Positions 1 through 64,000 of a stretch of DNA of 64,000 nt are shown piece after piece; position 1 is the stretch's first letter, and the number at the start of each line of letters is the position of its first letter. The DNA is taken from contig NZ_VELE01000001.1 in the NCBI RefSeq assembly GCF_007681555.1, forward strand, positions 310,001 through 374,000. The letters run 5' to 3'. The notes below the pieces were generated by a model. That model was not told the DNA's origin, made no database searches, and saw only the letters and a program-made list of their open reading frames with translations. The stretch is from Kocuria salsicia. Lineage in GTDB: Bacteria; Actinomycetota; Actinomycetes; Actinomycetales; Micrococcaceae. The position numbers and the translations under genes were made by a program.

Positions 1-303
1 CGCGCTCTCGCTGTCGCGCTGACACGCGCCTCACATCCGCACCGCGCCCGTGAGTTCTCACGGGCGCGGTGTCGTCGTCCGGGGGCGCGACGGCGCGCGG
101 CGGGGTTCCGCGGCGGCTGGCTTTGGATCCCGTAACCCCGAGCCCGGGGGTTCCATGACGGACGGCAGGGCGGGGAGCGACGTCGTCGCCGGAGCGCGCG
201 AGCGCCGTGACCGTAAGTGCCGGACTGTGGACCGTGAAGTCAGTACACTTCTGGGAGTAATCCCGCTCCGCATCCGTGCCTTCCGCTCCCCGAGAGGACC
301 CCC
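1..303. other. Leading non-coding stretch with terminator hairpin and promoter region
   Basis: No convincing gene is seen here; the antisense open frames over it are shadows. Bases 41-70 form a perfect 13-bp hairpin (loop GTTC), likely the terminator of a gene to the left of the window. A TACACT box at 244-249 is a possible -10 for the gene starting at 304, giving a leader of roughly 50 bases. No clear -35 is visible. Confidence 0.5.
41..70. terminator. GC-rich hairpin terminator
   Basis: A 13-bp perfect inverted repeat (ACCGCGCCCGTGA / TCACGGGCGCGGT) with a four-base loop. There is no U-tract, as is usual for actinobacterial hairpin terminators. It probably ends a transcript entering from outside the window. 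Confidence 0.55.
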
Positions 304-1383
304 ATGACCGATCAGAACCCGGAGTCCACCGTCCACCGGAAGGACGCCGCTCCGCACCCTGACCACGACTCGAAGCCCGAGTCCCCCCACCAGCTCCAGG
401 GCCGGTCCTGGGGGTACATCTTCAAACGCGGCCTGGCCGAGTTCTCGAAGGACGGGTGCACCGACCTCGCGGCTTCCCTGACGTACTTCGCCGTCCTGTC
501 GATCTTCCCGGCGCTGCTCGCGCTCGTGTCCCTGCTGGGCGTCTTCGGACAGGGCGAGGCCACCACCACCGCGATCCTGGACTTCCTGGACCAGTACGCC
601 CCCTCGGCACTGGTGGAGCTGCTCTCCGGCCCCATCTCCCAGCTCACCACGCAGTCGGGGGCAGGGCTGGCACTGGTCGTCGGCATCGTCGGTGCCCTGT
701 GGACCGCCTCCGGCTACACCGGGGCCTTTGCGCGGGCCATGAACCGCATCTACGAAGTCACGGAGGGGCGCCCCTTCTGGAAGCTGAAGCCGGTCATGCT
801 GCTCGTGACCCTCGTGATGGTCCTGATCGTGGCACTGGTGATGATGATGGTGGTGATCTCGGGCGACATCGCACAGACCCTCGGGGACCTCGTGGGCCTG
901 GGCAGCACCGCCGTGACTGTCTGGAACTGGGCCAAGATCCCCGTGGTCATCCTCCTGCTCGTGCTGCTCATCGCGATCCTCTACTACGCCACGCCCAACG
1001 TGAAGCAACCCAAGTTCAAGTGGCTGAGCCCCGGTGCCGCGATTGCCCTGGTGGCCATGGCTGTGGCCGGCCTGGCGTTCGCGTTCTACGTGGCGAACTT
1101 CGCCAAGTACAACGCAACCTACGGCGTGATCGGCTCCGTGATCATCCTGCTGCTGGGACTGTGGATCATGAACAACGTGCTGCTTCTGGGCGCGGAGGTG
1201 GACGCGGAGATCGAGCGCGTCCGCCAGCTGCAGGGCGGCATTCGCGCGGAGCGAACCATCCAGCTTCCCCCGCGCGACATCACCCAGGCCGAGAAGCTGC
1301 AGAAGAAGGAGGAGGAGCTCGAGGCGCAGGGCCGCAAGATCCGGCTGCACACCCAGCACATCGACTACTCCCAGGACTCCTGA
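304..1383 (+). CDS. YihY/BrkB family integral membrane protein
   Basis: A 359-residue protein with a hydrophilic, charged N-terminus (about 45 residues) followed by the YihY/BrkB core. The early segment DLAASLTYFAVLSIFPALLA and the later GASGYT-like element (ALWTASGYTGAFARAMNRIYEV) are typical of the family, as are about six membrane helices ending near residue 300. A charged cytoplasmic tail follows. The family was once called ribonuclease BN; that activity is not supported, and BrkB was linked to serum resistance in Bordetella. The real role is unknown. The ATG follows a GAGAGGAC ribosome-binding site. The gene stands alone, with the mycothiol pair 216 bases downstream. Confidence 0.85.
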   Translation: MTDQNPESTVHRKDAAPHPDHDSKPESPHQLQGRSWGYIFKRGLAEFSKDGCTDLAASLTYFAVLSIFPALLALVSLLGVFGQGEATTTAILDFLDQYAPSALVELLSGPISQLTTQSGAGLALVVGIVGALWTASGYTGAFARAMNRIYEVTEGRPFWKLKPVMLLVTLVMVLIVALVMMMVVISGDIAQTLGDLVGLGSTAVTVWNWAKIPVVILLLVLLIAILYYATPNVKQPKFKWLSPGAAIALVAMAVAGLAFAFYVANFAKYNATYGVIGSVIILLLGLWIMNNVLLLGAEVDAEIERVRQLQGGIRAERTIQLPPRDITQAEKLQKKEEELEAQGRKIRLHTQHIDYSQDS

Positions 1384-1599
1384 GCCGGTTCCGGCACAGC
1401 CTGTTCCTCACCGAGGGGCCCACGCGGTGACCACCGTGCGGGCCCCTCGAGCCTCCCCGGTCTTGCCCTCGGCCGGGGCGCGATCCGCGTCAGGCGCGTT
1501 TTCTCGGTGGGCGAACGACGACGCACGACCGGTGCCCTGCTCGCGGGGCACCACGCATACTGGGAAGGACACAGAATTCGAGTCGACGGAGGCAACCGC

Positions 1600-2697
1600 A
1601 TGCACAAGGTCAAGGGCGTCGTGGTACGCGCCAAGAACGAGCCGGCAACCCTGGAGACCGTCCTGGTCCCGGATCCCGGGCCGGGCGAGGCACTCGTGGA
1701 CGTGCTCACGTGCGGGGTGTGCCAGACGGACCTTCACTACAAGGTAGGCGGCGTGGGGGATGACTTCCCCTACCTCCTGGGCCACGAGGCCGCCGGGGTG
1801 GTCAGCGCGGTGGGTGAAGGCGTCACCGAGGTGGAGGTGGGTGACCACGTGATCCTCAACTGGCGTGCGGTGTGCGGCGAGTGCCGCGCGTGCCGGCGGG
1901 GCGAGCCATGGTACTGCTTCAACACCCACAATGCCACGCAGAAGATGACGCTCGAGGACGGCACCGAGCTGGAGCCCGCACTCGGCATCGGGGCATTCGC
2001 GGAGAAGACTCTGGTGGCGGCCGGCCAGTGCACGAAGATCGAGACCCCGCTGCAGGACGAGCAGTACGCGGCCGTGGGCCTGCTCGGCTGCGGTGTGACG
2101 GCGGGGATCGGTGCAGCGCTGAACACCGGCGCCGTCAAGCGCGGTGAGTCCGTGGCCGTGATCGGCTGCGGCGGCGTGGGGACCGCGGCCGTCGCCGGTG
2201 CCGCTCTCGCCGGTGCGACCACCATCATTGCGGTGGACGTGGACGACGAGAAGCTCGAGACCGCGCAGCGCCTCGGAGCAACTCACGTGATCAACTCCCG
2301 CTCGACGGACGCCGTGGAGGGCATCCGGGAGCTGACCCACGGCAACGGCGCGGACCTCGTCATTGACGCCGTCGGCGTGCCGGACACCTTCATGCAGGCC
2401 TTCCAGGCCCGGGACCTCGCGGGGCGCATGGTCCTCGTGGGCGTGCCCAATCCCGGAACGGTCGCCGAGATCCCCCTGGACGAGGTGTTCTCGCACGGCG
2501 GGTCCATCAAGTCCGCGTGGTACGGGGACACCCTGCCCTCCCGCGACTTCCCGATGCTCGTGGACCAGTACGTGCTGGGCCGCCTGGACCTGGACGCGTT
2601 CGTCTCTGAGCGCATCGGCCTCGCCCAGGTGGACGAGGCGTTCGAGACCATGAAGTCCGGCAAGGTCCTCCGCTCCGTCGTGGAGGTGTCCCGGTGA
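1600..2697 (+). CDS. mscR: S-(hydroxymethyl)mycothiol dehydrogenase (class III type zinc alcohol dehydrogenase)
   Basis: A 365-residue medium-chain zinc alcohol dehydrogenase. It carries the catalytic zinc region ([10 protein letters not shown] near residue 37 and GHEAAGVV), the structural-zinc cysteine cluster [15 protein letters not shown] near residues 90-110, and a Rossmann glycine motif ([12 protein letters not shown]). The protein most resembles the mycothiol-dependent formaldehyde dehydrogenase / nitrosomycothiol reductase of actinobacteria (Rv2259 type), which oxidises the formaldehyde-mycothiol adduct with NAD and can reduce S-nitrosomycothiol. The ATG at 1600 is preceded by GGAGG; an in-frame start at 1507 would add an unlike tail. 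Its stop overlaps the GTG of the next gene (GTGA), so the two are coupled, as for Rv2259/Rv2260. Confidence 0.9.
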
Positions 2698-3377
2698 CTC
2701 GGACACCCGAGATCGTCGTCACCGACCCCCGCGACGGTGTGCGCGTGACCAACTGCGTCACGGAGGGCACCTTCAGCCTTGACGGGCAGACGTGGGACGT
2801 GGAGAACAACGTGTGGGTGGTGGGCAACCAGGCCGAGTGCGTGGTGATCGATCCCGCCCACGACCCCGAGGCCGTGCTCGCGGCAGTGGACGGCCGCACC
2901 GTCACCCACGTGCTGCTCACCCACGGCCACGACGACCACATCAGGGCCGTGCGGGACGTCGTGGAGCAGCTCGACGGCAACCCTCCCGTGCTCATGAGCC
3001 CCGAGGACGTCATGCTGTGGCACGCCGTCCACCCCGAGGGGACCGAACCGGAACCGTTGCACGACGGCCAGGAGCTCACCGCTGGCACCGTGGCCTTCAC
3101 CGTGATCGCCACGCCCGGCCACTCCCCCGGCTCGGTGGTCTTCCACGCCCCCGATCTCGGTGAGCACGGCGTGGTTTTCACCGGCGACACCCTCTTCCAG
3201 GGCGGGCCGGGAGCCACGGGACGCTCCTACTCCGACTTCCCGACGATCATCGACTCGATCGACAAGCGCCTGCTAACGCTGCCGGAGGACACGCTCGTGC
3301 TCCCCGGGCACGGAGACGCAACCACGATCGGCGAGGAGAAGCCCCACCTGGGCGAGTGGATCGCGCGCGGTCACTGA
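2694..3377 (+). CDS. MBL-fold metallo-hydrolase, partner of mycothiol dehydrogenase
   Basis: A 227-residue metallo-beta-lactamase-fold hydrolase of glyoxalase II type. Metal ligands are visible in order: HGHDDH near residue 80, the TPGHSPGS loop, the bridging Asp in [10 protein letters not shown], and the late LPGHGD. The GTG start overlaps the TGA of the dehydrogenase by four bases (GTGA). This pairing is conserved in mycothiol producers. A reasonable inference is that it hydrolyses the S-formylmycothiol product or a related thioester, but the substrate cannot be read from sequence. A long bidirectional terminator follows. Confidence 0.85.
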
Positions 3378-3397
3378 CACGGTCCGGCCTCTGGCCG

Positions 3398-3447
3398 ACG
3401 ACGCCGCCCCGGTGCCTTCCACGGTGAAGGCGCCGGGGCGGCGTCGT
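3398..3447. terminator. Bidirectional 22-bp hairpin between convergent genes
   Basis: Bases 3398-3419 and 3426-3447 pair over 22 bp, with one G-T wobble on the + strand RNA, and a six-base loop. The hairpin lies between the convergent metallo-hydrolase and MFS genes, so it can end transcripts from both sides. Confidence 0.85.
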
Positions 3448-3473
3448 AGTCTCCCCCGGCGGCCGTGCGGAGG

Positions 3474-4763
3474 TCAGATCCTGGGATCGCGGACCGGAGA
3501 GCGGCGCAGCGTGTAGCTGAAGAAGAGCGCCGTGCCCAGAAGGAGCATCGCCGCCGCCACCGGTCCCATGGCCGCGGACATGTAGTCGCGGTGCACGCCG
3601 AGGTAGGCGCAGACAATCAGCCCCACGGCCGAGGAAGCGCTGGAGACCACTGACATCTGGGCGACCAGGCCCAGGAACCCCGTGGTAACGCCCACCTGAC
3701 CAGCGGAACTGTGCAGGCACAGCAGGCTGGGGCCAGAGAAGAGACCCACGAGCAGCAGCACCACCGAGTACCCCAGAGACCCGGAGGGTGCGGAGAGCAG
3801 CATGGATGCCACCAGGGCCCCCGTGCCCGAGAGCACCATCATGTTGGATGCCGTGATGCGGTGCCGGAACCGCACCGCCAAACTCGAACCCACGGCTGCG
3901 CCGAATCCCAGGAGGGCGTAGATGGCACCCATGGTCTCCCCGCTGTCGAGGGACACGGAGTACACGGCCAGGCAGCCCTGCACCGCTCCGAGCAGCGCGC
4001 TGAGCGCCCCGATGCCGTAGAGCAGTCCGTGGCGCAGCCGGAACGTGGTGGAGCGGGGGACGCCCAACGGGGAACGGTCCCGCCACAGCAGGTGGACCGG
4101 CATGTTGGCCTGCGGATAGCGGGACGAACGGTGGGCCACGAAGAACGCGATGGTGACCAGGGACAGCGTGGCGGAGACCTTCAGAACGGAGGACGGGCCA
4201 ATGACCACCGCGAGCAGTCCGGTGAGGGCCGCACCCAGAACGGTGGCGAGAGCCTCGTTGACTGACTCCCGCCGCATGGCCGACGAGAAGGCTTCGAGAC
4301 GGCCCTGTCCCTGAAGGACGGAGGCCCAGCGCAGACGGGCTGCGAGGCCCATGGGCGTCAGGGAGAGGCCCGCAATGAAGAAGGGAACGAAGGCGGAGAC
4401 CGCACCCCACGCGACGGGCACCGTGGAGACGTCCACCAGGGAGAGCTGCCACATGACCCCGCCCTGGATCAGGGCGATCCCGGCCAGGGCCCACTGCCGC
4501 CAGCGGACGTTCGAGAACAGTGCCATGCCCACGGCGCACACCGCCATGCCTAGGCAGAGCGCGGCGGAACTCAGGGCCGCGGCCCATGCCGAGGAAGCGG
4601 ACACCGCAACCCACGTGAGCACCCCGAGCGGAGCCATGACCTGGGGCAACCTCAGCAGCAGGGTGATCGCGCTGAGCTGGCGGTCGCTGCGGACGAGCCG
4701 CTCCCGCGCGCCGGGATCGGGCGGCGCGGAAACGGGCACCTGGGTGCGGGTCGCGGTACTCAC
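3474..4763 (-). CDS. MFS transporter
   Basis: A 429-residue, very hydrophobic protein with about twelve predicted helices and a polar N-terminus of about 30 residues. The early segment AALSSAALCLGMAVCAVGMAL and the two-halves layout with a polar loop near residues 210-230 fit the major facilitator superfamily, most like the bacterial macrolide/drug exporter branch. No substrate motif is decisive. The GTG start at 4763 lies six bases after a TAGGCT box, which predicts a leaderless mRNA and supports this start. The box overlaps the stop codon of sbcC directly upstream. Confidence 0.8.
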   Translation of the reverse strand: MSTATRTQVPVSAPPDPGARERLVRSDRQLSAITLLLRLPQVMAPLGVLTWVAVSASSAWAAALSSAALCLGMAVCAVGMALFSNVRWRQWALAGIALIQGGVMWQLSLVDVSTVPVAWGAVSAFVPFFIAGLSLTPMGLAARLRWASVLQGQGRLEAFSSAMRRESVNEALATVLGAALTGLLAVVIGPSSVLKVSATLSLVTIAFFVAHRSSRYPQANMPVHLLWRDRSPLGVPRSTTFRLRHGLLYGIGALSALLGAVQGCLAVYSVSLDSGETMGAIYALLGFGAAVGSSLAVRFRHRITASNMMVLSGTGALVASMLLSAPSGSLGYSVVLLLVGLFSGPSLLCLHSSAGQVGVTTGFLGLVAQMSVVSSASSAVGLIVCAYLGVHRDYMSAAMGPVAAAMLLLGTALFFSYTLRRSPVRDPRI

Positions 4764-4769
4764 CGTCTC

Positions 4770-4775
4770 AGCCTA
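4770..4775 (-). promoter_or_regulatory. -10 box (TAGGCT) of the MFS gene, leaderless
   Basis: TAGGCT, then GAGACG, then the GTG start: a six-base gap, so transcription should begin at or next to the start codon. Its first three bases are the TAG stop codon of sbcC. Confidence 0.65.
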
Positions 4776-7700
4776 CGTGAGCACCGCAGAGCCGGTCTCG
4801 ACACGCAGGTGGGAACCCCGGGGAGTCTTGGTGACCACCAGCTGGGTCTCGATCCGCTGCTTCATCTCGCTCACGTGGGAGACCACCCCGATCACCCGCC
4901 CACCGCGGCGCAGCCCGTCCAGGGTTTCCAGGACCTGTTCCAGTGTCTGCTCGTCGAGGGAGCCGAAGCCTTCGTCCACGAACAGCGTGTCGATCTCCGT
5001 GCCCCCGGCATCGGCTCGCACGACGTCCGCGAGCGCCAGTGCCAGCGCCAGCGAGGTGAAGAACGACTCACCCCCGGAGAGGGTCTCGGTGCCGCGGCGT
5101 GCTCCGGTCCAGGCGTCCTCAATTTCCAGTCCAAGGCCGGACTTGCCACTGCCCCGGGTCTGGTCGGTGTGCACCAGGGCGAACCGCCCGGACGACATCG
5201 TGGAGAGGTGCTCCGAGGCGACGGCCGCAACGTGTTCAAGCCTCGCGGCCAGAACGAAAGAGGTCAGTGTCATGCGCAGGGAGTTCTCCGAGGTGGTGGC
5301 GGTGGCCACGCCCGCGAGCCCGCTCAGGCGTTCCGCCCGGTCCCGGGCGGCCTGCAACGCCGTTTCACGGGCCGGTGCCTCGCGCGCGTGGGATCGCGCC
5401 TCGACCGTGAGGTCCTCGAGGCCTCCGAGCAGCCGGTTGAGTGCGTCCCTGTGGCGCGCGGCCTCCTCGCACTCGGCCTGAGCGCGTTCACGTGCCTCCG
5501 CCGAAACCTCGTGGCGCTGCTGCTCGGTGAGCCGAGCCGCGCGCTGCATGTCCTGGGTTGCGAGTTCCGCGTCCAGCGCCGCGACCTCGCTGGCGACGCG
5601 TTCGACCCAGTCGGTCACTTCGGTGGCCTCCTCCTCGTCCATGAGGGCCGCGTGGACGTCCACCTCCCTGCTGAAGGGGGACCGCGCGAGCGCACGGTCA
5701 AGGGCTTCCTCCGCCGTGCGTTTCTCGTGCCGGGCTGCGTCCCGCTCGTCCTGCGCGTCGGACCAGCGGGTGGTGAGCTGCACGAGCTCCTCAGCGGCCC
5801 GGACGCAGTCCTGGACGGTCGCGAAAGGCCCGATGGCACGGGCCACGCGCTCCCGTTCCGATGCGCAGCGACCACGTGCCGCCTCCACCCCCGTGCGCAC
5901 ACCCGCCATCTGTGTGGTGGTGTTCCGTTCCTCCGTCTCGAGACGGGTCACGGTGTCGTACACGGTGGCGATTTCCTCCGTGCCGCGCTGCAGTTCCGCG
6001 AGGGCGGACTCGACGGCCTCCTCGGCGAGACGGGCCAGTCGAGCCCGCTCCACGACGTCTGCGAGGTCCTCACCGGCACCGCGCGCCAGGTGTTCCGCGC
6101 TCGTGCGCTGGGCCTGCTGCCAGCGGTGGTGGGCCGCATCGGCGGTGTTCTGCGCCGTCTCCCGATCCTCCCGGGCGCGCTGCAGCATCCCCGGGGTGAC
6201 GTCCTGCTCCTCTTCCCCCGTGGCCGGGCACGGGTGCACCGTGGAACCGCACACGGGGCACGGATCCCCTTCGGAGAGTTCCCGGGCGAGGCTGGAGGCG
6301 GCACCGGCATATCGGAGGGTCTCCAGGGACTCCACCTGGCGGGCCGCTTCACGCCGGGCGGTCTCGGCGGACTCGAACTCTGCGGCCCGCGCGTTCTCCG
6401 TGTCACGGGCCCGGGCATAGTCGCGGCTGGCCTCGACCGCCTCGCGCGCCGCCCGGGCACGCTCCCTCACGAGGCCCTCGTCCTTGACCTGCAGTTCCAG
6501 CTCCTGGCGGGAGTCCTCCCACCGTGCGAGGTCCGCGTGCCGTGCGGTCAGCTCCGCTGTGATCTCCTCGGATCGCAGCTCAAGTGTGCGCAGACTCTCC
6601 TCGTCCCGCTGCAGCGCGGTCTCCTCCTGGGCCAGGAGGCGGGCGCGCTCCGCCGTTCCACGGGCCGCCTCACGAGCCGTCACGGCCGCGTCCCGCAGCT
6701 GCCGGGGCATCTCGGGGGTGCCCTCCAGCTCTCGGACCAGATCGGGCCGGTCGCGCAGGACATCCCGGAGCGAGCGCGCCCCCGCAGAGGTCTCCGTGAG
6801 CGCCGCCCGCACCGCCTCGACCGCGGAGGCAGAATCCGCCGCGCGCCGTCGAGCCCGGATCGCCGATGCCAGGGGCTCCGCCAAGCCCTCGGCCGCCGCG
6901 TGCTCCTCGAGCCGACGTCTCGCGTCCCCGAGGCGCTGCGACTGCGCCCGCAGCTCGGCACGACGCACCGTAAGCCGGTCGAAACGGGCGAGGAGCCCGC
7001 TCAGCACCTCCAGTTCCGTGATCCGCTGCTGAGAAGATGCGTGGCGATCGGCAGCTTCATCACGGGCCGCTACGGCTCCCGCGAGCGCCGATTCGCCATC
7101 GGACACGAGGGCATGCCACCGCTCCGAGAGGCTAGCGGGTCCCTCCGGAGGAGAGGTTTCGCCGCCGCTGACCTCGTCATCACCGCCGTCGTCCGGGGAA
7201 TCCTCCTCGCTCGCACTGCGCACTCCGTCTGCTGAGTCAGCCGGTGACGGGACGGATCCCCTTGCGGGCAGACCGGTCCGCGGATCCTGCTCGTTGAGTC
7301 GGGACAGGCGCTCTCCCACGCGGGAGAGCAGCTCCTCGGAGCGTTCCCACTCGAGCTGGGCCGAGGCCGCGTCGGTTTTGGCTGCGTCCGCCCGGGCCTT
7401 CAGCTCCTCCTGCACGTCCGCGTAGACATCCGTGCCGAACAGTGTCTCCAGGAGTTCCTCCCGCTCCCGCGATCCGGCCTGGAGGAACTGGGCGAACTTT
7501 CCCTGGGGCAGCATCATCACCTGGGTGAACTGCTCCCGGTTGAGGCCCACGGCGTGGTGGATGGCCTGGCCCACGTCGTCCGGGCGGTGCCCCCGGTCAG
7601 CCCACTGCCCCTCCGTGTACTCGCGTAGCAACACCGTGGCGTGCCGGTCGCGCCATCCGGAGGTCGCCCGCGTGGAGGGTTCTCGCCACGCCGGGGTCCG

Positions 7701-7985
7701 GGTGACGCACCACCGGCGACCGGACGCGGTGAACTCCACTTCCACGCGCGGAGCCGTGTGGGGCTCCGCGTGGTCGCTGTGCTGAACCTTGCGACCACCC
7801 TTGCCCACCGTGGTGGGCCCGGAACCGTAGAGGGCGAAGCAGACGGCATCCAACACACTCGTCTTGCCTGCGCCGGTCTCGCCGTTGAGCAGGAAGACCC
7901 CGGCTTCGTTGAGGGCGTCGAAGTCCACGGTCTCGTGCTGCGGGAACGGCCCGAAGGCGGTGATCTCCAGACGGTGAAGTTTCAC
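4773..7985 (-). CDS. sbcC: Exonuclease subunit SbcC (SMC-type ATPase)
   Basis: A protein of about 1070 residues, the bacterial Rad50 homologue. It pairs with SbcD to open hairpin and blocked DNA ends. Walker A (GETGAGKT) is at residues 35-42. Long Arg/Glu/Ala-rich coiled coils surround a zinc-hook CPVC near residue 575. The ABC signature LSGGES is near residue 968 and Walker B (LFVDEGFGSLDE) near 997. The C-terminal coiled coil is followed by the usual GVVSHVSEM switch histidine. An acidic Glu/Asp/Gly-rich insert lies around residues 235-265. The GTG start overlaps the TGA of sbcD (GTGA). The open frame extends well upstream, but that part is only a shadow of sbcD. Confidence 0.93.
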   Translation of the reverse strand: MKLHRLEITAFGPFPQHETVDFDALNEAGVFLLNGETGAGKTSVLDAVCFALYGSGPTTVGKGGRKVQHSDHAEPHTAPRVEVEFTASGRRWCVTRTPAWREPSTRATSGWRDRHATVLLREYTEGQWADRGHRPDDVGQAIHHAVGLNREQFTQVMMLPQGKFAQFLQAGSREREELLETLFGTDVYADVQEELKARADAAKTDAASAQLEWERSEELLSRVGERLSRLNEQDPRTGLPARGSVPSPADSADGVRSASEEDSPDDGGDDEVSGGETSPPEGPASLSERWHALVSDGESALAGAVAARDEAADRHASSQQRITELEVLSGLLARFDRLTVRRAELRAQSQRLGDARRRLEEHAAAEGLAEPLASAIRARRRAADSASAVEAVRAALTETSAGARSLRDVLRDRPDLVRELEGTPEMPRQLRDAAVTAREAARGTAERARLLAQEETALQRDEESLRTLELRSEEITAELTARHADLARWEDSRQELELQVKDEGLVRERARAAREAVEASRDYARARDTENARAAEFESAETARREAARQVESLETLRYAGAASSLARELSEGDPCPVCGSTVHPCPATGEEEQDVTPGMLQRAREDRETAQNTADAAHHRWQQAQRTSAEHLARGAGEDLADVVERARLARLAEEAVESALAELQRGTEEIATVYDTVTRLETEERNTTTQMAGVRTGVEAARGRCASERERVARAIGPFATVQDCVRAAEELVQLTTRWSDAQDERDAARHEKRTAEEALDRALARSPFSREVDVHAALMDEEEATEVTDWVERVASEVAALDAELATQDMQRAARLTEQQRHEVSAEARERAQAECEEAARHRDALNRLLGGLEDLTVEARSHAREAPARETALQAARDRAERLSGLAGVATATTSENSLRMTLTSFVLAARLEHVAAVASEHLSTMSSGRFALVHTDQTRGSGKSGLGLEIEDAWTGARRGTETLSGGESFFTSLALALALADVVRADAGGTEIDTLFVDEGFGSLDEQTLEQVLETLDGLRRGGRVIGVVSHVSEMKQRIETQLVVTKTPRGSHLRVETGSAVLT

Positions 7986-9223
7986 TGTTCCACTCCCCTG
8001 CTTTGCACGACGGAGACGACGTCCGAGATCTCCGCCGACTCCTGCGCAGTCAGTGCCCGCGAGCGGACGTGCTGATAGAACTGGGCACACAGTTCCTCTG
8101 TGGTCGTGGCCTCCGCAAGGCGTGCGCCGTAGTCGCGCTCGGTACTGGCCCGACCTCCGTCGGGCTCCCACCTCAGCTCCACTGTTCTCGGGAAGCGCGT
8201 GCGCACCCGCTCCATGGCGGATGCTGGGCGTTCCACGTCCGTGAGGAGCACCTGGCACCAGGCATCTTCGGAGGGCGCCAGCGCGTGGTCCGAGAGCAGG
8301 GACTCCAGGGGGCCCCTCAGCCGTGCCAGCCGCAGGCCAGCCCGGTGGTCGAGGGGCACGACGTCGTCCACGCCATTTCCGCCGACCGTCACCAGCCACG
8401 CGCCCTTGGCGTGGGTGGCTTCCGAGAAGGAGTAGGCCACGGGTGAGCCGCTGTAGCGAACCGTCTCCGTGATGCGCTGGCGTCGGTGGATGTGGCCCAG
8501 TGCCGCGTAGTCGTGCGCCGCGAAGACCTGGGCGGAGACAGTCCCCAGTCCGCCGGAGTCCACCACGCGCTCGGAATCGCTGGCCTCGGACCCCGTGACG
8601 AAGGCGTGCGCCATGACCACGGATGCGGGTGAACCTCGTGAGGCCCGGTCCTCGTCCACACGGTGCATGACCGCACCCAGCACCGCCTGGTGGGTGGGTG
8701 TGCAGTCGAGCAGCGGCGCGGTGGCCCGCGGATCCAGGTAGGGAATGCCGTAGACCGCGAGGACTGCGGCGTCATCACCCGTGGACGGAAGCTGCGCAGC
8801 CGTTCGCCCGCCGGTCCCCTGGCCGGCCATCTCCACCCGGGTGGCCGTGATTCCTCCGGAGGACGACTCCGAGAACAGAACCGGCCGAGCGGATCCCTCC
8901 AGGGTGGTCAGGAGGAAGACCCCGCCGTGGGCCATGATGCGGGAGCCGAAGCCCAGGCGTGCCGGGGAGTCGTGGTTGCCACTCGTCAGCACTACGTACG
9001 CACCCGCCTCCCGGATCTGCGCGAGGGTCGTGTTCAGCAGCTCCACCACCTCGGTCCGGGGTTGGGCCCGGTCGTAGACGTCGCCGGCTACCAGGACCAC
9101 GTCCACTCCGTACCGGCGGACCCAGTCGACGATCTCGCCCATGGCACGCGCCTGGACATCCAGGATGTCGACGCCGTGGAAGGTCCGCCCCAGGTGCCAG
9201 TCGGAGGTGTGAAGGATCAGCAT
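7982..9223 (-). CDS. sbcD: Exonuclease subunit SbcD (Mre11-like nuclease)
   Basis: A 413-residue calcineurin-like phosphoesterase, the nuclease half of SbcCD. Metal-binding motifs are in order: HTSDWHLG (residues 4-11), GDVYDR, GNHDS, and GHIHRRQ. A C-terminal capping domain follows. The start at 9223 puts MLILHTSD at the N-terminus, as in the family; an in-frame start at 9256 would add eleven extra residues. A TACATT box ends six bases before this ATG, so the mRNA is probably leaderless. sbcC is translationally coupled downstream. Confidence 0.93.
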   Translation of the reverse strand: MLILHTSDWHLGRTFHGVDILDVQARAMGEIVDWVRRYGVDVVLVAGDVYDRAQPRTEVVELLNTTLAQIREAGAYVVLTSGNHDSPARLGFGSRIMAHGGVFLLTTLEGSARPVLFSESSSGGITATRVEMAGQGTGGRTAAQLPSTGDDAAVLAVYGIPYLDPRATAPLLDCTPTHQAVLGAVMHRVDEDRASRGSPASVVMAHAFVTGSEASDSERVVDSGGLGTVSAQVFAAHDYAALGHIHRRQRITETVRYSGSPVAYSFSEATHAKGAWLVTVGGNGVDDVVPLDHRAGLRLARLRGPLESLLSDHALAPSEDAWCQVLLTDVERPASAMERVRTRFPRTVELRWEPDGGRASTERDYGARLAEATTTEELCAQFYQHVRSRALTAQESAEISDVVSVVQSRGVEQ

Positions 9224-9229
9224 GGGCTC

Positions 9230-9235
9230 AATGTA
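9230..9235 (-). promoter_or_regulatory. -10 box (TACATT) of sbcDC, leaderless
   Basis: TACATT followed by six bases (GAGCCC) and the sbcD ATG. The spacing is the same as at eleven other genes in the window. Confidence 0.6.
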
Positions 9236-9510
9236 AGACGGAGCACAGACACGCATATGGGATCCCGCGCCGTGTGGAGGGATGCTGTCCCGATGCCCGT
9301 GGACGGGTGGTGCAGGCTCTCACCGTGAACACGCGGAATTGTTTCAGCGGATTCGGGATTCCTGCCCGGCCCTGACCTGCGGTCATGCATGCGCATATTT
9401 CCTACTGTCCACAGTTCGTCCGCAGGCGTGGCTTGCGTCGCGAAGCACCCCCTATGCTCTGGGAGATGTTCGACACGTCACACCCGATGTTTCGAGACTA
9501 GGGGGAAATC

Positions 9511-10290
9511 ATGGGCATCCACGATGTCGCAGCGAGGAGCCGCCGTGCAACGGGGGTCTCCGCCGCGGTCCTGGCGGCGGTGCTGCTCACGGGGTGCACG
9601 GGTGGTGGCAACGTCCCCGAGGAGACAGCCACGGCGTCGTCCAACTCGTTGTCACCCTCCCACGCCAGTGCATCGGCTGAGTCCACCGCCAACACCGGGT
9701 CCGATGACACCAGCACCACGACGCCCGCACCGTCCGGCTCGGAGAGCCCCCTTCCCGACGACTGGCGCCCCCAGGAGCCCACCGTGCTCGCCACGGGCCA
9801 AAAGATTCCGGGCGACTACGAACCCGCCACCCTCGCGCACCCCGCGAGGAACGTGCCGAAACCCGTCATGCCCGAGGAGGCCAAGCAGGAGACGGAGGCC
9901 GGTGCGCAAGCGTTCCTCAACTACCGAGCCGATGCACAGTGGTACTCCATTCAAACCGGCGATACCTCGTTAATACGCCAAGTCACCTCTACGGACTGCG
10001 CGAATTGTGTTGAGCAATACGACTCGTTCGATCGCGCGTACTCCGACGGAAACTGGTCCGGCGGCGGATTGGAAATTCAAAAAATTATCCCTGATTCATT
10101 TATTAAGCGTGCCGACGGCGGGTACAACCTACCTGTCGAAACGGTAAATTACGGGCTGGTTACCTTCAGGGGTGGTAAGGTTATAGAGCGACAGATTCCC
10201 TTTGACCTAAAAGACCGCTTTGATGTCTACATATTGTACAAAGAGGGGTCCTGGCTGTACGTTACCGCATCTCCGCGAGGATCGATGTGA
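9511..10290 (+). CDS. DUF6318-family lipoprotein
   Basis: A 259-residue protein with a lipoprotein signal: arginines, a hydrophobic stretch, then LLTGC with the lipid-anchored Cys near residue 29. A Ser/Thr-rich linker of about 70 residues follows. The C-terminal domain has the NVPKPVMPEEAK element and a Cys pair (DCANC) that I associate with DUF6318, an extracytoplasmic family of Micrococcales with no known function. The ATG follows AGGGGGAAATC. From about base 9940 the gene becomes AT-rich (27/60 G+C in 10081-10140, by hand count), unlike its own first half. It overlaps the next gene. Family assignment is from memory of the motif. Confidence 0.7.
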   Translation: MGIHDVAARSRRATGVSAAVLAAVLLTGCTGGGNVPEETATASSNSLSPSHASASAESTANTGSDDTSTTTPAPSGSESPLPDDWRPQEPTVLATGQKIPGDYEPATLAHPARNVPKPVMPEEAKQETEAGAQAFLNYRADAQWYSIQTGDTSLIRQVTSTDCANCVEQYDSFDRAYSDGNWSGGGLEIQKIIPDSFIKRADGGYNLPVETVNYGLVTFRGGKVIERQIPFDLKDRFDVYILYKEGSWLYVTASPRGSM

Positions 10291-11372
10291 TGCGAACCTT
10301 TAGCACGTGGACTATCCTTGCCGTTATATGTTTATCATTAACTATGACGCCAGCAAGAGGCGACGATGGCAGTAACTATGGGGGATTTGGCAACGGGCGC
10401 GAAGACGGCTCCGTCAATACATCCGCGAGTGCTAATGGCAGTTCCATCACTATCAAATTAGATGCAAATCGCGCTCCAGGCGCAAACGCCACTTCTGGGG
10501 TATCTTCGGGTGGCTTAGGGGCAACGGCCAACGGTGCACCCTGGGATCCCGACAAGGATGCCGCATTTCAGAAAGCTCTGCGCAACGCGTTGATGTCGAA
10601 CGACGACTCCATCTTCTTCAACTCGCAGCTCATGGACACGGCCAAGAACCGGACGACCTACGGTCTGCAGGATCCCTGCGTCGACGACAAGGGATCCGCG
10701 CTCACGCGTTGCCGGACGTCGCAGGAGTGCACCGATGACTCGGGAGCCAAGGGTGTGAACATGGACGTCGTGGTGGGTGGCGCCGGAGACGGCCAGCGTT
10801 CTGCTCGCGGGACACAGATGTGCGTGGCCCAGGGACAGGCTGAGGGTGCAGACGATGAAGGCTACGTCCCCCTGCCCGTCTTCACGCTCCAGGATTTCCA
10901 ACAGCTCGCGGTGGCACCTGCGGAGAACCACGCCCAACCAGCCCCGGACACCCTGAAGAACATGAACACGAATGTCTACGCGGTGGCTCAGCCCCAGACT
11001 TTTGAGACCACCCTGGGCGGCTATCCCGTGTCGGTCCGTGCCTATCCCGTGCAGTACACCTGGAACTACGGCGACGGCAGCACACTCGGCCCCACACCCC
11101 TCACGGGCGCCCCGCTGGCAGACGGGGAATGGGACGTCCCCACCGACACCTCGCACGTCTACACGGCCACCGGTGACTACAGCCTGACGCTCACCACCTC
11201 GTTCTACGGGGAGTACAACATCGCGGGCACCGGGTGGCAGCCGGTCAATGGCTACAACCAGGTCACGTCGCCGCCCGTCGCGCTCACGGTGTGGCGGGCC
11301 ACGGTGCACAACGTCGCCGACGACTGCCTGGTCAACCCCGCGGGACTCGGCTGCCCGGGTGGTCGCCGCTGA
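10287..11372 (+). CDS. Secreted protein with PKD-like domain
   Basis: A 361-residue protein with a short signal peptide (hydrophobic TILAVICLSLTM, probable cleavage after PARG). A low-complexity Ser/Asn/Gly region follows, then a central part with several cysteines (residues about 130-175), and a C-terminal domain near residues 255-345 with the PKD-like WNYGDGS motif and VYTATGDYSLTLT strand. It ends with a Cys-containing tail. The GTG at 10287 overlaps the upstream stop (GTGA); an ATG at 10290 is equally possible. Codon use in the first 80 or so residues is AT-rich, then switches to the local high-GC norm. Probably an envelope protein working with the lipoprotein; function unknown. Confidence 0.65.
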   Translation: MMRTFSTWTILAVICLSLTMTPARGDDGSNYGGFGNGREDGSVNTSASANGSSITIKLDANRAPGANATSGVSSGGLGATANGAPWDPDKDAAFQKALRNALMSNDDSIFFNSQLMDTAKNRTTYGLQDPCVDDKGSALTRCRTSQECTDDSGAKGVNMDVVVGGAGDGQRSARGTQMCVAQGQAEGADDEGYVPLPVFTLQDFQQLAVAPAENHAQPAPDTLKNMNTNVYAVAQPQTFETTLGGYPVSVRAYPVQYTWNYGDGSTLGPTPLTGAPLADGEWDVPTDTSHVYTATGDYSLTLTTSFYGEYNIAGTGWQPVNGYNQVTSPPVALTVWRATVHNVADDCLVNPAGLGCPGGRR

Positions 11373-11426
11373 CGCGCACTCTGAGACCCAGGAAGTCAGG
11401 GGCCCAGGAGCCGGGGAGCCGGAAAC

Positions 11427-11446
11427 CCAGGGCCGGGGAGCCCTGG
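11427..11446. terminator. Possible hairpin terminator
   Basis: CCAGGGC and GCCCTGG pair over 7 bp around a six-base loop, within a short purine-rich repetitive stretch after the PKD gene. Weak evidence. Confidence 0.3.
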
Positions 11447-11497
11447 AGTCAGGCAATGAGGACTGAATCGAGCCGCGCCGTGGAGTCACACCTTTCA

Positions 11498-11503
11498 TAG
11501 ACT
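11498..11503 (+). promoter_or_regulatory. -10 box (TAGACT), leaderless
   Basis: TAGACT is followed by GGAACC and the ATG at 11510. The six-base gap predicts a leaderless transcript. Confidence 0.6.
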
Positions 11504-11509
11504 GGAACC

Positions 11510-12811
11510 ATGACGTCACCCGGGACCCCTGAACTGCTGGACCGAGACCACGGCCTGGATCCGTCGTCGTCGGACTATCCGAACGCGGTGCGCAGCGTCC
11601 TCCTGGCACCGTGGTCCGCAGGGGAACCAGCCGCTGGGAACGAGGCCGTCCAGCTCTCGGCCCGCACGGTGAGTGCGCTCAACGAGGTCGCGCGCTGGGC
11701 CAACGACGGCCAGTCCGCTGACCCCACCGCCTGCGCGTGGCTGGCGTATCTCCGCTGGGCCGTCGCCAACGGGGCGCAGCTCCCGTCCGACGCCCCCAGA
11801 CCGCCCACTGACGTCCTGGACCGTGACTTTCCGGCGCTCTCCGCCGCTGGTCCGCACGAGGGGGACAGTTTCACCGCCCTCGCCACCGGTCGCCTCGGAG
11901 AGGTCGTGAGGCCGGTCCTGCCGGACGCACAGAGCCCCGAGGTGCTGGCGCGCACTGCGCCGTACGGCCTGATTCCGAACGTGGGATGGAAGTCGCTCAT
12001 TGTGCTGGCGCTCGACTCGGCGGCGATCACCCACGGCAGCCCGGAGGCACAGACCGCGGCGACAGCCCTGGTTCTCACGGTCCACGCGGCCATTCGAGCC
12101 CGCAGTTCAGACGCCTCCCTGGCAGAGGTTCTCGCAGAGACGGCCCGGGTTTCCTCCGCGATCACGAGGCCCGCCCCGCGCACACGTGACCTGCTCGCAA
12201 CCCTGGCCGATGCGGACGCGCGCGCTGCACTCTGGACCGGTGCTCCCGAGACCCTCACGGGGCGGCTGGGCACGGGTGACACGGCCACCCAGGCGCTAGC
12301 TCTCGGCCTCGCGGCGTTGCTCGCGGTCGAGGACGCAGCAAGTCGCGAGTTCCTCGCGAGTGGAGACTCCGCGCGTGGGGGCCATGCCGGTAGCCGTGTG
12401 TCGGAGGGCCGCGCTTGGCCCGGCTCGGGAGATGACGTCGCTCGGAACGCCTGCGCCCTGCTCACGGATCGCGGTGTGACGAGTTGCGCGGCGCAACAGG
12501 TGGTTGTCGTCGTCGCGGCCGCCCGCTGGGGACTCGCAGCCGCGCGGGTGGAGGCAGAGGATGCGCCCCGGGCTGGGGATCAGCAGGCTGCGGAACCCAT
12601 GACGTCTGACGGCACCGACTCCCCCGGCGATGCTCCCATCTTGGGGGCCCCGACGGGATCACACCGCGGCAGCACCGAGAACACTGGCAACACCGAGAGG
12701 GCCGGGATCACCGAAAGCGCCGAGGACACCGAGTCGCGGGATGCCGTAGACCCGGTGCGCACCGAACTCCTCCGCCTCGCGGAGCACTGGACCTCCCTGT
12801 GGCGGCCCTGA
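11510..12811 (+). CDS. Protein of unknown function, 433 aa
   Basis: I do not recognise this protein. It is soluble, Ala-rich and acidic, with no signal peptide or clear membrane helix. Residues 1-310 look like a helical globular region (for example a segment LALGLAALLAVEDAASREFLA), and the last 120 residues are a Gly/Ser/Thr/Glu-rich low-complexity linker containing NTGNTERAGITESAEDTES, ending in a short hydrophobic LLRLAEHWTSLWRP. The reading frame has strong third-position GC, so the gene is real. The TAGACT box six bases upstream supports the start. Stands alone between the PKD gene and the exonuclease on the other strand. Confidence 0.6.
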   Translation: MTSPGTPELLDRDHGLDPSSSDYPNAVRSVLLAPWSAGEPAAGNEAVQLSARTVSALNEVARWANDGQSADPTACAWLAYLRWAVANGAQLPSDAPRPPTDVLDRDFPALSAAGPHEGDSFTALATGRLGEVVRPVLPDAQSPEVLARTAPYGLIPNVGWKSLIVLALDSAAITHGSPEAQTAATALVLTVHAAIRARSSDASLAEVLAETARVSSAITRPAPRTRDLLATLADADARAALWTGAPETLTGRLGTGDTATQALALGLAALLAVEDAASREFLASGDSARGGHAGSRVSEGRAWPGSGDDVARNACALLTDRGVTSCAAQQVVVVVAAARWGLAAARVEAEDAPRAGDQQAAEPMTSDGTDSPGDAPILGAPTGSHRGSTENTGNTERAGITESAEDTESRDAVDPVRTELLRLAEHWTSLWRP

Positions 12812-12967
12812 CCGAGCGCTCCTAGCCTGCGGATGAGACTCACGCCCTGGCCGGCTTCCCGAGGCCGCAGGCGAGTGGCAAGTGGCAACACTGACCGGTA
12901 TTCCCCGAGGCCGCGGGCACGTGACAACCCGGCTCGGCCCCGCACCGCCCGACCGGGCACGAACCCC

Positions 12968-13549
12968 TCAGAGCTCTGCGCGCTGCATCTTCACCCCGTA
13001 GTGCGCCGCGAGCTCGGCCATGCTGTCCGCCCCACTGCGCCGCGCCAGGTCCAGCACGATTCCCGCGCAGGCCAGCGCGTCGCTGAGGGCGTTGTGGTGC
13101 TCCTGCACCTCGGCCCCCGCGGCGCGGGATGCCGAGGGCAGAGCGTAGGAGCGCAGGGTGTACGCCGCGCGGGAGAGACGCAGGGTGCACGCGTAGTCCC
13201 AGGGGCGGGCCGTCCCACCGCAGGCGCTGTTGGCGGCCTTGACGACCCCCGTGTCGAAGACCGCATTGTGCGCCACAAGCACCGCGTCCGGGTCCTGCGG
13301 GGTGATCGCGCGGCACACCCAGCCCCAGGCCGCCTCGAAGCTCGGGGCGTTCTGGATGTCCGCGGGCCGGATGCCGTGGATTCGGATATTTCCCGGTTCG
13401 AAGGCGTCGTAACCCGGAGGTGGCCGGAGCAGCGAGTAGCGCGTGTCGACCACCTGCCCGTCCTGGACCCGCACCACACCAAGGGCGCATGCGGAGGCCA
13501 GGCTGCGGTTGGCGGTCTCGAAGTCGATGGCGGTGAAACTGACGGGCAC
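12968..13549 (-). CDS. DEDDh 3'-5' exonuclease (DnaQ/epsilon-like)
   Basis: A 193-residue RNase T/DnaQ-type exonuclease. ExoI motif FTAIDFETAN (Asp and Glu ligands) is at residues 5-14. ExoII (VLVAHNAVFD) is near 91, and ExoIII is the HNALSDALACA region near 151 (His-x4-Asp). Such stand-alone domains trim DNA or RNA 3' ends; which one acts here is not known. The GTG start lies six bases after a TAGGCT box, so the mRNA is predicted leaderless. Confidence 0.85.
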   Translation of the reverse strand: MPVSFTAIDFETANRSLASACALGVVRVQDGQVVDTRYSLLRPPPGYDAFEPGNIRIHGIRPADIQNAPSFEAAWGWVCRAITPQDPDAVLVAHNAVFDTGVVKAANSACGGTARPWDYACTLRLSRAAYTLRSYALPSASRAAGAEVQEHHNALSDALACAGIVLDLARRSGADSMAELAAHYGVKMQRAEL

Positions 13550-13555
13550 GCTCCG

Positions 13556-13561
13556 AGCCTA
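13556..13561 (-). promoter_or_regulatory. -10 box (TAGGCT) of the exonuclease gene, leaderless
   Basis: TAGGCT, CGGAGC, GTG: a six-base gap between the box and the start codon. Confidence 0.65.
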
Positions 13562-13624
13562 GGCAACGACTCCGACACCCAGACACGCCAGGCCACGCGC
13601 GGTCTGCTCGAGACGCGTCTGGTC

Positions 13625-13669
13625 AAGACCGATCTGGCAGAGAGCGATCCGGCAGAAACCGACCCGGCC
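13625..13669. repeat. Three degenerate 14-16-base tandem units
   Basis: AAGACCGATCTGGCAG, AGAGCGATCCGGCAG and AAACCGACCCGGCC follow one another just beyond the 3' end of the phosphotransferase gene. No gene is seen here; origin unknown. Confidence 0.4.
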
Positions 13670-13710
13670 GCGAGTGGTCTGCCCGAAGGCGGCCGGCCCC
13701 GCCACGATCT

Positions 13711-14571
13711 TCAGGCGGCCGCAACTGCCCGCGTCTCGTACCACGCGTCCGCCTTCTCCACGGCCTGCCGGATCTGTGCGGCGTCCAGCTCGTGGTGCAG
13801 TGCGTAGGCAATGGCCTGCAGGGGGAAGATCCTGGCGTGCAGCTTCGCGCGCTCGTAGCTCTCGGGATCGGTGGCATCACGCACGCTCGACCAGCCGAAC
13901 CACAGTCCGAGCGAGGCAACCTCGTAGGCGGGGTCGCTCATGCAGGCATGGTCCCAGTCAATGACACCCACCAGGTGCTCACCGTCCCACAGCATGTTGG
14001 AGCCCATGAGGTCCCCGTGGACCAGCTGGGGAGTCACGTTCTCCAGCGCCACGAGGTCCTCGATCGCGCTCATGGCCCGGTCCCTGGTGCGCGGCAGCAG
14101 CAGGGGCAGCACCTGGTCGAGGAGAACGTGCCGGCGGCGGTGTCCGCCCCAGTGCTGGCCCGGGCGGTCCAGCCACGGCTCGGCGTCACGGGCGTCCGCG
14201 TGCCGGATCTGCTCCAGCGCCCGGCGGAGTTCCCGGGGGTCGGCCGACCCCGGCGCGCGCGGGGCCCCCGGCAACCAGGTCATCCCCACGGCCGTGTAGC
14301 GCCCGTCCTGCAGCACCGGGGTCAGCGGCCGGGGAATTGCAAAGTCGAAGTCGGGCAGCCGCGTGAGGGCTTCGGTCCGCCGCCGGACGTTCTCTCCGGA
14401 CGTGGGGTTCTTGGCGATCCGCACGCTCATGAGGTGCCCGGCGTTGACCACGATGTGCGCCGATCCACCGGCGTGCAGCTCCCACTCGGAGCGGTCCACG
14501 CTCACGCCCGCCTCTGCGAGGACCGCCTCGACGGCTCCGGCAAAGGGGAGGTGTCCGCACGCGAAGGTCAT
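13711..14571 (-). CDS. APH-family phosphotransferase, macrolide phosphotransferase-like
   Basis: A 286-residue member of the aminoglycoside/macrolide phosphotransferase fold. The nucleotide-binding N-lobe contains RIAKNP (the candidate lysine). The catalytic loop VHGDLMGSNML (near residue 180) and the metal-binding IDWDHA (near 202) are both intact. The N-lobe layout is closest to macrolide 2'-phosphotransferases (Mph), which inactivate 14- and 15-membered macrolides, but homologues of unknown substrate are common in actinobacterial chromosomes. The start sits three bases after the rdgB stop, so it is the distal gene of the rph-rdgB transcript. No sign of recent transfer in base composition. 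Confidence 0.7.
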   Translation of the reverse strand: MTFACGHLPFAGAVEAVLAEAGVSVDRSEWELHAGGSAHIVVNAGHLMSVRIAKNPTSGENVRRRTEALTRLPDFDFAIPRPLTPVLQDGRYTAVGMTWLPGAPRAPGSADPRELRRALEQIRHADARDAEPWLDRPGQHWGGHRRRHVLLDQVLPLLLPRTRDRAMSAIEDLVALENVTPQLVHGDLMGSNMLWDGEHLVGVIDWDHACMSDPAYEVASLGLWFGWSSVRDATDPESYERAKLHARIFPLQAIAYALHHELDAAQIRQAVEKADAWYETRAVAAA

Positions 14572-14574
14572 GTG

Positions 14575-15294
14575 TCAGCCCTCGGGCTCCGTGGCGGGAA
14601 AGGAGGTGGCCTCGGTCGCCACGACGTCGCTCCTGCTGTCCGCTCCCGGGGCGGCGCCGCAGTCCCGCTGGAGCAGGTCCAGCAGGATGGGAAGGGCCTC
14701 GGCCATGGCACGCGCACGGTGGCTGATCCGGTTCTTGTGCTCGGGGCTCAGCTCCGCGCAGCTGCGTCCGCCCTCCCCCTCAGGGGCCAGAACGGGATCG
14801 TAGCCGAAGCCGTTCGACCCGGCGGGTGCGGTCAGGATGGTCCCGGGCAGCTCGCCGTGAACCACGTGCTCCTCGCCTCTCGGGCCCACCACGGCCACGG
14901 CGCACACAAACTTCGCACGGCGATGCTCGGGCGCGATGTCCGAGAGCTGGGCGAGCAGCAGGTCGAGGTTGGAGGCGTCGTCGCCGTGCGTCCCGGACCA
15001 GCGCGCGGAGAAGATTCCAGGCGCCCCACCCATCACGTCCACGGCAAGACCGGAGTCGTCCGCCAGCGCGATCAGACCGGACCCGGCGGCCGCGGCGCGC
15101 GCCTTGAGCAGGGCGTTCTCCCGGAAGGTCACGCCGGTCTCAACGACGTCGCCCAGTCCGGCCGCTGCGGCGTCCACCACGGTGCCGGAGAACCCCGCCG
15201 TCTCGAGCATGCTCTGCAGCTCGCGGACCTTGCCCTGGTTGTGGGTTGCCAGCACGATGCGGGCACCGTGCGGGTCAGCGGTCACGGGTGCCAT
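14575..15294 (-). CDS. rdgB: RdgB/HAM1-type (d)ITP/XTP pyrophosphatase
   Basis: A 239-residue nucleoside-triphosphate pyrophosphatase that removes deaminated purine nucleotides (ITP, XTP, dITP) before they enter nucleic acid. The substrate loop [12 protein letters not shown] is near the N-terminus. [22 protein letters not shown] is in the middle and [12 protein letters not shown] in the C-terminal half. A short extra tail of about 25 residues follows the usual SHRARAM end. The ATG at 15294 overlaps the 3' end of rph by 20 bases, and a GTG at 15285 is a second option. The frame open to 15387 is a shadow of rph. The order rph-rdgB is conserved in actinobacteria. Confidence 0.9.
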
Positions 15295-16084
15295 CCAGCG
15301 TGCTGTGCTGGATCTGCGCCAGCTGTGCGCACCCTGCCACCGCGAGGTCGAGCAGGGAGTCGAGCTCGTCCCGCCGGAAGGGCGCACCCTCGGCAGTGCC
15401 CTGGACCTCCACGAAGTCTCCGGAGCCGGTGACGACCACGTTCATGTCGGTCTCCGCACGCACGTCCTCCACGTAAGGCAGGTCCAGCATAGCCACGCCG
15501 TCGATGATGCCCACGGACACGGCGGCCACGGAGTCGGTCAGGGGCTGGGCGCCGGCTTTGAGGATGCCGTTCTCGCGGGCCCAGGCGAGGGCGTCCGCGA
15601 GTGCAACGTACGCACCGGTGATGGACGCTGTGCGGGTGCCACCGTCCGCCTGCAGGACGTCGCAGTCGAGCACCACGGTGTTCTCACCGAGGGCCTCGAG
15701 GTCGATGATGGAGCGCAGCGAGCGGCCGATCAGCCGGGAGATCTCGTGGGTGCGCCCGCCGATCTTGCCCTTCACGGACTCGCGGGCCGAGCGGGTGGAG
15801 GTGGCGCGGGGGAGCATCGCGTACTCGGCGGTGACCCAGCCGCGCCCCTGCCCCTTGAGCCAGCGTGGCACGCCCTCCGTGAGCGAGGCCGTGCACAGCA
15901 CCTTGGTGCCGCCGAACTCGATGAGCGCGGAGCCCTCTGCCTGCTCGGACCACCCGCGGGTGACGGTGATGGGTCGCAGCTCCGCGACTCCGCGGCCGTC
16001 CGAGCGAACAAGCTGCTCAGCGGACGAGTCGCTCTGACCCTCGGCGGTGGTGGTGGACGTGGCCGGATCGGAAGGCGAGGTCAT
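15275..16084 (-). CDS. rph: Ribonuclease PH
   Basis: A 269-residue phosphorolytic 3'-5' exoribonuclease that trims tRNA precursors. Family motifs are clear: [18 protein letters not shown] near residue 28, [13 protein letters not shown], the conserved Arg cluster [28 protein letters not shown], and [20 protein letters not shown]. An N-terminal extension of about 25 Thr/Ser-rich residues precedes the core. The ATG lies seven bases after a TAGGCT box whose first three bases are the stop codon of the upstream metallo-hydrolase. Confidence 0.95.
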
Positions 16085-16091
16085 GCGCCTC

Positions 16092-16097
16092 AGCCTA
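16092..16097 (-). promoter_or_regulatory. -10 box (TAGGCT) of rph-rdgB, leaderless
   Basis: TAGGCT, then seven bases (GAGGCGC), then the rph ATG. The TAG of the box is also the stop codon of the upstream metallo-hydrolase gene. GAGG could instead act as a short ribosome-binding site. Confidence 0.55.
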
Positions 16098-16934
16098 GTC
16101 GTCGGCTCCGGCCGGTGCCAACGCGTCGACCGAACGTTCGGTGGGGCGGGCGACGTCGTAGCGCCTGTTCACACGCGTCACCTCCACCGAGCCGTCGTAC
16201 ACCGCGGCTGCCTCTGCCTCGACGGTTTCCGGGGAGTTCCAGACGGGCAGGTGGGTGAGCAGCAGCCGCCGCACTCCCGCGGCCACGGCCGTCTCTCCCG
16301 CGCGCCGGCCGGTGAGGTGGATGCCGCGCAACCCGTCCTCACGCCCCTCCTGGTAGGCCGCCTCGCACAGGAACAGGTCCGCGTCCCGTGCCGCCTCCAC
16401 GAGCTCGTCGCACGCGTCCGTGTCCCCCGAGTAGGTCAGCACCTCGGTCCCGGAGGGCCCCCGGTACTCCACGCGCAGGGCGTACGGCTCGGGGCACGGG
16501 TGGTTCACCGGGAACGGGGTCACGGTGAACGGTCCCACCGTCACGGCGCACAGGGGCTGCCACACGTGGAACTCGAACTCCGTGTCCATCGAGTGCTCCG
16601 GAGGCAGCAGGTGCAGCTGGTTGAGGTAGGTCGGCAGCTGCGACGGGCCGAACAGCGGGATGCTCCCGGCCGTCCAGCTGCGGGGATCCCATTTGATCGC
16701 CACGTGCAGTCCTCCCACGTCCACGCAGTGGTCCGGGTGCAGGTGGGACAGCATGATGGCGTCGATGGTATCGAGCTGGATGTGGCGCTGCAGGGCGCCC
16801 AGTGTCCCGTTGCCCATGTCGAGCACGATCCGCCACGTCCGGCCGTCCGCGTCCTCGCCGCTGAGCAGGTAGCAGGAGGCAGGCGCGTCGGGACCGGGGA
16901 AGCTGCCGGTGTTGCCGACCACGGTGAGCAGCAT
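16095..16934 (-). CDS. MBL-fold phosphodiesterase, Rv1339-like (putative cAMP phosphodiesterase)
   Basis: A 279-residue metallo-beta-lactamase-fold protein. Metal-binding motif [14 protein letters not shown] is near residue 60. The His in [15 protein letters not shown], the Asp in [20 protein letters not shown] and a late LLTHLPVW follow. The N-terminal [16 protein letters not shown] and the place between murI and rph match Rv1339 of M. tuberculosis, which has been reported to degrade cAMP; transfer of that function is inference. The ATG at 16934 is preceded by AGAAAGGTC. The longer open frame to 17603 overlaps murI and is not coding. Confidence 0.8.
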
Positions 16935-16957
16935 GTGTTGACCTTTCTGCCGCCGGC

Positions 16958-17851
16958 TCAGCGCTGAGCCGGGTGGATCGTGGCGAGCGAGCCAGTGGGG
17001 TACTGCTCCGCCACGGAGGCGGTGTGGCGCACCCGGACCACCTCGGGACCGAGGAAGCGCTGCGCGAGCGTCTCGAAGCCCACGGGGTCCCCCGTGGCGA
17101 GGAACTCGTGGTGGGGAGCAAGGTCGGGATCGCGTTCGAGGCCGTGGTCCATGAGCGAGCGGTAGACGTCCCGCGCGGTCTCCTCCGCGGAGGAGACCAG
17201 GTTGACACTCTCCCCCATGACGTAGGAGATCACCGCGGTGAGCAGCGGGTAGTGCGTGCAGCCGAGCACCAGCGTGTCCACCTGGGCGTCCTTGAGCGGC
17301 TGCAGGTACTCCTGGGCGGTGCGCAGCAGCTGCGGGCCCGTGGTGACGCCGCGCTCCACGTACTCCACGAACTCGGGGCACGCCACGGAGGTGATCTCCA
17401 GCTGGGGTGCGGCGGCAAAGGTGTCGTCGTAGGCGCGCGAGCCGATGGTCGCCTCGGTGCCGATCACGCCCACCCGGCCCGTGCGCGTGGTGGCCACGGC
17501 TCGACGCACGGCCGGTTGGATCACCTCGGTGACCGGGATGTCGTAACCGCGCGTGTAGCGCTCGCGGGCGTCCCTCAGCACGGCGGCGGAGGCTGTGTTG
17601 CACGCGATCACGAGCAGCTTGACGCCTGAGTCCACGAGGTCGTCCATGATGCGCAGGGCGTTGGAGCGGACCTCCGCGATGGGCAGGGGGCCGTAGGGCC
17701 CGTGAGCCGTGTCGCCCACGTAGAGGATCTCCTCGTGGGGCAGCTGGTCGATGATCGAGCGGGCCACCGTGAGCCCGCCCACACCGGAGTCGAAGACGCC
17801 GATGGGCGAGTTGGGGTTTGGTCCTGGTCGACGTCCGTGCTCAGCCTGCAT
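16958..17851 (-). CDS. murI: Glutamate racemase
   Basis: A 297-residue enzyme making D-glutamate for peptidoglycan. The two catalytic cysteines are in [13 protein letters not shown] (near residue 82) and [10 protein letters not shown] (near 193). The N-terminal signature [16 protein letters not shown] is at about 14-29. The ATG at 17851 gives a short polar leader; a longer frame to 17899 would add sixteen residues. A TACAGT box ends eight bases upstream, so the leader is very short or absent. The gene for the Rv1339-like hydrolase follows after 23 bases. Confidence 0.93.
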
Positions 17852-17859
17852 ACCGGAAA

Positions 17860-17865
17860 ACTGTA
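17860..17865 (-). promoter_or_regulatory. Possible -10 box (TACAGT) of murI
   Basis: TACAGT lies eight bases before the preferred murI ATG. Spacing is slightly longer than at the other leaderless genes, so this is less certain. Confidence 0.4.
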
Positions 17866-17917
17866 GTGCTTTTCGGGGAGCACCTCCCACATGAGTCACC
17901 CGGTAACAGGGCCGGGG

Positions 17918-18478
17918 CTACCGGGACGGCAGCGTCTTCAGCAGCGCCGTCATGAGAGTCTCCTGAAGCCAGGAGACAAAGTTGTAGACCACCGCCATGT
18001 AGTCCTCCACAGTCTCCGTGCGGCTGAAGTCCGTGAGCTCTCCCACTCGTTCGGCATCCTCTGGCGATTCGATGCCCAGCCGGGCGGCGAGCACCGCGCG
18101 GACGTCGTTGAGGGCGCGGGCGAAGTCCTGCGCCTGCTCGGGGGTGAGCAGCACCGGATCGGACTCGAGCGCGAGCGAGGACGCCCGCAGCGCGGCGGTC
18201 TTGCCCTCGCGCAGGGTGCGGTCAGTGAGACGCCGGAACTCCGCGGCCTGCTCCGGGTCCGACGACGCGGCGGGCAGCAGCCGACGCACCGCGGGGTCCT
18301 CGGGCTCCGGGACCTCCTCGTCCCACCCCACGAGTGACTCGAGCGGGTCCGCGTCCTCGCGGGGCTCGGGCTCCAGGGTGGTGGCGACGTCGGAGAACAG
18401 CTTCTGCAGCAGCCGTACCTCCGGACGCTCGAAACGAGCCGTGATGCCCTTGCGCGTGCGTTTGAACCCGTGTGCCAT
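17918..18478 (-). CDS. DUF2017 family protein
   Basis: A 186-residue acidic, soluble protein of the DUF2017 family, which in actinobacteria sits next to clpS (Rv1332 next to Rv1331). N-terminal MAHGFKRTRKGITARFE is typical. The middle holds an Asp/Glu/Pro-rich loop and the C-terminal half is helical. Function is unknown; a role tied to ClpS or Clp proteolysis is only inferred from position. Its ATG overlaps the stop of clpS by one base (TGATG), so the two are translated as a unit. Confidence 0.85.
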   Translation of the reverse strand: MAHGFKRTRKGITARFERPEVRLLQKLFSDVATTLEPEPREDADPLESLVGWDEEVPEPEDPAVRRLLPAASSDPEQAAEFRRLTDRTLREGKTAALRASSLALESDPVLLTPEQAQDFARALNDVRAVLAARLGIESPEDAERVGELTDFSRTETVEDYMAVVYNFVSWLQETLMTALLKTLPSR

Positions 18479-18846
18479 CAGTTCTCCCCGGCCTTCTCGT
18501 AGGTCGCCCACAGGCCGTAGCCGTGCAGTGCACTCACGTGCGCCTCGGCCTCCTCGAGCGAGCCCGTGAACACGATGGATCTCCCCTGGTGGTGGACCTC
18601 CAGCATGAGCGTGCGGGCCTTGGCGTCCGGGTAGCCGAAGTGGGCCCTGAACACGTAGACCACGTAGCTCATGAGGTTGACGGGGTCGTCCCAGACCACC
18701 ACGTTCCACGGGACGTTCACGGCCGTGGCGGCCTGCTCGTCCCGTGAGACCGTCGGGGACTCCGCGGGTGCGGCGCTCATGAGGACCGCGGGAACCGCGC
18801 TGGTGCTGGGGGCCGGGGTGTGGGCCGCCGTGTAGGAACCGGACAT
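18478..18846 (-). CDS. clpS: ClpS adaptor of the Clp protease
   Basis: A 122-residue adaptor that brings N-degron substrates to ClpC/ClpA. After a polar N-terminal extension of about 45 residues comes the ClpS core: VPWNVVVWDDPVNLMSYVVYVF, with the Asp-Asp-Pro-x-Asn loop, and later VHHQGRSIVFTGSLEEAEAHV. The ATG at 18846 is preferred to 18855 because a TACCAT box ends seven bases before it, the spacing seen at other leaderless genes here. Divergent from pncB; coupled to DUF2017. Confidence 0.9.
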   Translation of the reverse strand: MSGSYTAAHTPAPSTSAVPAVLMSAAPAESPTVSRDEQAATAVNVPWNVVVWDDPVNLMSYVVYVFRAHFGYPDAKARTLMLEVHHQGRSIVFTGSLEEAEAHVSALHGYGLWATYEKAGEN

Positions 18847-18853
18847 TGTCCTC

Positions 18854-18859
18854 ATGGTA
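18854..18859 (-). promoter_or_regulatory. -10 box (TACCAT) of clpS, leaderless
   Basis: TACCAT, seven bases, then the ATG at 18846. If right, the upstream in-frame ATG at 18855 overlaps the promoter and cannot be used. Confidence 0.5.
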
Positions 18860-18910
18860 GTCGCGCGTTCCCGTATCCGCAGGCGGGATGTGCTCGTCGA
18901 GCGCGCGCAC

Positions 18911-18916
18911 TAGGCT
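18911..18916 (+). promoter_or_regulatory. -10 box (TAGGCT) of pncB, leaderless
   Basis: TAGGCT, GGCGGG, GTG: a six-base gap. GGCGGG is a poor ribosome-binding site at this distance, which favours leaderless start. Confidence 0.65.
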
Positions 18917-18922
18917 GGCGGG

Positions 18923-20263
18923 GTGAACGAGCACACCTACTCCTGGCACCCGCAGCCCACGTCCCTGCTGACGGACCACTACGAGCTGACCATGCTGCAG
19001 GCGGCCCTGCGCGCCGGCACGGCGTCGCGGCGCAGCGTCTTCGAGGTCTTCGCCCGGCGGCTGCCGCACAGCCGGCGCTACGGCGTCTTCGCCGGGGTGG
19101 GCCGCTTGCTCGAAGGCCTCGAGCAGTTCCGCTTCACGGACGAGCAGCTGCGCTTCCTGCGTGACACAAACGTCGTCGACGCCGCCACCGTCGCATACCT
19201 GGAGAATTTCCGGTTCACGGGCCAGATCCGCGGCTACGCCGAAGGCGAGACGTACTTCCCTCACTCACCCCTGCTGAGTGTCGAGTCCTCGTTCGCCGAG
19301 GCGTGCGTGCTGGAGACCTTCATCCTCTCCGTCCTCAACTACGACTCCGCCGTGGCCTCCGCCGCGTCACGCATGGTGGGTGCCGCGGGGGGCCGGCCGT
19401 GCATCGAGATGGGTTCGCGCCGCGCGCACGAGCAGGCCGCCGTGGCCGCGGCGCGCGCCGCCGTCGTCGCCGGCTTCGACTCCACCTCCAACCTGGAGGC
19501 GGGCTTCCGCTACGGCGTGAAGACCGTGGGCACCGCCGCGCACTCCTTCACGCTGCTGCACGACACCGAGGAGCAGGCGTTCCGCGCGCAGCTCGACGCT
19601 CTGGGCGTCTCCACTGCGCTGCTCGTGGACACGTACGACGTCGAGCGGGCCGTCCGACTCGCCGTGGAGATCGCAGGCCCGGACCTCGGGGGCGTGCGGC
19701 TGGACTCCGGGGACCTCGTGACCCAGGCGTCGTCGGTGCGCGCGTTGCTGGACACGCTCGGCAACCAGCACACGAAGATCACAGTGACGAGCGACCTCGA
19801 CGAGTACGCCATCGCCGCGCTGCGGGCCGCTCCCGTGGACGCCTACGGCGTGGGCACGCGGCTCGTCACCGGCTCCGGCGCCCCCACCTCGTCCATGGTC
19901 TACAAGCTCGTCTCACGCGAGGGTGCCTCCGGCACGATGGAACCCGTGGCGAAGGCCTCGTCCGGGAAGGCGTCCGTGGGCGGCGAGAAGTACGCGCTGC
20001 GCCGTCGCAACCCCCAGGGCGTGGCCACGCACGAAATGGTGGGCGTCTCCCACCTGCCCGAAGACGACGGCGACGACCGCCCCCTGCTCGTGGACTACGT
20101 GACGGGCGGCGAGCTACGCGAGGGCTTCACCGGCCCCGAGGCCGTGGTGCGGGCCCGGACTCGCCACGCCGAGTCGATCGCGGAGCTGCCGCGCGCGGCT
20201 CGTAGGCTCTCGGAGGGCGAGCCCGTGATTCCCACCGTCATCGAACCCGGCACTGCCCACTGA
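18923..20263 (+). CDS. pncB: Nicotinate phosphoribosyltransferase
   Basis: A 446-residue enzyme that joins nicotinate to PRPP, the committing step of the Preiss-Handler route to NAD. Family motifs: the N-terminal LLTDHYELTMLQAALRAG, the central EMGSRRAHE with the phosphorylated/active-site region, TVGTAAHSFTLLH, VRLDSGDL near residue 255, and GVGTRLVTGSGAP. The last 40 residues are a polar tail. GTG start at 18923 is supported by the TAGGCT box six bases before it. The nicotinamidase gene follows after 36 bases, so the two steps of nicotinamide recycling are together. Confidence 0.93.
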   Translation: MNEHTYSWHPQPTSLLTDHYELTMLQAALRAGTASRRSVFEVFARRLPHSRRYGVFAGVGRLLEGLEQFRFTDEQLRFLRDTNVVDAATVAYLENFRFTGQIRGYAEGETYFPHSPLLSVESSFAEACVLETFILSVLNYDSAVASAASRMVGAAGGRPCIEMGSRRAHEQAAVAAARAAVVAGFDSTSNLEAGFRYGVKTVGTAAHSFTLLHDTEEQAFRAQLDALGVSTALLVDTYDVERAVRLAVEIAGPDLGGVRLDSGDLVTQASSVRALLDTLGNQHTKITVTSDLDEYAIAALRAAPVDAYGVGTRLVTGSGAPTSSMVYKLVSREGASGTMEPVAKASSGKASVGGEKYALRRRNPQGVATHEMVGVSHLPEDDGDDRPLLVDYVTGGELREGFTGPEAVVRARTRHAESIAELPRAARRLSEGEPVIPTVIEPGTAH

Positions 20264-20299
20264 GCACACCGGGCTGAGAACACCGAAAGGAAGGCGATC

Positions 20300-20917
20300 A
20301 TGCGCACCGCACTTGTGATCGTGGACATCCAGAACGACTTCTGCGAGGGCGGTAGCCTGGCTGTGCCGGGTGGCGCGGCGGTGGCCGCTGCGGTCTCCGA
20401 GTACCTCGAGGACCACCACGCGGACTACGATGCCGTGGCGGCCACGCAGGACTGGCACATCGAGCCCGGCTCACACTTCAGCGAGACCCCGGACTACCGT
20501 ACGAGCTGGCCGGTGCACTGCGTCGCGGAGACCCGCGGCGCGGAGATCCACCCGGACCTGGACACGGAGCACGTGGCCGAGTTCTTCCGCAAGGGCGCCT
20601 ACGACGCCGCCTACTCCGGTTTCGAGGGCCTCTCTGCCCCGGACGTCGACGTTCCGATGGGCGAGCCCGAGGAGAGCGCGGACGAGGAGCGGGTGAGTCT
20701 GGACGACTGGCTGCGGGAGCGCAACGTCGAGGTCGTAGACGTCGTGGGCCTCGCGCTGGAGCACTGCGTCCTCGCGACCGCCAAGGACGCTGTGGAGGCC
20801 GGCTACGAGACGCGGGTGCTGCTGCCCCTGACCGCCCCGGTGGACCGCGAGCGCGGTGAGCAGGCCGTGGCAGAGCTCGAGGACACGGGCGCGGAGGTCG
20901 TCACCGAACTCGACTGA
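20300..20917 (+). CDS. pncA: Nicotinamidase (isochorismatase fold)
   Basis: A 205-residue amidase that turns nicotinamide into nicotinate for PncB. The catalytic triad is visible: Asp in VDIQNDFCEGGSLAVPGG (near residue 10), Lys in FFRKGAYDAAYSGFEG (near 98), and Cys in LALEHCVLATA (near 155). Metal-binding Asp/His are in ATQDWHIEPGSHF. An insert of about 15 acidic residues (PMGEPEESADEE) follows the Lys loop and is a little unusual. This family also activates pyrazinamide. ATG preceded by GAAAGGAAGG. Confidence 0.92.
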   Translation: MRTALVIVDIQNDFCEGGSLAVPGGAAVAAAVSEYLEDHHADYDAVAATQDWHIEPGSHFSETPDYRTSWPVHCVAETRGAEIHPDLDTEHVAEFFRKGAYDAAYSGFEGLSAPDVDVPMGEPEESADEERVSLDDWLRERNVEVVDVVGLALEHCVLATAKDAVEAGYETRVLLPLTAPVDRERGEQAVAELEDTGAEVVTELD

Positions 20918-20974
20918 ACGGCGCCGAGCGAACGGCGCTGAACGACCGTGTTGTCGTCGGCCTGCGGCAAGTGC

Positions 20975-22777
20975 TCACTTGCGGCCGATGAACCACCGCT
21001 GCAGCAGCGCGATCCGCGCGTCCAGCTGTTCCTCCGAGGCCTGCGCCACTGCCGGGCCACCGCACTTGGCGCGCAGCTCGTTGTGGATCACGCCGTGGGG
21101 CGTGCCGGTGCGGGCGGACCACGCGGAGACGTTCTTCGACAGCTGAGAGCGCAGCTCCTTGAGCCGGCGGTGGTCCGGAACCATGGGCTGCTCCGGCTGC
21201 GAGGCGCCCGACCCCTGCCGCTGTGACGAGCGCGTCTGGCGCTCCCGCAGCAGCGCCGAGACCTGCTCCGGGTCCAGAAGCCCCGGGATCCCGAGGTACT
21301 CGGCTTCCTCCTCGGAGCCCACGGCCGCTCCCCCGCCGAACGCGCCGCCGTCGAAGAGCACGCCGTGGAACGAGGCGTCCGAGTCCAGGGCCTGGAAGTT
21401 GCCCTGGGCCAGCGCGGAAGACGCCTTCTCCTCGCGATTTGCCGCGTCCAGGAGGTCGTCGTCCCAGCCCTCCTCCATGGGCTGGTCGAAGTCCACCACG
21501 CCGGGCATGTTCTTGGGCCTGTCCAGCGCGTGGTCCCGCTCCTCCTCCATGGAGTTGGCGAGCGCCATCAGCGCCGGGACGGACGGGAGGAACACGGAGG
21601 CCGTCTCGCCGCGCTTGCGGGCGCGCACGAAGCGCCCCACGGCCTGCGCGAAGAACAGCGGTGTGGACGTCGAAGTCGCGTAGACGCCCACCGCGAGACG
21701 CGGCACGTCCACACCCTCGGAGACCATACGGACGGCCACCATCCAGCGCCTGTCCGACTCGGAGAACTGGTCGATCTTGTTCGACGCCGCCTTGTCGTCC
21801 GAGAGCACCACGGTGGGACGCTCCCCCGTGATCGCGTGCAGCTGTTCGGCGTAGGCCTTCGCGTCCTGGTGGTCGGTGGCGATCACGAGCGCACCGGCGT
21901 CGGGAACCGTTCGGCGCACCTGCGTGAGCCGCTGGTCCGCGGCCCGCAGCACGGACGGGATCCACTGGCCGTTCGGGTCCAGCGCGGTGCGCCACGCGTG
22001 GGAGGTGATGTCCTTGGTGAAGCCCTCTCCGAGCTGGGCGGCCATCTCCTCACCGGCGGAGGTGCGCCAGCGCATCTGCCCCGAGTAGGCCATGAAGATC
22101 ACGGGGCGCACCACGTGGTCGTGCAGCGCGTTCGAGTACCCGTAGGTGTAGTCCGCCGTGGAGCGCCGGATGCCCTCGCCGTCCTCCTCGTAGGTCACGA
22201 ACGGTATGGGTGAGGTGTCGGAGCGGAACGGCGTGCCCGTGAGGGCGAGCCGCCGCGTGGCGGGCTCGAACGCCTCCCGCAGCCCGTCGCCCCAGGAGAG
22301 GGCGTCGCCCGCGTGGTGAATCTCGTCCATGATCACGAGCGTGCGCCCGGCCTCGGTGCGCGCCCGGTGCAGCAACGGCTTGTTCGCCACCTGCGCGTAC
22401 GTCACGGCCGCGCCCATGTAGCCGCGGCCGTGCTGGCCGTCCGCGTTCTTGAAGTTGGGGTCGATGGCAAGCCCCACGCGCGAGGCCGCGTCTGCCCACT
22501 GCCGCTTGAGGTGGTCGGTGGGGGTCACCACCGTCACGCGCTGGACAGCACCGGAGTCGTGCAGCTTCTTCGCGACCGTGAGCGCGAAGGTCGTCTTGCC
22601 GGCCCCGGGGGTGGCCACGGCCATGAAGTCGCGGGGCTGGGCGGCCTCGTAGCGCTGGATCGCCTCGGCCTGCCACGCGCGCAGCTTGGGTGCGGTGCCC
22701 CACGCGGCCCTGTCCGGGTAGGCCGGGGGAAGATCTGCGGCCGCCCCGAAAAGGGACAGCTGGTCGTCGTCAGACAC
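20975..22777 (-). CDS. DEAD/DEAH box helicase (superfamily 2)
   Basis: A 600-residue SF2 helicase. Walker A is TPGAGKTTF (near residue 60), the DEAH-type Walker B is DEIHH (near 150), followed by LTGTPFRSD (motif III), and motif VI QAVGRFVRARK near 385. The C-terminal 150 residues are less conserved and include the acidic VDFDQPMEEGWDDDLLD. This type (single protein, often called DEAD/DEAH helicase with UvrB-like P-loop) is widespread in actinobacteria; role unknown, DNA repair is one guess. GTG at 22777 gives the typical SDDDQLSLFG start. Confidence 0.85.
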   Translation of the reverse strand: MSDDDQLSLFGAAADLPPAYPDRAAWGTAPKLRAWQAEAIQRYEAAQPRDFMAVATPGAGKTTFALTVAKKLHDSGAVQRVTVVTPTDHLKRQWADAASRVGLAIDPNFKNADGQHGRGYMGAAVTYAQVANKPLLHRARTEAGRTLVIMDEIHHAGDALSWGDGLREAFEPATRRLALTGTPFRSDTSPIPFVTYEEDGEGIRRSTADYTYGYSNALHDHVVRPVIFMAYSGQMRWRTSAGEEMAAQLGEGFTKDITSHAWRTALDPNGQWIPSVLRAADQRLTQVRRTVPDAGALVIATDHQDAKAYAEQLHAITGERPTVVLSDDKAASNKIDQFSESDRRWMVAVRMVSEGVDVPRLAVGVYATSTSTPLFFAQAVGRFVRARKRGETASVFLPSVPALMALANSMEEERDHALDRPKNMPGVVDFDQPMEEGWDDDLLDAANREEKASSALAQGNFQALDSDASFHGVLFDGGAFGGGAAVGSEEEAEYLGIPGLLDPEQVSALLRERQTRSSQRQGSGASQPEQPMVPDHRRLKELRSQLSKNVSAWSARTGTPHGVIHNELRAKCGGPAVAQASEEQLDARIALLQRWFIGRK

Positions 22778-22886
22778 GTGGTGTTCGTCCTCTCCGCGCG
22801 CTCGGCGGCGCGCACTGCCCCGGTCGCGCACCGCGCGACCACCGCGGCGGCGTCGTCCTCACACGAGGGAACGACGTCGCACGGCA

Positions 22887-22914
22887 ACGGCGCCCGCTCA
22901 GTTGCGGGCGCCGT
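22887..22914 (-). terminator. Hairpin terminator after the DUF3039 gene
   Basis: ACGGCGCCCGC and GCGGGCGCCGT form an 11-bp stem with a six-base loop, downstream of the DUF3039 gene on the minus strand. Confidence 0.7.
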
Positions 22915-22920
22915 CGGGTG

Positions 22921-22938
22921 CCCCGCAGCTCTGCGGGG
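22921..22938 (-). terminator. Second hairpin in the same spacer
   Basis: CCCCGCA and TGCGGGG pair over 7 bp around GCTC. Together with the hairpin at 22887-22914 it makes a tandem terminator. Confidence 0.5.
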
Positions 22939-22960
22939 CCTCACTGCTCTGGGATGCCAG

Positions 22961-23302
22961 TCAGTTCTCGGGCTTGTCCTTGCCGGGGCGCAGGCCCTGG
23001 TAGATCTCCTTGCACTCCGGGCACACCGGGAAGCGTTGCGGGTCCCGACCGGGGGTCCACACCTTGCCGCACAGGGCGATCACGGGTTCGCCGGACAGCG
23101 CCGACTCCATGATCTTCTCCTTGCGGACGTAGTGCGCGAAGCGCTCGTGGTCACCGGGCTCCGCGAACTGGCGGGTGTCCTCGCGCTCAATGGTGGAGGT
23201 GCCACCCACGGTCTGCGGCTCGGTCGCCGACTCGGTGCTGCTGACCACCCGGGAGGACCGCACGGAAGGTACCTGGGATTCCTGGGCATCGGTGAATTCC
23301 AT
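22961..23302 (-). CDS. DUF3039 domain protein, zinc-ribbon-like
   Basis: A 113-residue small protein. The N-terminal half is polar and Ser/Thr-rich. The C-terminal half has HYVRKEKIMESALSGEPVIALCGKVW and a CPECK motif, which with the earlier Cys suggests a small metal site; this is the DUF3039 signature as I know it. Function unknown; widely conserved in actinobacteria. The ATG at 23302 lies seven bases after TACAGT. Followed by tandem terminators, so it is transcribed alone. Confidence 0.8.
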   Translation of the reverse strand: MEFTDAQESQVPSVRSSRVVSSTESATEPQTVGGTSTIEREDTRQFAEPGDHERFAHYVRKEKIMESALSGEPVIALCGKVWTPGRDPQRFPVCPECKEIYQGLRPGKDKPEN

Positions 23303-23309
23303 GTCTCCC

Positions 23310-23315
23310 ACTGTA
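23310..23315 (-). promoter_or_regulatory. -10 box (TACAGT) of the DUF3039 gene, leaderless
   Basis: TACAGT, then GGGAGAC, then the ATG at 23302. GGGAG could also act as a ribosome-binding site if the transcript begins earlier. Confidence 0.5.
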
Positions 23316-23343
23316 CCCCGAGTGCCAGTGCCGACTTCCCTGT

Positions 23344-25170
23344 TCACCGGTAGGCGGAGACCTCCTGCAGCAGCTCCGGGGCGCGCGCGTCGAGCCACCG
23401 CCCGCCTGCGCGCGCACCGATCCACAGCAGCGCGAGACCCTCCACGAGGCCGACGGCCAGCGCGAGCCAGCTCCACGTGTGGTCCCCGGAGATCAGGTAA
23501 ACGACCAGCAGGGCGAGAGCGGGCAGGCCGAGCAGCACGATCACCCCCATGAGCACGAACTGCATCACCAGGTTCAGCAGGGTGAACCCCTGGGCGCTCT
23601 TCATGGGCGTGGACCCCGGGGGCGGTGTGGGATAGGTGTAGCGCGCAGAGACGACCGAGACCACTCCGGCACCCCCGAGCAGCAGGGTCGCGCACAGGCC
23701 CAGCATTGCTGGCACCGCGCCCCAGTCCCCCGCGCGCACGAGCCACACGACGAGCGCCACGGCCACCAGGGGCACGCTCACGACGAACAGCGCCATCACC
23801 CGCCCGAGCCGGTCCGCCAGCCCGGGGACCCCGGCCAGCACGTGCAGGCTGAACGCGGAGTTGTCGTAGGAGATGTCCGCGGAGATCGCGAAGGCCATCA
23901 GCAGGGCGATGCCCGCAGGCAGCAGCCAGACTACGAACCCGGACTGCGAGGTGAGGAACCACGCGACCGCGCACATCGCGGGGACCATCACCAGGGACGC
24001 GCTGTATCGGGGGTCCCGCATCCAGTAGAGCAGGCAGCGGACGGCCACCGCCCACGTGGGCGTCGCGGGCACACGGCCGAAGAGCCCGATGCCCTCCATG
24101 GCCTTCGTGCTGCCGCGGGCGGCTCCGGCTGCGGCGTCCCCCAGGGCACGGCGCAGGGCCACACGGGCAAGGACCGTGAGGGCGACGATCGACACCGCGG
24201 TGATGAGCAGGCGGGCCAGCGCCGCGCCCCAGTGGCCCAGGGCGACGTCGCCGGGCACGGCCCACACGGCCCCCAGCGGTGTCCATGCGAGCACCGCCGC
24301 CCACGTGGGGAGCAGGCCCCAGACCCGTTCCAGACCGGCACCCAGGGCGGTGATGATCGGGCCGGTCAGGACCGCGAGCGCGAGCGCCACGATCGAGACC
24401 GTCTCCGTGGTGCGCCGGCCACCAGCCAGGCGGAGGCTCACGGCGGAGACGCAGCGCGATCCCACGAACGCAAGCAGCAACCCGAGCAGCGCGCATGGAA
24501 TGGACACGAGCACCGCCGGAAGAGAGCTCCGCCATGCCACCGCCCACCCGAGGCCCGCAACGAGCGTCAGCGCTCCGGGGATGCCGATCAGCGCACCCAG
24601 AACCTGTCCGACCAGCAGACCCGACGTGCTCAGCGGGAAGAGTCCCAGCCGGGCGGGGTCGAGCGTCGCGTCCGCCTTGGACGTGGCCACGGGCAGGATC
24701 CACCACCCGAGCAGCAGCGCCGTGCCCAGCAGCACCGACGCGGTGACCACCCACCGCAGCTCCTCCGCGCCCAGGAAGTAGAGAGAGATCATCAGCATCG
24801 CGAGCACGCCAAGGGCATAGAGCCCTCCGAGGATCGTCCCCACGAGCACCCACGTGCTGCGGGACAGCGTGTTGCGCAGCACCCGCCACTTCAGTGAGGC
24901 GAGCCGACGGGCCTCCTCTAGCACCCCGAGGTGCCGCACGGTGGCAGCTGCCCCGCCACCCGCCGGGTGCACGGAGCGGGGCACCGCGGCGTCGGCTTCC
25001 GCAGGTACCGTCGTGGCGGCATCGCGCGCGTCCGTACCGTGCGCCGTCGGGCTCCCGGTGCCGTCCCACGGGGCAGCACCGGGTTCCGCGCACGACGTCG
25101 TGCCGTCCCGGGGCTGCGCACGCCCCGATGTGGTGCGCGAAGGGTCGAGAGGGTACTGGTCGGGGTTCAC
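23344..25170 (-). CDS. ABC exporter permease (ABC-2-like)
   Basis: A 608-residue protein. The first 115 residues are a polar Pro/Thr/Ala-rich cytoplasmic segment; about twelve hydrophobic helices follow between residues 145 and 590. It is the membrane half of an exporter with the adjacent ATPase. The GTG at 25170 overlaps the ATPase stop (GTGA); an in-frame GTG at 25185 is a second option and the longer frame to 25323 is a shadow. Substrate unknown. Sequence type resembles large actinobacterial exporters with unpaired permease. Confidence 0.8.
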   Translation of the reverse strand: MNPDQYPLDPSRTTSGRAQPRDGTTSCAEPGAAPWDGTGSPTAHGTDARDAATTVPAEADAAVPRSVHPAGGGAAATVRHLGVLEEARRLASLKWRVLRNTLSRSTWVLVGTILGGLYALGVLAMLMISLYFLGAEELRWVVTASVLLGTALLLGWWILPVATSKADATLDPARLGLFPLSTSGLLVGQVLGALIGIPGALTLVAGLGWAVAWRSSLPAVLVSIPCALLGLLLAFVGSRCVSAVSLRLAGGRRTTETVSIVALALAVLTGPIITALGAGLERVWGLLPTWAAVLAWTPLGAVWAVPGDVALGHWGAALARLLITAVSIVALTVLARVALRRALGDAAAGAARGSTKAMEGIGLFGRVPATPTWAVAVRCLLYWMRDPRYSASLVMVPAMCAVAWFLTSQSGFVVWLLPAGIALLMAFAISADISYDNSAFSLHVLAGVPGLADRLGRVMALFVVSVPLVAVALVVWLVRAGDWGAVPAMLGLCATLLLGGAGVVSVVSARYTYPTPPPGSTPMKSAQGFTLLNLVMQFVLMGVIVLLGLPALALLVVYLISGDHTWSWLALAVGLVEGLALLWIGARAGGRWLDARAPELLQEVSAYR

Positions 25171-26072
25171 TCGGGACGAAGCCACTGCAGCTCCTCCCCT
25201 GCGTCCGTGCGACCGCCCACGAGGGACACGAAGCGGTCCTCCAGCGAGAGACCGTCGCACACCTGCGCCGTGGTGCCCTGAGCGAGCACGCGCCCCTGGT
25301 CCATCACGGCCACGTGGTCGCACATGCGCTGAACGAGGTCCATGACGTGGCTCGAGACCACCACGGTCCCGCCCGCCTCCGTGTACTGGTACAGCAGGGA
25401 GCGGATGTTGGCGGCGGAGACGGGGTCCACGGACTCGAACGGCTCATCGAGCACGAGCAGGCTGGGCGCGTGGATCATGGCGGCGGCGAGCGCGATCTTC
25501 TTCGTCATGCCCGCTGAGTAGTCCTGCACCTGGCGTCCGGCGGCGTCCTGAAGGTCCATGGCCTTCACCAGGTCCTCCGTGCGCTGCTTGACGACCTCCC
25601 TGTCCATCCCGCGCAGCAGGCCCGAGTAGGCCACGAGCTGGCGGCCGGTCAGCCGGTCGAAGAGGTGCGCGCCGTCCGGCAGCACGCCCATGCGCTGCTT
25701 GGCGCGCACGGAGTCCCCCCACACGTCCACGAGTTCGTCACGGCTGCCGCCGCCCACCAGCACGGTGCCGGAGGATGGACGCAGCAGTCCGGTGGCCATG
25801 GACAGGGTGGTTGTCTTGCCCGCGCCGTTGCGACCCACGAGGCCGTAGAAGGAGCCGCGCGGGACGGTGAGGTCCACGTGGTCCGCGGCGGGGCGCTCCG
25901 CGTGGCCGTAGACCTTGGTGAGCGCCCGCACCACGAGCGCAGCCGCACCGGGGCGCGCAGCGGGGTCGTGGTCCTGCGGGCGGGGGACGTCCTGGTGGGT
26001 GCGCTCGGTCGTGGCGGCCCCTGGGCCGGGCTCGCGGCGCGGGGTCGTGGGTCCGTCTGTGGGGATGCTCAT
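25167..26072 (-). CDS. ABC transporter ATP-binding protein
   Basis: A 301-residue ATPase. Walker A is GRNGAGKTTT (near residue 80), Q-loop region near LLPDGAHLFDRL, the signature DYSAGMTKKIALA, Walker B LLVLDEPFESVDP, and the switch His in VVVSSHVMDLVQ. A polar N-terminal extension of about 45 residues precedes the domain. It is the first gene of a two-gene exporter unit. The ATG is six bases after a TAGGCT box. Confidence 0.9.
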   Translation of the reverse strand: MSIPTDGPTTPRREPGPGAATTERTHQDVPRPQDHDPAARPGAAALVVRALTKVYGHAERPAADHVDLTVPRGSFYGLVGRNGAGKTTTLSMATGLLRPSSGTVLVGGGSRDELVDVWGDSVRAKQRMGVLPDGAHLFDRLTGRQLVAYSGLLRGMDREVVKQRTEDLVKAMDLQDAAGRQVQDYSAGMTKKIALAAAMIHAPSLLVLDEPFESVDPVSAANIRSLLYQYTEAGGTVVVSSHVMDLVQRMCDHVAVMDQGRVLAQGTTAQVCDGLSLEDRFVSLVGGRTDAGEELQWLRPE

Positions 26073-26078
26073 GCTCCC

Positions 26079-26084
26079 AGCCTA
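26079..26084 (-). promoter_or_regulatory. -10 box (TAGGCT) of the ABC exporter, leaderless
   Basis: TAGGCT, GGGAGC, ATG: six-base gap. GGGAG lies too close to the ATG to be a normal ribosome-binding site. Confidence 0.65.
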
Positions 26085-26127
26085 GGAACCGGCATCCCCG
26101 GTGTCACTGCTCCACACCGCGAACGGA

Positions 26128-27141
26128 TCAGAACAGCGCGCGCATGAGCTGCGAACGGGCGGCGACCACCCGGGGGTCGTCTGCTCCCACAACGTCGAAG
26201 AGGTCCACCAGCCGCTGCCGGGCGGTGTCCTTCTCGTCGCCGGCCTTCGTGCGCACGAGGTTCAGCAGCCGCCGGAACGCGTCCTCCACGTGACCCCCGG
26301 AGAGGTCGAGGTCCGCGACGGCGAGCGCCGCCTGCAGGTCCTCCGGGTCGGACGCCGCGGCGTCGCGCACGGCCTTCGCGTTCATGGAGCTCACGCGCTG
26401 CAGCAGGTGGACCTGGGAGAGCGCGAGCTTGGCGTCGTGGTCCCCGGGGTTCTCGGCGAGTGCCCTGCGGTACGCGGCCTCGGCGCCGTCGAGGTCACCG
26501 GCTTCCAGCTTGTCCACCGCCTCCTGGTGCAGGGGCGGCAATGGTGCAGGCTCCCCGTTCCCAGCATCCGTGGGCTCCGCCGTGCCGGTGACACCGTTCT
26601 GCTCCGCGAGGCCCAGCAGCTCGCCGAGCAGCCCGCGCAGCTGCTCCTCGGGGACGGTCGAGGTCACGAGCGGCACCACGCGCCCGCCCAGCAGGGCGAG
26701 CACCGTGGGAACCGACTGGGCCTGGAATGCCTGCGCGATCTGCGGCTCGGCGGCCGTATCCACCGTGCCCAGCAGCAGCCTGCCGTCGAAACCGTCCACG
26801 ACCTTCGCGACGAGGTCAACGAAGCTCTCCGACTCCGGGCTCTGCGCCGCGTGCAGCACCACGACCACCGGGTACTGCGTGGAAGCTTCCGCGTACTGCT
26901 GGAAGTTCCCGGTGTTCAGGGCCACCCGGTAGGAACCGCCCCTGGTGTTCGCAGCTGTCGACGCCGCCTGCGCCGCCTGGGGTGCCCCGCCGGCGGCCGC
27001 GCCGCCCGTAGCCGCGCCCAGGTCCACGGCACCGCGCACAGACGCGGGAACCTGCTGCTCTCCCTGCCCGGGCGCACCCTGCTGTCCACGGGCCGACGCA
27101 CCGGCCTGACGTCCTGACGGTGAAGGGGGGAACTCGCTCAT
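26128..27141 (-). CDS. Thioredoxin-fold/TPR protein (YbbN/CnoX-like)
   Basis: A 337-residue protein with a low-complexity Gly/Ala/Gln-rich N-terminus (about 60 residues), a thioredoxin fold (about 75-185; VVVLHAAQSPES, then the cis-Pro element SVPTVLALLGG), and C-terminal TPR-like helices (EAVDKLEAGDLDGAEAAYRR and beyond, to about 330). The redox CxxC motif is replaced by SPES, so it cannot act as a disulfide reductase. This domain layout matches YbbN, a chaperedoxin or co-chaperone; the actinobacterial counterpart is Rv1324. ATG at 27141 preceded by GGAGGTCAGCC. Divergent from the AI-2E family gene. Confidence 0.85.
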   Translation of the reverse strand: MSEFPPSPSGRQAGASARGQQGAPGQGEQQVPASVRGAVDLGAATGGAAAGGAPQAAQAASTAANTRGGSYRVALNTGNFQQYAEASTQYPVVVVLHAAQSPESESFVDLVAKVVDGFDGRLLLGTVDTAAEPQIAQAFQAQSVPTVLALLGGRVVPLVTSTVPEEQLRGLLGELLGLAEQNGVTGTAEPTDAGNGEPAPLPPLHQEAVDKLEAGDLDGAEAAYRRALAENPGDHDAKLALSQVHLLQRVSSMNAKAVRDAAASDPEDLQAALAVADLDLSGGHVEDAFRRLLNLVRTKAGDEKDTARQRLVDLFDVVGADDPRVVAARSQLMRALF

Positions 27142-27275
27142 GGCTGACCTCCTCGGAAGCCGCGCCCTCGAGGAGCGCGGGTCGAAAATGTGCCCGCCGT
27201 GCCACACAGCACGCGGATGTCGTCATTTCCATTATGTGCACCGGGCGGCGGGGATGTCCCGACGGCGCCGCGATG

Positions 27276-27281
27276 TACGCT
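27276..27281 (+). promoter_or_regulatory. -10 box (TACGCT), leaderless
   Basis: TACGCT, TCCGGC, GTG at 27288: six-base gap. This decides the start of the AI-2E family gene against an in-frame ATG at 27273 and the more distant 27120. Confidence 0.6.
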
Positions 27282-27287
27282 TCCGGC

Positions 27288-28466
27288 GTGAGCACAACCT
27301 CCGATCCACGACGCAGGCCGCCCGCGCGATTCCGGCCCTCCCGCCAGCGCTTCGAGGTGCCGCCGGAACCCGCCGGGGACCAGGATGGGCGCCGCGCCCC
27401 CTGGGATCGCCCGGGTGACGTGCGGGCGCACCCGGTCCAGACGGGCTTCATGCTCACGGTGGGCGTGGGCCTCGCGCTGCTCGTCTACTACGTGCTCACG
27501 AACGTGGGCGGGCTGGTCGGCTGGATCGTGACGGCCGCGTTCATCTGCCTGGGGCTCGACCCCCTGGTGCGGTGGCTCGAATCCAAAGGCCTTCCCCGCC
27601 CGCTCGCGGCGGGAATTGTGATCGTCGCCCTGGCGCTGCTGATCACCGGATTCATCCTGGGCGTAGTGCCCCGCATGGTCGAACAGGCGCAGCAGATTGC
27701 CGCGCGGGGCCCGGACTTCGTGAACGACTTCATGCAATCGGACCTCTTCCACACCCTGGACGCCCGCTTCGACATCGCCTCCTCCGTGCAGACCGCCGCG
27801 GACGGGCTGCAGAAGCGGATCACCACTGACGAGAACTTCCTGGGCGGCATCTTCGGCTCCGTGGTCAACGTGAGCGGGGTGGTGCTCAACGCGATCACCG
27901 GAACGCTGATCGTGATGGCCTTGAGCCTGTACTTCCTCTTCTCCCTGCCCACCATGAAAGCGTGGTGCTACCGGCTGGCCCCCGCGAGCCGCCGCGCCCG
28001 CGTGCAGCAGCTCGGCGAGCGGATGACCAACGGTGTGGGCAACTACGTCATGGGCCAGGCGTGCGTGGCGCTGATCAACGCAGCCGTGGCGTTCATCCTC
28101 ATGAACGTGTGGGGAGTGCCCTACGCAACCCTTCTCGTGCTCTTCGTGGGACTGCTCGCGTTCATCCCGCTCGTGGGCGGCGTGCTCGCCGGCATTCTTG
28201 TCACGATCGCGGCCTCCCTCGGCGGGTGGGACACGGCCATCCCCTACGCCATCTGCTACTTCGCCTACCTCCAGCTCGAGGCCTACGTGGTCTCTCCGCG
28301 CATCATGGCCCGGGCTGTCGCGGTGCCGGGCGCGGTGGCCGTCATTGCCGTCGCCGCCGGGGGCGCGCTGTGGAGCGTGCTGGGTGCGCTCATCGCCATC
28401 CCCACCGCGGCCGCGGGGCTGCTGCTGGTCCGTGAGGTCTTCGTCCCGCGCCAGGACGCCCGGTGA
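27288..28466 (+). CDS. AI-2E family transporter
   Basis: A 392-residue membrane protein of the AI-2E (YdiK/PerM) family. A polar N-terminus of about 45 residues is followed by paired helices near 50-95, a soluble stretch (about 140-200) and a cluster of helices near 205-375. The family motifs GLVGWIVTAAFICLGLDPLV and PLVGGVLAGILVTIAA are present. Members have been proposed to export autoinducer-2 or to act as ion antiporters; the substrate is open. The start is set at GTG 27288 by the box above; the open frame to 27120 overlaps the divergent gene. Confidence 0.85.
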   Translation: MSTTSDPRRRPPARFRPSRQRFEVPPEPAGDQDGRRAPWDRPGDVRAHPVQTGFMLTVGVGLALLVYYVLTNVGGLVGWIVTAAFICLGLDPLVRWLESKGLPRPLAAGIVIVALALLITGFILGVVPRMVEQAQQIAARGPDFVNDFMQSDLFHTLDARFDIASSVQTAADGLQKRITTDENFLGGIFGSVVNVSGVVLNAITGTLIVMALSLYFLFSLPTMKAWCYRLAPASRRARVQQLGERMTNGVGNYVMGQACVALINAAVAFILMNVWGVPYATLLVLFVGLLAFIPLVGGVLAGILVTIAASLGGWDTAIPYAICYFAYLQLEAYVVSPRIMARAVAVPGAVAVIAVAAGGALWSVLGALIAIPTAAAGLLLVREVFVPRQDAR

Positions 28467-28498
28467 GCGACGACGCCGCCGCAACCCACGCCTGCCGC

Positions 28499-28504
28499 TA
28501 GGCT
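28499..28504 (+). promoter_or_regulatory. -10 box (TAGGCT) of nucS, leaderless
   Basis: TAGGCT, GTCCTG, GTG: six-base gap and no purine-rich ribosome-binding site. Confidence 0.65.
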
Positions 28505-28510
28505 GTCCTG

Positions 28511-29206
28511 GTGCGTTTAATGATTGCAGACTGCTCGGTGCGCTACGAGGGACGGTTGAACGCCTACCTTCCCCCGGCCCGCCGACTCATCATGCTCAAG
28601 GCCGACGGCTCGGTGCTCGTGCACTCCGACGGCGGCTCCTACAAGCCCCTGAACTGGATGAGCCCACCCGCGACGCTCCACGTCCGCGAACCCTCCGAGG
28701 AGCTTGCAGCGGAGGGAGTCACCGAGGTGTGGGAGGTCCGCGCGGGCAAGTCGGACGACCGCCTGCTCATCCACATCACCACCGTGCACAGCCAGCTCCA
28801 CCACGAGCTCGGTGCGGACCCGGGGCTGGTCAAGGACGGAGTGGAGGCGGACCTGCAGAGGCTGCTCGCCGAGCAGATCACCCGCCTGGGTGAGGGCTTC
28901 TCCCTCGTGCGCCGGGAGTACCCCACCACCATCGGACCCGTGGACATCCTCGCGCGGGACGCCAACGGGGCCACCGTGGCGATCGAGCTGAAGCGCCGTG
29001 GCGACATCGACGGCGTGGAGCAGCTCACCCGCTACCTCGAGCTCCTCAACCGGGATCCCCTGCTGCGGCCCGTCCGCGGCGTCTACGCGGCCCAGCAGAT
29101 CAAACCCCAGGCCCGCACCCTGGCCCGCGACCGCGGCATCGAGTGCCTCAGCCTGGACTACGACGAGATGCGCGGGGCCGTCGACACGCAGTCACGACTC
29201 TTCTGA
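28511..29206 (+). CDS. nucS: Mismatch-specific endonuclease NucS (EndoMS)
   Basis: A 231-residue endonuclease that cuts both strands at certain mismatches and carries out non-canonical mismatch repair in actinobacteria, which usually lack MutS/MutL. The N-terminal dimerisation/binding part starts [20 protein letters not shown], and the C-terminal nuclease has GPVDILARD (Asp) and [22 protein letters not shown] (Glu-x-Lys, then Gln and Tyr). The last residues [12 protein letters not shown] resemble the known sliding-clamp interacting tail. The GTG start is preceded by a TAGGCT box at six bases. Confidence 0.95.
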
Positions 29207-29563
29207 GCCTCCCCGGCCGGCAGCACGCGCCGCTTCCCTCCTGGGCCGCAGTCGCTGCAACCGCTCCGGATGGCAGGTCGTGGTGTCCTGCGGAGCTCAG
29301 AGTGACCAGTGCGCTACCACTGAGATCTTGGCGACACATTCGCCGCGGCCACGCGGAACGATTGACCGTCCCGCAACAGTATGTGATGCTTGAGGTGTTC
29401 TCGCATCATGTTTGACATGCTCGCAGGAATGGTAGCGAGCGTGAAGTTCTGACTGGCGCTGTGGCACAACATATCGTGAGCCGCATCCACAGCCTTCTCG
29501 CGGTACCAGTTCAGGTGCACATCCATGTGCACGCACTATTACTCCAGAAGGAGATGCCCCATT
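29207..29563 (+). other. Long non-coding leader region upstream of the cold-shock gene
   Basis: No gene in 357 bases. This stretch is less GC-rich than its flanks and holds possible promoter elements (TTGACC at 29362-29367; TTGACA at 29412-29417, with weak -10 partners) and the hairpin at 29515-29532. A long 5' leader is typical of cspA-type genes, where it controls stability and translation in the cold. The true start point cannot be read. Confidence 0.5.
29515..29532 (+). promoter_or_regulatory. Palindrome just upstream of the csp ribosome-binding site
   Basis: GTGCACAT CC ATGTGCAC is a perfect inverted repeat; as RNA it gives a 7-bp stem with a UCCA loop, about 15 bases before the AAGGAG site at 29548. 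It could be an RNA switch or a protein-binding site. Confidence 0.45.
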
Positions 29564-29767
29564 ATGGCTCAGGGCACCGTTAAGTGGTTCAACGCAGAAA
29601 AGGGCTTCGGCTTCATCACGCCGGACGACGCTGATGGCGACGTCTTCGTCCACTACAGCGAAATTCAGTCGGGCGGCTTCCGCACCCTCGAAGAGAACCA
29701 GCGCGTCGAGTTCGAGATCGGCCAGGGCCAGAAGGGCCCCCAGGCCACCGGTGTGACCCTCATCTGA
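29564..29767 (+). CDS. Cold-shock protein, CspA family
   Basis: A 67-residue single cold-shock domain. RNP1 (KGFGFI) is near residue 15 and RNP2 (VFVHYS) near 29, so it can bind single-stranded RNA and DNA as a chaperone or antiterminator. N-terminal [18 protein letters not shown] is standard. AAGGAG lies 10 bases before the ATG; an upstream in-frame ATG at 29525 lies inside the leader palindrome and is unlikely. A strong terminator follows. Which Csp paralogue this is cannot be told. Confidence 0.95.
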
Positions 29768-29783
29768 GTCGCGTCCCCGGACG

Positions 29784-29817
29784 AAACCCCCGCCACCTCG
29801 AGAGGTGGCGGGGGTTT
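29784..29817. terminator. Bidirectional terminator between csp and murA
   Basis: A 16-bp perfect stem (including AAACCCCCGCCACCTC and its complement) with a two-base centre, flanked by A and T runs (TTTT at 29815-29818 for the + strand). It sits between convergent genes. Confidence 0.9.
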
Positions 29818-29931
29818 TCTCGTGCCCGGGGTGGGACGGGCACGGGATGCGGCGGCGGAACAGCCGACCGGGAACGGTCCCCCGCCGACAGCCCGGGCGC
29901 GGGTTCCGGAGGACCGGGACCCGCGCCCGGC

Positions 29932-31215
29932 TCAGCTCCAGCCGCGCGCGATCCGCCGCTGCACCCGGACACCCGCGTTGGCGAGGTGGTCCACGAAGTG
30001 CTCGTAGCCGCGGTCGATGTGCTCCACCCCGGAGACCTCCGTGACGCCCTGGGCGGCCATGCCCGCGATCACGAGGGCCGCGCCGGCGCGAATGTCCATG
30101 GCCTCCACGGGCGCGCCGGAGAGCTCGTGAGCCGGGACGCCGTCCACGCGGGCGTGGTGGCCGTCCAGCCGGACACGCGCCCCCAGCCGTTCGAGTTCGG
30201 CCGTGAAGCCCCAGCGAGCCTCGAACACGTTCTCCGTGATGATCCCGGAACCTTCCGCCACCGCGTTGAGGGCCACCACGAACGGCTGCAGGTCCGTGGG
30301 GAACCCGGGGTACGGAAGCGTGGAGACGTTGATGGCTCGTGGTCGTTCGGGGCCCTGCACCACGAACCGTCCCTCGCGCGTGTCGATCTCGCAGCCCGCG
30401 CATCGCAGCTTGTCGAGGACCACGGACAGGTGCTCGGGTTCCGCCCCCTGGATCTCCACTCTGCCACCCGTCACCGCAGCGGCGAAAGCCCAGGTGCCCG
30501 CGACGATGCGGTCCGCCACGGTGCGGTGCGTGACCGGAGACAGCCGGGGCACCCCGTGGATCGTCAATGTGGTGGTGCCGAGCCCCTCGATGCGGGCACC
30601 CATCTCCCGCAGCATCCGGCCGATGTCCACGATCTCCGGTTCACGCGCCACGTTCTCCAGCACGGTCACGCCCCGGGCCGTGGTCGCTGCCGTCATCAGG
30701 TTCTCCGTGGCACCCACGGACGGGTAGCCGAGACGGTACGTCGCTCCCCCGAGCCCGCCGTCCGCGCTGGCTCGCAGGAAGCCCCGCTCAATGCTCAGCT
30801 GGGCGCCCATGGCCTCCAGCCCGGCGCGGTGCATGTCGAGACCGCGCGTACCGATCGCATCTCCCCCGGGCAGGGCCACCTCCGCCCGGTGGCAGCGTGC
30901 CATCAGCGGCCCCAGCACGGAGATGGACGCGCGCATGGCCCGCACGAGGTCGTAGTCGGCCTGGTGCCCGAGCTCCTCGGGGACGTCGATGCTGACCTCG
31001 TGCTCAGCCGGCCGGTAGGACACGTCGCAGCCCAGGCGCCGCAGCAGCTCCGCCATGACGGTGACGTCGTGGATCTCGGGAACGTTGGTGATGGTGGAGC
31101 GTCCCACCGCCAGCAGCGTGGCCGCCATGAGCTTGAGCACGCTGTTCTTGGCGCCATACACCGGCAGTGCCCCGGCCACGGCAGACGGGCCCTGCACCTC
31201 GATCATTTCTTCCAC
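29932..31215 (-). CDS. murA: UDP-N-acetylglucosamine 1-carboxyvinyltransferase, Asp-type
   Basis: A 427-residue enzyme of the first committed step of peptidoglycan synthesis (phosphoenolpyruvate transfer to UDP-GlcNAc). Substrate Lys is in YGAKNSVLK (near residue 23). At the catalytic loop the sequence is LPGGDAIGTRGLD: Asp at about 119 stands where fosfomycin-sensitive enzymes have Cys (E. coli Cys115). This is the form known from M. tuberculosis and Chlamydia and gives fosfomycin insensitivity. The GTG at 31215 follows AGGAG with a five-base gap; an in-frame ATG at 31239 and another at 31206 are alternatives. Located next to the atp cluster as in other actinobacteria. Confidence 0.93.
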   Translation of the reverse strand: MEEMIEVQGPSAVAGALPVYGAKNSVLKLMAATLLAVGRSTITNVPEIHDVTVMAELLRRLGCDVSYRPAEHEVSIDVPEELGHQADYDLVRAMRASISVLGPLMARCHRAEVALPGGDAIGTRGLDMHRAGLEAMGAQLSIERGFLRASADGGLGGATYRLGYPSVGATENLMTAATTARGVTVLENVAREPEIVDIGRMLREMGARIEGLGTTTLTIHGVPRLSPVTHRTVADRIVAGTWAFAAAVTGGRVEIQGAEPEHLSVVLDKLRCAGCEIDTREGRFVVQGPERPRAINVSTLPYPGFPTDLQPFVVALNAVAEGSGIITENVFEARWGFTAELERLGARVRLDGHHARVDGVPAHELSGAPVEAMDIRAGAALVIAGMAAQGVTEVSGVEHIDRGYEHFVDHLANAGVRVQRRIARGWS

Positions 31216-31314
31216 GGTTCCTCCTGGTGGCCACGGCATTGTCTGGGGGAGTTGGGAACGGCGCCAGCCACGGTGACCGTGCGCGGCCGTGACGACACCG
31301 CGGAGACCTCACAA

Positions 31315-31356
31315 CGTCGTCGACCCCCGCACCAGCAGGCACGAGGGTCGATGACG
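31315..31356 (-). terminator. Possible terminator of the atp operon
   Basis: CGTCGTCGACCC and GGGTCGATGACG pair over 12 positions, with one mismatch on the minus-strand RNA, just past the atpC stop. The spacing to murA (160 bases) leaves room for a murA promoter. Confidence 0.5.
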
Positions 31357-31374
31357 ACGGGTCAGGCGATCCGG

Positions 31375-31653
31375 TCAGGCGGACCGGTTCTCCGACTCGA
31401 GGGAGACCTCGTCCGCGACGACCGTGACGCGGTTGTTGTCGACGGAGACGAAACCGGAGTCGATGGTGCCGCGCAGGCGGTCACCCTCCACGCGGTCTAT
31501 CGCGAACTCCCCGGCGGTGAGCAGCCCAGCCATGGACTCGTGCCCGGGCATGATGCCGATCTCGCCCTCGGTGGTCCGCACCCGTACGAGTCGGGCGGTG
31601 CCGTTCCAGATCTTCCGATCCAGGGCGACGATTTCCACGATGAGTTCGGCCAT
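31375..31653 (-). CDS. atpC: ATP synthase F1 epsilon subunit, short form
   Basis: A 92-residue epsilon subunit of the F1 central stalk. The beta-sandwich domain is complete (MAELIVEIVALDRKIWNG, then TTEGEIGIMPGHESMAGLL and the GFVSVDNNRVTVVAD strand). The C-terminal helical pair found in E. coli (about 138 residues in total) and shortened in mycobacteria (about 121) is absent. The inhibitory function of that hairpin should therefore be missing. It follows atpD by two bases. Confidence 0.93.
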   Translation of the reverse strand: MAELIVEIVALDRKIWNGTARLVRVRTTEGEIGIMPGHESMAGLLTAGEFAIDRVEGDRLRGTIDSGFVSVDNNRVTVVADEVSLESENRSA

Positions 31654-31655
31654 CT

Positions 31656-34074
<2,419 letters not shown>

Positions 34075-34132
34075 GAAATTTCCTTTCAGCACCGCGGTGG
34101 TGCGCCAAAGACCGGCGCACCACCGGAAGCGG

Positions 34133-35758
34133 CTACTTCTTGACGATCGTTTCCTGGTTCACAGCGGTGGCGCCGAGGCTGTCGTGCTCCTCCACGCCCG
34201 GCTCGATGCCGTGCTTGGAACCGTGGAAGTCACGCTTGACCTCGGCCACCGCGGTCTTCAGGGCCTCGATCGCGTCGCCCTCGAGCTTGCCGGTGGAGTT
34301 GATCGAGTCCATGACGTTGGTCGTGCGGCGCACCTGGTCCAGGAGCGCGTGCTCGAACTCGGACACGTTGGCGACCTCGACGTCGTCGAGCTGGCCCGTG
34401 GTACCGGCCCAGATCGAGACGACCTGGTCCGCCACGGGGTAGGGCGTGTACTGGGGCTGCTTGAGCAGCTCCATGAGACGCTCACCGCGGGTCAGCTGCT
34501 GGCGGGAGGCGGCGTCCAGGTCCGAGGCGAACATGGCGAACGCCTGCATGGAGCGGTAGGACGCCAACTCGAGCTTCAGCGTGCCGGAGACCTTCTTCAT
34601 GGCCTTGACCTGAGCGGCGCCGCCCACGCGCGACACCGAGATGCCCACGTCCACGGCGGGACGCTGGTTGGCGTTGAACAGGTCCGACTGGAGGAAGATC
34701 TGGCCATCGGTGATGGAGATGACGTTGGTGGGGATGAACGCCGAGACGTCGTTCGCCTTGGTCTCGATGATGGGCAAACCGGTCATCGAGCCCGCGCCCA
34801 GCTCGTCCGAGAGCTTGGCGCAGCGCTCGAGCAGGCGAGAGTGCAGGTAGAACACGTCGCCGGGGTACGCCTCGCGTCCCGGCGGACGGCGCAGCAGCAG
34901 AGACACCGCACGGTAGGCCTCGGCCTGCTTGGAGAGGTCGTCGAAGACGATCAGCACGTGCTTGCCGTTGTACATCCAGTGCTGGCCAATGGCCGAGCCG
35001 GCGTAGGGAGCCAGGTACTTCAGACCCGCGGACTCCGAGGCCGGGGCCGCCACGATGGTCGTGTAGTCCAGGGCACCGTTGTCCTCCAGCGTCTGGCGCA
35101 CAGCGGCGATGGTGGAGGCCTTCTGGCCGACCGCCACGTAGATGCAGCGGACCTGCTTCTCGACGTCTCCGGACTCCCAGTTGGAGCGCTGGTTCAGGAT
35201 GGCGTCCACCGCGATGGCGGTCTTTCCGGTCTGGCGGTCGCCGATGATCAGCTGACGCTGGCCGCGACCGATCGGGATCATGGCGTCGATGGCCTTGATG
35301 CCGGTCTGCAGCGGCTCGTGCACGGACTTGCGCATGGTCACGCCGGGGGCCTGCAGCTCGAGTTCGCGGCGGCCGTCCGTGGCGACCGGCCCGAGGTCGT
35401 CGAGGGGCTCGCCGAGCGGATCCACGACGCGGCCGAGGTAGCCCTCGCCCACGGGCACGGAGAGCACCTCGCCGGTGCGGTGGACCTCCTGGCCCTCCTC
35501 GATGCCCTGGAAGTCGCCGAGGACCACGACGCCGATGTCGCGGGTGTCGAGGTTCAGGGCCAGGCCCAGCACCCCGTTCTCGAACTTGAGCAACTCGTTG
35601 GCCATGACGGAGGGAAGGCCCTCCACATGGGCGATGCCGTCTGCCGCGGACGACACGCGTCCTACTTCTACTCGTTCCACGTTGCCGGGATCGTAGGACG
35701 CGGCGAAATCGTTCAGCGCGCTACGGATCTCGTCGGCATTGATGGTCACATCGGCCAT
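34133..35758 (-). CDS. atpA: ATP synthase F1 alpha subunit
   Basis: A 541-residue nucleotide-binding subunit, a little longer than the usual 510 because of a Lys/His/Asp-rich tail of about 25 residues. P-loop GDRQTGKTA is near residue 172. The [11 protein letters not shown] region and the signature [14 protein letters not shown] are present. ATG at 35758 begins [15 protein letters not shown], as in related proteins; the frame to 35893 extends through the spacer. Confidence 0.96.
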
Positions 35759-35929
35759 CTGCTGTCCCTGCTCTCTACGTCGTGTGATCATCGCGTGAGC
35801 AATGACCAGGCTTGTTCTTGTCGCGATGCGTTGCCCCATCGCCGTGCAGCCGCGTGGGCCGCCCGTGGAGGCAACGCGACGAGATGCCGGCATCGACCGA
35901 CTCCCCGCGATCCTCGCTCCACGAGAGGA

Positions 35930-36742
35930 TCAGGCCGCGATCCGCTGCTGCAGCTGATCCAGCCGGTGGGTGACCGAGCCGTCGATGATCTCCTCGCCCA
36001 CCTGCACGCGCAGACCCCCCACCAGCGACGGAGAGGTCTCCGTGGTCAGTTTGAGATCCCGTCCGTACAGGCGGTTCAGCGCGTCCCGCAGCTTCGCCAG
36101 CTGGTCCTCGCGCAGCGGCCGAGCCGTCTGCACGCGGGCGATCCAACGATGCTGCCGGTCCGCGACCCACTGGGCGAAGTGCTCGAGCAGCCGCCCGGGC
36201 AGCGAGCCGCGCGGTTCGCTGACCGCGCGTTCCACGAGCAGTGCGGCCTCCTCGGACCCCGGCGCCATAAGACGTCGGGCAAGGGTCACCTTGGCCTCGG
36301 CACTCGCACGCGCGTCCGAGAACGCGCGCTGCAGCTCGGCGGAGCGCTCCAGCATGGACTTGAACCCGATGAGTTCGTCCACGAGCGCCTCGAGAGCGTC
36401 GACACCGCCACGGTTCTCGGCGGCCGCGGCTGCGAGCTGCACGGCCGTCCGCTCGATCCCGTCCCCCAGCTGGCGCTCGGTGGCGCTTCGCTGGGAGGCG
36501 AGTTCCGCGACGATGTCCACGGCGACGTCGTTGGCCCGGCCGTCGAACAGCGTGTGCACGAGGCGGGCACGGTCCTCTGCGGAGCGCGAGGGGTCCGTGA
36601 GTGCCCGGCGCAGTGGGCCGTTGGCGTCCACGATGTCCAGGATCTCGAAGAGCTGCTTCGTGATCCCGGTGCTCGCGGCCCCGGCCCAGCGGTCCACGTC
36701 CACTGTGAGGGGTCGGTAGGGTTCGTTCGATGCTTCTGCCAT
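35930..36742 (-). CDS. atpH: ATP synthase delta subunit
   Basis: A 270-residue peripheral-stalk subunit that joins F1 to F0. The N-terminal helical domain (about 1-170) contains LFEILDIVDANGPLRRALTDPS, and the C-terminal part has the family motif LVGGLRVQVGEEIIDGSVTHRLDQLQQ near the end. It is longer than the E. coli protein (177 residues), as in many actinobacteria, but there is no fused b-subunit as in M. tuberculosis. Its ATG overlaps the atpF stop by one base. Confidence 0.93.
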   Translation of the reverse strand: MAEASNEPYRPLTVDVDRWAGAASTGITKQLFEILDIVDANGPLRRALTDPSRSAEDRARLVHTLFDGRANDVAVDIVAELASQRSATERQLGDGIERTAVQLAAAAAENRGGVDALEALVDELIGFKSMLERSAELQRAFSDARASAEAKVTLARRLMAPGSEEAALLVERAVSEPRGSLPGRLLEHFAQWVADRQHRWIARVQTARPLREDQLAKLRDALNRLYGRDLKLTTETSPSLVGGLRVQVGEEIIDGSVTHRLDQLQQRIAA

Positions 36743-37293
36743 TACCGTGCAGCTCCCGTACGGCCTTGCTCGGCGTCCAAGTCAGCCAGGAAGCGATCGA
36801 CCACGCGGTTGGCGCGGTCGTCGTCGTTCAAGGACTCCCCGACGATCTTGGACGCGAGCTGCGTTGCCAGAGTGCCGACCTCGTCCCGCAGGGACACCAC
36901 GGCCGCCGCACGCTCGGCCTCGATGGCCTTGTGGGCGTTCTCGGTGATCCGCGCGGATTCCAGGTTGGCGCGATCCTTGAAGTCCGCCAGGATCTTCTCG
37001 CCCTCTGAGCGAGCTTCCTCACGGATCTTCTGGGCCTCGAGCCGGGCACTTTCGAGCTGCTGGTTGTACTCGTCGCGTGCTGCCTTGGCCTCGGCCTGAG
37101 CGGCCTTCGCCTTGGCAAGTCCACCCTCGATGGCGTCCGCCCGGTCCTTGTAGACCTTCTCGAACGCCGGGACGATGAACTTGAACGCGATGAAGAGCAG
37201 AATCACGAACCCGATGAAGGTGATCAGCATTTCCCAGCCGTCGGGGAAGAGAGGACTCTTCGCCTCCTCGGCTGCCAACACCAGTGCGTTCAT
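36742..37293 (-). CDS. atpF: ATP synthase F0 b subunit
   Basis: A 183-residue subunit. One N-terminal transmembrane helix (about 20-42; MLITFIGFVILLFIAFKFI) is followed by a long charged coiled-coil stalk with Ala/Glu/Lys/Arg repeats. Only one b gene is present. The stop TAA overlaps the ATG of atpH by one base (TAATG). Confidence 0.95.
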   Translation of the reverse strand: MNALVLAAEEAKSPLFPDGWEMLITFIGFVILLFIAFKFIVPAFEKVYKDRADAIEGGLAKAKAAQAEAKAARDEYNQQLESARLEAQKIREEARSEGEKILADFKDRANLESARITENAHKAIEAERAAAVVSLRDEVGTLATQLASKIVGESLNDDDRANRVVDRFLADLDAEQGRTGAAR

Positions 37294-37339
37294 GAGCGCG
37301 ATTCCTGTTCTCTAGTTAGGGCGTGTTCTGAGGGGCGCC

Positions 37340-37540
37340 TCAGAGCAACGCCAGGACGAAGCCCAGAATGGCGAGGGCCTCGACCACGGCGAAGCCCATA
37401 AACAGCATCGGCTGGATCACGCGCTGGGACTCGGGCTGGCGAGCGACGGACTGCATGTAGGCAGCGAAGATGAGCCCCACACCGATACCACCGCCGATGG
37501 CAGCAAGACCGTAGCCAATGACGCTAAGCGAACCTTCCAT
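37340..37540 (-). CDS. atpE: ATP synthase F0 c subunit
   Basis: A 66-residue rotor-ring subunit with two helices joined by the polar loop RQPE (residues 34-37). The proton-binding Glu is residue 54 in [26 protein letters not shown] carries the Gly packing motif of helix 1. No sodium-binding Gln/Ser set of the Na+ type is obvious, so proton use is likely. Confidence 0.96.
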
Positions 37541-37652
37541 TGTGGATGTTTCCTTTCTGGGTGCCCGCAGGAGCGAGCGGTGGTGCCGTTACGAGAACCG
37601 TGAACGGACGATGGTCAGATGAGCGGCCCGGAGGCGGCGCTCCTTCGTGGGG

Positions 37653-38444
37653 CTAGTGCCCCTCCTGCAGTGCGCCCTGTACGTACACGGCGAACAGCAG
37701 GGTGAAGATGTAGGCCTGCAGGATCTGGATCAGAACCTCCAGGAAGTAGATGAACAGTCCCAGCACGAGGCCGAAGGCCGAGCCGGCGATGCCGAGCACG
37801 CCGCCCACCTCGGTGGCGAGGTACGCCATGAACGCAGCTGCGACCATGATGGCCATGTGACCCGCGAACATCGTGGCGAACACACGCAGCGCGTGCGTCA
37901 CCGGACGGATGATCATGTTCGAGAGGAACTCGAGCGGGATCAGGATCACGTAGAGGACTTTGGGCACGTCCGGCGGCATGGTCATCTTGACCATGAAGTG
38001 GCCGAGACCGTGACGTTTGATGCCGACACCGACCCACACGACGTAGGCAATGGCGGCCAGCACGTAGGCGGAACCCGGGTGCGACAGCGTGGGAAGCTGG
38101 AGCAGGGGGATCGACCCGAAGAGATTGTTGACCAGGATGAAGAAGAAGAAGCTGAACAGCAGCGGCACGTAGGGCCGGAAGTCCTTCTCCCCGATGATGT
38201 CCCGACCCAGGTGGTTGCGAACTAGGCCGTAGCCCATCTCGCCCACGTACTGGCCCTTGGAGGGCACCATGGCCCGGCGGCGAATCACAAACATGAAGAA
38301 GCCGGCGATCAGAACCACCGACAGAAGGATCAGCAGAGACTGCTTGCCGAAGGCGAGGGACCCGAGTTCGAAGAACGGGGGAAGATGGGCGTCTTCCGTG
38401 GAAGGGGCCACGAATTCGGCCGGAATCCTCAGGGCGGGGTTCAA
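37653..38444 (-). CDS. atpB: ATP synthase F0 a subunit
   Basis: A 263-residue membrane subunit with about five or six helices. The essential Arg is in SNMIIRPVTHALRVFATMFAGHM (near residue 180; ALRVFATMFAGHMAI). The C-terminal helix LIQILQAYIFTLLFAVYVQGAL is typical. It is the first core gene of the atpBEFHAGDC set, with two accessory genes upstream. Confidence 0.95.
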   Translation of the reverse strand: MNPALRIPAEFVAPSTEDAHLPPFFELGSLAFGKQSLLILLSVVLIAGFFMFVIRRRAMVPSKGQYVGEMGYGLVRNHLGRDIIGEKDFRPYVPLLFSFFFFILVNNLFGSIPLLQLPTLSHPGSAYVLAAIAYVVWVGVGIKRHGLGHFMVKMTMPPDVPKVLYVILIPLEFLSNMIIRPVTHALRVFATMFAGHMAIMVAAAFMAYLATEVGGVLGIAGSAFGLVLGLFIYFLEVLIQILQAYIFTLLFAVYVQGALQEGH

Positions 38445-38474
38445 TACGGGTCCTTTCTGCGGTATCCAGACCGG

Positions 38475-38885
38475 TCATGCTCCGGGCCGGTGGCCCGGTT
38501 CAGATGACTTCCTTGTCTCCGACGTGGTCTTCTGCGGGGGTTGGCTGCGGTTCAAGGCGTCCCTCATGTGGAGGTAGCCGAGGTACACCCCGGCGGACGC
38601 GCCGAAGACGGCACCCGCGATCACAATCCACCGTGTTCCCAGCAGGTGATCCAGGAACCAGCCTACCAAACTCCATAACACCGCACCGACCACTATGTAG
38701 AGCAACACGGCGAGTCCTCCGCCGAGACCGCCCTCCTCGACCAGCTCCCCCGCAGTCTGCAGGGTCTCCCCACGCGCGGCGTCTCGGTAGCGGTGGGACG
38801 CCTTGCGGAGCCGGTCGGCAGCAGACCCGTCAGTGTCCGGGTCGGTGGGTCCCGGAGAGCCGGGCTGGTCCGGTGTCGCGGTCAT
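38475..38885 (-). CDS. AtpZ/ATPase_gene1-like small membrane protein
   Basis: A 136-residue protein: a polar acidic N-terminus (about 55 residues), then two helices (about 60-80 and 90-110) with GWFLDHLLGTRWIVIAGAVFGASAGVYLGY, which matches the F0F1-ATPase accessory family (AtpZ, PF09527 type). A basic, polar tail follows. Its ATG overlaps the stop of the upstream AtpI-like gene (ATGA). Such proteins help assemble F0 or move Mg2+/Ca2+; role here is inferred. Confidence 0.75.
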   Translation of the reverse strand: MTATPDQPGSPGPTDPDTDGSAADRLRKASHRYRDAARGETLQTAGELVEEGGLGGGLAVLLYIVVGAVLWSLVGWFLDHLLGTRWIVIAGAVFGASAGVYLGYLHMRDALNRSQPPQKTTSETRKSSEPGHRPGA

Positions 38886-39478
38886 GGCGTCTCGCTCTCG
38901 TGGTGGTGAGATCCGACGGTGGCGTCCCTGTTCCCTGGGAGGCCCCCCAGGGGCCGGTTCGCGCCGCCAGCAGCGTCTGGCAGCGCGAGCTCGGAGCGGG
39001 GCGTCATTCCGGCGGTGACGCGCCGCACGAGCAGCGCGAAGACAGCAGTCGAGAGCACGAGGCAGGCCAGCGCCGTCACGGCGAAGGCCCGCGAGGCCAA
39101 CCATCCGGGGGCGCCCACCACGAGCAGCACCCATCCCAGGACAAGTACCTTGAGCAGGTAGAGGGCCGCGAGCGCAGGGGCCGTGGCTGCGGGGGCCACC
39201 CGGTACATCTGCGCCGCAACAAGCACCGTGGCACTCGAGCTGAGGGCCACCAGGCCCGCGCCGAGCACGACGGAGCGCAGCGTGTCGGAGGTTCCCAGGC
39301 CGGCCACCAGCACGAGGAGCGCCCCGAGGCCGAGGCAGGCCAAGGAGCTGCGGCGCACGCCCGGGCCGTAGGACTGCGGGATCGTTGACGCGGCTGGCGG
39401 GGCAACGGAGGATGCCGTGTCGGTGGCGGCACGAGGGATGTCCTCCCCGGCGCGCCCGGTCTCTGGGCGAGTCGTCAC
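38882..39478 (-). CDS. AtpI-like membrane protein
   Basis: A 198-residue protein with an N-terminal polar stretch of about 40 residues and four hydrophobic helices between residues 48 and 160, ending in a Gly/Asn/Pro-rich tail with a His-rich end (GSHHHESETP). Size, helix count and place directly before atpZ/atpB fit AtpI (compare Rv1303). Sequence motifs are weak, so this rests mainly on context. The GTG start overlaps the stop of the WecA-like gene by four bases (GTGA). Confidence 0.65.
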   Translation of the reverse strand: MTTRPETGRAGEDIPRAATDTASSVAPPAASTIPQSYGPGVRRSSLACLGLGALLVLVAGLGTSDTLRSVVLGAGLVALSSSATVLVAAQMYRVAPAATAPALAALYLLKVLVLGWVLLVVGAPGWLASRAFAVTALACLVLSTAVFALLVRRVTAGMTPRSELALPDAAGGANRPLGGLPGNRDATVGSHHHESETP

Positions 39479-40647
39479 GATGCGGCCCCGCCCCTCACCC
39501 TTTGGAGCCGCGAGAACAGCTGCGGGGAGCCGAGGTACACCACGATGACGAGCACCACGGCGAGGCCTGCGATCGCCGAGCCCGTGCCGTCCGCCCGCAG
39601 CCCGTACAACGAGATCAGACTGACCAGCACCGTGGCCGCCGTGACCACCAGCGAGGACTGGACGTGGGACAGTCCCACGTCCGTGAGGCGCTGGTAGACG
39701 TGCTGACGGTGCGGCTTGTACCAGACCTCGCCGCGACGAATGCGCAGCACCAGCGTCACGGCCGTGTCCGCGAGGTAGACGAGGAGCGGGGGCAGCAGGT
39801 ATTCCACGTACACACCCGAGAGGAAGGCGGCGATCGCGATGGCCGCGATGGCGCCACCGAGGACGTAGGACCCGACGTCGCCCAGGAAGACCGTGCCGCG
39901 TCCCAGGTTCCAGGGCAGGAACCCGAGGAACGCTCCGGCCAGGGCAAGACCGGCGCAGACCATCCAGGGCATCCCGTTGGCCGCACCCGCCCACGCGTAG
40001 AGCAGCCCCACGGCCCCGCCGTGCAGACCTGAGATCCCGTTGATGCCGTCCATGAAGTTGGCGATGTTGATGTACGCGACGGTCGCGACGACGCCCACGG
40101 GCCACCACCACGCGGGCACGCCCAGGGTGACGATCAACGCCGCCGTGCCGACGGCGCCCACGAGAGCCTGTGCGCCGAGGCGCATGCCGATGGAGACGCC
40201 GTGGTAGTCCTCCGCCCAGCCCAGGGCCGCCGGGGCCAGGGTCATCGCGAGCACCACCACGGCCACCGAGCGGTCCACCGGAATCAGGCCGGTCAGCAGG
40301 CAGGTCCCGTAGGTGAGCACGAGCGAGACAGCCACAGCGAGCCCCATGCCGCGCAGCACGGGTTTCGAGTGTGAGGAGCGGTCCGAAGGGATGTCGACGA
40401 CCCCCCAGCGGGTCAGCCACGGCTTCACCGTGAAGGGAAGCACCGCAGAGAGCACGAAGGCCAGGAGCAGCGTCCAAGGCGCCAGCCCCAGAAGCATCGA
40501 CAACGCGTCCCCGCCCGTCACCGCGCCGGGCTCGGCCATGGCCGGCAGCTGCGCGGCACGCGGCACGGTGGCAGCGCCCGGCGACGACGCGGTCAACGCC
40601 AGCACTGCTGGCGCGGGGGCGAGGAGGCCCGTGAGCACGGCGCTCAT
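39475..40647 (-). CDS. wecA: MraY/WecA-family undecaprenyl-phosphate sugar-1-phosphate transferase
   Basis: A 390-residue integral membrane enzyme of about eleven helices. Family motifs: DIPSDRSSHSKPVLRGMGLAV (near residue 83), the Asp-rich DYHGVSIGMR loop, NFMDGINGISG with the metal-binding Asp (near 205), GTVFLGDVGSYVLGG (near 245) and YKPHRQHVYQRL with the conserved His. It starts a lipid-linked glycan by adding GlcNAc-1-phosphate to decaprenyl or undecaprenyl phosphate (compare Rv1302 Rfe). A Ala-rich N-terminal stretch of about 45 residues is unusual and may mean a downstream start. ATGA overlap with the CapD-like gene. Confidence 0.85.
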   Translation of the reverse strand: MSAVLTGLLAPAPAVLALTASSPGAATVPRAAQLPAMAEPGAVTGGDALSMLLGLAPWTLLLAFVLSAVLPFTVKPWLTRWGVVDIPSDRSSHSKPVLRGMGLAVAVSLVLTYGTCLLTGLIPVDRSVAVVVLAMTLAPAALGWAEDYHGVSIGMRLGAQALVGAVGTAALIVTLGVPAWWWPVGVVATVAYINIANFMDGINGISGLHGGAVGLLYAWAGAANGMPWMVCAGLALAGAFLGFLPWNLGRGTVFLGDVGSYVLGGAIAAIAIAAFLSGVYVEYLLPPLLVYLADTAVTLVLRIRRGEVWYKPHRQHVYQRLTDVGLSHVQSSLVVTAATVLVSLISLYGLRADGTGSAIAGLAVVLVIVVYLGSPQLFSRLQRVRGGAAS

Positions 40648-42716
40648 GCCCGGTGCCCCTCGTTGTCTCGGACGCTCAACCCCGGGGTGTGCGGATCAGC
40701 GGGTGGCTGCGGGACCCGGCCCGCGCCGTCGCCGGCATGGCCGCCCTTGCCATCAGGGCTCGCCGAGGAAGCCCCGACGGCGCCGCCTGTTGCACCACGC
40801 GGCGTGTCCGCCGAGGAGTGCCCGCTCTCGCGCCCGTCCTCTTGGGAGGACACGCACCGCGCCGCGCGGGGCACCGAGAAGCTCGTGATCCTGGGCTGAG
40901 TGCTCACCACAACCTGGGGGATGGATCCCGTGAACACCATGCCGCCGCGGACCTTCCACACGTGCCGGTCCAGGTTCGCGGGGTCGAGACGTTCAGCCTT
41001 GGCATGGGAGATCTTGGGGTGGAAGGGACGCTCGTCTGTCTCCCCCGTGCCGATCAGGTCCTCATGCAGCTTCTCCCCGTGGCGCAGCCCGGTGATCTCG
41101 ATGGCGATGTCCTCCCGCCCGGACATGGCCCGCAGCCGCTGGGCGATGTCCATGATCCGCACGGGCTCGCCCATGTCCAGGATCAGCACCTCTCCCCCGC
41201 GGGCGATCGCTCCGGCCTGGATCACGAGCTGGCAGGCCTCAGGAATGGTCATGAAGTAGCGCGTGGCGTCCGGGTGGGTGACGGTGATCGGCCCACCCTG
41301 CCGAATCTGCTCCGCGAACAGGGGAAGCATGGAGCCGCGGGAGCCGAAGACGTTGCCGAATCGCACGGACGCGTAGCGCCTGCCGGTCTGCTCTCCCATC
41401 CAGGCCGTGAGCTTCTCGGCGACCCGCTTGGAGTGGCCCAGCGCGGTGGTGGGGTTTGCCGCCTTGTCCGTGGAGACGTTCACGAAGACGTCCACGTCCA
41501 CCGACGCCGCCGCCTCCAGCACGTTCAGGGAGCCCATCACGTTGGTCTTCCACGCCTCGTCCGGATACTGCTCCAGCAGGGAGACGTGCTTCAGCGCGGC
41601 CGCGTGGAACACCACCTGTGGCCTGCGCTCCTGGAACACCCGGGTCAGGGCGTCCCCGTCCCGGATGTCGCACAGCACGGTGTCCTTGCCGTCCAGAAGC
41701 CCGCGGCCGGTGATGGAGATCTGGGTGGCCTGCAATCCGGTCTCGTCCCGGTCCACCATGATCAGCTCAGCAGGCTCGAAGCCCACCAGCTGACGGCACA
41801 GCTCGGAGCCGATGGACCCGCCCGCGCCGGTGACAAGTACCCGCTTGCCGGTGATGTAGCCGGCGATGGCGTCCACATGGATGTCCACGGGCCGACGGCC
41901 GATCAGGTCCTCCATGGAGATGTCGCGCAGGTCCATGCCCTGGTTCCCACCGGCGAGCATCTCGCTCAGCGGGGGCACGGTCATCACGCGTGTGCCGGTG
42001 CCTTCCACGGTCTCCGACACGCGCTGCATCGTGCGGGGATCCGCGTCCGCCAGCGCAACGATCAGCACACCGGAGCGAGTGTGCTCCAGCACGGATGCGG
42101 CGTCGTGCAGCGTGCCCATGACAGGAACGGAGGAGATGCGCAGGTGCTTCTTGGCCGGGTCGTCGTCGAGCAGGGCCACCGGCAGGAAGCCCGATGCGGG
42201 GTCCTGCATCATGCGGTGCACCAGGAACGTGCCCAGGGCGCCTGCTCCGAAGATCACCACGTGCTGGGCCTCGTCCCCGGGTTTGGCGGTGGACTCCTGG
42301 TACATCCGCTTCAGGTAGCGCAACGCGGCCATCAGCAGGCACGCGAAGGGGAAGGCGATGAAACCGAGCGACCGCGGCACCCGCAGCGTGACGCCGAAGA
42401 CGAGCAGCACACCCTCGAGCAGCGCCGTCACGATGACCGTGACGACCACGAGCAGCTTGGCCTCCTCGAAGCTGCCGAACGAGTACCGGCCCTTGTAGAG
42501 GGCGAATGAGAACCCCAAGAGCAGCTGCAGGGCCACCGCCACCACGCACGCGGTCACCACACCGCCCACGGAGACGAGCTCGACGTCGAGCTCGAAGCGC
42601 AGCAGGACGGCCACCCACAGCGCCACGATCCACGCGGCGGAATCCAGGATCATCTGGATCCACAGCCACGCGACGGGCTTCTCGCCTCGGGTGGTGGGTC
42701 TCGGGGGGTTGGGCAT
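40644..42716 (-). CDS. Polysaccharide biosynthesis protein, CapD/PglF-like SDR with membrane domain
   Basis: A 690-residue protein. Four N-terminal helices (about 20-140) precede a Rossmann domain (FGAGALGTFLVHRM, about 160-180) and a second, catalytic SDR domain (VTGAGGSIGSELCRQL near 295; NVSTDKAANPTTALGHSK near 415). This is the sugar-nucleotide 4,6-dehydratase/5-epimerase group (CapD, PglF, FlaA1). At the usual Tyr of YxxxK this protein has Leu (LGHSK); in PglF it is Met, so the change agrees with family chemistry. The C-terminal 60 residues are a Ser/Gly/Pro tail. Likely product: an amino or deoxy sugar for a surface glycan. The frame open to 42977 is extra. Confidence 0.85.
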   Translation of the reverse strand: MPNPPRPTTRGEKPVAWLWIQMILDSAAWIVALWVAVLLRFELDVELVSVGGVVTACVVAVALQLLLGFSFALYKGRYSFGSFEEAKLLVVVTVIVTALLEGVLLVFGVTLRVPRSLGFIAFPFACLLMAALRYLKRMYQESTAKPGDEAQHVVIFGAGALGTFLVHRMMQDPASGFLPVALLDDDPAKKHLRISSVPVMGTLHDAASVLEHTRSGVLIVALADADPRTMQRVSETVEGTGTRVMTVPPLSEMLAGGNQGMDLRDISMEDLIGRRPVDIHVDAIAGYITGKRVLVTGAGGSIGSELCRQLVGFEPAELIMVDRDETGLQATQISITGRGLLDGKDTVLCDIRDGDALTRVFQERRPQVVFHAAALKHVSLLEQYPDEAWKTNVMGSLNVLEAAASVDVDVFVNVSTDKAANPTTALGHSKRVAEKLTAWMGEQTGRRYASVRFGNVFGSRGSMLPLFAEQIRQGGPITVTHPDATRYFMTIPEACQLVIQAGAIARGGEVLILDMGEPVRIMDIAQRLRAMSGREDIAIEITGLRHGEKLHEDLIGTGETDERPFHPKISHAKAERLDPANLDRHVWKVRGGMVFTGSIPQVVVSTQPRITSFSVPRAARCVSSQEDGRESGHSSADTPRGATGGAVGASSASPDGKGGHAGDGAGRVPQPPADPHTPGLSVRDNEGHRA

Positions 42717-42744
42717 GGGGGCGTAGTCCTTTCGGGCGCGCGGA

Positions 42745-43614
42745 TCAGCCGCTGCGGTGACCCACCATGAGCCGGTAGGCCGCTTCTCGCACTCGGACGG
42801 GCACGAACCGGTAGCCGCCGCGCACCATGACGTTCGTTGCCCATTGTAGGAACCCCACGTGGCCAAGCGCCCGCAACCGGGCCTGGAGCGCGAGTTCCGC
42901 CCTGAGCACGCTGTACCCGCCGCGGCGTTCGTAGGAGCCGGCGGAGACCCGGTACCCCACGAGCGGCTCGGCCACATTGCGCACGTCCGCGCCCGCGTGG
43001 AGCATGCGTGCCCACAGCCAGTAGTCCTCCGCCATCGGCGCGTCCTCGTAGCCGCCCACGCGCTCCACGCTACTGCGGCGCAGCACCACGGTGGGGTGCG
43101 AGATGGGGTTGCGGCGCCTGCTCACCGCCATGATGCGCCGCGCCCCCACGGGCGCCGCACGCAGGGCCAGGGGCGTGCCCTCGTCGTCGCCGATCTCGTG
43201 CATCGACGCCCCCACGAGGTCCGCGCCGGCCTCGATCAACGGAAGCTGCAGCTCGAAGCGGCGAGGGTAGGCGACGTCGTCCGCGTCCGCGCGCGCAACG
43301 ACGTCGTACGAGCAGCTGGGCAGGGCCGTGCGCAGTGCGTGGGCGAGCCCATGGTTCTCGGGGATGCGTACGAGGCGCACGGGAACCGGGCACCCGCGCT
43401 CGAGACGCTCGAGCTCGGCGTGGAGCTCAGGCGGCACAGGGCCGTCCTGGACGACCACGACTTCGGCGGGGGGCCTGGTCTGCTCCACCGTGTTGGACTC
43501 GACCGCCCGGCGCAGGCGCTCGGGTGTGTCCCCCGCGTACACGGGCAGCAGCAGGGAGAAGCGCGCGGGCAGCTCGGACGGGGTCAGCGGCTCAGCGAGG
43601 GCCACCGAAACCAC
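42745..43614 (-). CDS. Glycosyltransferase family 2
   Basis: A 289-residue GT-A glycosyltransferase. Residues 18-110 hold FSLLLPVYAGDTPERL, VVVQDGPVP and the DxD metal motif in ARADADDVAYPRR. RRNPISHPTVVLRR and EDYWLWARMLHAGA follow, typical of WcaA/GT2. The Asp in EDYWLW is the probable catalytic base. No membrane helix. The GTG start overlaps the upstream glycosyltransferase gene by 23 bases. It lies 28 bases upstream of the CapD-like gene, so it is in the same unit. Confidence 0.88.
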   Translation of the reverse strand: MVSVALAEPLTPSELPARFSLLLPVYAGDTPERLRRAVESNTVEQTRPPAEVVVVQDGPVPPELHAELERLERGCPVPVRLVRIPENHGLAHALRTALPSCSYDVVARADADDVAYPRRFELQLPLIEAGADLVGASMHEIGDDEGTPLALRAAPVGARRIMAVSRRRNPISHPTVVLRRSSVERVGGYEDAPMAEDYWLWARMLHAGADVRNVAEPLVGYRVSAGSYERRGGYSVLRAELALQARLRALGHVGFLQWATNVMVRGGYRFVPVRVREAAYRLMVGHRSG

Positions 43615-44524
43615 GTCCGCGTATGCCGTTGCCGTAGAGCCGCACCCACGTGCGCAGGCCTTCGAGGTCCCGGTTCTTGAGATAGTGCGCCGGGTAGCCG
43701 ATCACGTCCGCGCCCAGCTGCACGAACCGCTTGTAGCGCCACGAGACGTAGCCGCGGTTGCGGAAGAAGTGGCGCTGCTTGAACTCGCCCGGGGGGATCA
43801 GCACCTGGAGCCTTCCGGGGATCACCACGTGCTCCTCGTCCCAGCCCGGCGGGTGGGAGACGGCGGCGGTGGTCACGGTGCCGAACGGCAGCCCGCTCTT
43901 GCGCAGGCGCACCAGGAAGTCCACCTCGTCCCCGCGCAGGAACAGCTTCAGGTCCGGCAGGCCCACACGGAAGAAGACGGACTCATCCATGAGGGCCCCG
44001 TTGAAGAAGTTGGCGTAGGAGTCGATGAAACCCAGCGGAACGAGGTCCTCGCGCCGGTGCGTGATCCCGCCGTCGAGGCGGAACGGGAAGGAGAGGAGTT
44101 CGTGGTTTTGCGGTGCCACGATCAGGGGCGAGACCACGGCGAGACCGCGCTCACGGGCGGCCGTGCGCAGCACGCGCAGGCAGTCGGGGTCCTCCGGGTG
44201 GGCATCGTCGTCCATGAGCCAGACCTGCTCCGCTCCGCTGGCCAGGGCCGTGAGGATGGCCAGGGAGAAGCCGCCGGCGCCCCCCAGGTTCGCCACGGAG
44301 CGGCGGTAGTGCAGCTCGAAAGCCCCCCCGATCTGCTCGCGCAGGGCGGCCTCGTCCAGTGCGGTGCGTCCAGCGTCCACGAGGCACAGGCTCGCCACGG
44401 GATCGGTCTGTGAGCGCAGCCCGTCGATCAGCACCGCCACATCCCGCGGCCTGTCCTGCGTGACGCAGGCAACACTCACGATGGGGTTCGTGGGGGCCAC
44501 GGCCCTCGGGTAGGTTTCCGTCAT
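43592..44524 (-). CDS. Glycosyltransferase family 2
   Basis: A 310-residue GT2 enzyme, different from its neighbour. VSVACVTQDRPRDVAVLIDGL begins the fold, the metal motif is in WLMDDDAHPEDPDCLRVL, and DEVDFLVRLRKSG is the later acidic site. The C-terminal ends KRFVQLGADVIGYPAHYLKNRD. This layout is like the galactofuranosyltransferase/rhamnosyl GlfT-like GT2 group of actinobacteria. The ATG at 44524 is chosen because the fold starts there; an in-frame GTG-type start to 44647 adds 41 residues with no homology I recognise. Probably the first gene of the glycan-atp unit. Confidence 0.85.
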   Translation of the reverse strand: MTETYPRAVAPTNPIVSVACVTQDRPRDVAVLIDGLRSQTDPVASLCLVDAGRTALDEAALREQIGGAFELHYRRSVANLGGAGGFSLAILTALASGAEQVWLMDDDAHPEDPDCLRVLRTAARERGLAVVSPLIVAPQNHELLSFPFRLDGGITHRREDLVPLGFIDSYANFFNGALMDESVFFRVGLPDLKLFLRGDEVDFLVRLRKSGLPFGTVTTAAVSHPPGWDEEHVVIPGRLQVLIPPGEFKQRHFFRNRGYVSWRYKRFVQLGADVIGYPAHYLKNRDLEGLRTWVRLYGNGIRGRGFGGPR

Positions 44525-44754
44525 GACGCCCCCGGCGATCTGGTCGTGTGGTAGTCCAAGCTGCTCCGTCGCGCTCCCCTCCGCCGCGGGCGGACGCGCT
44601 GCGGGCCGGAGCCCGGCGAATTCCCGGAGTCTATCAACGCTCACCATGGTGCCCGCTCAACGTCACCCGGACGCCCGCTGCGGGTGCGCGCCGGGCCCCG
44701 TCCTCTTCCGGCGCTACCGTACGATGGGAGGACCATCACGGGAGGAGATACACA

Positions 44755-45723
44755 GTGACGGCTCACAGCTGGCGCGTCCTCGGAGCAACGGGCTTCATCG
44801 GTTCCGCCATCACCACGGCCCTCCGGGCGCGTGACATCCCGGTCACCCCGGTGGCCACACCCCGCCTGGCCTCTCCGGCGACCACCGTCCACCACGTGAT
44901 TGAGCACGCGCACCGGCTGGAGTCCGTGATCGACTACCTGGCCGAGTCCTTCGCGGGCGCCGACACCGTCGTCAATGCCGCGGGCCTCGCCGCACCGGAC
45001 CAGACCCACCAGCAGTCGCTGACCGGCGCCAACGCCCTGCTCCCGGTGCTCGTGGCGCTCGCGGCGCACCGCACCGGTGTGCGCCGGGTGATCCACATGA
45101 GCTCCGCATCGGTGCAGGCGGACGCACCGGTGCTCGACGAGTCCATCCGCACGGCGCCGTTCTCCCCCTACTCGTTCTCGAAGGCCCTCGGCGAGTCCGC
45201 GCTGTACCGGCTGCACTCGCAGTGGAGCGAGGAGCCGAGCGCCCCGGAGCTCACCGTGATCCGGGCGACCTCCGTGATGGGCACGGCCCGTCGGACGACT
45301 CGCATGCTGGCCCGCTTCGCTTCCTCTCCGCTGAGCTCGGTGGCCGGCGACGGAACCGCACCCACGCCCGTGACCTCGGTGACGGCGCTCGCGCAGTTCA
45401 CCGCGTCCGTGGGCGAGTTCCGGGGCGAGCTTCCGCCGGTGATCCTGCAGCCCTGGGAGGGCGCAACCACCGGTTCCGTGCTGCGCGACGCCGGCCGGCG
45501 CCACCCCCTGAACCTCCCGCCGCTGCTGTGCCGCGCAGTGATCGCGTGCGCACGCTTCGGCTCCGACGCGGTGGGACACCGCTACGCGGGTCTCATCCGC
45601 CGCCTCGAGGTCACCTGGTTCGGCCAGCGGCAGGTCCCCGGGTGGGCCCACGAGCACGGCGTGATTCCGCAGCCCCACGTCCAGGAGATCCTGCGAGAAG
45701 CGCACCTCGCACTCGGACGCTGA
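44755..45723 (+). CDS. NAD-dependent epimerase/dehydratase
   Basis: A 322-residue extended SDR protein. Rossmann motif VLGATGFIGSAITTAL is at residues 7-22, the Ser of SSASVQ near 114 and the catalytic YSFSK near 139-143 (Tyr and Lys kept). It is related to UDP-sugar epimerases/reductases; with the adjacent divergent glycosyltransferase genes it may make a sugar for the same glycan. GTG at 44755 follows GGGAGGAG with a proper gap; the open frame from 44548 lacks homology. Convergent to sua5. Confidence 0.8.
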   Translation: MTAHSWRVLGATGFIGSAITTALRARDIPVTPVATPRLASPATTVHHVIEHAHRLESVIDYLAESFAGADTVVNAAGLAAPDQTHQQSLTGANALLPVLVALAAHRTGVRRVIHMSSASVQADAPVLDESIRTAPFSPYSFSKALGESALYRLHSQWSEEPSAPELTVIRATSVMGTARRTTRMLARFASSPLSSVAGDGTAPTPVTSVTALAQFTASVGEFRGELPPVILQPWEGATTGSVLRDAGRRHPLNLPPLLCRAVIACARFGSDAVGHRYAGLIRRLEVTWFGQRQVPGWAHEHGVIPQPHVQEILREAHLALGR

Positions 45724-45742
45724 CCCCTTCCAACAACGAGCC

Positions 45743-45778
45743 CGCCCCCTCGCGGCGCAGCAGCACTGCACGGGGGCG
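45743..45778. terminator. Possible terminator between convergent genes
   Basis: CGCCCCC and GGGGGCG form a 7-bp stem with a long loop holding GCAG/CTGC. Weak, but placed between convergent genes. Confidence 0.35.
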
Positions 45779-45801
45779 AGTTCTTGTGTGAGGTCAGGGG
45801 A

Positions 45802-46986
45802 TCACTCCCCCACGAGACGTTCGGCGTCCTCTATGCTCAGGGCGCTCGTGCCGTCCCACCGGGGTTCGTGACGCACACGGCGGTCCCTGCCCTGGTCGAC
45901 GGCGCTCTCCGCTGTGGGCGCGCCGTCCTGCACCATGGCGTTGATGAGCTCCTCGTCCGAGACATCGGAGGCATCCCGGGTGGTGGGGGTCCGCGGCACT
46001 TCGTGCGCCGCGGAGGACTGCGCCGCGACGTCGCCGTCGTCCGCGGCGTCGGCAGAACCGGTCGTCCCGGCCGCGGACGTCACGTCCGTCGTCTCTGCCG
46101 TGCCATGCGAGGCCGACGACGACGCCGCACCCGCGGCGGTCTGCGCCGACGCGCCGGTCTCCGTTGCCACTGCCGCTGTACCGTCCTCGGCGGGCGACGC
46201 GGCCAACGGGACCGTCGCGCCGACGGTTCCGGCAGCTGGTTCGGCCGACGTGGTGGCTGCAGCGGCGGCTACGCCCTCCGCGGGGGTGCCTGTCGCGGCG
46301 TCCTGGCCAGGCTCCATGGCGCCGCCGTGGACCGCAGGAACGACCTCACGCAGCCGCTCGAGCGTGATGGCACCGTGGCGCAGCACCACGGGCGTCTCCC
46401 CCGTGCAGTCCACGATGGTCGAGGCCACGTCCCGTGCGCCCGCGGCGGTGGACACAACCGGGCGGGGGCCGTCGTCGAGGTAGAACGGAACCCGGTCCTG
46501 AAGCATCGCCTGGGCGCTCTGCGCGGTCAGTGCGGCGGGCATGCCCGTGCGGTTCGCTGAGCTCACGGCCATGGGACCCACCCGCTCGAGCACCGCTCGC
46601 GACACGCGGTCGTCCGGGACGCGCAGCGCCACCGTGCCGTGGGTCTCCCCCAGGTCCCAGCCGAGCGTGGGCTGCGCCCAGCACACGATGGTCAGCGCAC
46701 CCGGCCAGAAGGCCTCCGCGAGCGCGCGGGCGTCCGCCGAGACCTGGTCCGCGAGGGCGTCCATGACCTCGGGCCGGGCGATGAGCACGGGCGGGGGCAT
46801 CTCCCGCGTTCTGCCTTTGGCGCCCAGCAGGGCCTGCACCCCGGCGGCGGAGAAGGCGTCGCAGCCGATGCCGTAGACCGTGTCGGTGGGCAACACGATG
46901 CACTCGCCGCCGCCCACGACCTCCGCGGCAGCCGCCACGGCCTCGTCCAGCTGCTGCTGGTCCCCACAGGGCCTGATCTCACTCAC
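45802..46986 (-). CDS. sua5: L-threonylcarbamoyladenylate synthase (Sua5/YrdC) with long C-terminal extension
   Basis: A 394-residue protein. Residues 15-205 are the YrdC domain: VLPTDTVYGIGCDAFS, KGRTREMPPPVLIA, FWPGALTIV, and a SANRTGMPA motif. It makes the intermediate for t6A at position 37 of ANN-decoding tRNAs. A 190-residue tail follows: a Thr/Ala/Ser/Gly-rich linker, then a short conserved-looking DVSDEELINAMVQDGAP and the end SALSIEDAERLVGE. E. coli YrdC has no such tail, and the classical Sua5 C-terminal domain is not seen. GTG start preceded by GGAGGAGAAG. Confidence 0.88.
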   Translation of the reverse strand: MSEIRPCGDQQQLDEAVAAAAEVVGGGECIVLPTDTVYGIGCDAFSAAGVQALLGAKGRTREMPPPVLIARPEVMDALADQVSADARALAEAFWPGALTIVCWAQPTLGWDLGETHGTVALRVPDDRVSRAVLERVGPMAVSSANRTGMPAALTAQSAQAMLQDRVPFYLDDGPRPVVSTAAGARDVASTIVDCTGETPVVLRHGAITLERLREVVPAVHGGAMEPGQDAATGTPAEGVAAAAATTSAEPAAGTVGATVPLAASPAEDGTAAVATETGASAQTAAGAASSSASHGTAETTDVTSAAGTTGSADAADDGDVAAQSSAAHEVPRTPTTRDASDVSDEELINAMVQDGAPTAESAVDQGRDRRVRHEPRWDGTSALSIEDAERLVGE

Positions 46987-47130
46987 GGGCTTCTCCTCCG
47001 CTCACGTACTTCGTCTGATTCCCCGGAGCATGACGCCGTCGAGGCTTCTGTTGTCCGGGATTCGTCGTCACGGGTGCAGTGCTCCCACCCAGGGCGTAGG
47101 CCCGCCCTGCCTGCAACCGTCGGTCGTGGC

Positions 47131-47997
47131 TCAGGAGCGTTCTCCCGGCAGGACAGCGGTGGTCGCGCGGGGCCGGCCCACGAGATCGTGGTGCAGCCTT
47201 ACATCCGTGAAACCCCGCCCAACCAGTGCCTCGGCCACGGCAGCCACCTGCGACTCCGCATGCTCCACGATGAAGCTTCCACCGGGGCGAAGCAGGCGCA
47301 AAGCCGTGTCCATCGCCGCGCACGGCAGACGCATCCCGGTCTCGTCGCCGCCGTAGAGCGCGGTGGGCGGGTCGTAATCCCGCACCTCCGGGTCCTCTGG
47401 GATCTCCCCGTCGGGCACGTACGGCGGGTTGGTCACGACCACGCAGAAGCTGCCCGCCGTTACGAGCGTGAGATCCCGGTAGTCGCACTCGAGCAGACGG
47501 ACCGGGGAGCCCGCGAGGTTCTGGCGCGTCCACCGCAGGGCCTCTGGCTCCCGTTCGACCGCGCTCACACGGCACGCCGGATCCTCGGTGGCCACAGCCA
47601 GGGCGATCGCCCCGCTGCCCGTCCCGAGATCGACGACGGCGGGGTGCAGCTCCCCGTGCTCGCGCCACAGCCGTGCCTCGTCCAGGCTCAGCTGCACGAG
47701 CAGCTCGGTCTCCGGCCGTGGCACGAAGACCCCCGGCCCCACGGCGAGCTCGAGCTGTCGGAAGGGCGCTCGGCCGGTGATGTGCTGGAGGGGTTCCCGC
47801 CGGGCACGGCGCGCCACGAGGCCCCGGTAGCCAGGAGGCTCGGGCGCGCCCAGGATGGCCTTCGCCTCGGTCTCCCCGCGGCCCAGGCCCAGGACGTGGG
47901 AGGCGAGCAGGACGGCATCGGCGTCCGGGGAGGGGACGCCCGCGGCCGCGAGCTCGCGCCGGCCCCACCCGATCGCCTGGGCGAGAGTCGTGGTCAC
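47131..47997 (-). CDS. prmC: Peptide chain release factor N5-glutamine methyltransferase
   Basis: A 288-residue methyltransferase that modifies the Gln of the GGQ motif in release factors. SAM site DLGTGSGAIALAVA is near residue 118 and the catalytic NPPY is near 189, in VVVTNPPYVPDGEI. The C-terminal HAESQVAAVAEALVGRGF is typical. GTG start is three bases after the prfA stop, so it sits in the same transcript as the release factor it modifies. Confidence 0.94.
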   Translation of the reverse strand: MTTTLAQAIGWGRRELAAAGVPSPDADAVLLASHVLGLGRGETEAKAILGAPEPPGYRGLVARRARREPLQHITGRAPFRQLELAVGPGVFVPRPETELLVQLSLDEARLWREHGELHPAVVDLGTGSGAIALAVATEDPACRVSAVEREPEALRWTRQNLAGSPVRLLECDYRDLTLVTAGSFCVVVTNPPYVPDGEIPEDPEVRDYDPPTALYGGDETGMRLPCAAMDTALRLLRPGGSFIVEHAESQVAAVAEALVGRGFTDVRLHHDLVGRPRATTAVLPGERS

Positions 47998-48000
47998 GGC

Positions 48001-49110
48001 TCAGCTCTTCCGGCCCGAGGGCCCCTGCCCAGCGGAGTCCTGGCTCAGCTGCTCCAGCCGGTGGCGTTCGTCGAGCTCGACCGCGGACGTGATGACGGGC
48101 TCCAGGGCACCGTCCAGCACGTGGTCCAGGTTGTAGGCCTTGTAGCCCGTGCGGTGATCCGCGATGCGGTTCTCGGGGAAGTTGTAGGTGCGGATGCGCT
48201 CGGAGCGGTCCACCGTGCGCACCTGCGACTTGCGGGCCGCCGCGTTCTCCGCGTCGATCTGCTCCTGCTGGTGCGCGAGCAGGCGCGCCCGCAGCACGCG
48301 CATTGCCGCCTCACGGTTCTGCAGCTGGGACTTCTCGTTCTGCATGGAGACCACGATGCCCGTGGGGACGTGCGTGATCCGCACGGCCGAGTCCGTGGTG
48401 TTCACGGACTGCCCGCCGGGACCCGAGGAGCGGTAGACGTCGATCTTGAGGTCGTTCTGGCTGATGTCGATCTCGTCCGGCTCGTCCACCTCCGGGAACA
48501 CGAGCACCCCGGCGGCCGAGGTGTGCACGCGCCCCTGGGACTCCGTCACGGGAACCCGCTGCACGCGGTGCACCCCTCCCTCGTACTTGAACCGTGCCCA
48601 GGCGCCCTCGGACGGGTCCGGGGAGTTTCCCTTCACCGCCAGCTGGACGTCCTTGTAGCCGCCCAGTTCCGTGGGGGTCGAGGAGAGGATCTCCGTCTTC
48701 AGCCCCGACTGCTCCGCGAAGCGCATGTACATGCGCAGCAGGTCCCCGGCGAAGAGCGCGGACTCGTCCCCCCCCTCCCCCGCCTTCACCTCGAGGATCA
48801 CGTTGCGGCCGTCGTCCGGGTCCCTGGGCACCAGCTTGCGGCGCAGCACTTCACGGGCCTCGCCGAGCTGCTCCTCGAGGGGCTTGACCTCCGCGGCGAA
48901 CTCGGGATCCATGCTCCCGAGTTCGCGCGCGGCCTCCAAGTCCTCGGACAGCCGCTCGACCCTGCGGTGCGCCTCCACGATCGCGTTGAGCTCGGAGTAC
49001 CGCCGACCCAGTTTCCTGGCCCTGCCCGCATCCGCGTGGACGGCGGGGTCCGCCAGTTCGTGCTGCAGCTGGGCGTGCTCATCCAGCAGCGGCTGCACGG
49101 GATCGGACAT
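48001..49110 (-). CDS. prfA: Peptide chain release factor 1
   Basis: A 369-residue factor that reads UAA and UAG. The RF1-type tripeptide is in [10 protein letters not shown] (PVT, near residue 196). The GGQ of peptidyl hydrolysis is in [14 protein letters not shown] near residue 240. A helical N-terminal domain (1-110) comes first. The ATG has AGAAGGAGAA upstream. Between rho and prfA, M. tuberculosis has rpmE; here there are only 48 bases, so the ribosomal protein gene is elsewhere or absent. Confidence 0.96.
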
Positions 49111-49158
49111 GGGGTGTTCTCCTTCTCGACGGGCGGGACGTGACGCGGGGTTGGCGTC

Positions 49159-51255
49159 CTAGTGGCCCGCGAGCGTGGTCTTCTGGACCTGCAGCAGGAA
49201 CTCGGCGTTGGACTGGGTGTCCCGCAGCTTGCTCGTGAGCAGCTCCAGGGCCTGCTGCTGCTCGAGACCGGAGAGCACACGGCGCAGGCGCCACATGATT
49301 TTGATCTCTTCGGACGAGAGCAGGTTCTCCTCGCGGCGCGTGCCGGAGGAGTTGACGTCCACGGCCGGGAAGATGCGCCGGTCCGCGAGCTGGCGGGAGA
49401 GCCGCAGCTCCATGTTGCCCGTGCCCTTGAACTCTTCGAAGATGACCTCGTCCATCTTGGAACCCGTCTCCACGAGCGCGGTGGCCAGGATGGTGAGCGA
49501 GCCGCCGTTCTCGATGTTGCGCGCCGCGCCGAAGAACTTCTTGGGCGGATACAGCGCCGCGGAGTCCACGCCGCCGGACAGGATGCGTCCGGAGGCCGGG
49601 GCGGAAAGGTTGTACGCACGGCCGAGGCGGGTCATGGAGTCCAGCAGGACCACCACGTCCATTCCCATCTCCACGAGACGCTTGGCGCGCTCGATCGCGA
49701 GCTCCGCCACCGTGGTGTGGTCGTCCGCGGGACGGTCGAAGGTGGAGGCGATGACCTCGCCCTTCACCGTGCGCTGCATGTCAGTGACCTCTTCGGGCCG
49801 TTCGTCCACGAGCACCATCATGAGGTGGACCTCGGGGTTGTTCGTGGTGATCGCGTTGGCGATCGACTGCAGCATCAGGGTCTTGCCCGCCTTGGGCGGG
49901 GAGACGATCAGACCGCGCTGGCCCTTTCCGATCGGGGCCACCAGGTCCACCACGCGGGGGCCAATCTTCTTCGGGTCGGTCTCCAGTCGCAGGCGCTCCT
50001 GCGGGTACAGCGGCACGAGCTTGTTGAACTCGACGCGTTCGCTGTTCTCCTCCGGCTTGCGGCCGTTGACCGTGGTCAGCTGCACGAGCGCGGAGAACTT
50101 CTGGCGGGAGTTGTTGTGCTGCTCCCCCTCGCGCGGCGCCCGGATGGCACCCACGATGGCGTCGCCCTTGCGCAGGTTGTTCTTCTTGACCTGGGACAGG
50201 CTCACATAGACGTCCGAGGGCCCGGGCAGGTAGCCCGAGGTACGCACGAACGCGTAGTTGTCGAGCACGTCCAGGATGCCGGCCACGGGCAGCAGGACGT
50301 CGTCCTCCGTGATCTCGACGTCGTCTACGTCGGGACCGTTGTTGCGGTTGCGGCGGTTGCGGCGCTCGTTGCGGTCGTTGCGATCGCCGCGGTTGTCCCG
50401 GTCGTTCCGGTTGCGGTTGCGGCGGTTGCGGCGCGAACCGTTCTCGCCGTCGTTGCCGCCGTTGTTGTTGCGGTTGCGGCGCTCGTTGCGGTTCGAGCCT
50501 TCCTGGCCACCGTCCCCGGAGTCCTTGGAGTCGCGCTGGTTGCCGCGGTCGTTGCGGTCCTGGCCGCCGTCCTTGGAGTCCTTCTGGTTGCCGCGGCCAC
50601 GGCCGCCATCGGACTTCTCGTCCCGCTTGGCATCCTGGGATTTCTCGTCCTTGGCGCCGGAATTCTCCTGCGGTGAGGACTTCTCCCCGCGGTTGCCGCG
50701 CGAACGCTGGTTGCGTCCGCCGCGGCCGGAACCGTCCTTGATCTCCTCGCCGGAGTCCGATGACCCGTTCTTCTGGTTCTCGGACTTCTCCTCCTGGGAG
50801 GACTGCTCGTTCTGCCGCTCGGCGGAGCCGGCCTCACGGCGGGAGCGGCGCGAGCCGTTCTGGCGCTTGCCGTTCGACTCACCGTCCTCCCCCTCTGCGG
50901 AGGACGCGTCCGAGGACCTGGTGTCCTCGGTGCCGCCCGAGCCGCTCTGGGAGGTGCCCTCCGCGGTGCCGGCCTTGGCGGCGTCGTCGCCGTCCGTGTC
51001 CTTGTGGCGGCGGGAGGCCTGGCGAGCGGTCTGCTCAATCTTCTCCTCGACGGCCTTGTCGCGGGCGGCGACGGCGCCCCCGCGCTGGTGCGCCTCGATC
51101 GCCTCGACCAGGAGGGACTTGCGCATCCGGCGGGCACCGGTGATGCCGAGCTGAGCGGCCAGGGCCTGCAGCTGCGCAAGCTTGAGTCCGGAGAGTCCGG
51201 TGCTCTGGGCCTGCGAGGTTTCCGTTCCCTGTTCGGGGGCGGTGGATTCTGTCAC
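49159..51255 (-). CDS. rho: Transcription termination factor Rho, actinobacterial form with long insertion
   Basis: A 698-residue helicase (E. coli 419). N-terminal Rho_N/SAP-like helices at about 21-60 are followed by a 250-residue insert (about 61-310) rich in Ser, Glu, Asp, Lys, Arg, Asn and Gly, ending in many repeats of Arg/Asn such as NRNERRNRNNNGG. The RNA-binding cold-shock-like fold (GILDVLDNYAFVRTSGYLPG) is near 325-400 and the P-loop PPKAGKT at 453-459. The C-terminal secondary RNA site follows. Such inserts help high-GC Rho act on structured RNA. GTG at 51255 is preceded by AAGGAACC; the frame to 51564 lies in the leader. No gene lies in the 292 bases between it and thrB. Confidence 0.95.
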   Translation of the reverse strand: MTESTAPEQGTETSQAQSTGLSGLKLAQLQALAAQLGITGARRMRKSLLVEAIEAHQRGGAVAARDKAVEEKIEQTARQASRRHKDTDGDDAAKAGTAEGTSQSGSGGTEDTRSSDASSAEGEDGESNGKRQNGSRRSRREAGSAERQNEQSSQEEKSENQKNGSSDSGEEIKDGSGRGGRNQRSRGNRGEKSSPQENSGAKDEKSQDAKRDEKSDGGRGRGNQKDSKDGGQDRNDRGNQRDSKDSGDGGQEGSNRNERRNRNNNGGNDGENGSRRNRRNRNRNDRDNRGDRNDRNERRNRRNRNNGPDVDDVEITEDDVLLPVAGILDVLDNYAFVRTSGYLPGPSDVYVSLSQVKKNNLRKGDAIVGAIRAPREGEQHNNSRQKFSALVQLTTVNGRKPEENSERVEFNKLVPLYPQERLRLETDPKKIGPRVVDLVAPIGKGQRGLIVSPPKAGKTLMLQSIANAITTNNPEVHLMMVLVDERPEEVTDMQRTVKGEVIASTFDRPADDHTTVAELAIERAKRLVEMGMDVVVLLDSMTRLGRAYNLSAPASGRILSGGVDSAALYPPKKFFGAARNIENGGSLTILATALVETGSKMDEVIFEEFKGTGNMELRLSRQLADRRIFPAVDVNSSGTRREENLLSSEEIKIMWRLRRVLSGLEQQQALELLTSKLRDTQSNAEFLLQVQKTTLAGH

Positions 51256-51547
51256 GAAGGTTCCTTCTGACTCGGTGGGGGCTGCGGCATCCAGATCGCC
51301 AGCAGCCCGGCGGTGATGGTGTGGGCCGCCCGTTGCGGGCCACGGGTGTGCGTGCCGTGAGCACGCGACATCAGCAATGGAGACCCCCGAATCCCTCGTG
51401 GGACCGAATTGCCACATCACAGAGGTGGCGGGTCTGCACGAGAGAGGATCGCAGAGAGGCGATGCTGTTCGAGTACCTGCGGTGGAAAACCGCGCATGAC
51501 GCTCGACTACGGGGCTGGCCCGTCCTGGACGGACAGGAGCCCGGGGC
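51256..51547 (-). other. Leader region upstream of rho
   Basis: No gene is seen. Downstream of thrB it holds weak hairpins, including TCCTG/CAGGA near 51520-51540 and GCCAC/GTGGC at 51411-51429. A promoter for rho is likely in this stretch but cannot be fixed. Autoregulation of rho through its leader is known in other bacteria. Confidence 0.35.
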
Positions 51548-52597
51548 CTATTGCGTGGATACACTCACCTTAGCACCCTCGCGCGGTACGTGCAGAGTGA
51601 GGACACGCCACGAGACCCGCCCGCCGTGGTGGGAGTGTGCCGGCGACGCCGCGTCGGCGGCGATCGCACGCACCGCCTCGGCCGCGCGCTCGGCACCCTG
51701 CGGCCCGTTGGCGAGCACCAGCACCGTGGGTCCCGCGCCGGAGATCAGCGCGGCGTGGCCGCGCTCGCGCAGCCCCTCCACGAGAGCGGCACTCGGGGCC
51801 ATCGCCTGCGCCCTGTACCGCTGGTGGAGCAGGTCGAACGTGGCCGGCAGCAGCAGCTCGGGGCGCCCGCCCAGGGCTACCACGAGCAGGGCCGCGCGGC
51901 CCGCATTGACCGCCGCGGCGCGATGGGCCACGGTGTCCGGGAGCAGTCCACGGGCCACCGCGGTGGCCACTTCGAAGTCCGGGATCGCCACCACGGGGAC
52001 GACGTCCGGGTGCACGTCCACGGGGGCGCTGTGGAAGCGGCTCGTCTCCTGCCACGACACCGTGAAACCGCCCAGCAGCGTGGGCGCCACATTGTCTGGG
52101 TGGCCCTCCAGCCTGGAACACACCTGCAGCACCTCGTCCGGGTTCAGCCGGGAGCGGATGGGGAGCAGAGCGTTCGCCGCGAGCACCCCGGCCACCACCG
52201 CCGAGGCCGAGGAGCCCATGCCTCGGCCGTGCGGGATGACGTTGTGCGCCTCGAGCCGTAACGGGGGCAGCGCTCCCGCACCCGCGGCGTCGAAGGCGGC
52301 CTGCATTGCCCGCAGCACCAGGTGCTCAGGGGTGCGCGGAACGCCGTCTGTGCCCTCCCCCGTGAGGTCGAACTCCAGGCCGCTCGCGATCCGGGTGACC
52401 CGCACGGTGTCGTAGTGGCCCAGGGCCAGCCCGAGCGAGTCGAAACCGGGCCCCACGTTTCCCGTGGAGGCAGGGACCTCGACCGTGACGGTCGCACCGA
52501 GCGGGGCGCCGTCCTCAGAGGAGGCGGCACCGTGGCCGGGCGCGCCGTCCTTGCCGGGGCCGGCTGCGTGTGTCTCGCTCACCACGGACCCGCTCAC
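51548..52597 (-). CDS. thrB: Homoserine kinase
   Basis: A 349-residue GHMP kinase making O-phosphohomoserine. N-terminal [19 protein letters not shown] is typical; the phosphate loop is in [23 protein letters not shown]. The C-terminal [17 protein letters not shown] is the third GHMP motif. GTG at 52597 overlaps the thrC stop (GTGA). The 30 residues before the core are Gly/Ala/Asp-rich. Confidence 0.94.
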
Positions 52598-53703
52598 TCG
52601 AGACCGAGGGCCGCGGCCACCGAGACCACGTCGAAAGCCACCCGCTTGGGCGCGGCCGCCTGCGCGTCCTCCGCCTCGGCGCCCTTGACCGCCCACTGGG
52701 GGTCCTTGAGGCCGTGGCCCGTCACCGTGGCCACGATGGTTTTCCCGGAGGGGACCTGACCGGCGCGCGCCTGCTTGAGCAGACCCGCGACGCTCGCCGC
52801 GGAGCCCGGCTCCACGAACACGCCCTCGCGCGAGGAGAGCCAGCGGTGCGCCTCCAGGATCTCGTCATCCGTGACGGAGCCGATGAGCCCGCCCGACTCA
52901 TCCCGGGCGGCCACGGCGGTGTGCCACGAGGCGGGGTTGCCGATCCGGATGGCCGTGGCGATCGTCTCCGGCTCGGTCACTGGGTGGCCCAGCACGAGCG
53001 GAGCGGCGCCCTCCGCCTGGAAGCCCCACATCACGGGGGTGTGCGTGGCCACGGCGGGAAGCGCGGTGCCGTCCGTGGCCGTGGCGTCCTGCGCGTACTC
53101 GCGGTAGCCCTTCCAGTACGCGGTGATGTTCCCCGCATTGCCCACCGGCAGCGCGTGGATGTCCGGTGCGTCACCGAGGGTGTCCACCACCTCGAACGCG
53201 GCGGTCTTCTGCCCCTCGATGCGGTACGGGTTCACCGAGTTCACCAGGAACACGGGGTAGGACTCGGAGAGCTTGCGCGCCACCTCGAGGCAGTTGTCGA
53301 AGTTGCCGTCGATCTGGATGATGTCCGCGCCGTGCGCCACGGCCTGGGACATCTTGCCCATGGAGATCTTGCCCTCGGGCACCAGCACGGCGCAGCGCAT
53401 TCCGGCCTGCTTCGCGTACGCGGCGGCGGAGGCGGACGTGTTGCCGGTGGACGCGCAGACCACCGCCTTGGCGCCCTCCTCCTTGGCCTTGGTGATTGCC
53501 ATGGTCATCCCGCGGTCCTTGAAGGAGCCGGTGGGGTTCATTCCCTCGAACTTCAGCCACACGGCGGAGCCGGTCAGCTCGGAGAGCGCACGCGCACGGA
53601 TCAGCGGCGTGCCGCCCTCCCCCATGGTCACGACCTCTGTCTGCTCGGTGACCGGCAGCCGGTCCCTGTACTCGTTGATGACGCCCTTCCAGACGTGTGC
53701 CAT
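52594..53703 (-). CDS. thrC: Threonine synthase
   Basis: A 369-residue PLP enzyme converting O-phosphohomoserine to threonine. The PLP Lys is in [14 protein letters not shown] (near residue 58), and the phosphate cup [14 protein letters not shown] near 83. The substrate loop [16 protein letters not shown] is near residue 190. ATG at 53703; the frame to 53778 is extra. Coupled to thrB. Confidence 0.96.
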
Positions 53704-53774
53704 GCGGCGCTCTCCTCGGTTCGACTCGTTGCTTCCACGCGGTGCTCCGCCCCTCGGTGGGCGGGCACCGGAAC

Positions 53775-55088
53775 TCATTCTCCGGCTTCCACCGGAGTGA
53801 CGGACACGACGTCCCGCACCACCGGCAGCTCGCGCAGCGCCTCCACCGTGGCCATCAGGGACTCGTGGCGGCCGCTGTGGGTCACCAGTCGCAGCAGGGA
53901 CGTGTCGCTCTCGCGGGGGTCCTCGCTCTGCTGCATGGTGGAGATCGACACGCCGTGGTCCGCGAATACCTTCGCCAGCCGTGCCAGCACGCCCAGCCGG
54001 TCGTTGGCGGCCAGGGTAACGGCCAGCCGTGTGGTGACGTCGTCCATGCTCACGGCAGGAAGGGCCGCGTAGGGCTCCAGCGGGATCCCCGTGGCCCCCA
54101 GCGCGATGGCCCGTGCCGCGGAGACGAGGTCCCCGAGCACGGCCGACGCCGTGGGGTCACCGCCTGCGCCCTGCCCGTAGAACATCAGCGACCCGGCGTT
54201 CTCCGCCTCCACGAACACCGCGTTGTACGCCCCGCGCACCCCGCCGAGCACGTGATCGCGCGGGATCATGACCGGGTTCACCCGCAGGTTCACGCCGTCC
54301 CCGCAGCGCTCTCCCACGGAGAGCAGCTTGATGACGTAGCCTGCCTCCCGTGCCGCCGCGACGTCGTCCGCGGTGACCCCGGTGATGCCCTCGCAGTGAA
54401 CGTCCGCGATCGTGTAGCTGGAGTGGAACGCCAGGGACGCCAGCACGGCGGTCTTGGCCGCGGCGTCGTGGCCCTCGACATCGGCCGTCGGGTCCGCCTC
54501 CGCATAGCCGAGTTCCTGAGCCTCGGCCAGGGCGTCGTCGAACGCGGCACCGGTGCTGTCCATCTGGTCCAGGATGAAGTTCGTGGTCCCGTTCATGATC
54601 CCCAGGAAGCGGTTGACGCTGTCCCCGGCGAGCGAGTCCCGCATGGGACGCACGATCGGGATGGCGCCGGCCACGGCCGCCTCGTAGGACAGCTGCGCGC
54701 CCGACCCCGCGGCGGCGTCCTGCAGCTCGCGCCCGGACTCCGCGAGCAATGCCTTGTTGCCCGTGATCACTGACTTCCCGGCCTTGAGGGCACGTAGCAC
54801 GCGGGTGCGCGTGGGCTCGATGCCGCCCGTCAGCTCCACGACCACGTCCGCCCGGTCGATCACGGCGTCCGCGTCCGTGGTCAGCAGCTCCGGTGGCAGC
54901 TCCACGTCCCGGCGAGCGGTGACGTCCCGCACCGCGATACCCGTCAGCGCGAGCCGCACACCGGTGCGCTGCGCCAGCTCGTCCGACTGGGTGAGCAGCA
55001 CGCGGGCCACCTGGGAACCCACGGTGCCGGCACCCAGCAGGCCGACCTTCAGGACGGGGGTCTCGCGTGCGGGGGCTGATGTGTTCAT
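53775..55088 (-). CDS. hom: Homoserine dehydrogenase
   Basis: A 437-residue enzyme reducing aspartate semialdehyde to homoserine, the branch to threonine and methionine. NAD(P) motif [16 protein letters not shown] is near residue 18, the substrate region [11 protein letters not shown] near 186, and [16 protein letters not shown] near 220. An ACT domain (about 350-430, with [21 protein letters not shown]-like text) suggests allosteric inhibition by threonine. It has its own ribosome-binding site (AAGGAACCCGAGG). Confidence 0.95.
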
Positions 55089-55123
55089 GGTCCTCGGGTT
55101 CCTTGGGAAGGGGGCTTCGGGAA

Positions 55124-55133
55124 GGGGGGGGGG
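55124..55133. repeat. Run of ten G
   Basis: Ten consecutive G on the + strand directly after the lysA stop codon (minus strand: TGA then ten C). Close by, GGGAAGGGGG is repeated. A length change here would not alter any protein but might affect translation of hom. Confidence 0.7.
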
Positions 55134-56609
55134 TCAGGATGCGGGGCGCGCGTGCGCGGTGATGGCGCCCGCGGGATCGACGACACCGGTGTCCCTGCCG
55201 AGCAGGTCCGTCACCGTCTCACGGCGCACGATCTCGCGCGTGGCACCGTCCGGTGCCACAGACACGATTCCAGGGCGCGGCAGCCAGTTGTAGTTGCTCG
55301 ACAGCGCCCAGCAGTAGGCGCCAGTCACGGGGACGACGAGCAGGTCCCCCGCCGCGACGTCGCCCGGGAGGTAGACGTCCTTGACGACGACGTCCCCCGA
55401 CTCGCAGTGCTTGCCCACCACGCGGCTGAGCACTGGGGCCTCGTGGGAGACCCTGTTGCCGAGCACCGCGGTGTAGTCCGCGTCGTAGAGCACGGGACGG
55501 GCGTTGTCGCTCATGCCGCCGTCCACGGAGATGTAGCGCCGCTGCACGCCCGGGGCCACGGTCACGGTCTTGACCGTGCCCACCGTGTACACGGTGCAGC
55601 CGGACGGACCGGCGATGTAGCGCCCCGGCTCGAAGGAAAGGTGTGGTGCGGGCAGCTCGGAGGCTTCCAGCGACTCGGCCAGCAGGGGGGCGAGGTCACC
55701 CGCGATGGCCGCTACCTCGCGCGGTGCGTCCTCGGCGGTGTAGGCCACTCCGTGGCCACCGCCCAGGTCCACCTCGGGCAGGACGACGTCCCAGCGGGCC
55801 GCCACTGCCTCTCGCAGCGCGAGCACGCGCTCGGCCGCCTGACCGAAACCCTCGGCGGCGAAGATCTGGGAGCCGATGTGGCAGTGCAGCCCACGCAGGT
55901 CGAGGGCGTCGGAGGCCTCCAGGCACGCCGCCACGGCCGTCAGCGCTGGAGAGTCCTCTCCGTCCCGCGCTGGGTTCAGGGAGAGGCCGAACTTCTGGTC
56001 CTCGTGGGCCGTGGCAATGAACTCGTGCGTGGAGGCGTGCACGCCCGGGGTCACACGGATCATCACCGGCGCGCGGGTGCCCCGGTCACGGGCGAGTCCT
56101 GAGAGCAGCTCGATCTCCGCGAGGGAGTCGACGACGATGCGCCCCACGCCCACGCGCAGGGCCAGCTCCAACTCTGCGGCCGACTTGTTGTTGCCGTGCA
56201 GCGCGATGCGTGCGGGATCGACCCCCGCGGCGAGCGCGACGGCCAGCTCACCCCCGGAGGCGGTGTCCACATTGAGCCCCTCCTCGGTGGCCCAGCCGAC
56301 CACGGCGGTGGTGAGCAGTGCCTTGGAGGCGTAGAAGACGGCCACCTCGATGCCGAGGGGGCGCAGCGCATCCTCGAACGCCTCGCGGAACGCTCGGGCG
56401 CGCTCACGGAAGGTGCGCTCGTCGAGCACGTAGCTGGGCGTCCCGTACTGCCGCGCGAGCTCCGTGACGGGCACACCGGAGACGCACACGCACCCGTCCG
56501 CGTCACGGGTGTACTGGCGCGTGAAGACCAGTGGGTCTAGCTCCGCCGGGTCAGCGGGGACTGCCAGCCAGGCCGGTGCGAGGGGGTGGGTTTCAAAGGT
56601 TTCGGACAC
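55134..56609 (-). CDS. lysA: Diaminopimelate decarboxylase
   Basis: A 491-residue PLP enzyme, last step of lysine synthesis and a drain on the peptidoglycan precursor pool. PLP Lys is in VAVFYASKALLT (near residue 95), HCHIGSQIF near 248, and the Gly-rich GGGHGVAY near 300. The active-site Cys region is KHCESGDVVVKD. GTG start three bases after argS. Usual length (about 450), slightly longer by an N-terminal extension of about 20 residues. Confidence 0.95.
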   Translation of the reverse strand: MSETFETHPLAPAWLAVPADPAELDPLVFTRQYTRDADGCVCVSGVPVTELARQYGTPSYVLDERTFRERARAFREAFEDALRPLGIEVAVFYASKALLTTAVVGWATEEGLNVDTASGGELAVALAAGVDPARIALHGNNKSAAELELALRVGVGRIVVDSLAEIELLSGLARDRGTRAPVMIRVTPGVHASTHEFIATAHEDQKFGLSLNPARDGEDSPALTAVAACLEASDALDLRGLHCHIGSQIFAAEGFGQAAERVLALREAVAARWDVVLPEVDLGGGHGVAYTAEDAPREVAAIAGDLAPLLAESLEASELPAPHLSFEPGRYIAGPSGCTVYTVGTVKTVTVAPGVQRRYISVDGGMSDNARPVLYDADYTAVLGNRVSHEAPVLSRVVGKHCESGDVVVKDVYLPGDVAAGDLLVVPVTGAYCWALSSNYNWLPRPGIVSVAPDGATREIVRRETVTDLLGRDTGVVDPAGAITAHARPAS

Positions 56610-56612
56610 GGG

Positions 56613-58283
56613 TCACATCCTCTCGGGGGCGCTCACGCCGAGCAGGTCCAGGCCGTTGGCGAGGACCTGGCGCACGGCGTCGTTGAGCCACAGTCGACTG
56701 TGGTGGATCGGGGCCACGGGGTCCTCGCTCTGCGGCGTGACCCGGCACGCGTCGTACCAGCGGTGGTAGGCACCGGCCAGCGCCTCGAGGTGGCGGGCCA
56801 CGCGGTGCGGCTCGCGGAACTGCGCGGCCTGCGCGACGACGGACGGGTACTGTCCCAGCGCCGCGAGCAGGTCCGCCTCGCGCGGGTGCTCCAGCAGCGC
56901 GGCGTCGAACAAGGACTGCCCCTGCTCGTCCGTGCGCGAGACACCGGCGGCCTCGGCGTTGCGGCTCACCGCGCACGTGCGGGCGTGGGCGTACTGCACG
57001 TAGAAGACGGGGTTCTCGTTCGAGCGCTTCGTGAGAACGTCGAGGTCGATGTCGATGTTGGAGTCCACGGAGAAGCGGGTCAGCGAGTAGCGCGCGGCGT
57101 CCACGCCCACGACCTCCACGAGGTCCTCCATGGTCACCACGGTGCCCGCGCGCTTGGACATCCGCACGGCTTGGCCGTCGCGCACCAGGTTGACCATCTG
57201 CCCGATCAGCACCTCGACGGCGTCCGGGGAGTCCCCGAGGGCCGCCGCCGCGGCCTTGAGCCGGGCCACGTAGCCGTGGTGGTCCGCACCCAGCATGTAG
57301 ATGCACAGGTCCGCACCACGATCCCGCTTGTTCTTGAAGTATGCGATGTCCCCGGCGATGTACGCGGCGTTGCCGTCCGACTTGATGACCACGCGATCCT
57401 TGTCGTCCCCGTGGTCCGTGGAGCGCAGCCACCATGCGCCGTCCTTGAAGTAGAGGGAGCCGGAGGTCCGCAGCTGCTCCAGCAGGGTCTCCACCTGCCC
57501 GCCCTCGAAGAGCGAGTTCTCGTGGAAGAAGACGTCGAAGTCCACCCCGAACTCGTGCAGCGAGGACTTGATTTGCTCGAACATCAGCTCCACACCGGCC
57601 GCCCGGAAGACCTCCTGGGGGTCCTCCGCCTCCAGCGCGTCCGGGTGCAGCGCGAGCACTTGGTCCGCGATCTCCGAGATGTACTGGCCGCCGTATCCGT
57701 CCTCCGGCGCGGCCTCGCCGCGGGCGCGGGCCAGCAGGGAGCGGGCGAAGCGATCGATCTGATTGCCGTGGTCATTGAAGTAGTACTCGCGCACCACGTT
57801 CGCGCCCTGCGCGCCCAGGATCCGGGCGAGGGAGTCCCCCACCGCGGCCCAGCGGGTGCCGCCCAGGTGGATGGGGCCGGTGGGGTTGGCGGAGACGAAC
57901 TCCAGGTTGATGGTGGTGCCCTTCAGTGTCTCCCCCGTGCCGAAGGCCGCGCCCTGCTCCACGATCGACTGGGCGAGCTCACCGGCCGCCGCGGCGTCGA
58001 GCGTGATGTTGAGGAACCCCGGGCCCGCGATGTCCACGGTCTTCACACCGGGCACCTGCGCGAGGCGCTCGGAGAGGATCTGTGCGACGTCCCGAGGGCT
58101 GCGCCCCACCTTCTTTGCCACCTGCATGGCCACCGTGGTGGCCCAGTCGCCGTGGTCACGGTTCTTCGGGCGCTCCACCTTCGCCTCGGGCAGGTCGACG
58201 CCGTCCACGACGGTGAGTTCACCGGCGGCCACGGCGTCCTGCAGGCATGCGGAGACGGCGGAGGAAAGTTCTTCAGGAGTCAC
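56613..58283 (-). CDS. argS: Arginyl-tRNA synthetase
   Basis: A 556-residue class I synthetase. Class I HIGH-like motif is in PTGPIHLGG (134-142) and the KMSK-like motif is MSKRAG near 340. The N-terminal Add-1 domain reads tRNA-Arg's D-loop, and the C-terminal DALR domain follows. I set the start at GTG 58283 ([15 protein letters not shown]) because TPEEL-type starts are usual and a TACACT box ends six bases before. A start at 58310 would add nine residues upstream of the promoter. tRNA-Arg(CCG) lies 205 bases away on the other strand. Confidence 0.94.
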
Positions 58284-58289
58284 TGTGAC

Positions 58290-58295
58290 AGTGTA
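58290..58295 (-). promoter_or_regulatory. -10 box (TACACT) of argS, leaderless
   Basis: TACACT, GTCACA, GTG at 58283: six-base gap. This decides the argS start. Confidence 0.65.
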
Positions 58296-58432
58296 GCGGG
58301 GCAGGTGCATGCGGACCGATTCGCCGACCGTCACGCGCAGCGGTTCCCGCGGCCACGGACCGGTACGGTTCACACGCTCGCGGGCCCGTGCGGGCCCGGT
58401 TTGGTGCGGATTCGTGCACCGAGTGCACCTGG

Positions 58433-58438
58433 TAGTAT
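58433..58438 (+). promoter_or_regulatory. -10 box (TAGTAT) of tRNA-Arg
   Basis: TAGTAT 50 bases before the tRNA, with TTCGTG (58411-58416) sixteen bases upstream as a possible -35. Confidence 0.45.
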
Positions 58439-58487
58439 CGTCGAGTCGTCGTTGCAGCCCGGATGAAACGGGTGGCGCACCTGACAC

Positions 58488-58560
58488 GCCCGCGTAGCTC
58501 AGTGGATAGAGCGTCTGCCTCCGGAGCAGAAGGTCGTAGGTTCGAATCCTGTCGCGGGCA
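58488..58560 (+). tRNA. tRNA-Arg (anticodon CCG)
   Basis: A complete 73-base tRNA. Acceptor GCCCGCG pairs with CGCGGGC, discriminator A at 58560; anticodon stem TCTGC/GCAGA with loop CTCCGGA, anticodon CCG, reading CGG. T-loop GGTTCGAATCC is standard. CCA is not encoded. The 3' part (58527-58561) recurs at 60951-60985 as an attachment-site duplicate. Confidence 0.97.
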
Positions 58561-58561
58561 C
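58527..58561 (+). repeat. attL-like repeat: 3' end of tRNA-Arg
   Basis: 35 bases covering the anticodon 3' arm to the base after the discriminator. Matches 60951-60985 in 32 of 35 positions (differences at 58534, 58545, 58548). The copy here stays part of a working tRNA. Confidence 0.8.
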
Positions 58562-59160
58562 AAGGTAGGGCCCCTGATCATGAGAAACGCCGATCAGGGG
58601 CCCTTTTGGTGCCCGGAGTGAGTAGTGGCCAAGTACGCGTTGAGGTACGCAGTACGCAACGCGTCGCCGCCTGGATGCGGGTTGCCCAAGGGACGATGTA
58701 CTTCAGGCGTAGAGTGAACTTGAAGATAGTCACATCGTTAAATGATTGCGACTGTTCCCCGGGGCGGCCATCGCTTCAAATACAGGCCTTTTCTCGGAGG
58801 TTTGTTCGTCAGAGAGCCGCGGAGGAAGGACAGTCCGTGGCGATGCGGATGCCATGGAACGTTATCGTCCGTACCCACTTGCTCTTGCGCGCCTCACATG
58901 GCGACCAACGTCCTGCCCGGCACGAGACGCTCCAGGAGCGTGTTGAGTTGGGGTGTTCCGTCGAGGCTGCTCCCCACCCTGTGCTTGCTGATCGCAAATC
59001 CCTACGTGCAGGCCATTCACGCTAGCGGGCCCCGTTGGTTGTACCTAGTGGCGCTGCAGTCGATCTGGACCGGGTTGATCCGCGTGACCCCGCTTATCCG
59101 CGGAGGGGTGCGCGAGCGAGCCGAGCGCCGTCTATTTGTCCGTGATGACAGGAGTTTGTC
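58562..59160. other. Left part of the island, no clear gene
   Basis: A terminator hairpin is at 58568-58603. Beyond it there are only short open frames (about 140 residues each at 58606-59025 and 58742-59164) in different frames, with no motif I recognise. The DNA is lower in GC than the flanks and looks like decayed island sequence. Confidence 0.5.
58568..58607 (+). terminator. Terminator of tRNA-Arg
   Basis: GGGCCCCTGATC and GATCAGGGGCCC form a 12-bp perfect stem, followed by TTTT at 58604-58607. Classic intrinsic terminator, seven bases after the tRNA. Confidence 0.9.
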
Positions 59161-59793
59161 ATGAAATCGCACATCAATCGCAAGGTTTTCTTCTCCATGA
59201 TGGTAGGGATCGCGGTGGCGGTCGTGGCCGCCTTATTGGGGGCTGCGGCCGAGATCATCGGGTTGCTCGGCTGGATCTGTGCCGGCCTCACGTTCCTGTT
59301 CTGGGCGTGGGCCCGGTATTGGCGGGCCGATGCCCGCACCACGCGCGCTATCGCCCGGGAGGAAGGAAAGGCCCGGCGAGTTGTGGACGCGCTGATCATT
59401 GGTGCCACCGTGGTCAGTCTCGTAGCCGTCGTGTTCGGCCTGCTGCGATCGCGGCAGACCGACGTGGTCGGTACCCTGTCGGGGGTCCTGGCACTGGTCT
59501 CGGTGGTGGTTTCCTGGGCGCTGATCAACACGGTCTACGCGTTCAAGCTAGCAAGGTTGTACTACCATGATGAGGAACACGAGTTCACTTTCGAGCAACG
59601 ACAGGACCCGACCTACAGCGACTTCGCTTTCGTGTCCTTCATGGTGGGGATGACCTACACCTTCAACGCCAAACTGTCCTCGACCGAGATGCGTCGAGTG
59701 GCGTTTGGGTACTCCCTGCTGGCCTACGCCTTCGGCACGTTCGTCATCGCTGTGGCCCTTAACCTCGTGACCAGCCTCGGGCAATCCGGGTAG
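59161..59793 (+). CDS. DUF1345 family membrane protein
   Basis: A 210-residue protein with about five helices (about 10-55, 75-95, 103-120, 155-170, 180-203). The segment WALINTVYAFKLARLYYHD and the later PTYSDFAFVSFMVGMTYTFNA are diagnostic of DUF1345, a family of unknown function. ATG is preceded by AGGAG. It is the only intact gene in the remnant island. It seems to be in full working order; no frameshift is visible. Confidence 0.85.
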   Translation: MKSHINRKVFFSMMVGIAVAVVAALLGAAAEIIGLLGWICAGLTFLFWAWARYWRADARTTRAIAREEGKARRVVDALIIGATVVSLVAVVFGLLRSRQTDVVGTLSGVLALVSVVVSWALINTVYAFKLARLYYHDEEHEFTFEQRQDPTYSDFAFVSFMVGMTYTFNAKLSSTEMRRVAFGYSLLAYAFGTFVIAVALNLVTSLGQSG

Positions 59794-60117
59794 GGGTGCG
59801 GTCGACACCGCACAGGTCCTAATGGCCCAGGCCCTCTTAGAACCTCCACCCCCACACTGCGGGACTCCCTGCGGACCTGCGGAGCCTTGGCTGCCCCAAT
59901 TCCACACAGTAGTGGACTCAGTTGCGTGCATCTTCGTGTCATTGTCTTTGTCATAAGTCGAGTCAGGCCACTCGCCGCGACAACTGTGTGGCGGATCCCC
60001 CCGTTCTTGTTCATTTCGACCGTTGTTTGCGGTCCGCCATAAACGTTCGTTTGCGGGAGGGGGTGGAAAACGAACCGGTGACAGTTTCGGTTTAGGCCGC
60101 GAGTGTGAGCGGCTCGG
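59794..60117. other. Non-coding island segment before the IS remnant
   Basis: No gene. Contains two short direct repeats (CGTTGTTTGCGG at 60021 and CGTTCGTTTGCGGG at 60044) and, from about 60077, the outer end of the IS remnant (GGTGACAG). Confidence 0.4.
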
Positions 60118-60542
60118 CTAGCGGGCTTCGAACTCGATGGGCGTCAACCCGCCGAGTCTGTCCTGGGCTGGTTGACGGCGAGCTTCGCGGTCATCCGGTC
60201 CGGGATCACGTATCCGACGACGTGGTTGGAGAACACGTCTTTGATCGCGCAACAGCAGAGCGAGCCGGTTCGGTTCGTCGCCACAGAAGACCCGCTGGAG
60301 GTGGCCCTCGAACACCGGCGGGCCCGCCGCGCCTCCTCCCGCAGGCACCGGTACCGGAATGGAGGGTCACCATCGCGGGCAGCACGCAGTGCGTGGATGC
60401 GGTGCGCGCCCAGGAGGTCCGCGTCTCGGACCGGGGAGCGGCGCCACCGATAGCAGGGCTGCCTGGGAAGCTTGAAAACCCGGCACGACACCGTCACGGG
60501 TATCCCCGCTTCGGCGAGCTCGGCAACGAGCGGGTATGTCAT
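60118..60542 (-). pseudogene. IS3 OrfB transposase, internally deleted and frameshifted
   Basis: The start MTYPLVAELAEAGIPV and DPPFRYRCLREEA match the N-terminal part of IS3-type OrfB. It then jumps to the CAIKDVFSNHVVGYVIPDRM core segment, and after TAKLAVNQ jumps again, with a frame change near 60150, to the extreme C-terminal LTPIEFEAR. The regions carrying the first Asp, and the last Asp and Glu, of the DDE triad are absent or separated, so it is catalytically dead. Confidence 0.8.
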
Positions 60543-60853
60543 TGTGGGCAGCTGCCGAGGCGCAGATTCGCTGGCGACAGATACGCCGCAGCCCTCCTGA
60601 GCACCTCGTTGTCCTGCGCGAGGAGGCGGATCCGCTTCTTCAGCTCCCGAGCCTCCGCCGCGTGTGCCGCAGCGTGACCAGGCCGATTTCCTTCTGCACC
60701 GTCGGCCTGACGGAGCCAGTTCTGCAGGGTCGCTTCGCTGATACCGAAGTCGGTAGCGATCTGTTTAATGGTGTCGCCACTCTCACCACTCTCACGGCGA
60801 CGAGCGACCGCGATGACGTCCTCACGGAACTCTCCGGGATAAGGACCAGCCAT
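60539..60853 (-). CDS. IS3-family OrfA (helix-turn-helix) protein
   Basis: A 104-residue protein with MAGPYPGEFREDVIAVARR, a helix-turn-helix of the IS3 OrfA type (IKQIATDFGISEATLQNWLRQAD), and a leucine-zipper-like coiled coil (RIRLLAQDNEVLRRAAAYLS). It is full length, so only OrfB is broken. It overlaps OrfB's start by four bases (ATGA). The ATG at 60853 is preferred to 60889. Confidence 0.75.
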   Translation of the reverse strand: MAGPYPGEFREDVIAVARRRESGESGDTIKQIATDFGISEATLQNWLRQADGAEGNRPGHAAAHAAEARELKKRIRLLAQDNEVLRRAAAYLSPANLRLGSCPQ

Positions 60854-60950
60854 GATGACATCCTCCCCGCCAGCGCCTCTCAACGCCAACGATCAGTTGA
60901 CACCTATTCGTTCCCCACGCCCCTATTACCCGCTGCTGGTACCGACGACG

Positions 60951-60985
60951 CAGAAGGCCGTAGGTTCGCATTCTGTCGCGGGCAC
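60951..60985 (+). repeat. attR-like duplicate of the tRNA-Arg 3' end
   Basis: 35 bases that match 58527-58561 with three mismatches; includes a T-arm like GGTTCGCATTC and the acceptor CGCGGGCAC. There is no 5' half, so it is not a tRNA gene. It marks the right edge of the island. Confidence 0.8.
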
Positions 60986-61084
60986 TTTCCATGCCCTCTT
61001 CACCCCGCCCGCGCACACGAACCTCCGCGCTGTGCGGGCGCCGCCCTTCGGGAGCGCAGGACCCCGTCGTCTCAGAGCAGTGTC

Positions 61085-61465
61085 TCAGCGCCGTTCGCGC
61101 CGCTGCTCCCGCGTCCGCAGGTTCGGGTGCAGCTGCAGCGGGTCGTACGCGCTGACGACGTCGTCCCCCACGTACTGCTCCTCCAGCAGCGCGTCCTCCG
61201 CCACCGGCTGCGGTGCGGCCGTGCGCCGCAGCACCACTCCCACGATCGTGAGGACTCCCCCGACCCCCAGGGTCCCGAAACCCAGGAGCACCATCGTCCA
61301 GCCCCTGGCGTTCAGCGGCTCTCCCCCGTGGTCGGCGGCCGCCCGGCCCAGGGCCACGAGCCCCTCGGGAAGCGTGAAGCAGCACACGAAGAGAAGGATC
61401 AGCCCCACCGCTGTCACGACGGAGGTGAGTCGTTGTCTGCGATGGGGCTGATTCACTGGGATCAC
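61085..61465 (-). CDS. Small membrane protein of unknown function
   Basis: A 126-residue protein with two hydrophobic helices (about 12-38 and 55-82) and a polar C-terminal tail with an Arg-rich end (REQRRERR). No family recognised. The GTG start overlaps the ABC ATPase stop (GTGA), so it is co-transcribed with the importer and could be an accessory subunit; this is inference. Confidence 0.6.
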   Translation of the reverse strand: MIPVNQPHRRQRLTSVVTAVGLILLFVCCFTLPEGLVALGRAAADHGGEPLNARGWTMVLLGFGTLGVGGVLTIVGVVLRRTAAPQPVAEDALLEEQYVGDDVVSAYDPLQLHPNLRTREQRRERR

Positions 61466-62367
61466 CGATTCTCCGGTGCCACCTCCGCGGCGGAGGAGCC
61501 ACCCGTTGGTGCGCCACCCGGTGCCACTGCTTCCGCGGCGGCGTTGGGCCCGGCGCTGCGAGCTGTCTCCAGAAGCGTAGCGTCATCCAGCGCGGGCTCG
61601 CCCGTGGCGGCCTGGAGCTTGCGGAACTCCGCGAGCAGGTCCGCCACCGTGGCGCCCCGTTTCTGCTCGGCGTCGAGCTCGAAGAGGATCCTCCCCTCGT
61701 GCATCATGATCAGCCGGTTGCCCAGCCGAAGCGCCTGCTCCATGTTGTGCGTGACCATCAGCGTGGTCAGGTGCCGCTCGTTCACGATCCGCTCGGTGAT
61801 CTCCGTGACGTGCTGCGCGCGCTGGGGGTCCAGCGCCGCCGTGTGCTCGTCCAGGAGCAGGATCTCCGGGGCGGAGAACGTGGCCATGAGCAGCGACAGT
61901 GCTTGGCGCTGACCGCCCGAGAGCAGACCCACCTTCGCCCCGAGCCTGTTCTCGAGCCCCAGCTGCAGCGTCTTGAGCTCCTCGGTGAACTCCTGGCGCC
62001 GAGCCCTGGTCACGCCACGTGAGAGACCTCGGGAGAGTCCCCGGCGCTGGGCGATGGCCATGTTCTGCTCGATCGTCAGGGTGGGCGAGGAGCCCTTCAT
62101 GGGGTCCTGGAACACGCGGGAGATCCACCTGGCCTTGCGGTGCTCGGGCAGGCGGGTGACCGTGCGGTCCCCCACCCTGATCTCCCCGCTGTCCGGGATG
62201 ATCGTCCCGGAGACCGTGTTGAGCAGGGTGGACTTGCCCGCGCCGTTGGAGCCGATGACGGTGACGAAGTCCCCCTCGTTGACCGTGAGGCTCACGCCGT
62301 TGAGAGCCACCCGCTCGTTGACCGTCCCGGCGAAGAACGTCTTGCGGACGTCGGTGATGCTCAGCAC
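61462..62367 (-). CDS. ABC importer ATP-binding protein, TrpZ-type
   Basis: A 301-residue ATPase. Walker A GSNGAGKST is near residue 38. The segment MKGSSPTLTIEQNMAIA with the long Q-loop is typical of the TM_1275/TrpXYZ group. Signature LLSGGQRQALSL, Walker B ILLLDEHTAALDP, and THNMEQAL switch are present. A Pro/Gly/Ala-rich tail of about 40 residues follows. GTG at 62367, eleven bases after GGGAG, is chosen; an ATG at 62403 would add twelve residues overlapping the permease. Confidence 0.88.
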   Translation of the reverse strand: MLSITDVRKTFFAGTVNERVALNGVSLTVNEGDFVTVIGSNGAGKSTLLNTVSGTIIPDSGEIRVGDRTVTRLPEHRKARWISRVFQDPMKGSSPTLTIEQNMAIAQRRGLSRGLSRGVTRARRQEFTEELKTLQLGLENRLGAKVGLLSGGQRQALSLLMATFSAPEILLLDEHTAALDPQRAQHVTEITERIVNERHLTTLMVTHNMEQALRLGNRLIMMHEGRILFELDAEQKRGATVADLLAEFRKLQAATGEPALDDATLLETARSAGPNAAAEAVAPGGAPTGGSSAAEVAPENR

Positions 62368-62371
62368 GGGA

Positions 62372-63340
62372 TCACGCTCCCTTCCGTGCGTCGACGGCGC
62401 CAATGGCCGCGGTGACCGGGTGCTCGGTGGTCGCGCCCACGTCGGCCTGGACCTCCTGGGCGGCTCTGAGCGTGCGGCGCCGCTTCCATCGCTTGAACAC
62501 GCTCAGCTGGGGGAGCACCAGTGCGATCACCACGAGCACCGCGGAGATCAGCTTCATGTCCGAGGGGTTCAGGCCCGCCTGCAGCGCCACGGTGATGACC
62601 AGGCGGTAGAGCACCGAGCCCAGGACCACGGCGAGCGTGGTGACCACCACGGTGCGGGTCCCGAAGATGCCCTGGCCCAGGATCACGGAGGCGAGGCCCA
62701 CCACGATCATGCCGATGCCCATACCGATGTCCGCGAAGCCCTGGTACTGGGCGATCAGCGCGCCCGCAAGACCCACCAGCGCGTTGGACAGGCACAGCCC
62801 GAGGATCTTCTGCCTGTCCGTGTTGACCCCGAACGAGCGGATCATCTCCGGGTTGTCACCCGTGGCCTGCATGGCCAGGCCGGCGTCCGTGTAGAGGAAC
62901 CAGTCCAGCAGCACCTTGACCACGAGCACGCCCACCAGCAGGAGCAGCACTCCCCCGATGGTTCCCTGCAGCCCCACCTCGCGAAGCGGGGTGAAGACGG
63001 TGTCCTCCCTCAGCAGCGCGAGGTTTGCCTTGCCGTCCATGAGCCGCAGGTTCACGGAGTACAGGGCCGTCATGGTCAGGATGCCCGCGAGCAGCCCGTT
63101 GATGCGGGCCTTCGTGTGCAGCAGCGCCGTGATCAGCCCGGCCAGACCGCCCGCGACGAATCCCACCGCGGTGGCGAGCCACGGGCTGCCGCCGTTGATG
63201 ATGACCATCGCGGCGGTGGCGGCGCCGCTCGTGAAGGACTGGTCCACGGTCAGGTCCGGGAAGTCCAGCACGCGGAACGTGAGGTAGACCCCCAGGGCCA
63301 TGATCGCGTAGATCAGGCCCAGCTCGATTCCAGCGATCAC
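62372..63340 (-). CDS. ABC importer permease, TrpY-type
   Basis: A 322-residue membrane protein of about eight to nine helices, of the branched-chain/TrpY permease kind. LGLIYAIMALGVYLTFRVLDFPDLTVDQSF is at the N-terminus; ALSNALVGLAGALIAQYQGFADIGMGIGMIVVGLA is the usual EAA-like site. Some 60 polar residues close the protein. It lies five bases upstream of the binding-protein stop, in one operon with it and the ATPase. Confidence 0.88.
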   Translation of the reverse strand: MIAGIELGLIYAIMALGVYLTFRVLDFPDLTVDQSFTSGAATAAMVIINGGSPWLATAVGFVAGGLAGLITALLHTKARINGLLAGILTMTALYSVNLRLMDGKANLALLREDTVFTPLREVGLQGTIGGVLLLLVGVLVVKVLLDWFLYTDAGLAMQATGDNPEMIRSFGVNTDRQKILGLCLSNALVGLAGALIAQYQGFADIGMGIGMIVVGLASVILGQGIFGTRTVVVTTLAVVLGSVLYRLVITVALQAGLNPSDMKLISAVLVVIALVLPQLSVFKRWKRRRTLRAAQEVQADVGATTEHPVTAAIGAVDARKGA

Positions 63341-63345
63341 CGGTG

Positions 63346-64000
63346 CTACTCGATGACCTGGTCGGCCTTGTCCCGCAGGCTCTGCGGGATCTCCACGCCC
63401 ATGGCCTTCGCGGCCTTGACGTTGATGATGAGCTTGGTGTCCTTCTGGGACTCCACCGCCATGTCCGCGGGCTCCGCCCCGTCCTTGAGGATGCGCACGG
63501 CCATCTCACCCGTCTGCTTGCCGAGGTCCTTGTAGTTAAGGCCCTGCGTGGCCAGCGCACCGCGCTCCACGGAGTCACCCTCGCCGGCAATCAGAGGGAT
63601 CTTCTTGGACTCGGCGGCGGAGATCACGGCCTCCAGCCCGGCAACGACCTTGTTGTCGGTGGGCACGTAGATCGCGTCCGTGTCGAAGGACTCGGCGGCC
63701 TGGGCCACCTCGGCCGTGGTGGTCACGGTCTTCTCCACGACCTTCAGGCCCTCGGACTCCGCGGCTTTCTTGGCCTCGTCCACCTGGATCTGTGAGTTGG
63801 TCTCGCCGGAGCTGTAGATGATGCCCACGGACTTGGCACTGGGTTTGAGCTCCTTGACCAGCTTGATCTGGTCCGCCACGGGGTTCATGTCCGTGGTGCC
63901 GGTCACGTTGCCGCCCGGCTTCTCGGCAGAGTCCACGAGGCCTGCGTCCACAGGGTCGGTCACGGCGGTGAAGAGCACGGGCTTGTCGGTGACAGCCTGC
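63346..64000 (-). CDS. ABC importer substrate-binding protein, TrpX-type (5' end beyond the window)
   Basis: The C-terminal 217 or so residues of a periplasmic-binding-type lipoprotein (ABC_sub_bind family). The segments KPVLFTAVTDPVDAGLV, SVGIIYSSGETNSQIQ and IPLIAGEGDSVERGALAT are typical. The signal peptide and first domain lie outside. This family imports aromatic amino acids (TrpX) or related compounds in Firmicutes; the substrate here is not known. Confidence 0.85.
   Translation of the reverse strand, partial: QAVTDKPVLFTAVTDPVDAGLVDSAEKPGGNVTGTTDMNPVADQIKLVKELKPSAKSVGIIYSSGETNSQIQVDEAKKAAESEGLKVVEKTVTTTAEVAQAAESFDTDAIYVPTDNKVVAGLEAVISAAESKKIPLIAGEGDSVERGALATQGLNYKDLGKQTGEMAVRILKDGAEPADMAVESQKDTKLIINVKAAKAMGVEIPQSLRDKADQVIE

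Follow-up and report, generated by a model that had tools for sequence, protein, structure and literature searches.

As judged from its sequence, the DNA at 58562-60985 of the window (the whole stretch of 64,000 nucleotides analysed here, from a Kocuria genome) is a tRNA-integrated island. The explanation that best accounts for the whole, and that we consider very probable, is that an element integrated at tRNA-Arg(CCG), that its integrase was lost, that the remnant was exchanged by homologous recombination and that it is a member of a family marked by its left arm. A first-pass annotation of this DNA had proposed a tRNA-integrated element that subsequently decayed. Integration is confirmed by empty sites in relatives, while decay is incomplete, a DUF1345 gene being intact and under purifying selection; moreover, the strongly indicated exchange with a second Kocuria genome (G006) by recombination in the flanks and a 140-bp end present in four further genomes go beyond that proposal.

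The two att cores of the island (Table 1) are identical at 33 of 36 nt, so that the repeat of the tRNA 3' end, initially described as 32/35, stands with its three mismatches and is one base longer. A pattern merging both copies, with ≤3 mismatches allowed, occurs twice in the window (expected 0.00 from 100 shuffles). The tRNA core, again at ≤3 mismatches, is also found twice in the whole 3.06-Mb draft genome to which the window's own locus (hereafter W) belongs and where the window occupies 310001-374000 of contig 11, with 0 occurrences of the reversed-pattern control; the repeat is thus not one that recurs at many unrelated places, which had been named as the finding that would speak against an island. 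The three mismatches had been ascribed to drift, and they need not all be: in four of the 12 relatives of empty type (G005, G023, G016, G017) the tRNA itself has the C seen at core position 9, and in the other 8 it has T. Part of the core mismatches may represent the displaced resident allele rather than drift. The lower GC content noticed between the copies is real (0.624 for 58562-60949, against a mean of 0.693 and sd of 0.025 for windows of equal length) but not unique, because 7 of 617 windows, overlapping ones counted, are as low, and the lowest of the 569 non-overlapping ones has 0.619.

Table 1. Features of the island and its surroundings (positions in the window)
Feature	Position	Strand	Evidence
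Tract common with G006: argS N-terminus, tRNA, island, right flank	57980..61093		94-100% identity by segment; left edge approximate
Intact tRNA-Arg(CCG), integration target	58488..58561	+	ARAGORN
Left att core, 3' 36 nt of tRNA-Arg(CCG), from anticodon stem 3' strand to gene end	58526..58561	+	Direct repeat; same start base in the G639 element
Left arm: terminator hairpin (58567-58604) and three TACGC repeats (58634, 58646, 58653)	58562..58704	+	Hairpin computed; repeats by eye
Stretch without recognisable genes, 456 bp	58705..59160		Pfam and PHROG scans
DUF1345 membrane-protein gene, intact cargo	59161..59793	+	PF07077, E=1.1e-46; dN 0.015, dS 0.099 against G006
IS3-family element, shortened; ends GGGGGTGGAAAACGAACC and ..TTCGTTCCCCACGCCC	60059..60922	-	Aligned with copies in L012-L015
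Gap from IS end to right core, 27 bp	60923..60949		Sequence
Right att core, displaced tRNA 3' end, 33/36	60950..60985	+	Direct repeat
Native flank downstream of tRNA	60986..61084		TTTCCATGCCCTC here; its counterpart TTTTCATGCCCT adjoins the tRNA 3' end in G005, G023 and G001

We compared the tRNA-Arg(CCG) locus in 26 relatives of the same genus. G005, G023 and G001 have one tRNA 3' end only, immediately adjoined by TTTTCATGCCCT, the sequence lying 3' of the second core in W; TTTCCATGCCCTC of W and TTTTCATGCCCTC of G006, both 3' of the second core, correspond to it. The joint was found at 0-1 mismatches in 20 nt in these 3 of the 26 relatives, and with 4 mismatches in a fourth, G018. The alignment of relatives proposed in the first-pass annotation therefore yielded the empty sites it had looked for, and the opposite outcome, the same 2.4 kb in all relatives, was not observed. 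Given these empty sites, the DNA between the core copies is an insertion for which the 3' end of the tRNA served as target. In 12 of the 26 relatives orf126, the next gene, begins 86-225 bp 3' of the tRNA; the distance is 1676 bp in G006 and 2524 bp in W, 441 bp in G018 and 1.5-5.4 kb in nine other relatives, and no orf126 was found in G020, G004 and G007. Many of the matches at larger distances are distant homologues (30-51% identical), and six Kocuria loci (L047, L048, L049, L055, L056, L057) have 1.5-3.1 kb from tRNA-Arg(CCG) to such a homologue. By exact matches of 2-kb stretches, G005 is K. varians NBRC 15358 and G011 is K. rhizophila TA68; the neighbouring ABC ATPase of W is 94% identical to that of the former and 91% to that of the latter.

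We also examined what the island contains. The 456-bp stretch following the left arm gave no match for one ORF in Pfam and for three ORFs in PHROG. The DUF1345 gene announced by the first-pass annotation is supported by its Pfam match, and between W and G006 it has 7 nonsynonymous differences in 467.5 sites and 15 synonymous ones in 162.5; therefore, the gene is under purifying selection. Its nearest other copy, in G022, lies on a different contig from the tRNA-Arg of that genome (dN 0.125, dS 0.474). Plasmid matches to DUF1345 amounted to 25 records, all below 60% identity (40% for the best among the matches listed), and PADLOC returned no match for DUF1345 or for the ORF of G021 described below. 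A spacer of 265 bp leads to the IS3-family element, where the broken transposase reported earlier was recovered as two fragments on the minus strand (60144-60542 and 60539-60889); the ends of the element were set by alignment to the copies in L012-L015, those in L014 and L015 being ~1.28 kb long. By eye, no target duplication flanks the element of W. As none is evident in the other IS copies either, its absence in W does not prove an IS-mediated deletion, and we rejected this argument.

G006 carries the same island at ~95% identity. High identity continues for ~500 bp to the left of the tRNA, into argS, and for 108 bp to the right, beyond which it is ~84% and ~78%, respectively. By segment, W and G006 differ at 456 of 2799 positions in the left outside region (55181-57979; 16.3%), at 15 of 508 in 57980-58487 (3.0%), at 0 of 74 in the tRNA, at 38/598, 22/633, 12/265 and 2/33 in the island segments (3.5-6.4%), at 1 of 12 in the right-core remnant (11/12 identical) and at 1 of 108 in 60986-61093 (0.9%); right of the tract the mismatches are 81/372 (21.8%) and then 317/2534 (12.5%). 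Consistently, dS is 0.093 for argS codons 1-101 and 0.099 for DUF1345, against 0.286 for argS codons 102-435. The right edge of the tract, at 61093, is sharp, while the left edge is blurred because 56981-57980 is of intermediate identity. Indeed, the best single tract in a scan starts at 56971 and not at 57980, with 5.6% mismatch inside and 16.2% outside, and its likelihood gain was 111 (maximum of 45 in 300 block permutations). In G006, 60094-60973 is missing, and at the deletion joint ~33 nt of the left end of the IS meet the final 11-12 nt of the core.

The relationships of the flanking genes differ from those of the tract. In orf126, the ABC gene and the permease, W is closest to G005, and G006 to G011 (G016 being equal in the permease), while the C-terminal part of argS places W at the same distance from G005, G006 and G023 (89.1-89.4%), with G023 as the nearest relative of G006. 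The ABC+permease tree groups W with G005 (98/97; 9 of 10 sequences, G023 having been dropped for coverage), as do, with moderate support, the orf126 tree (74.2/82) and, with weak support, the tree of the rest of argS (32.1/46). On the contrary, the argS-tract tree groups W with G006 and G023 (92.4/95). The flanks share the phylogeny of the island against the rest of the genome, with the reservations that the left edge is blurred and that W falls outside the G006+G023 pair (86.3/86), which fits poorly as G023 is an empty site. For this last reason the donor of the tract is not pinned down; the trees and identities suggest the lineage of the window as its recipient. Since the copies in W and G006 both lack an integrase and have the same IS, the island was integrase-less before the exchange, unless the gene was lost twice.

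No integrase was found among the island ORFs scanned (three scans, of six, four and seven ORFs), and the nearest PF00589 match on the contig of W (E≤1e-8) is ~126 kb from the locus, in line with the first report of none. In none of the 27 Kocuria genomes did the tRNA-bearing contig, short in some cases, have a PF00589 match closer than ~45 kb to the tRNA at the same threshold, and G020 had none in its genome. Serine recombinases (PF00239), searched in Kocuria only, were not found beside the tRNA among the matches listed, the nearest listed being ~37 kb away.

To look for a parent element, we searched with the left arm in 395 genomes of the family, 396 of the order (overlapping samples) and 47 of the family of G715. 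Alignments show a 140-bp end, conserved in sequence, at the same tRNA gene in six genomes from three families of one order. Besides W and G006, the 143-bp arm lies directly after tRNA-Arg(CCG), aligned over 134-140 bp, in a further Kocuria, G021 (75%, 134 bp), and in G639 (79%), G715 (77%) and G461 (69%), which belong to two other families. Matches were obtained in 8 of the 395 family genomes (over most of the arm in W, G006 and G021), in 5 of the 396 order genomes and in 10 of the 47, where full-length ones were confined to G715 and G639. Hairpin-only matches near other tRNAs (G073, G141, G157, G370) were set aside, as were two in G416, neither with a tRNA found nearby and the one in L069 inside unrelated reading frames, and one in G718 (E=1.2e-4), with no tRNA nearby. 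A profile of the six arms, run against 204 sequences (2.56 Mb), gave no copy beyond the six known genomes.

Beyond the arm, the cargo differs between loci. G021 and G715 have in common, at 95.5% identity, a stretch of 1130 bp that runs from the sixth base after the tRNA across the arm and an Abi-like ORF (291 and 298 aa, respectively); this ORF has no Pfam match and owes its Abi likeness to one plasmid annotation. Apart from this stretch, the two loci as fetched match only once more, at 70% over 832 bp. In G021 (locus L046) the ORF is accompanied by an AAA ATPase (PF13175) and, by translation, an IS3-like transposase. The G639 element is 9.65 kb long, and its second core (35/36), located 9645 bp beyond the tRNA, starts at the same base as the right core of W; the element carries, by translation, a ROK-type regulator, an aminotransferase, an antiporter and a kinase, and the scan added DUF1206 and a DDE_Tnp_1 match just below the cut-off. 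An HTH_17 fragment, which we take to be excisionase-like, adjoins this right core (L186, 9.5-9.85 kb after the tRNA); its frame starts beyond the core, crosses it and ends inside the element, and the HTH domain is without its first part. In G461 (L188), the first 4 kb after the tRNA, between the arm and argS, hold genes of arsenic type, whose translations resemble ArsC, ArsR and a transporter. Neither an integrase-bearing copy of the arm nor an ancestor with integration or transfer genes was found in the 395, 396 (overlapping) and 47 genomes, so that the parent islands with an integrase at this site, proposed at the outset as worth seeking, did not appear in the left-arm searches. No integrase was found at the six arm-bearing loci or in their vicinity, with or without cargo in common, and its loss is inferred rather than seen; of the recombinase loss by deletion claimed in the first-pass annotation, the absence held for the scanned ORFs, and the deletion itself would be a deduction.

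Different explanations can be considered for these observations. Short tRNA fragments occur in genomes, and a duplication of the tRNA 3' end arisen by chance or slippage, with ordinary chromosome in between, could resemble an island; we regard this as having a negligible chance, given the empty sites with the same joint, the same core start in G639 and the lack of a further such copy in the genome. W and G006 are of one genus, so vertical inheritance from their common ancestor, with no transfer and with losses in the other species, could explain the shared island, and losses by deletion are common. This is very improbable, considering that the island, which is partly non-coding, differs by 3.5-6.4% whereas adjacent DNA, coding for the most part, shows differences of 12.5-22%, that dS is threefold lower in the tract, and that tree topologies conflict. 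It is also quite unlikely that the same element integrated independently in W and G006 by its own integrase, with the integrase then lost twice. The site is a recurrent target, as six genomes have the same end at this tRNA, but site-specific integration does not bring the DNA that is only 3.0% mismatched into argS and 0.9% over 108 bp past the right core, and both genomes have the IS at the same place. The distribution of these differences strongly indicates an exchange of the remnant, IS kept and integrase already gone, between two Kocuria lineages, by homologous recombination in argS and the downstream flank.

A further possibility concerns the origin of the elements rather than the exchange: those bearing the arm may never have had their own integrase and may have been moved in trans, by the integrase of another element or of a phage recognising arm and core. 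We think this rather unlikely, although several observations go in its direction. PF00589 is found within 100 kb of 0/6 arm-bearing loci, the arm is conserved across families, the cargo is of different kinds (DUF1345, Abi-like plus ATPase, sugar/antiporter genes, arsenic genes), and the 95.5% identity of G021 and G715 over 1130 bp from the tRNA boundary speaks for recent movement. Tentatively, one could picture a family of small integrase-less elements, defined by the 140-bp end with TACGC repeats and the 36-bp core at tRNA-Arg(CCG), spread over several bacterial families of one order, moved in trans by some recombinase and changeable in cargo. On the other side, losses are easy to imagine, since transposase-type genes (some by translation only) are present in four loci (W, G021, G639, G715) and a right core was recognised only in W and G639, besides the G006 remnant. 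Moreover, the HTH_17 fragment at the G639 right core points to a former recombination module there, and no helper was found; the sample is one of six loci.

Taken together, we favour the integration of an element that would later have lost its integrase. The element would have inserted site-specifically at the 3' end of tRNA-Arg(CCG), 58562-60985 being what remains of it. Because the 36-bp core runs from the anticodon stem to the gene end, integration would have restored the tRNA and left the resident 3' end at the other border, a displacement visible in the empty sites. The type of site makes a tyrosine integrase the most likely enzyme. The loss of the integrase and of the greater part of the element probably went along with the IS3 insertion and a deletion at the right end, where so little DNA is left between IS and core, while DUF1345 would have been retained under selection. 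After the exchange, G006 would have lost the body of the IS, together with most of its right core, through a further deletion. The island is therefore best seen as a remnant and not as an active island, an integrase gene being usual in islands but not required of a remnant. Its borders and a single useful gene were retained, the recombination module would have been lost, and further movement would have come by homologous recombination.

On the sequence evidence, the best reading of its class would be that of decayed or cis-mobilizable-type islands, for which mobilization in trans is possible. Cis-mobilizable elements (CIMEs) are described, in PMC5704250, as having lost integration and transfer genes and kept attL and attR. 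The Kocuria island likewise keeps its att repeats and a site-specific target, with no integrase or transfer gene recognised; it differs in its diverged right core (33/36 in W, mostly deleted in G006), and the ICE or IME from which a CIME derives by loss of integration and transfer genes did not appear in the left-arm searches. Other systems offer partial parallels. The flanks of the tRNA-borne HPI of E. coli were exchanged with the island by homologous recombination (PMC2606025), so that in both cases the flanks follow the history of the island and not that of the host; the HPI, however, has an integrase gene and spread within one species, whereas the Kocuria island is 2.4 kb long, has no integrase found and would have moved between species of Kocuria. 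The ssrA islands of Dehalococcoides, 15 without an integration module and 16 sisters with one (a serine recombinase; PMC3146451), are also bounded by repeats of the 3' end of an RNA gene, but sisters with a module were found there and none for the Kocuria island. The small mobile genomic island H47 of E. coli is similarly small, repeat-bounded and without its own site-specific recombinase; its excision was shown (PMC5426353), while the Kocuria island is known from sequence. Among the matches listed for this integration site or genus, the titles and first lines of abstracts do not mention the island, and the accessible part of PMC13388538 has nothing on the tRNA-Arg(CCG) site.

The island is a compact case that can be dated against its own flanks, and it indicates that chromosomal recombination can carry an element across a species border even if the element has no recombinase of its own. 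Moreover, an end conserved at one tRNA gene in three families provides a handle toward a helper integrase or an intact parent. Patterns for the arm and for the core had 0 matches in IMG/VR, as did the Abi-like protein, and the arm joined to the Abi start gave 0 matches in plasmids and phages. Twenty plasmid records matched the Abi-like protein, all below 60% identity; in four contexts considered by annotation, a recombinase gene was near one only (K. flava, ~4 kb), with no link to the arm. The core matched 397 phage records, 281 of them over ≥80% of its length, and the 30 listed of the 397 fall in tRNA genes, hypothetical genes or unannotated records. Finally, the core matched 38 plasmid records. 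The match on pACHL01 was rejected as an att site, being a full tRNA-Arg within a tRNA array; this plasmid of Pseudarthrobacter chlorophenolicus (L162) carries, at 429-7586, an array of 39 tRNA genes plus tmRNA.
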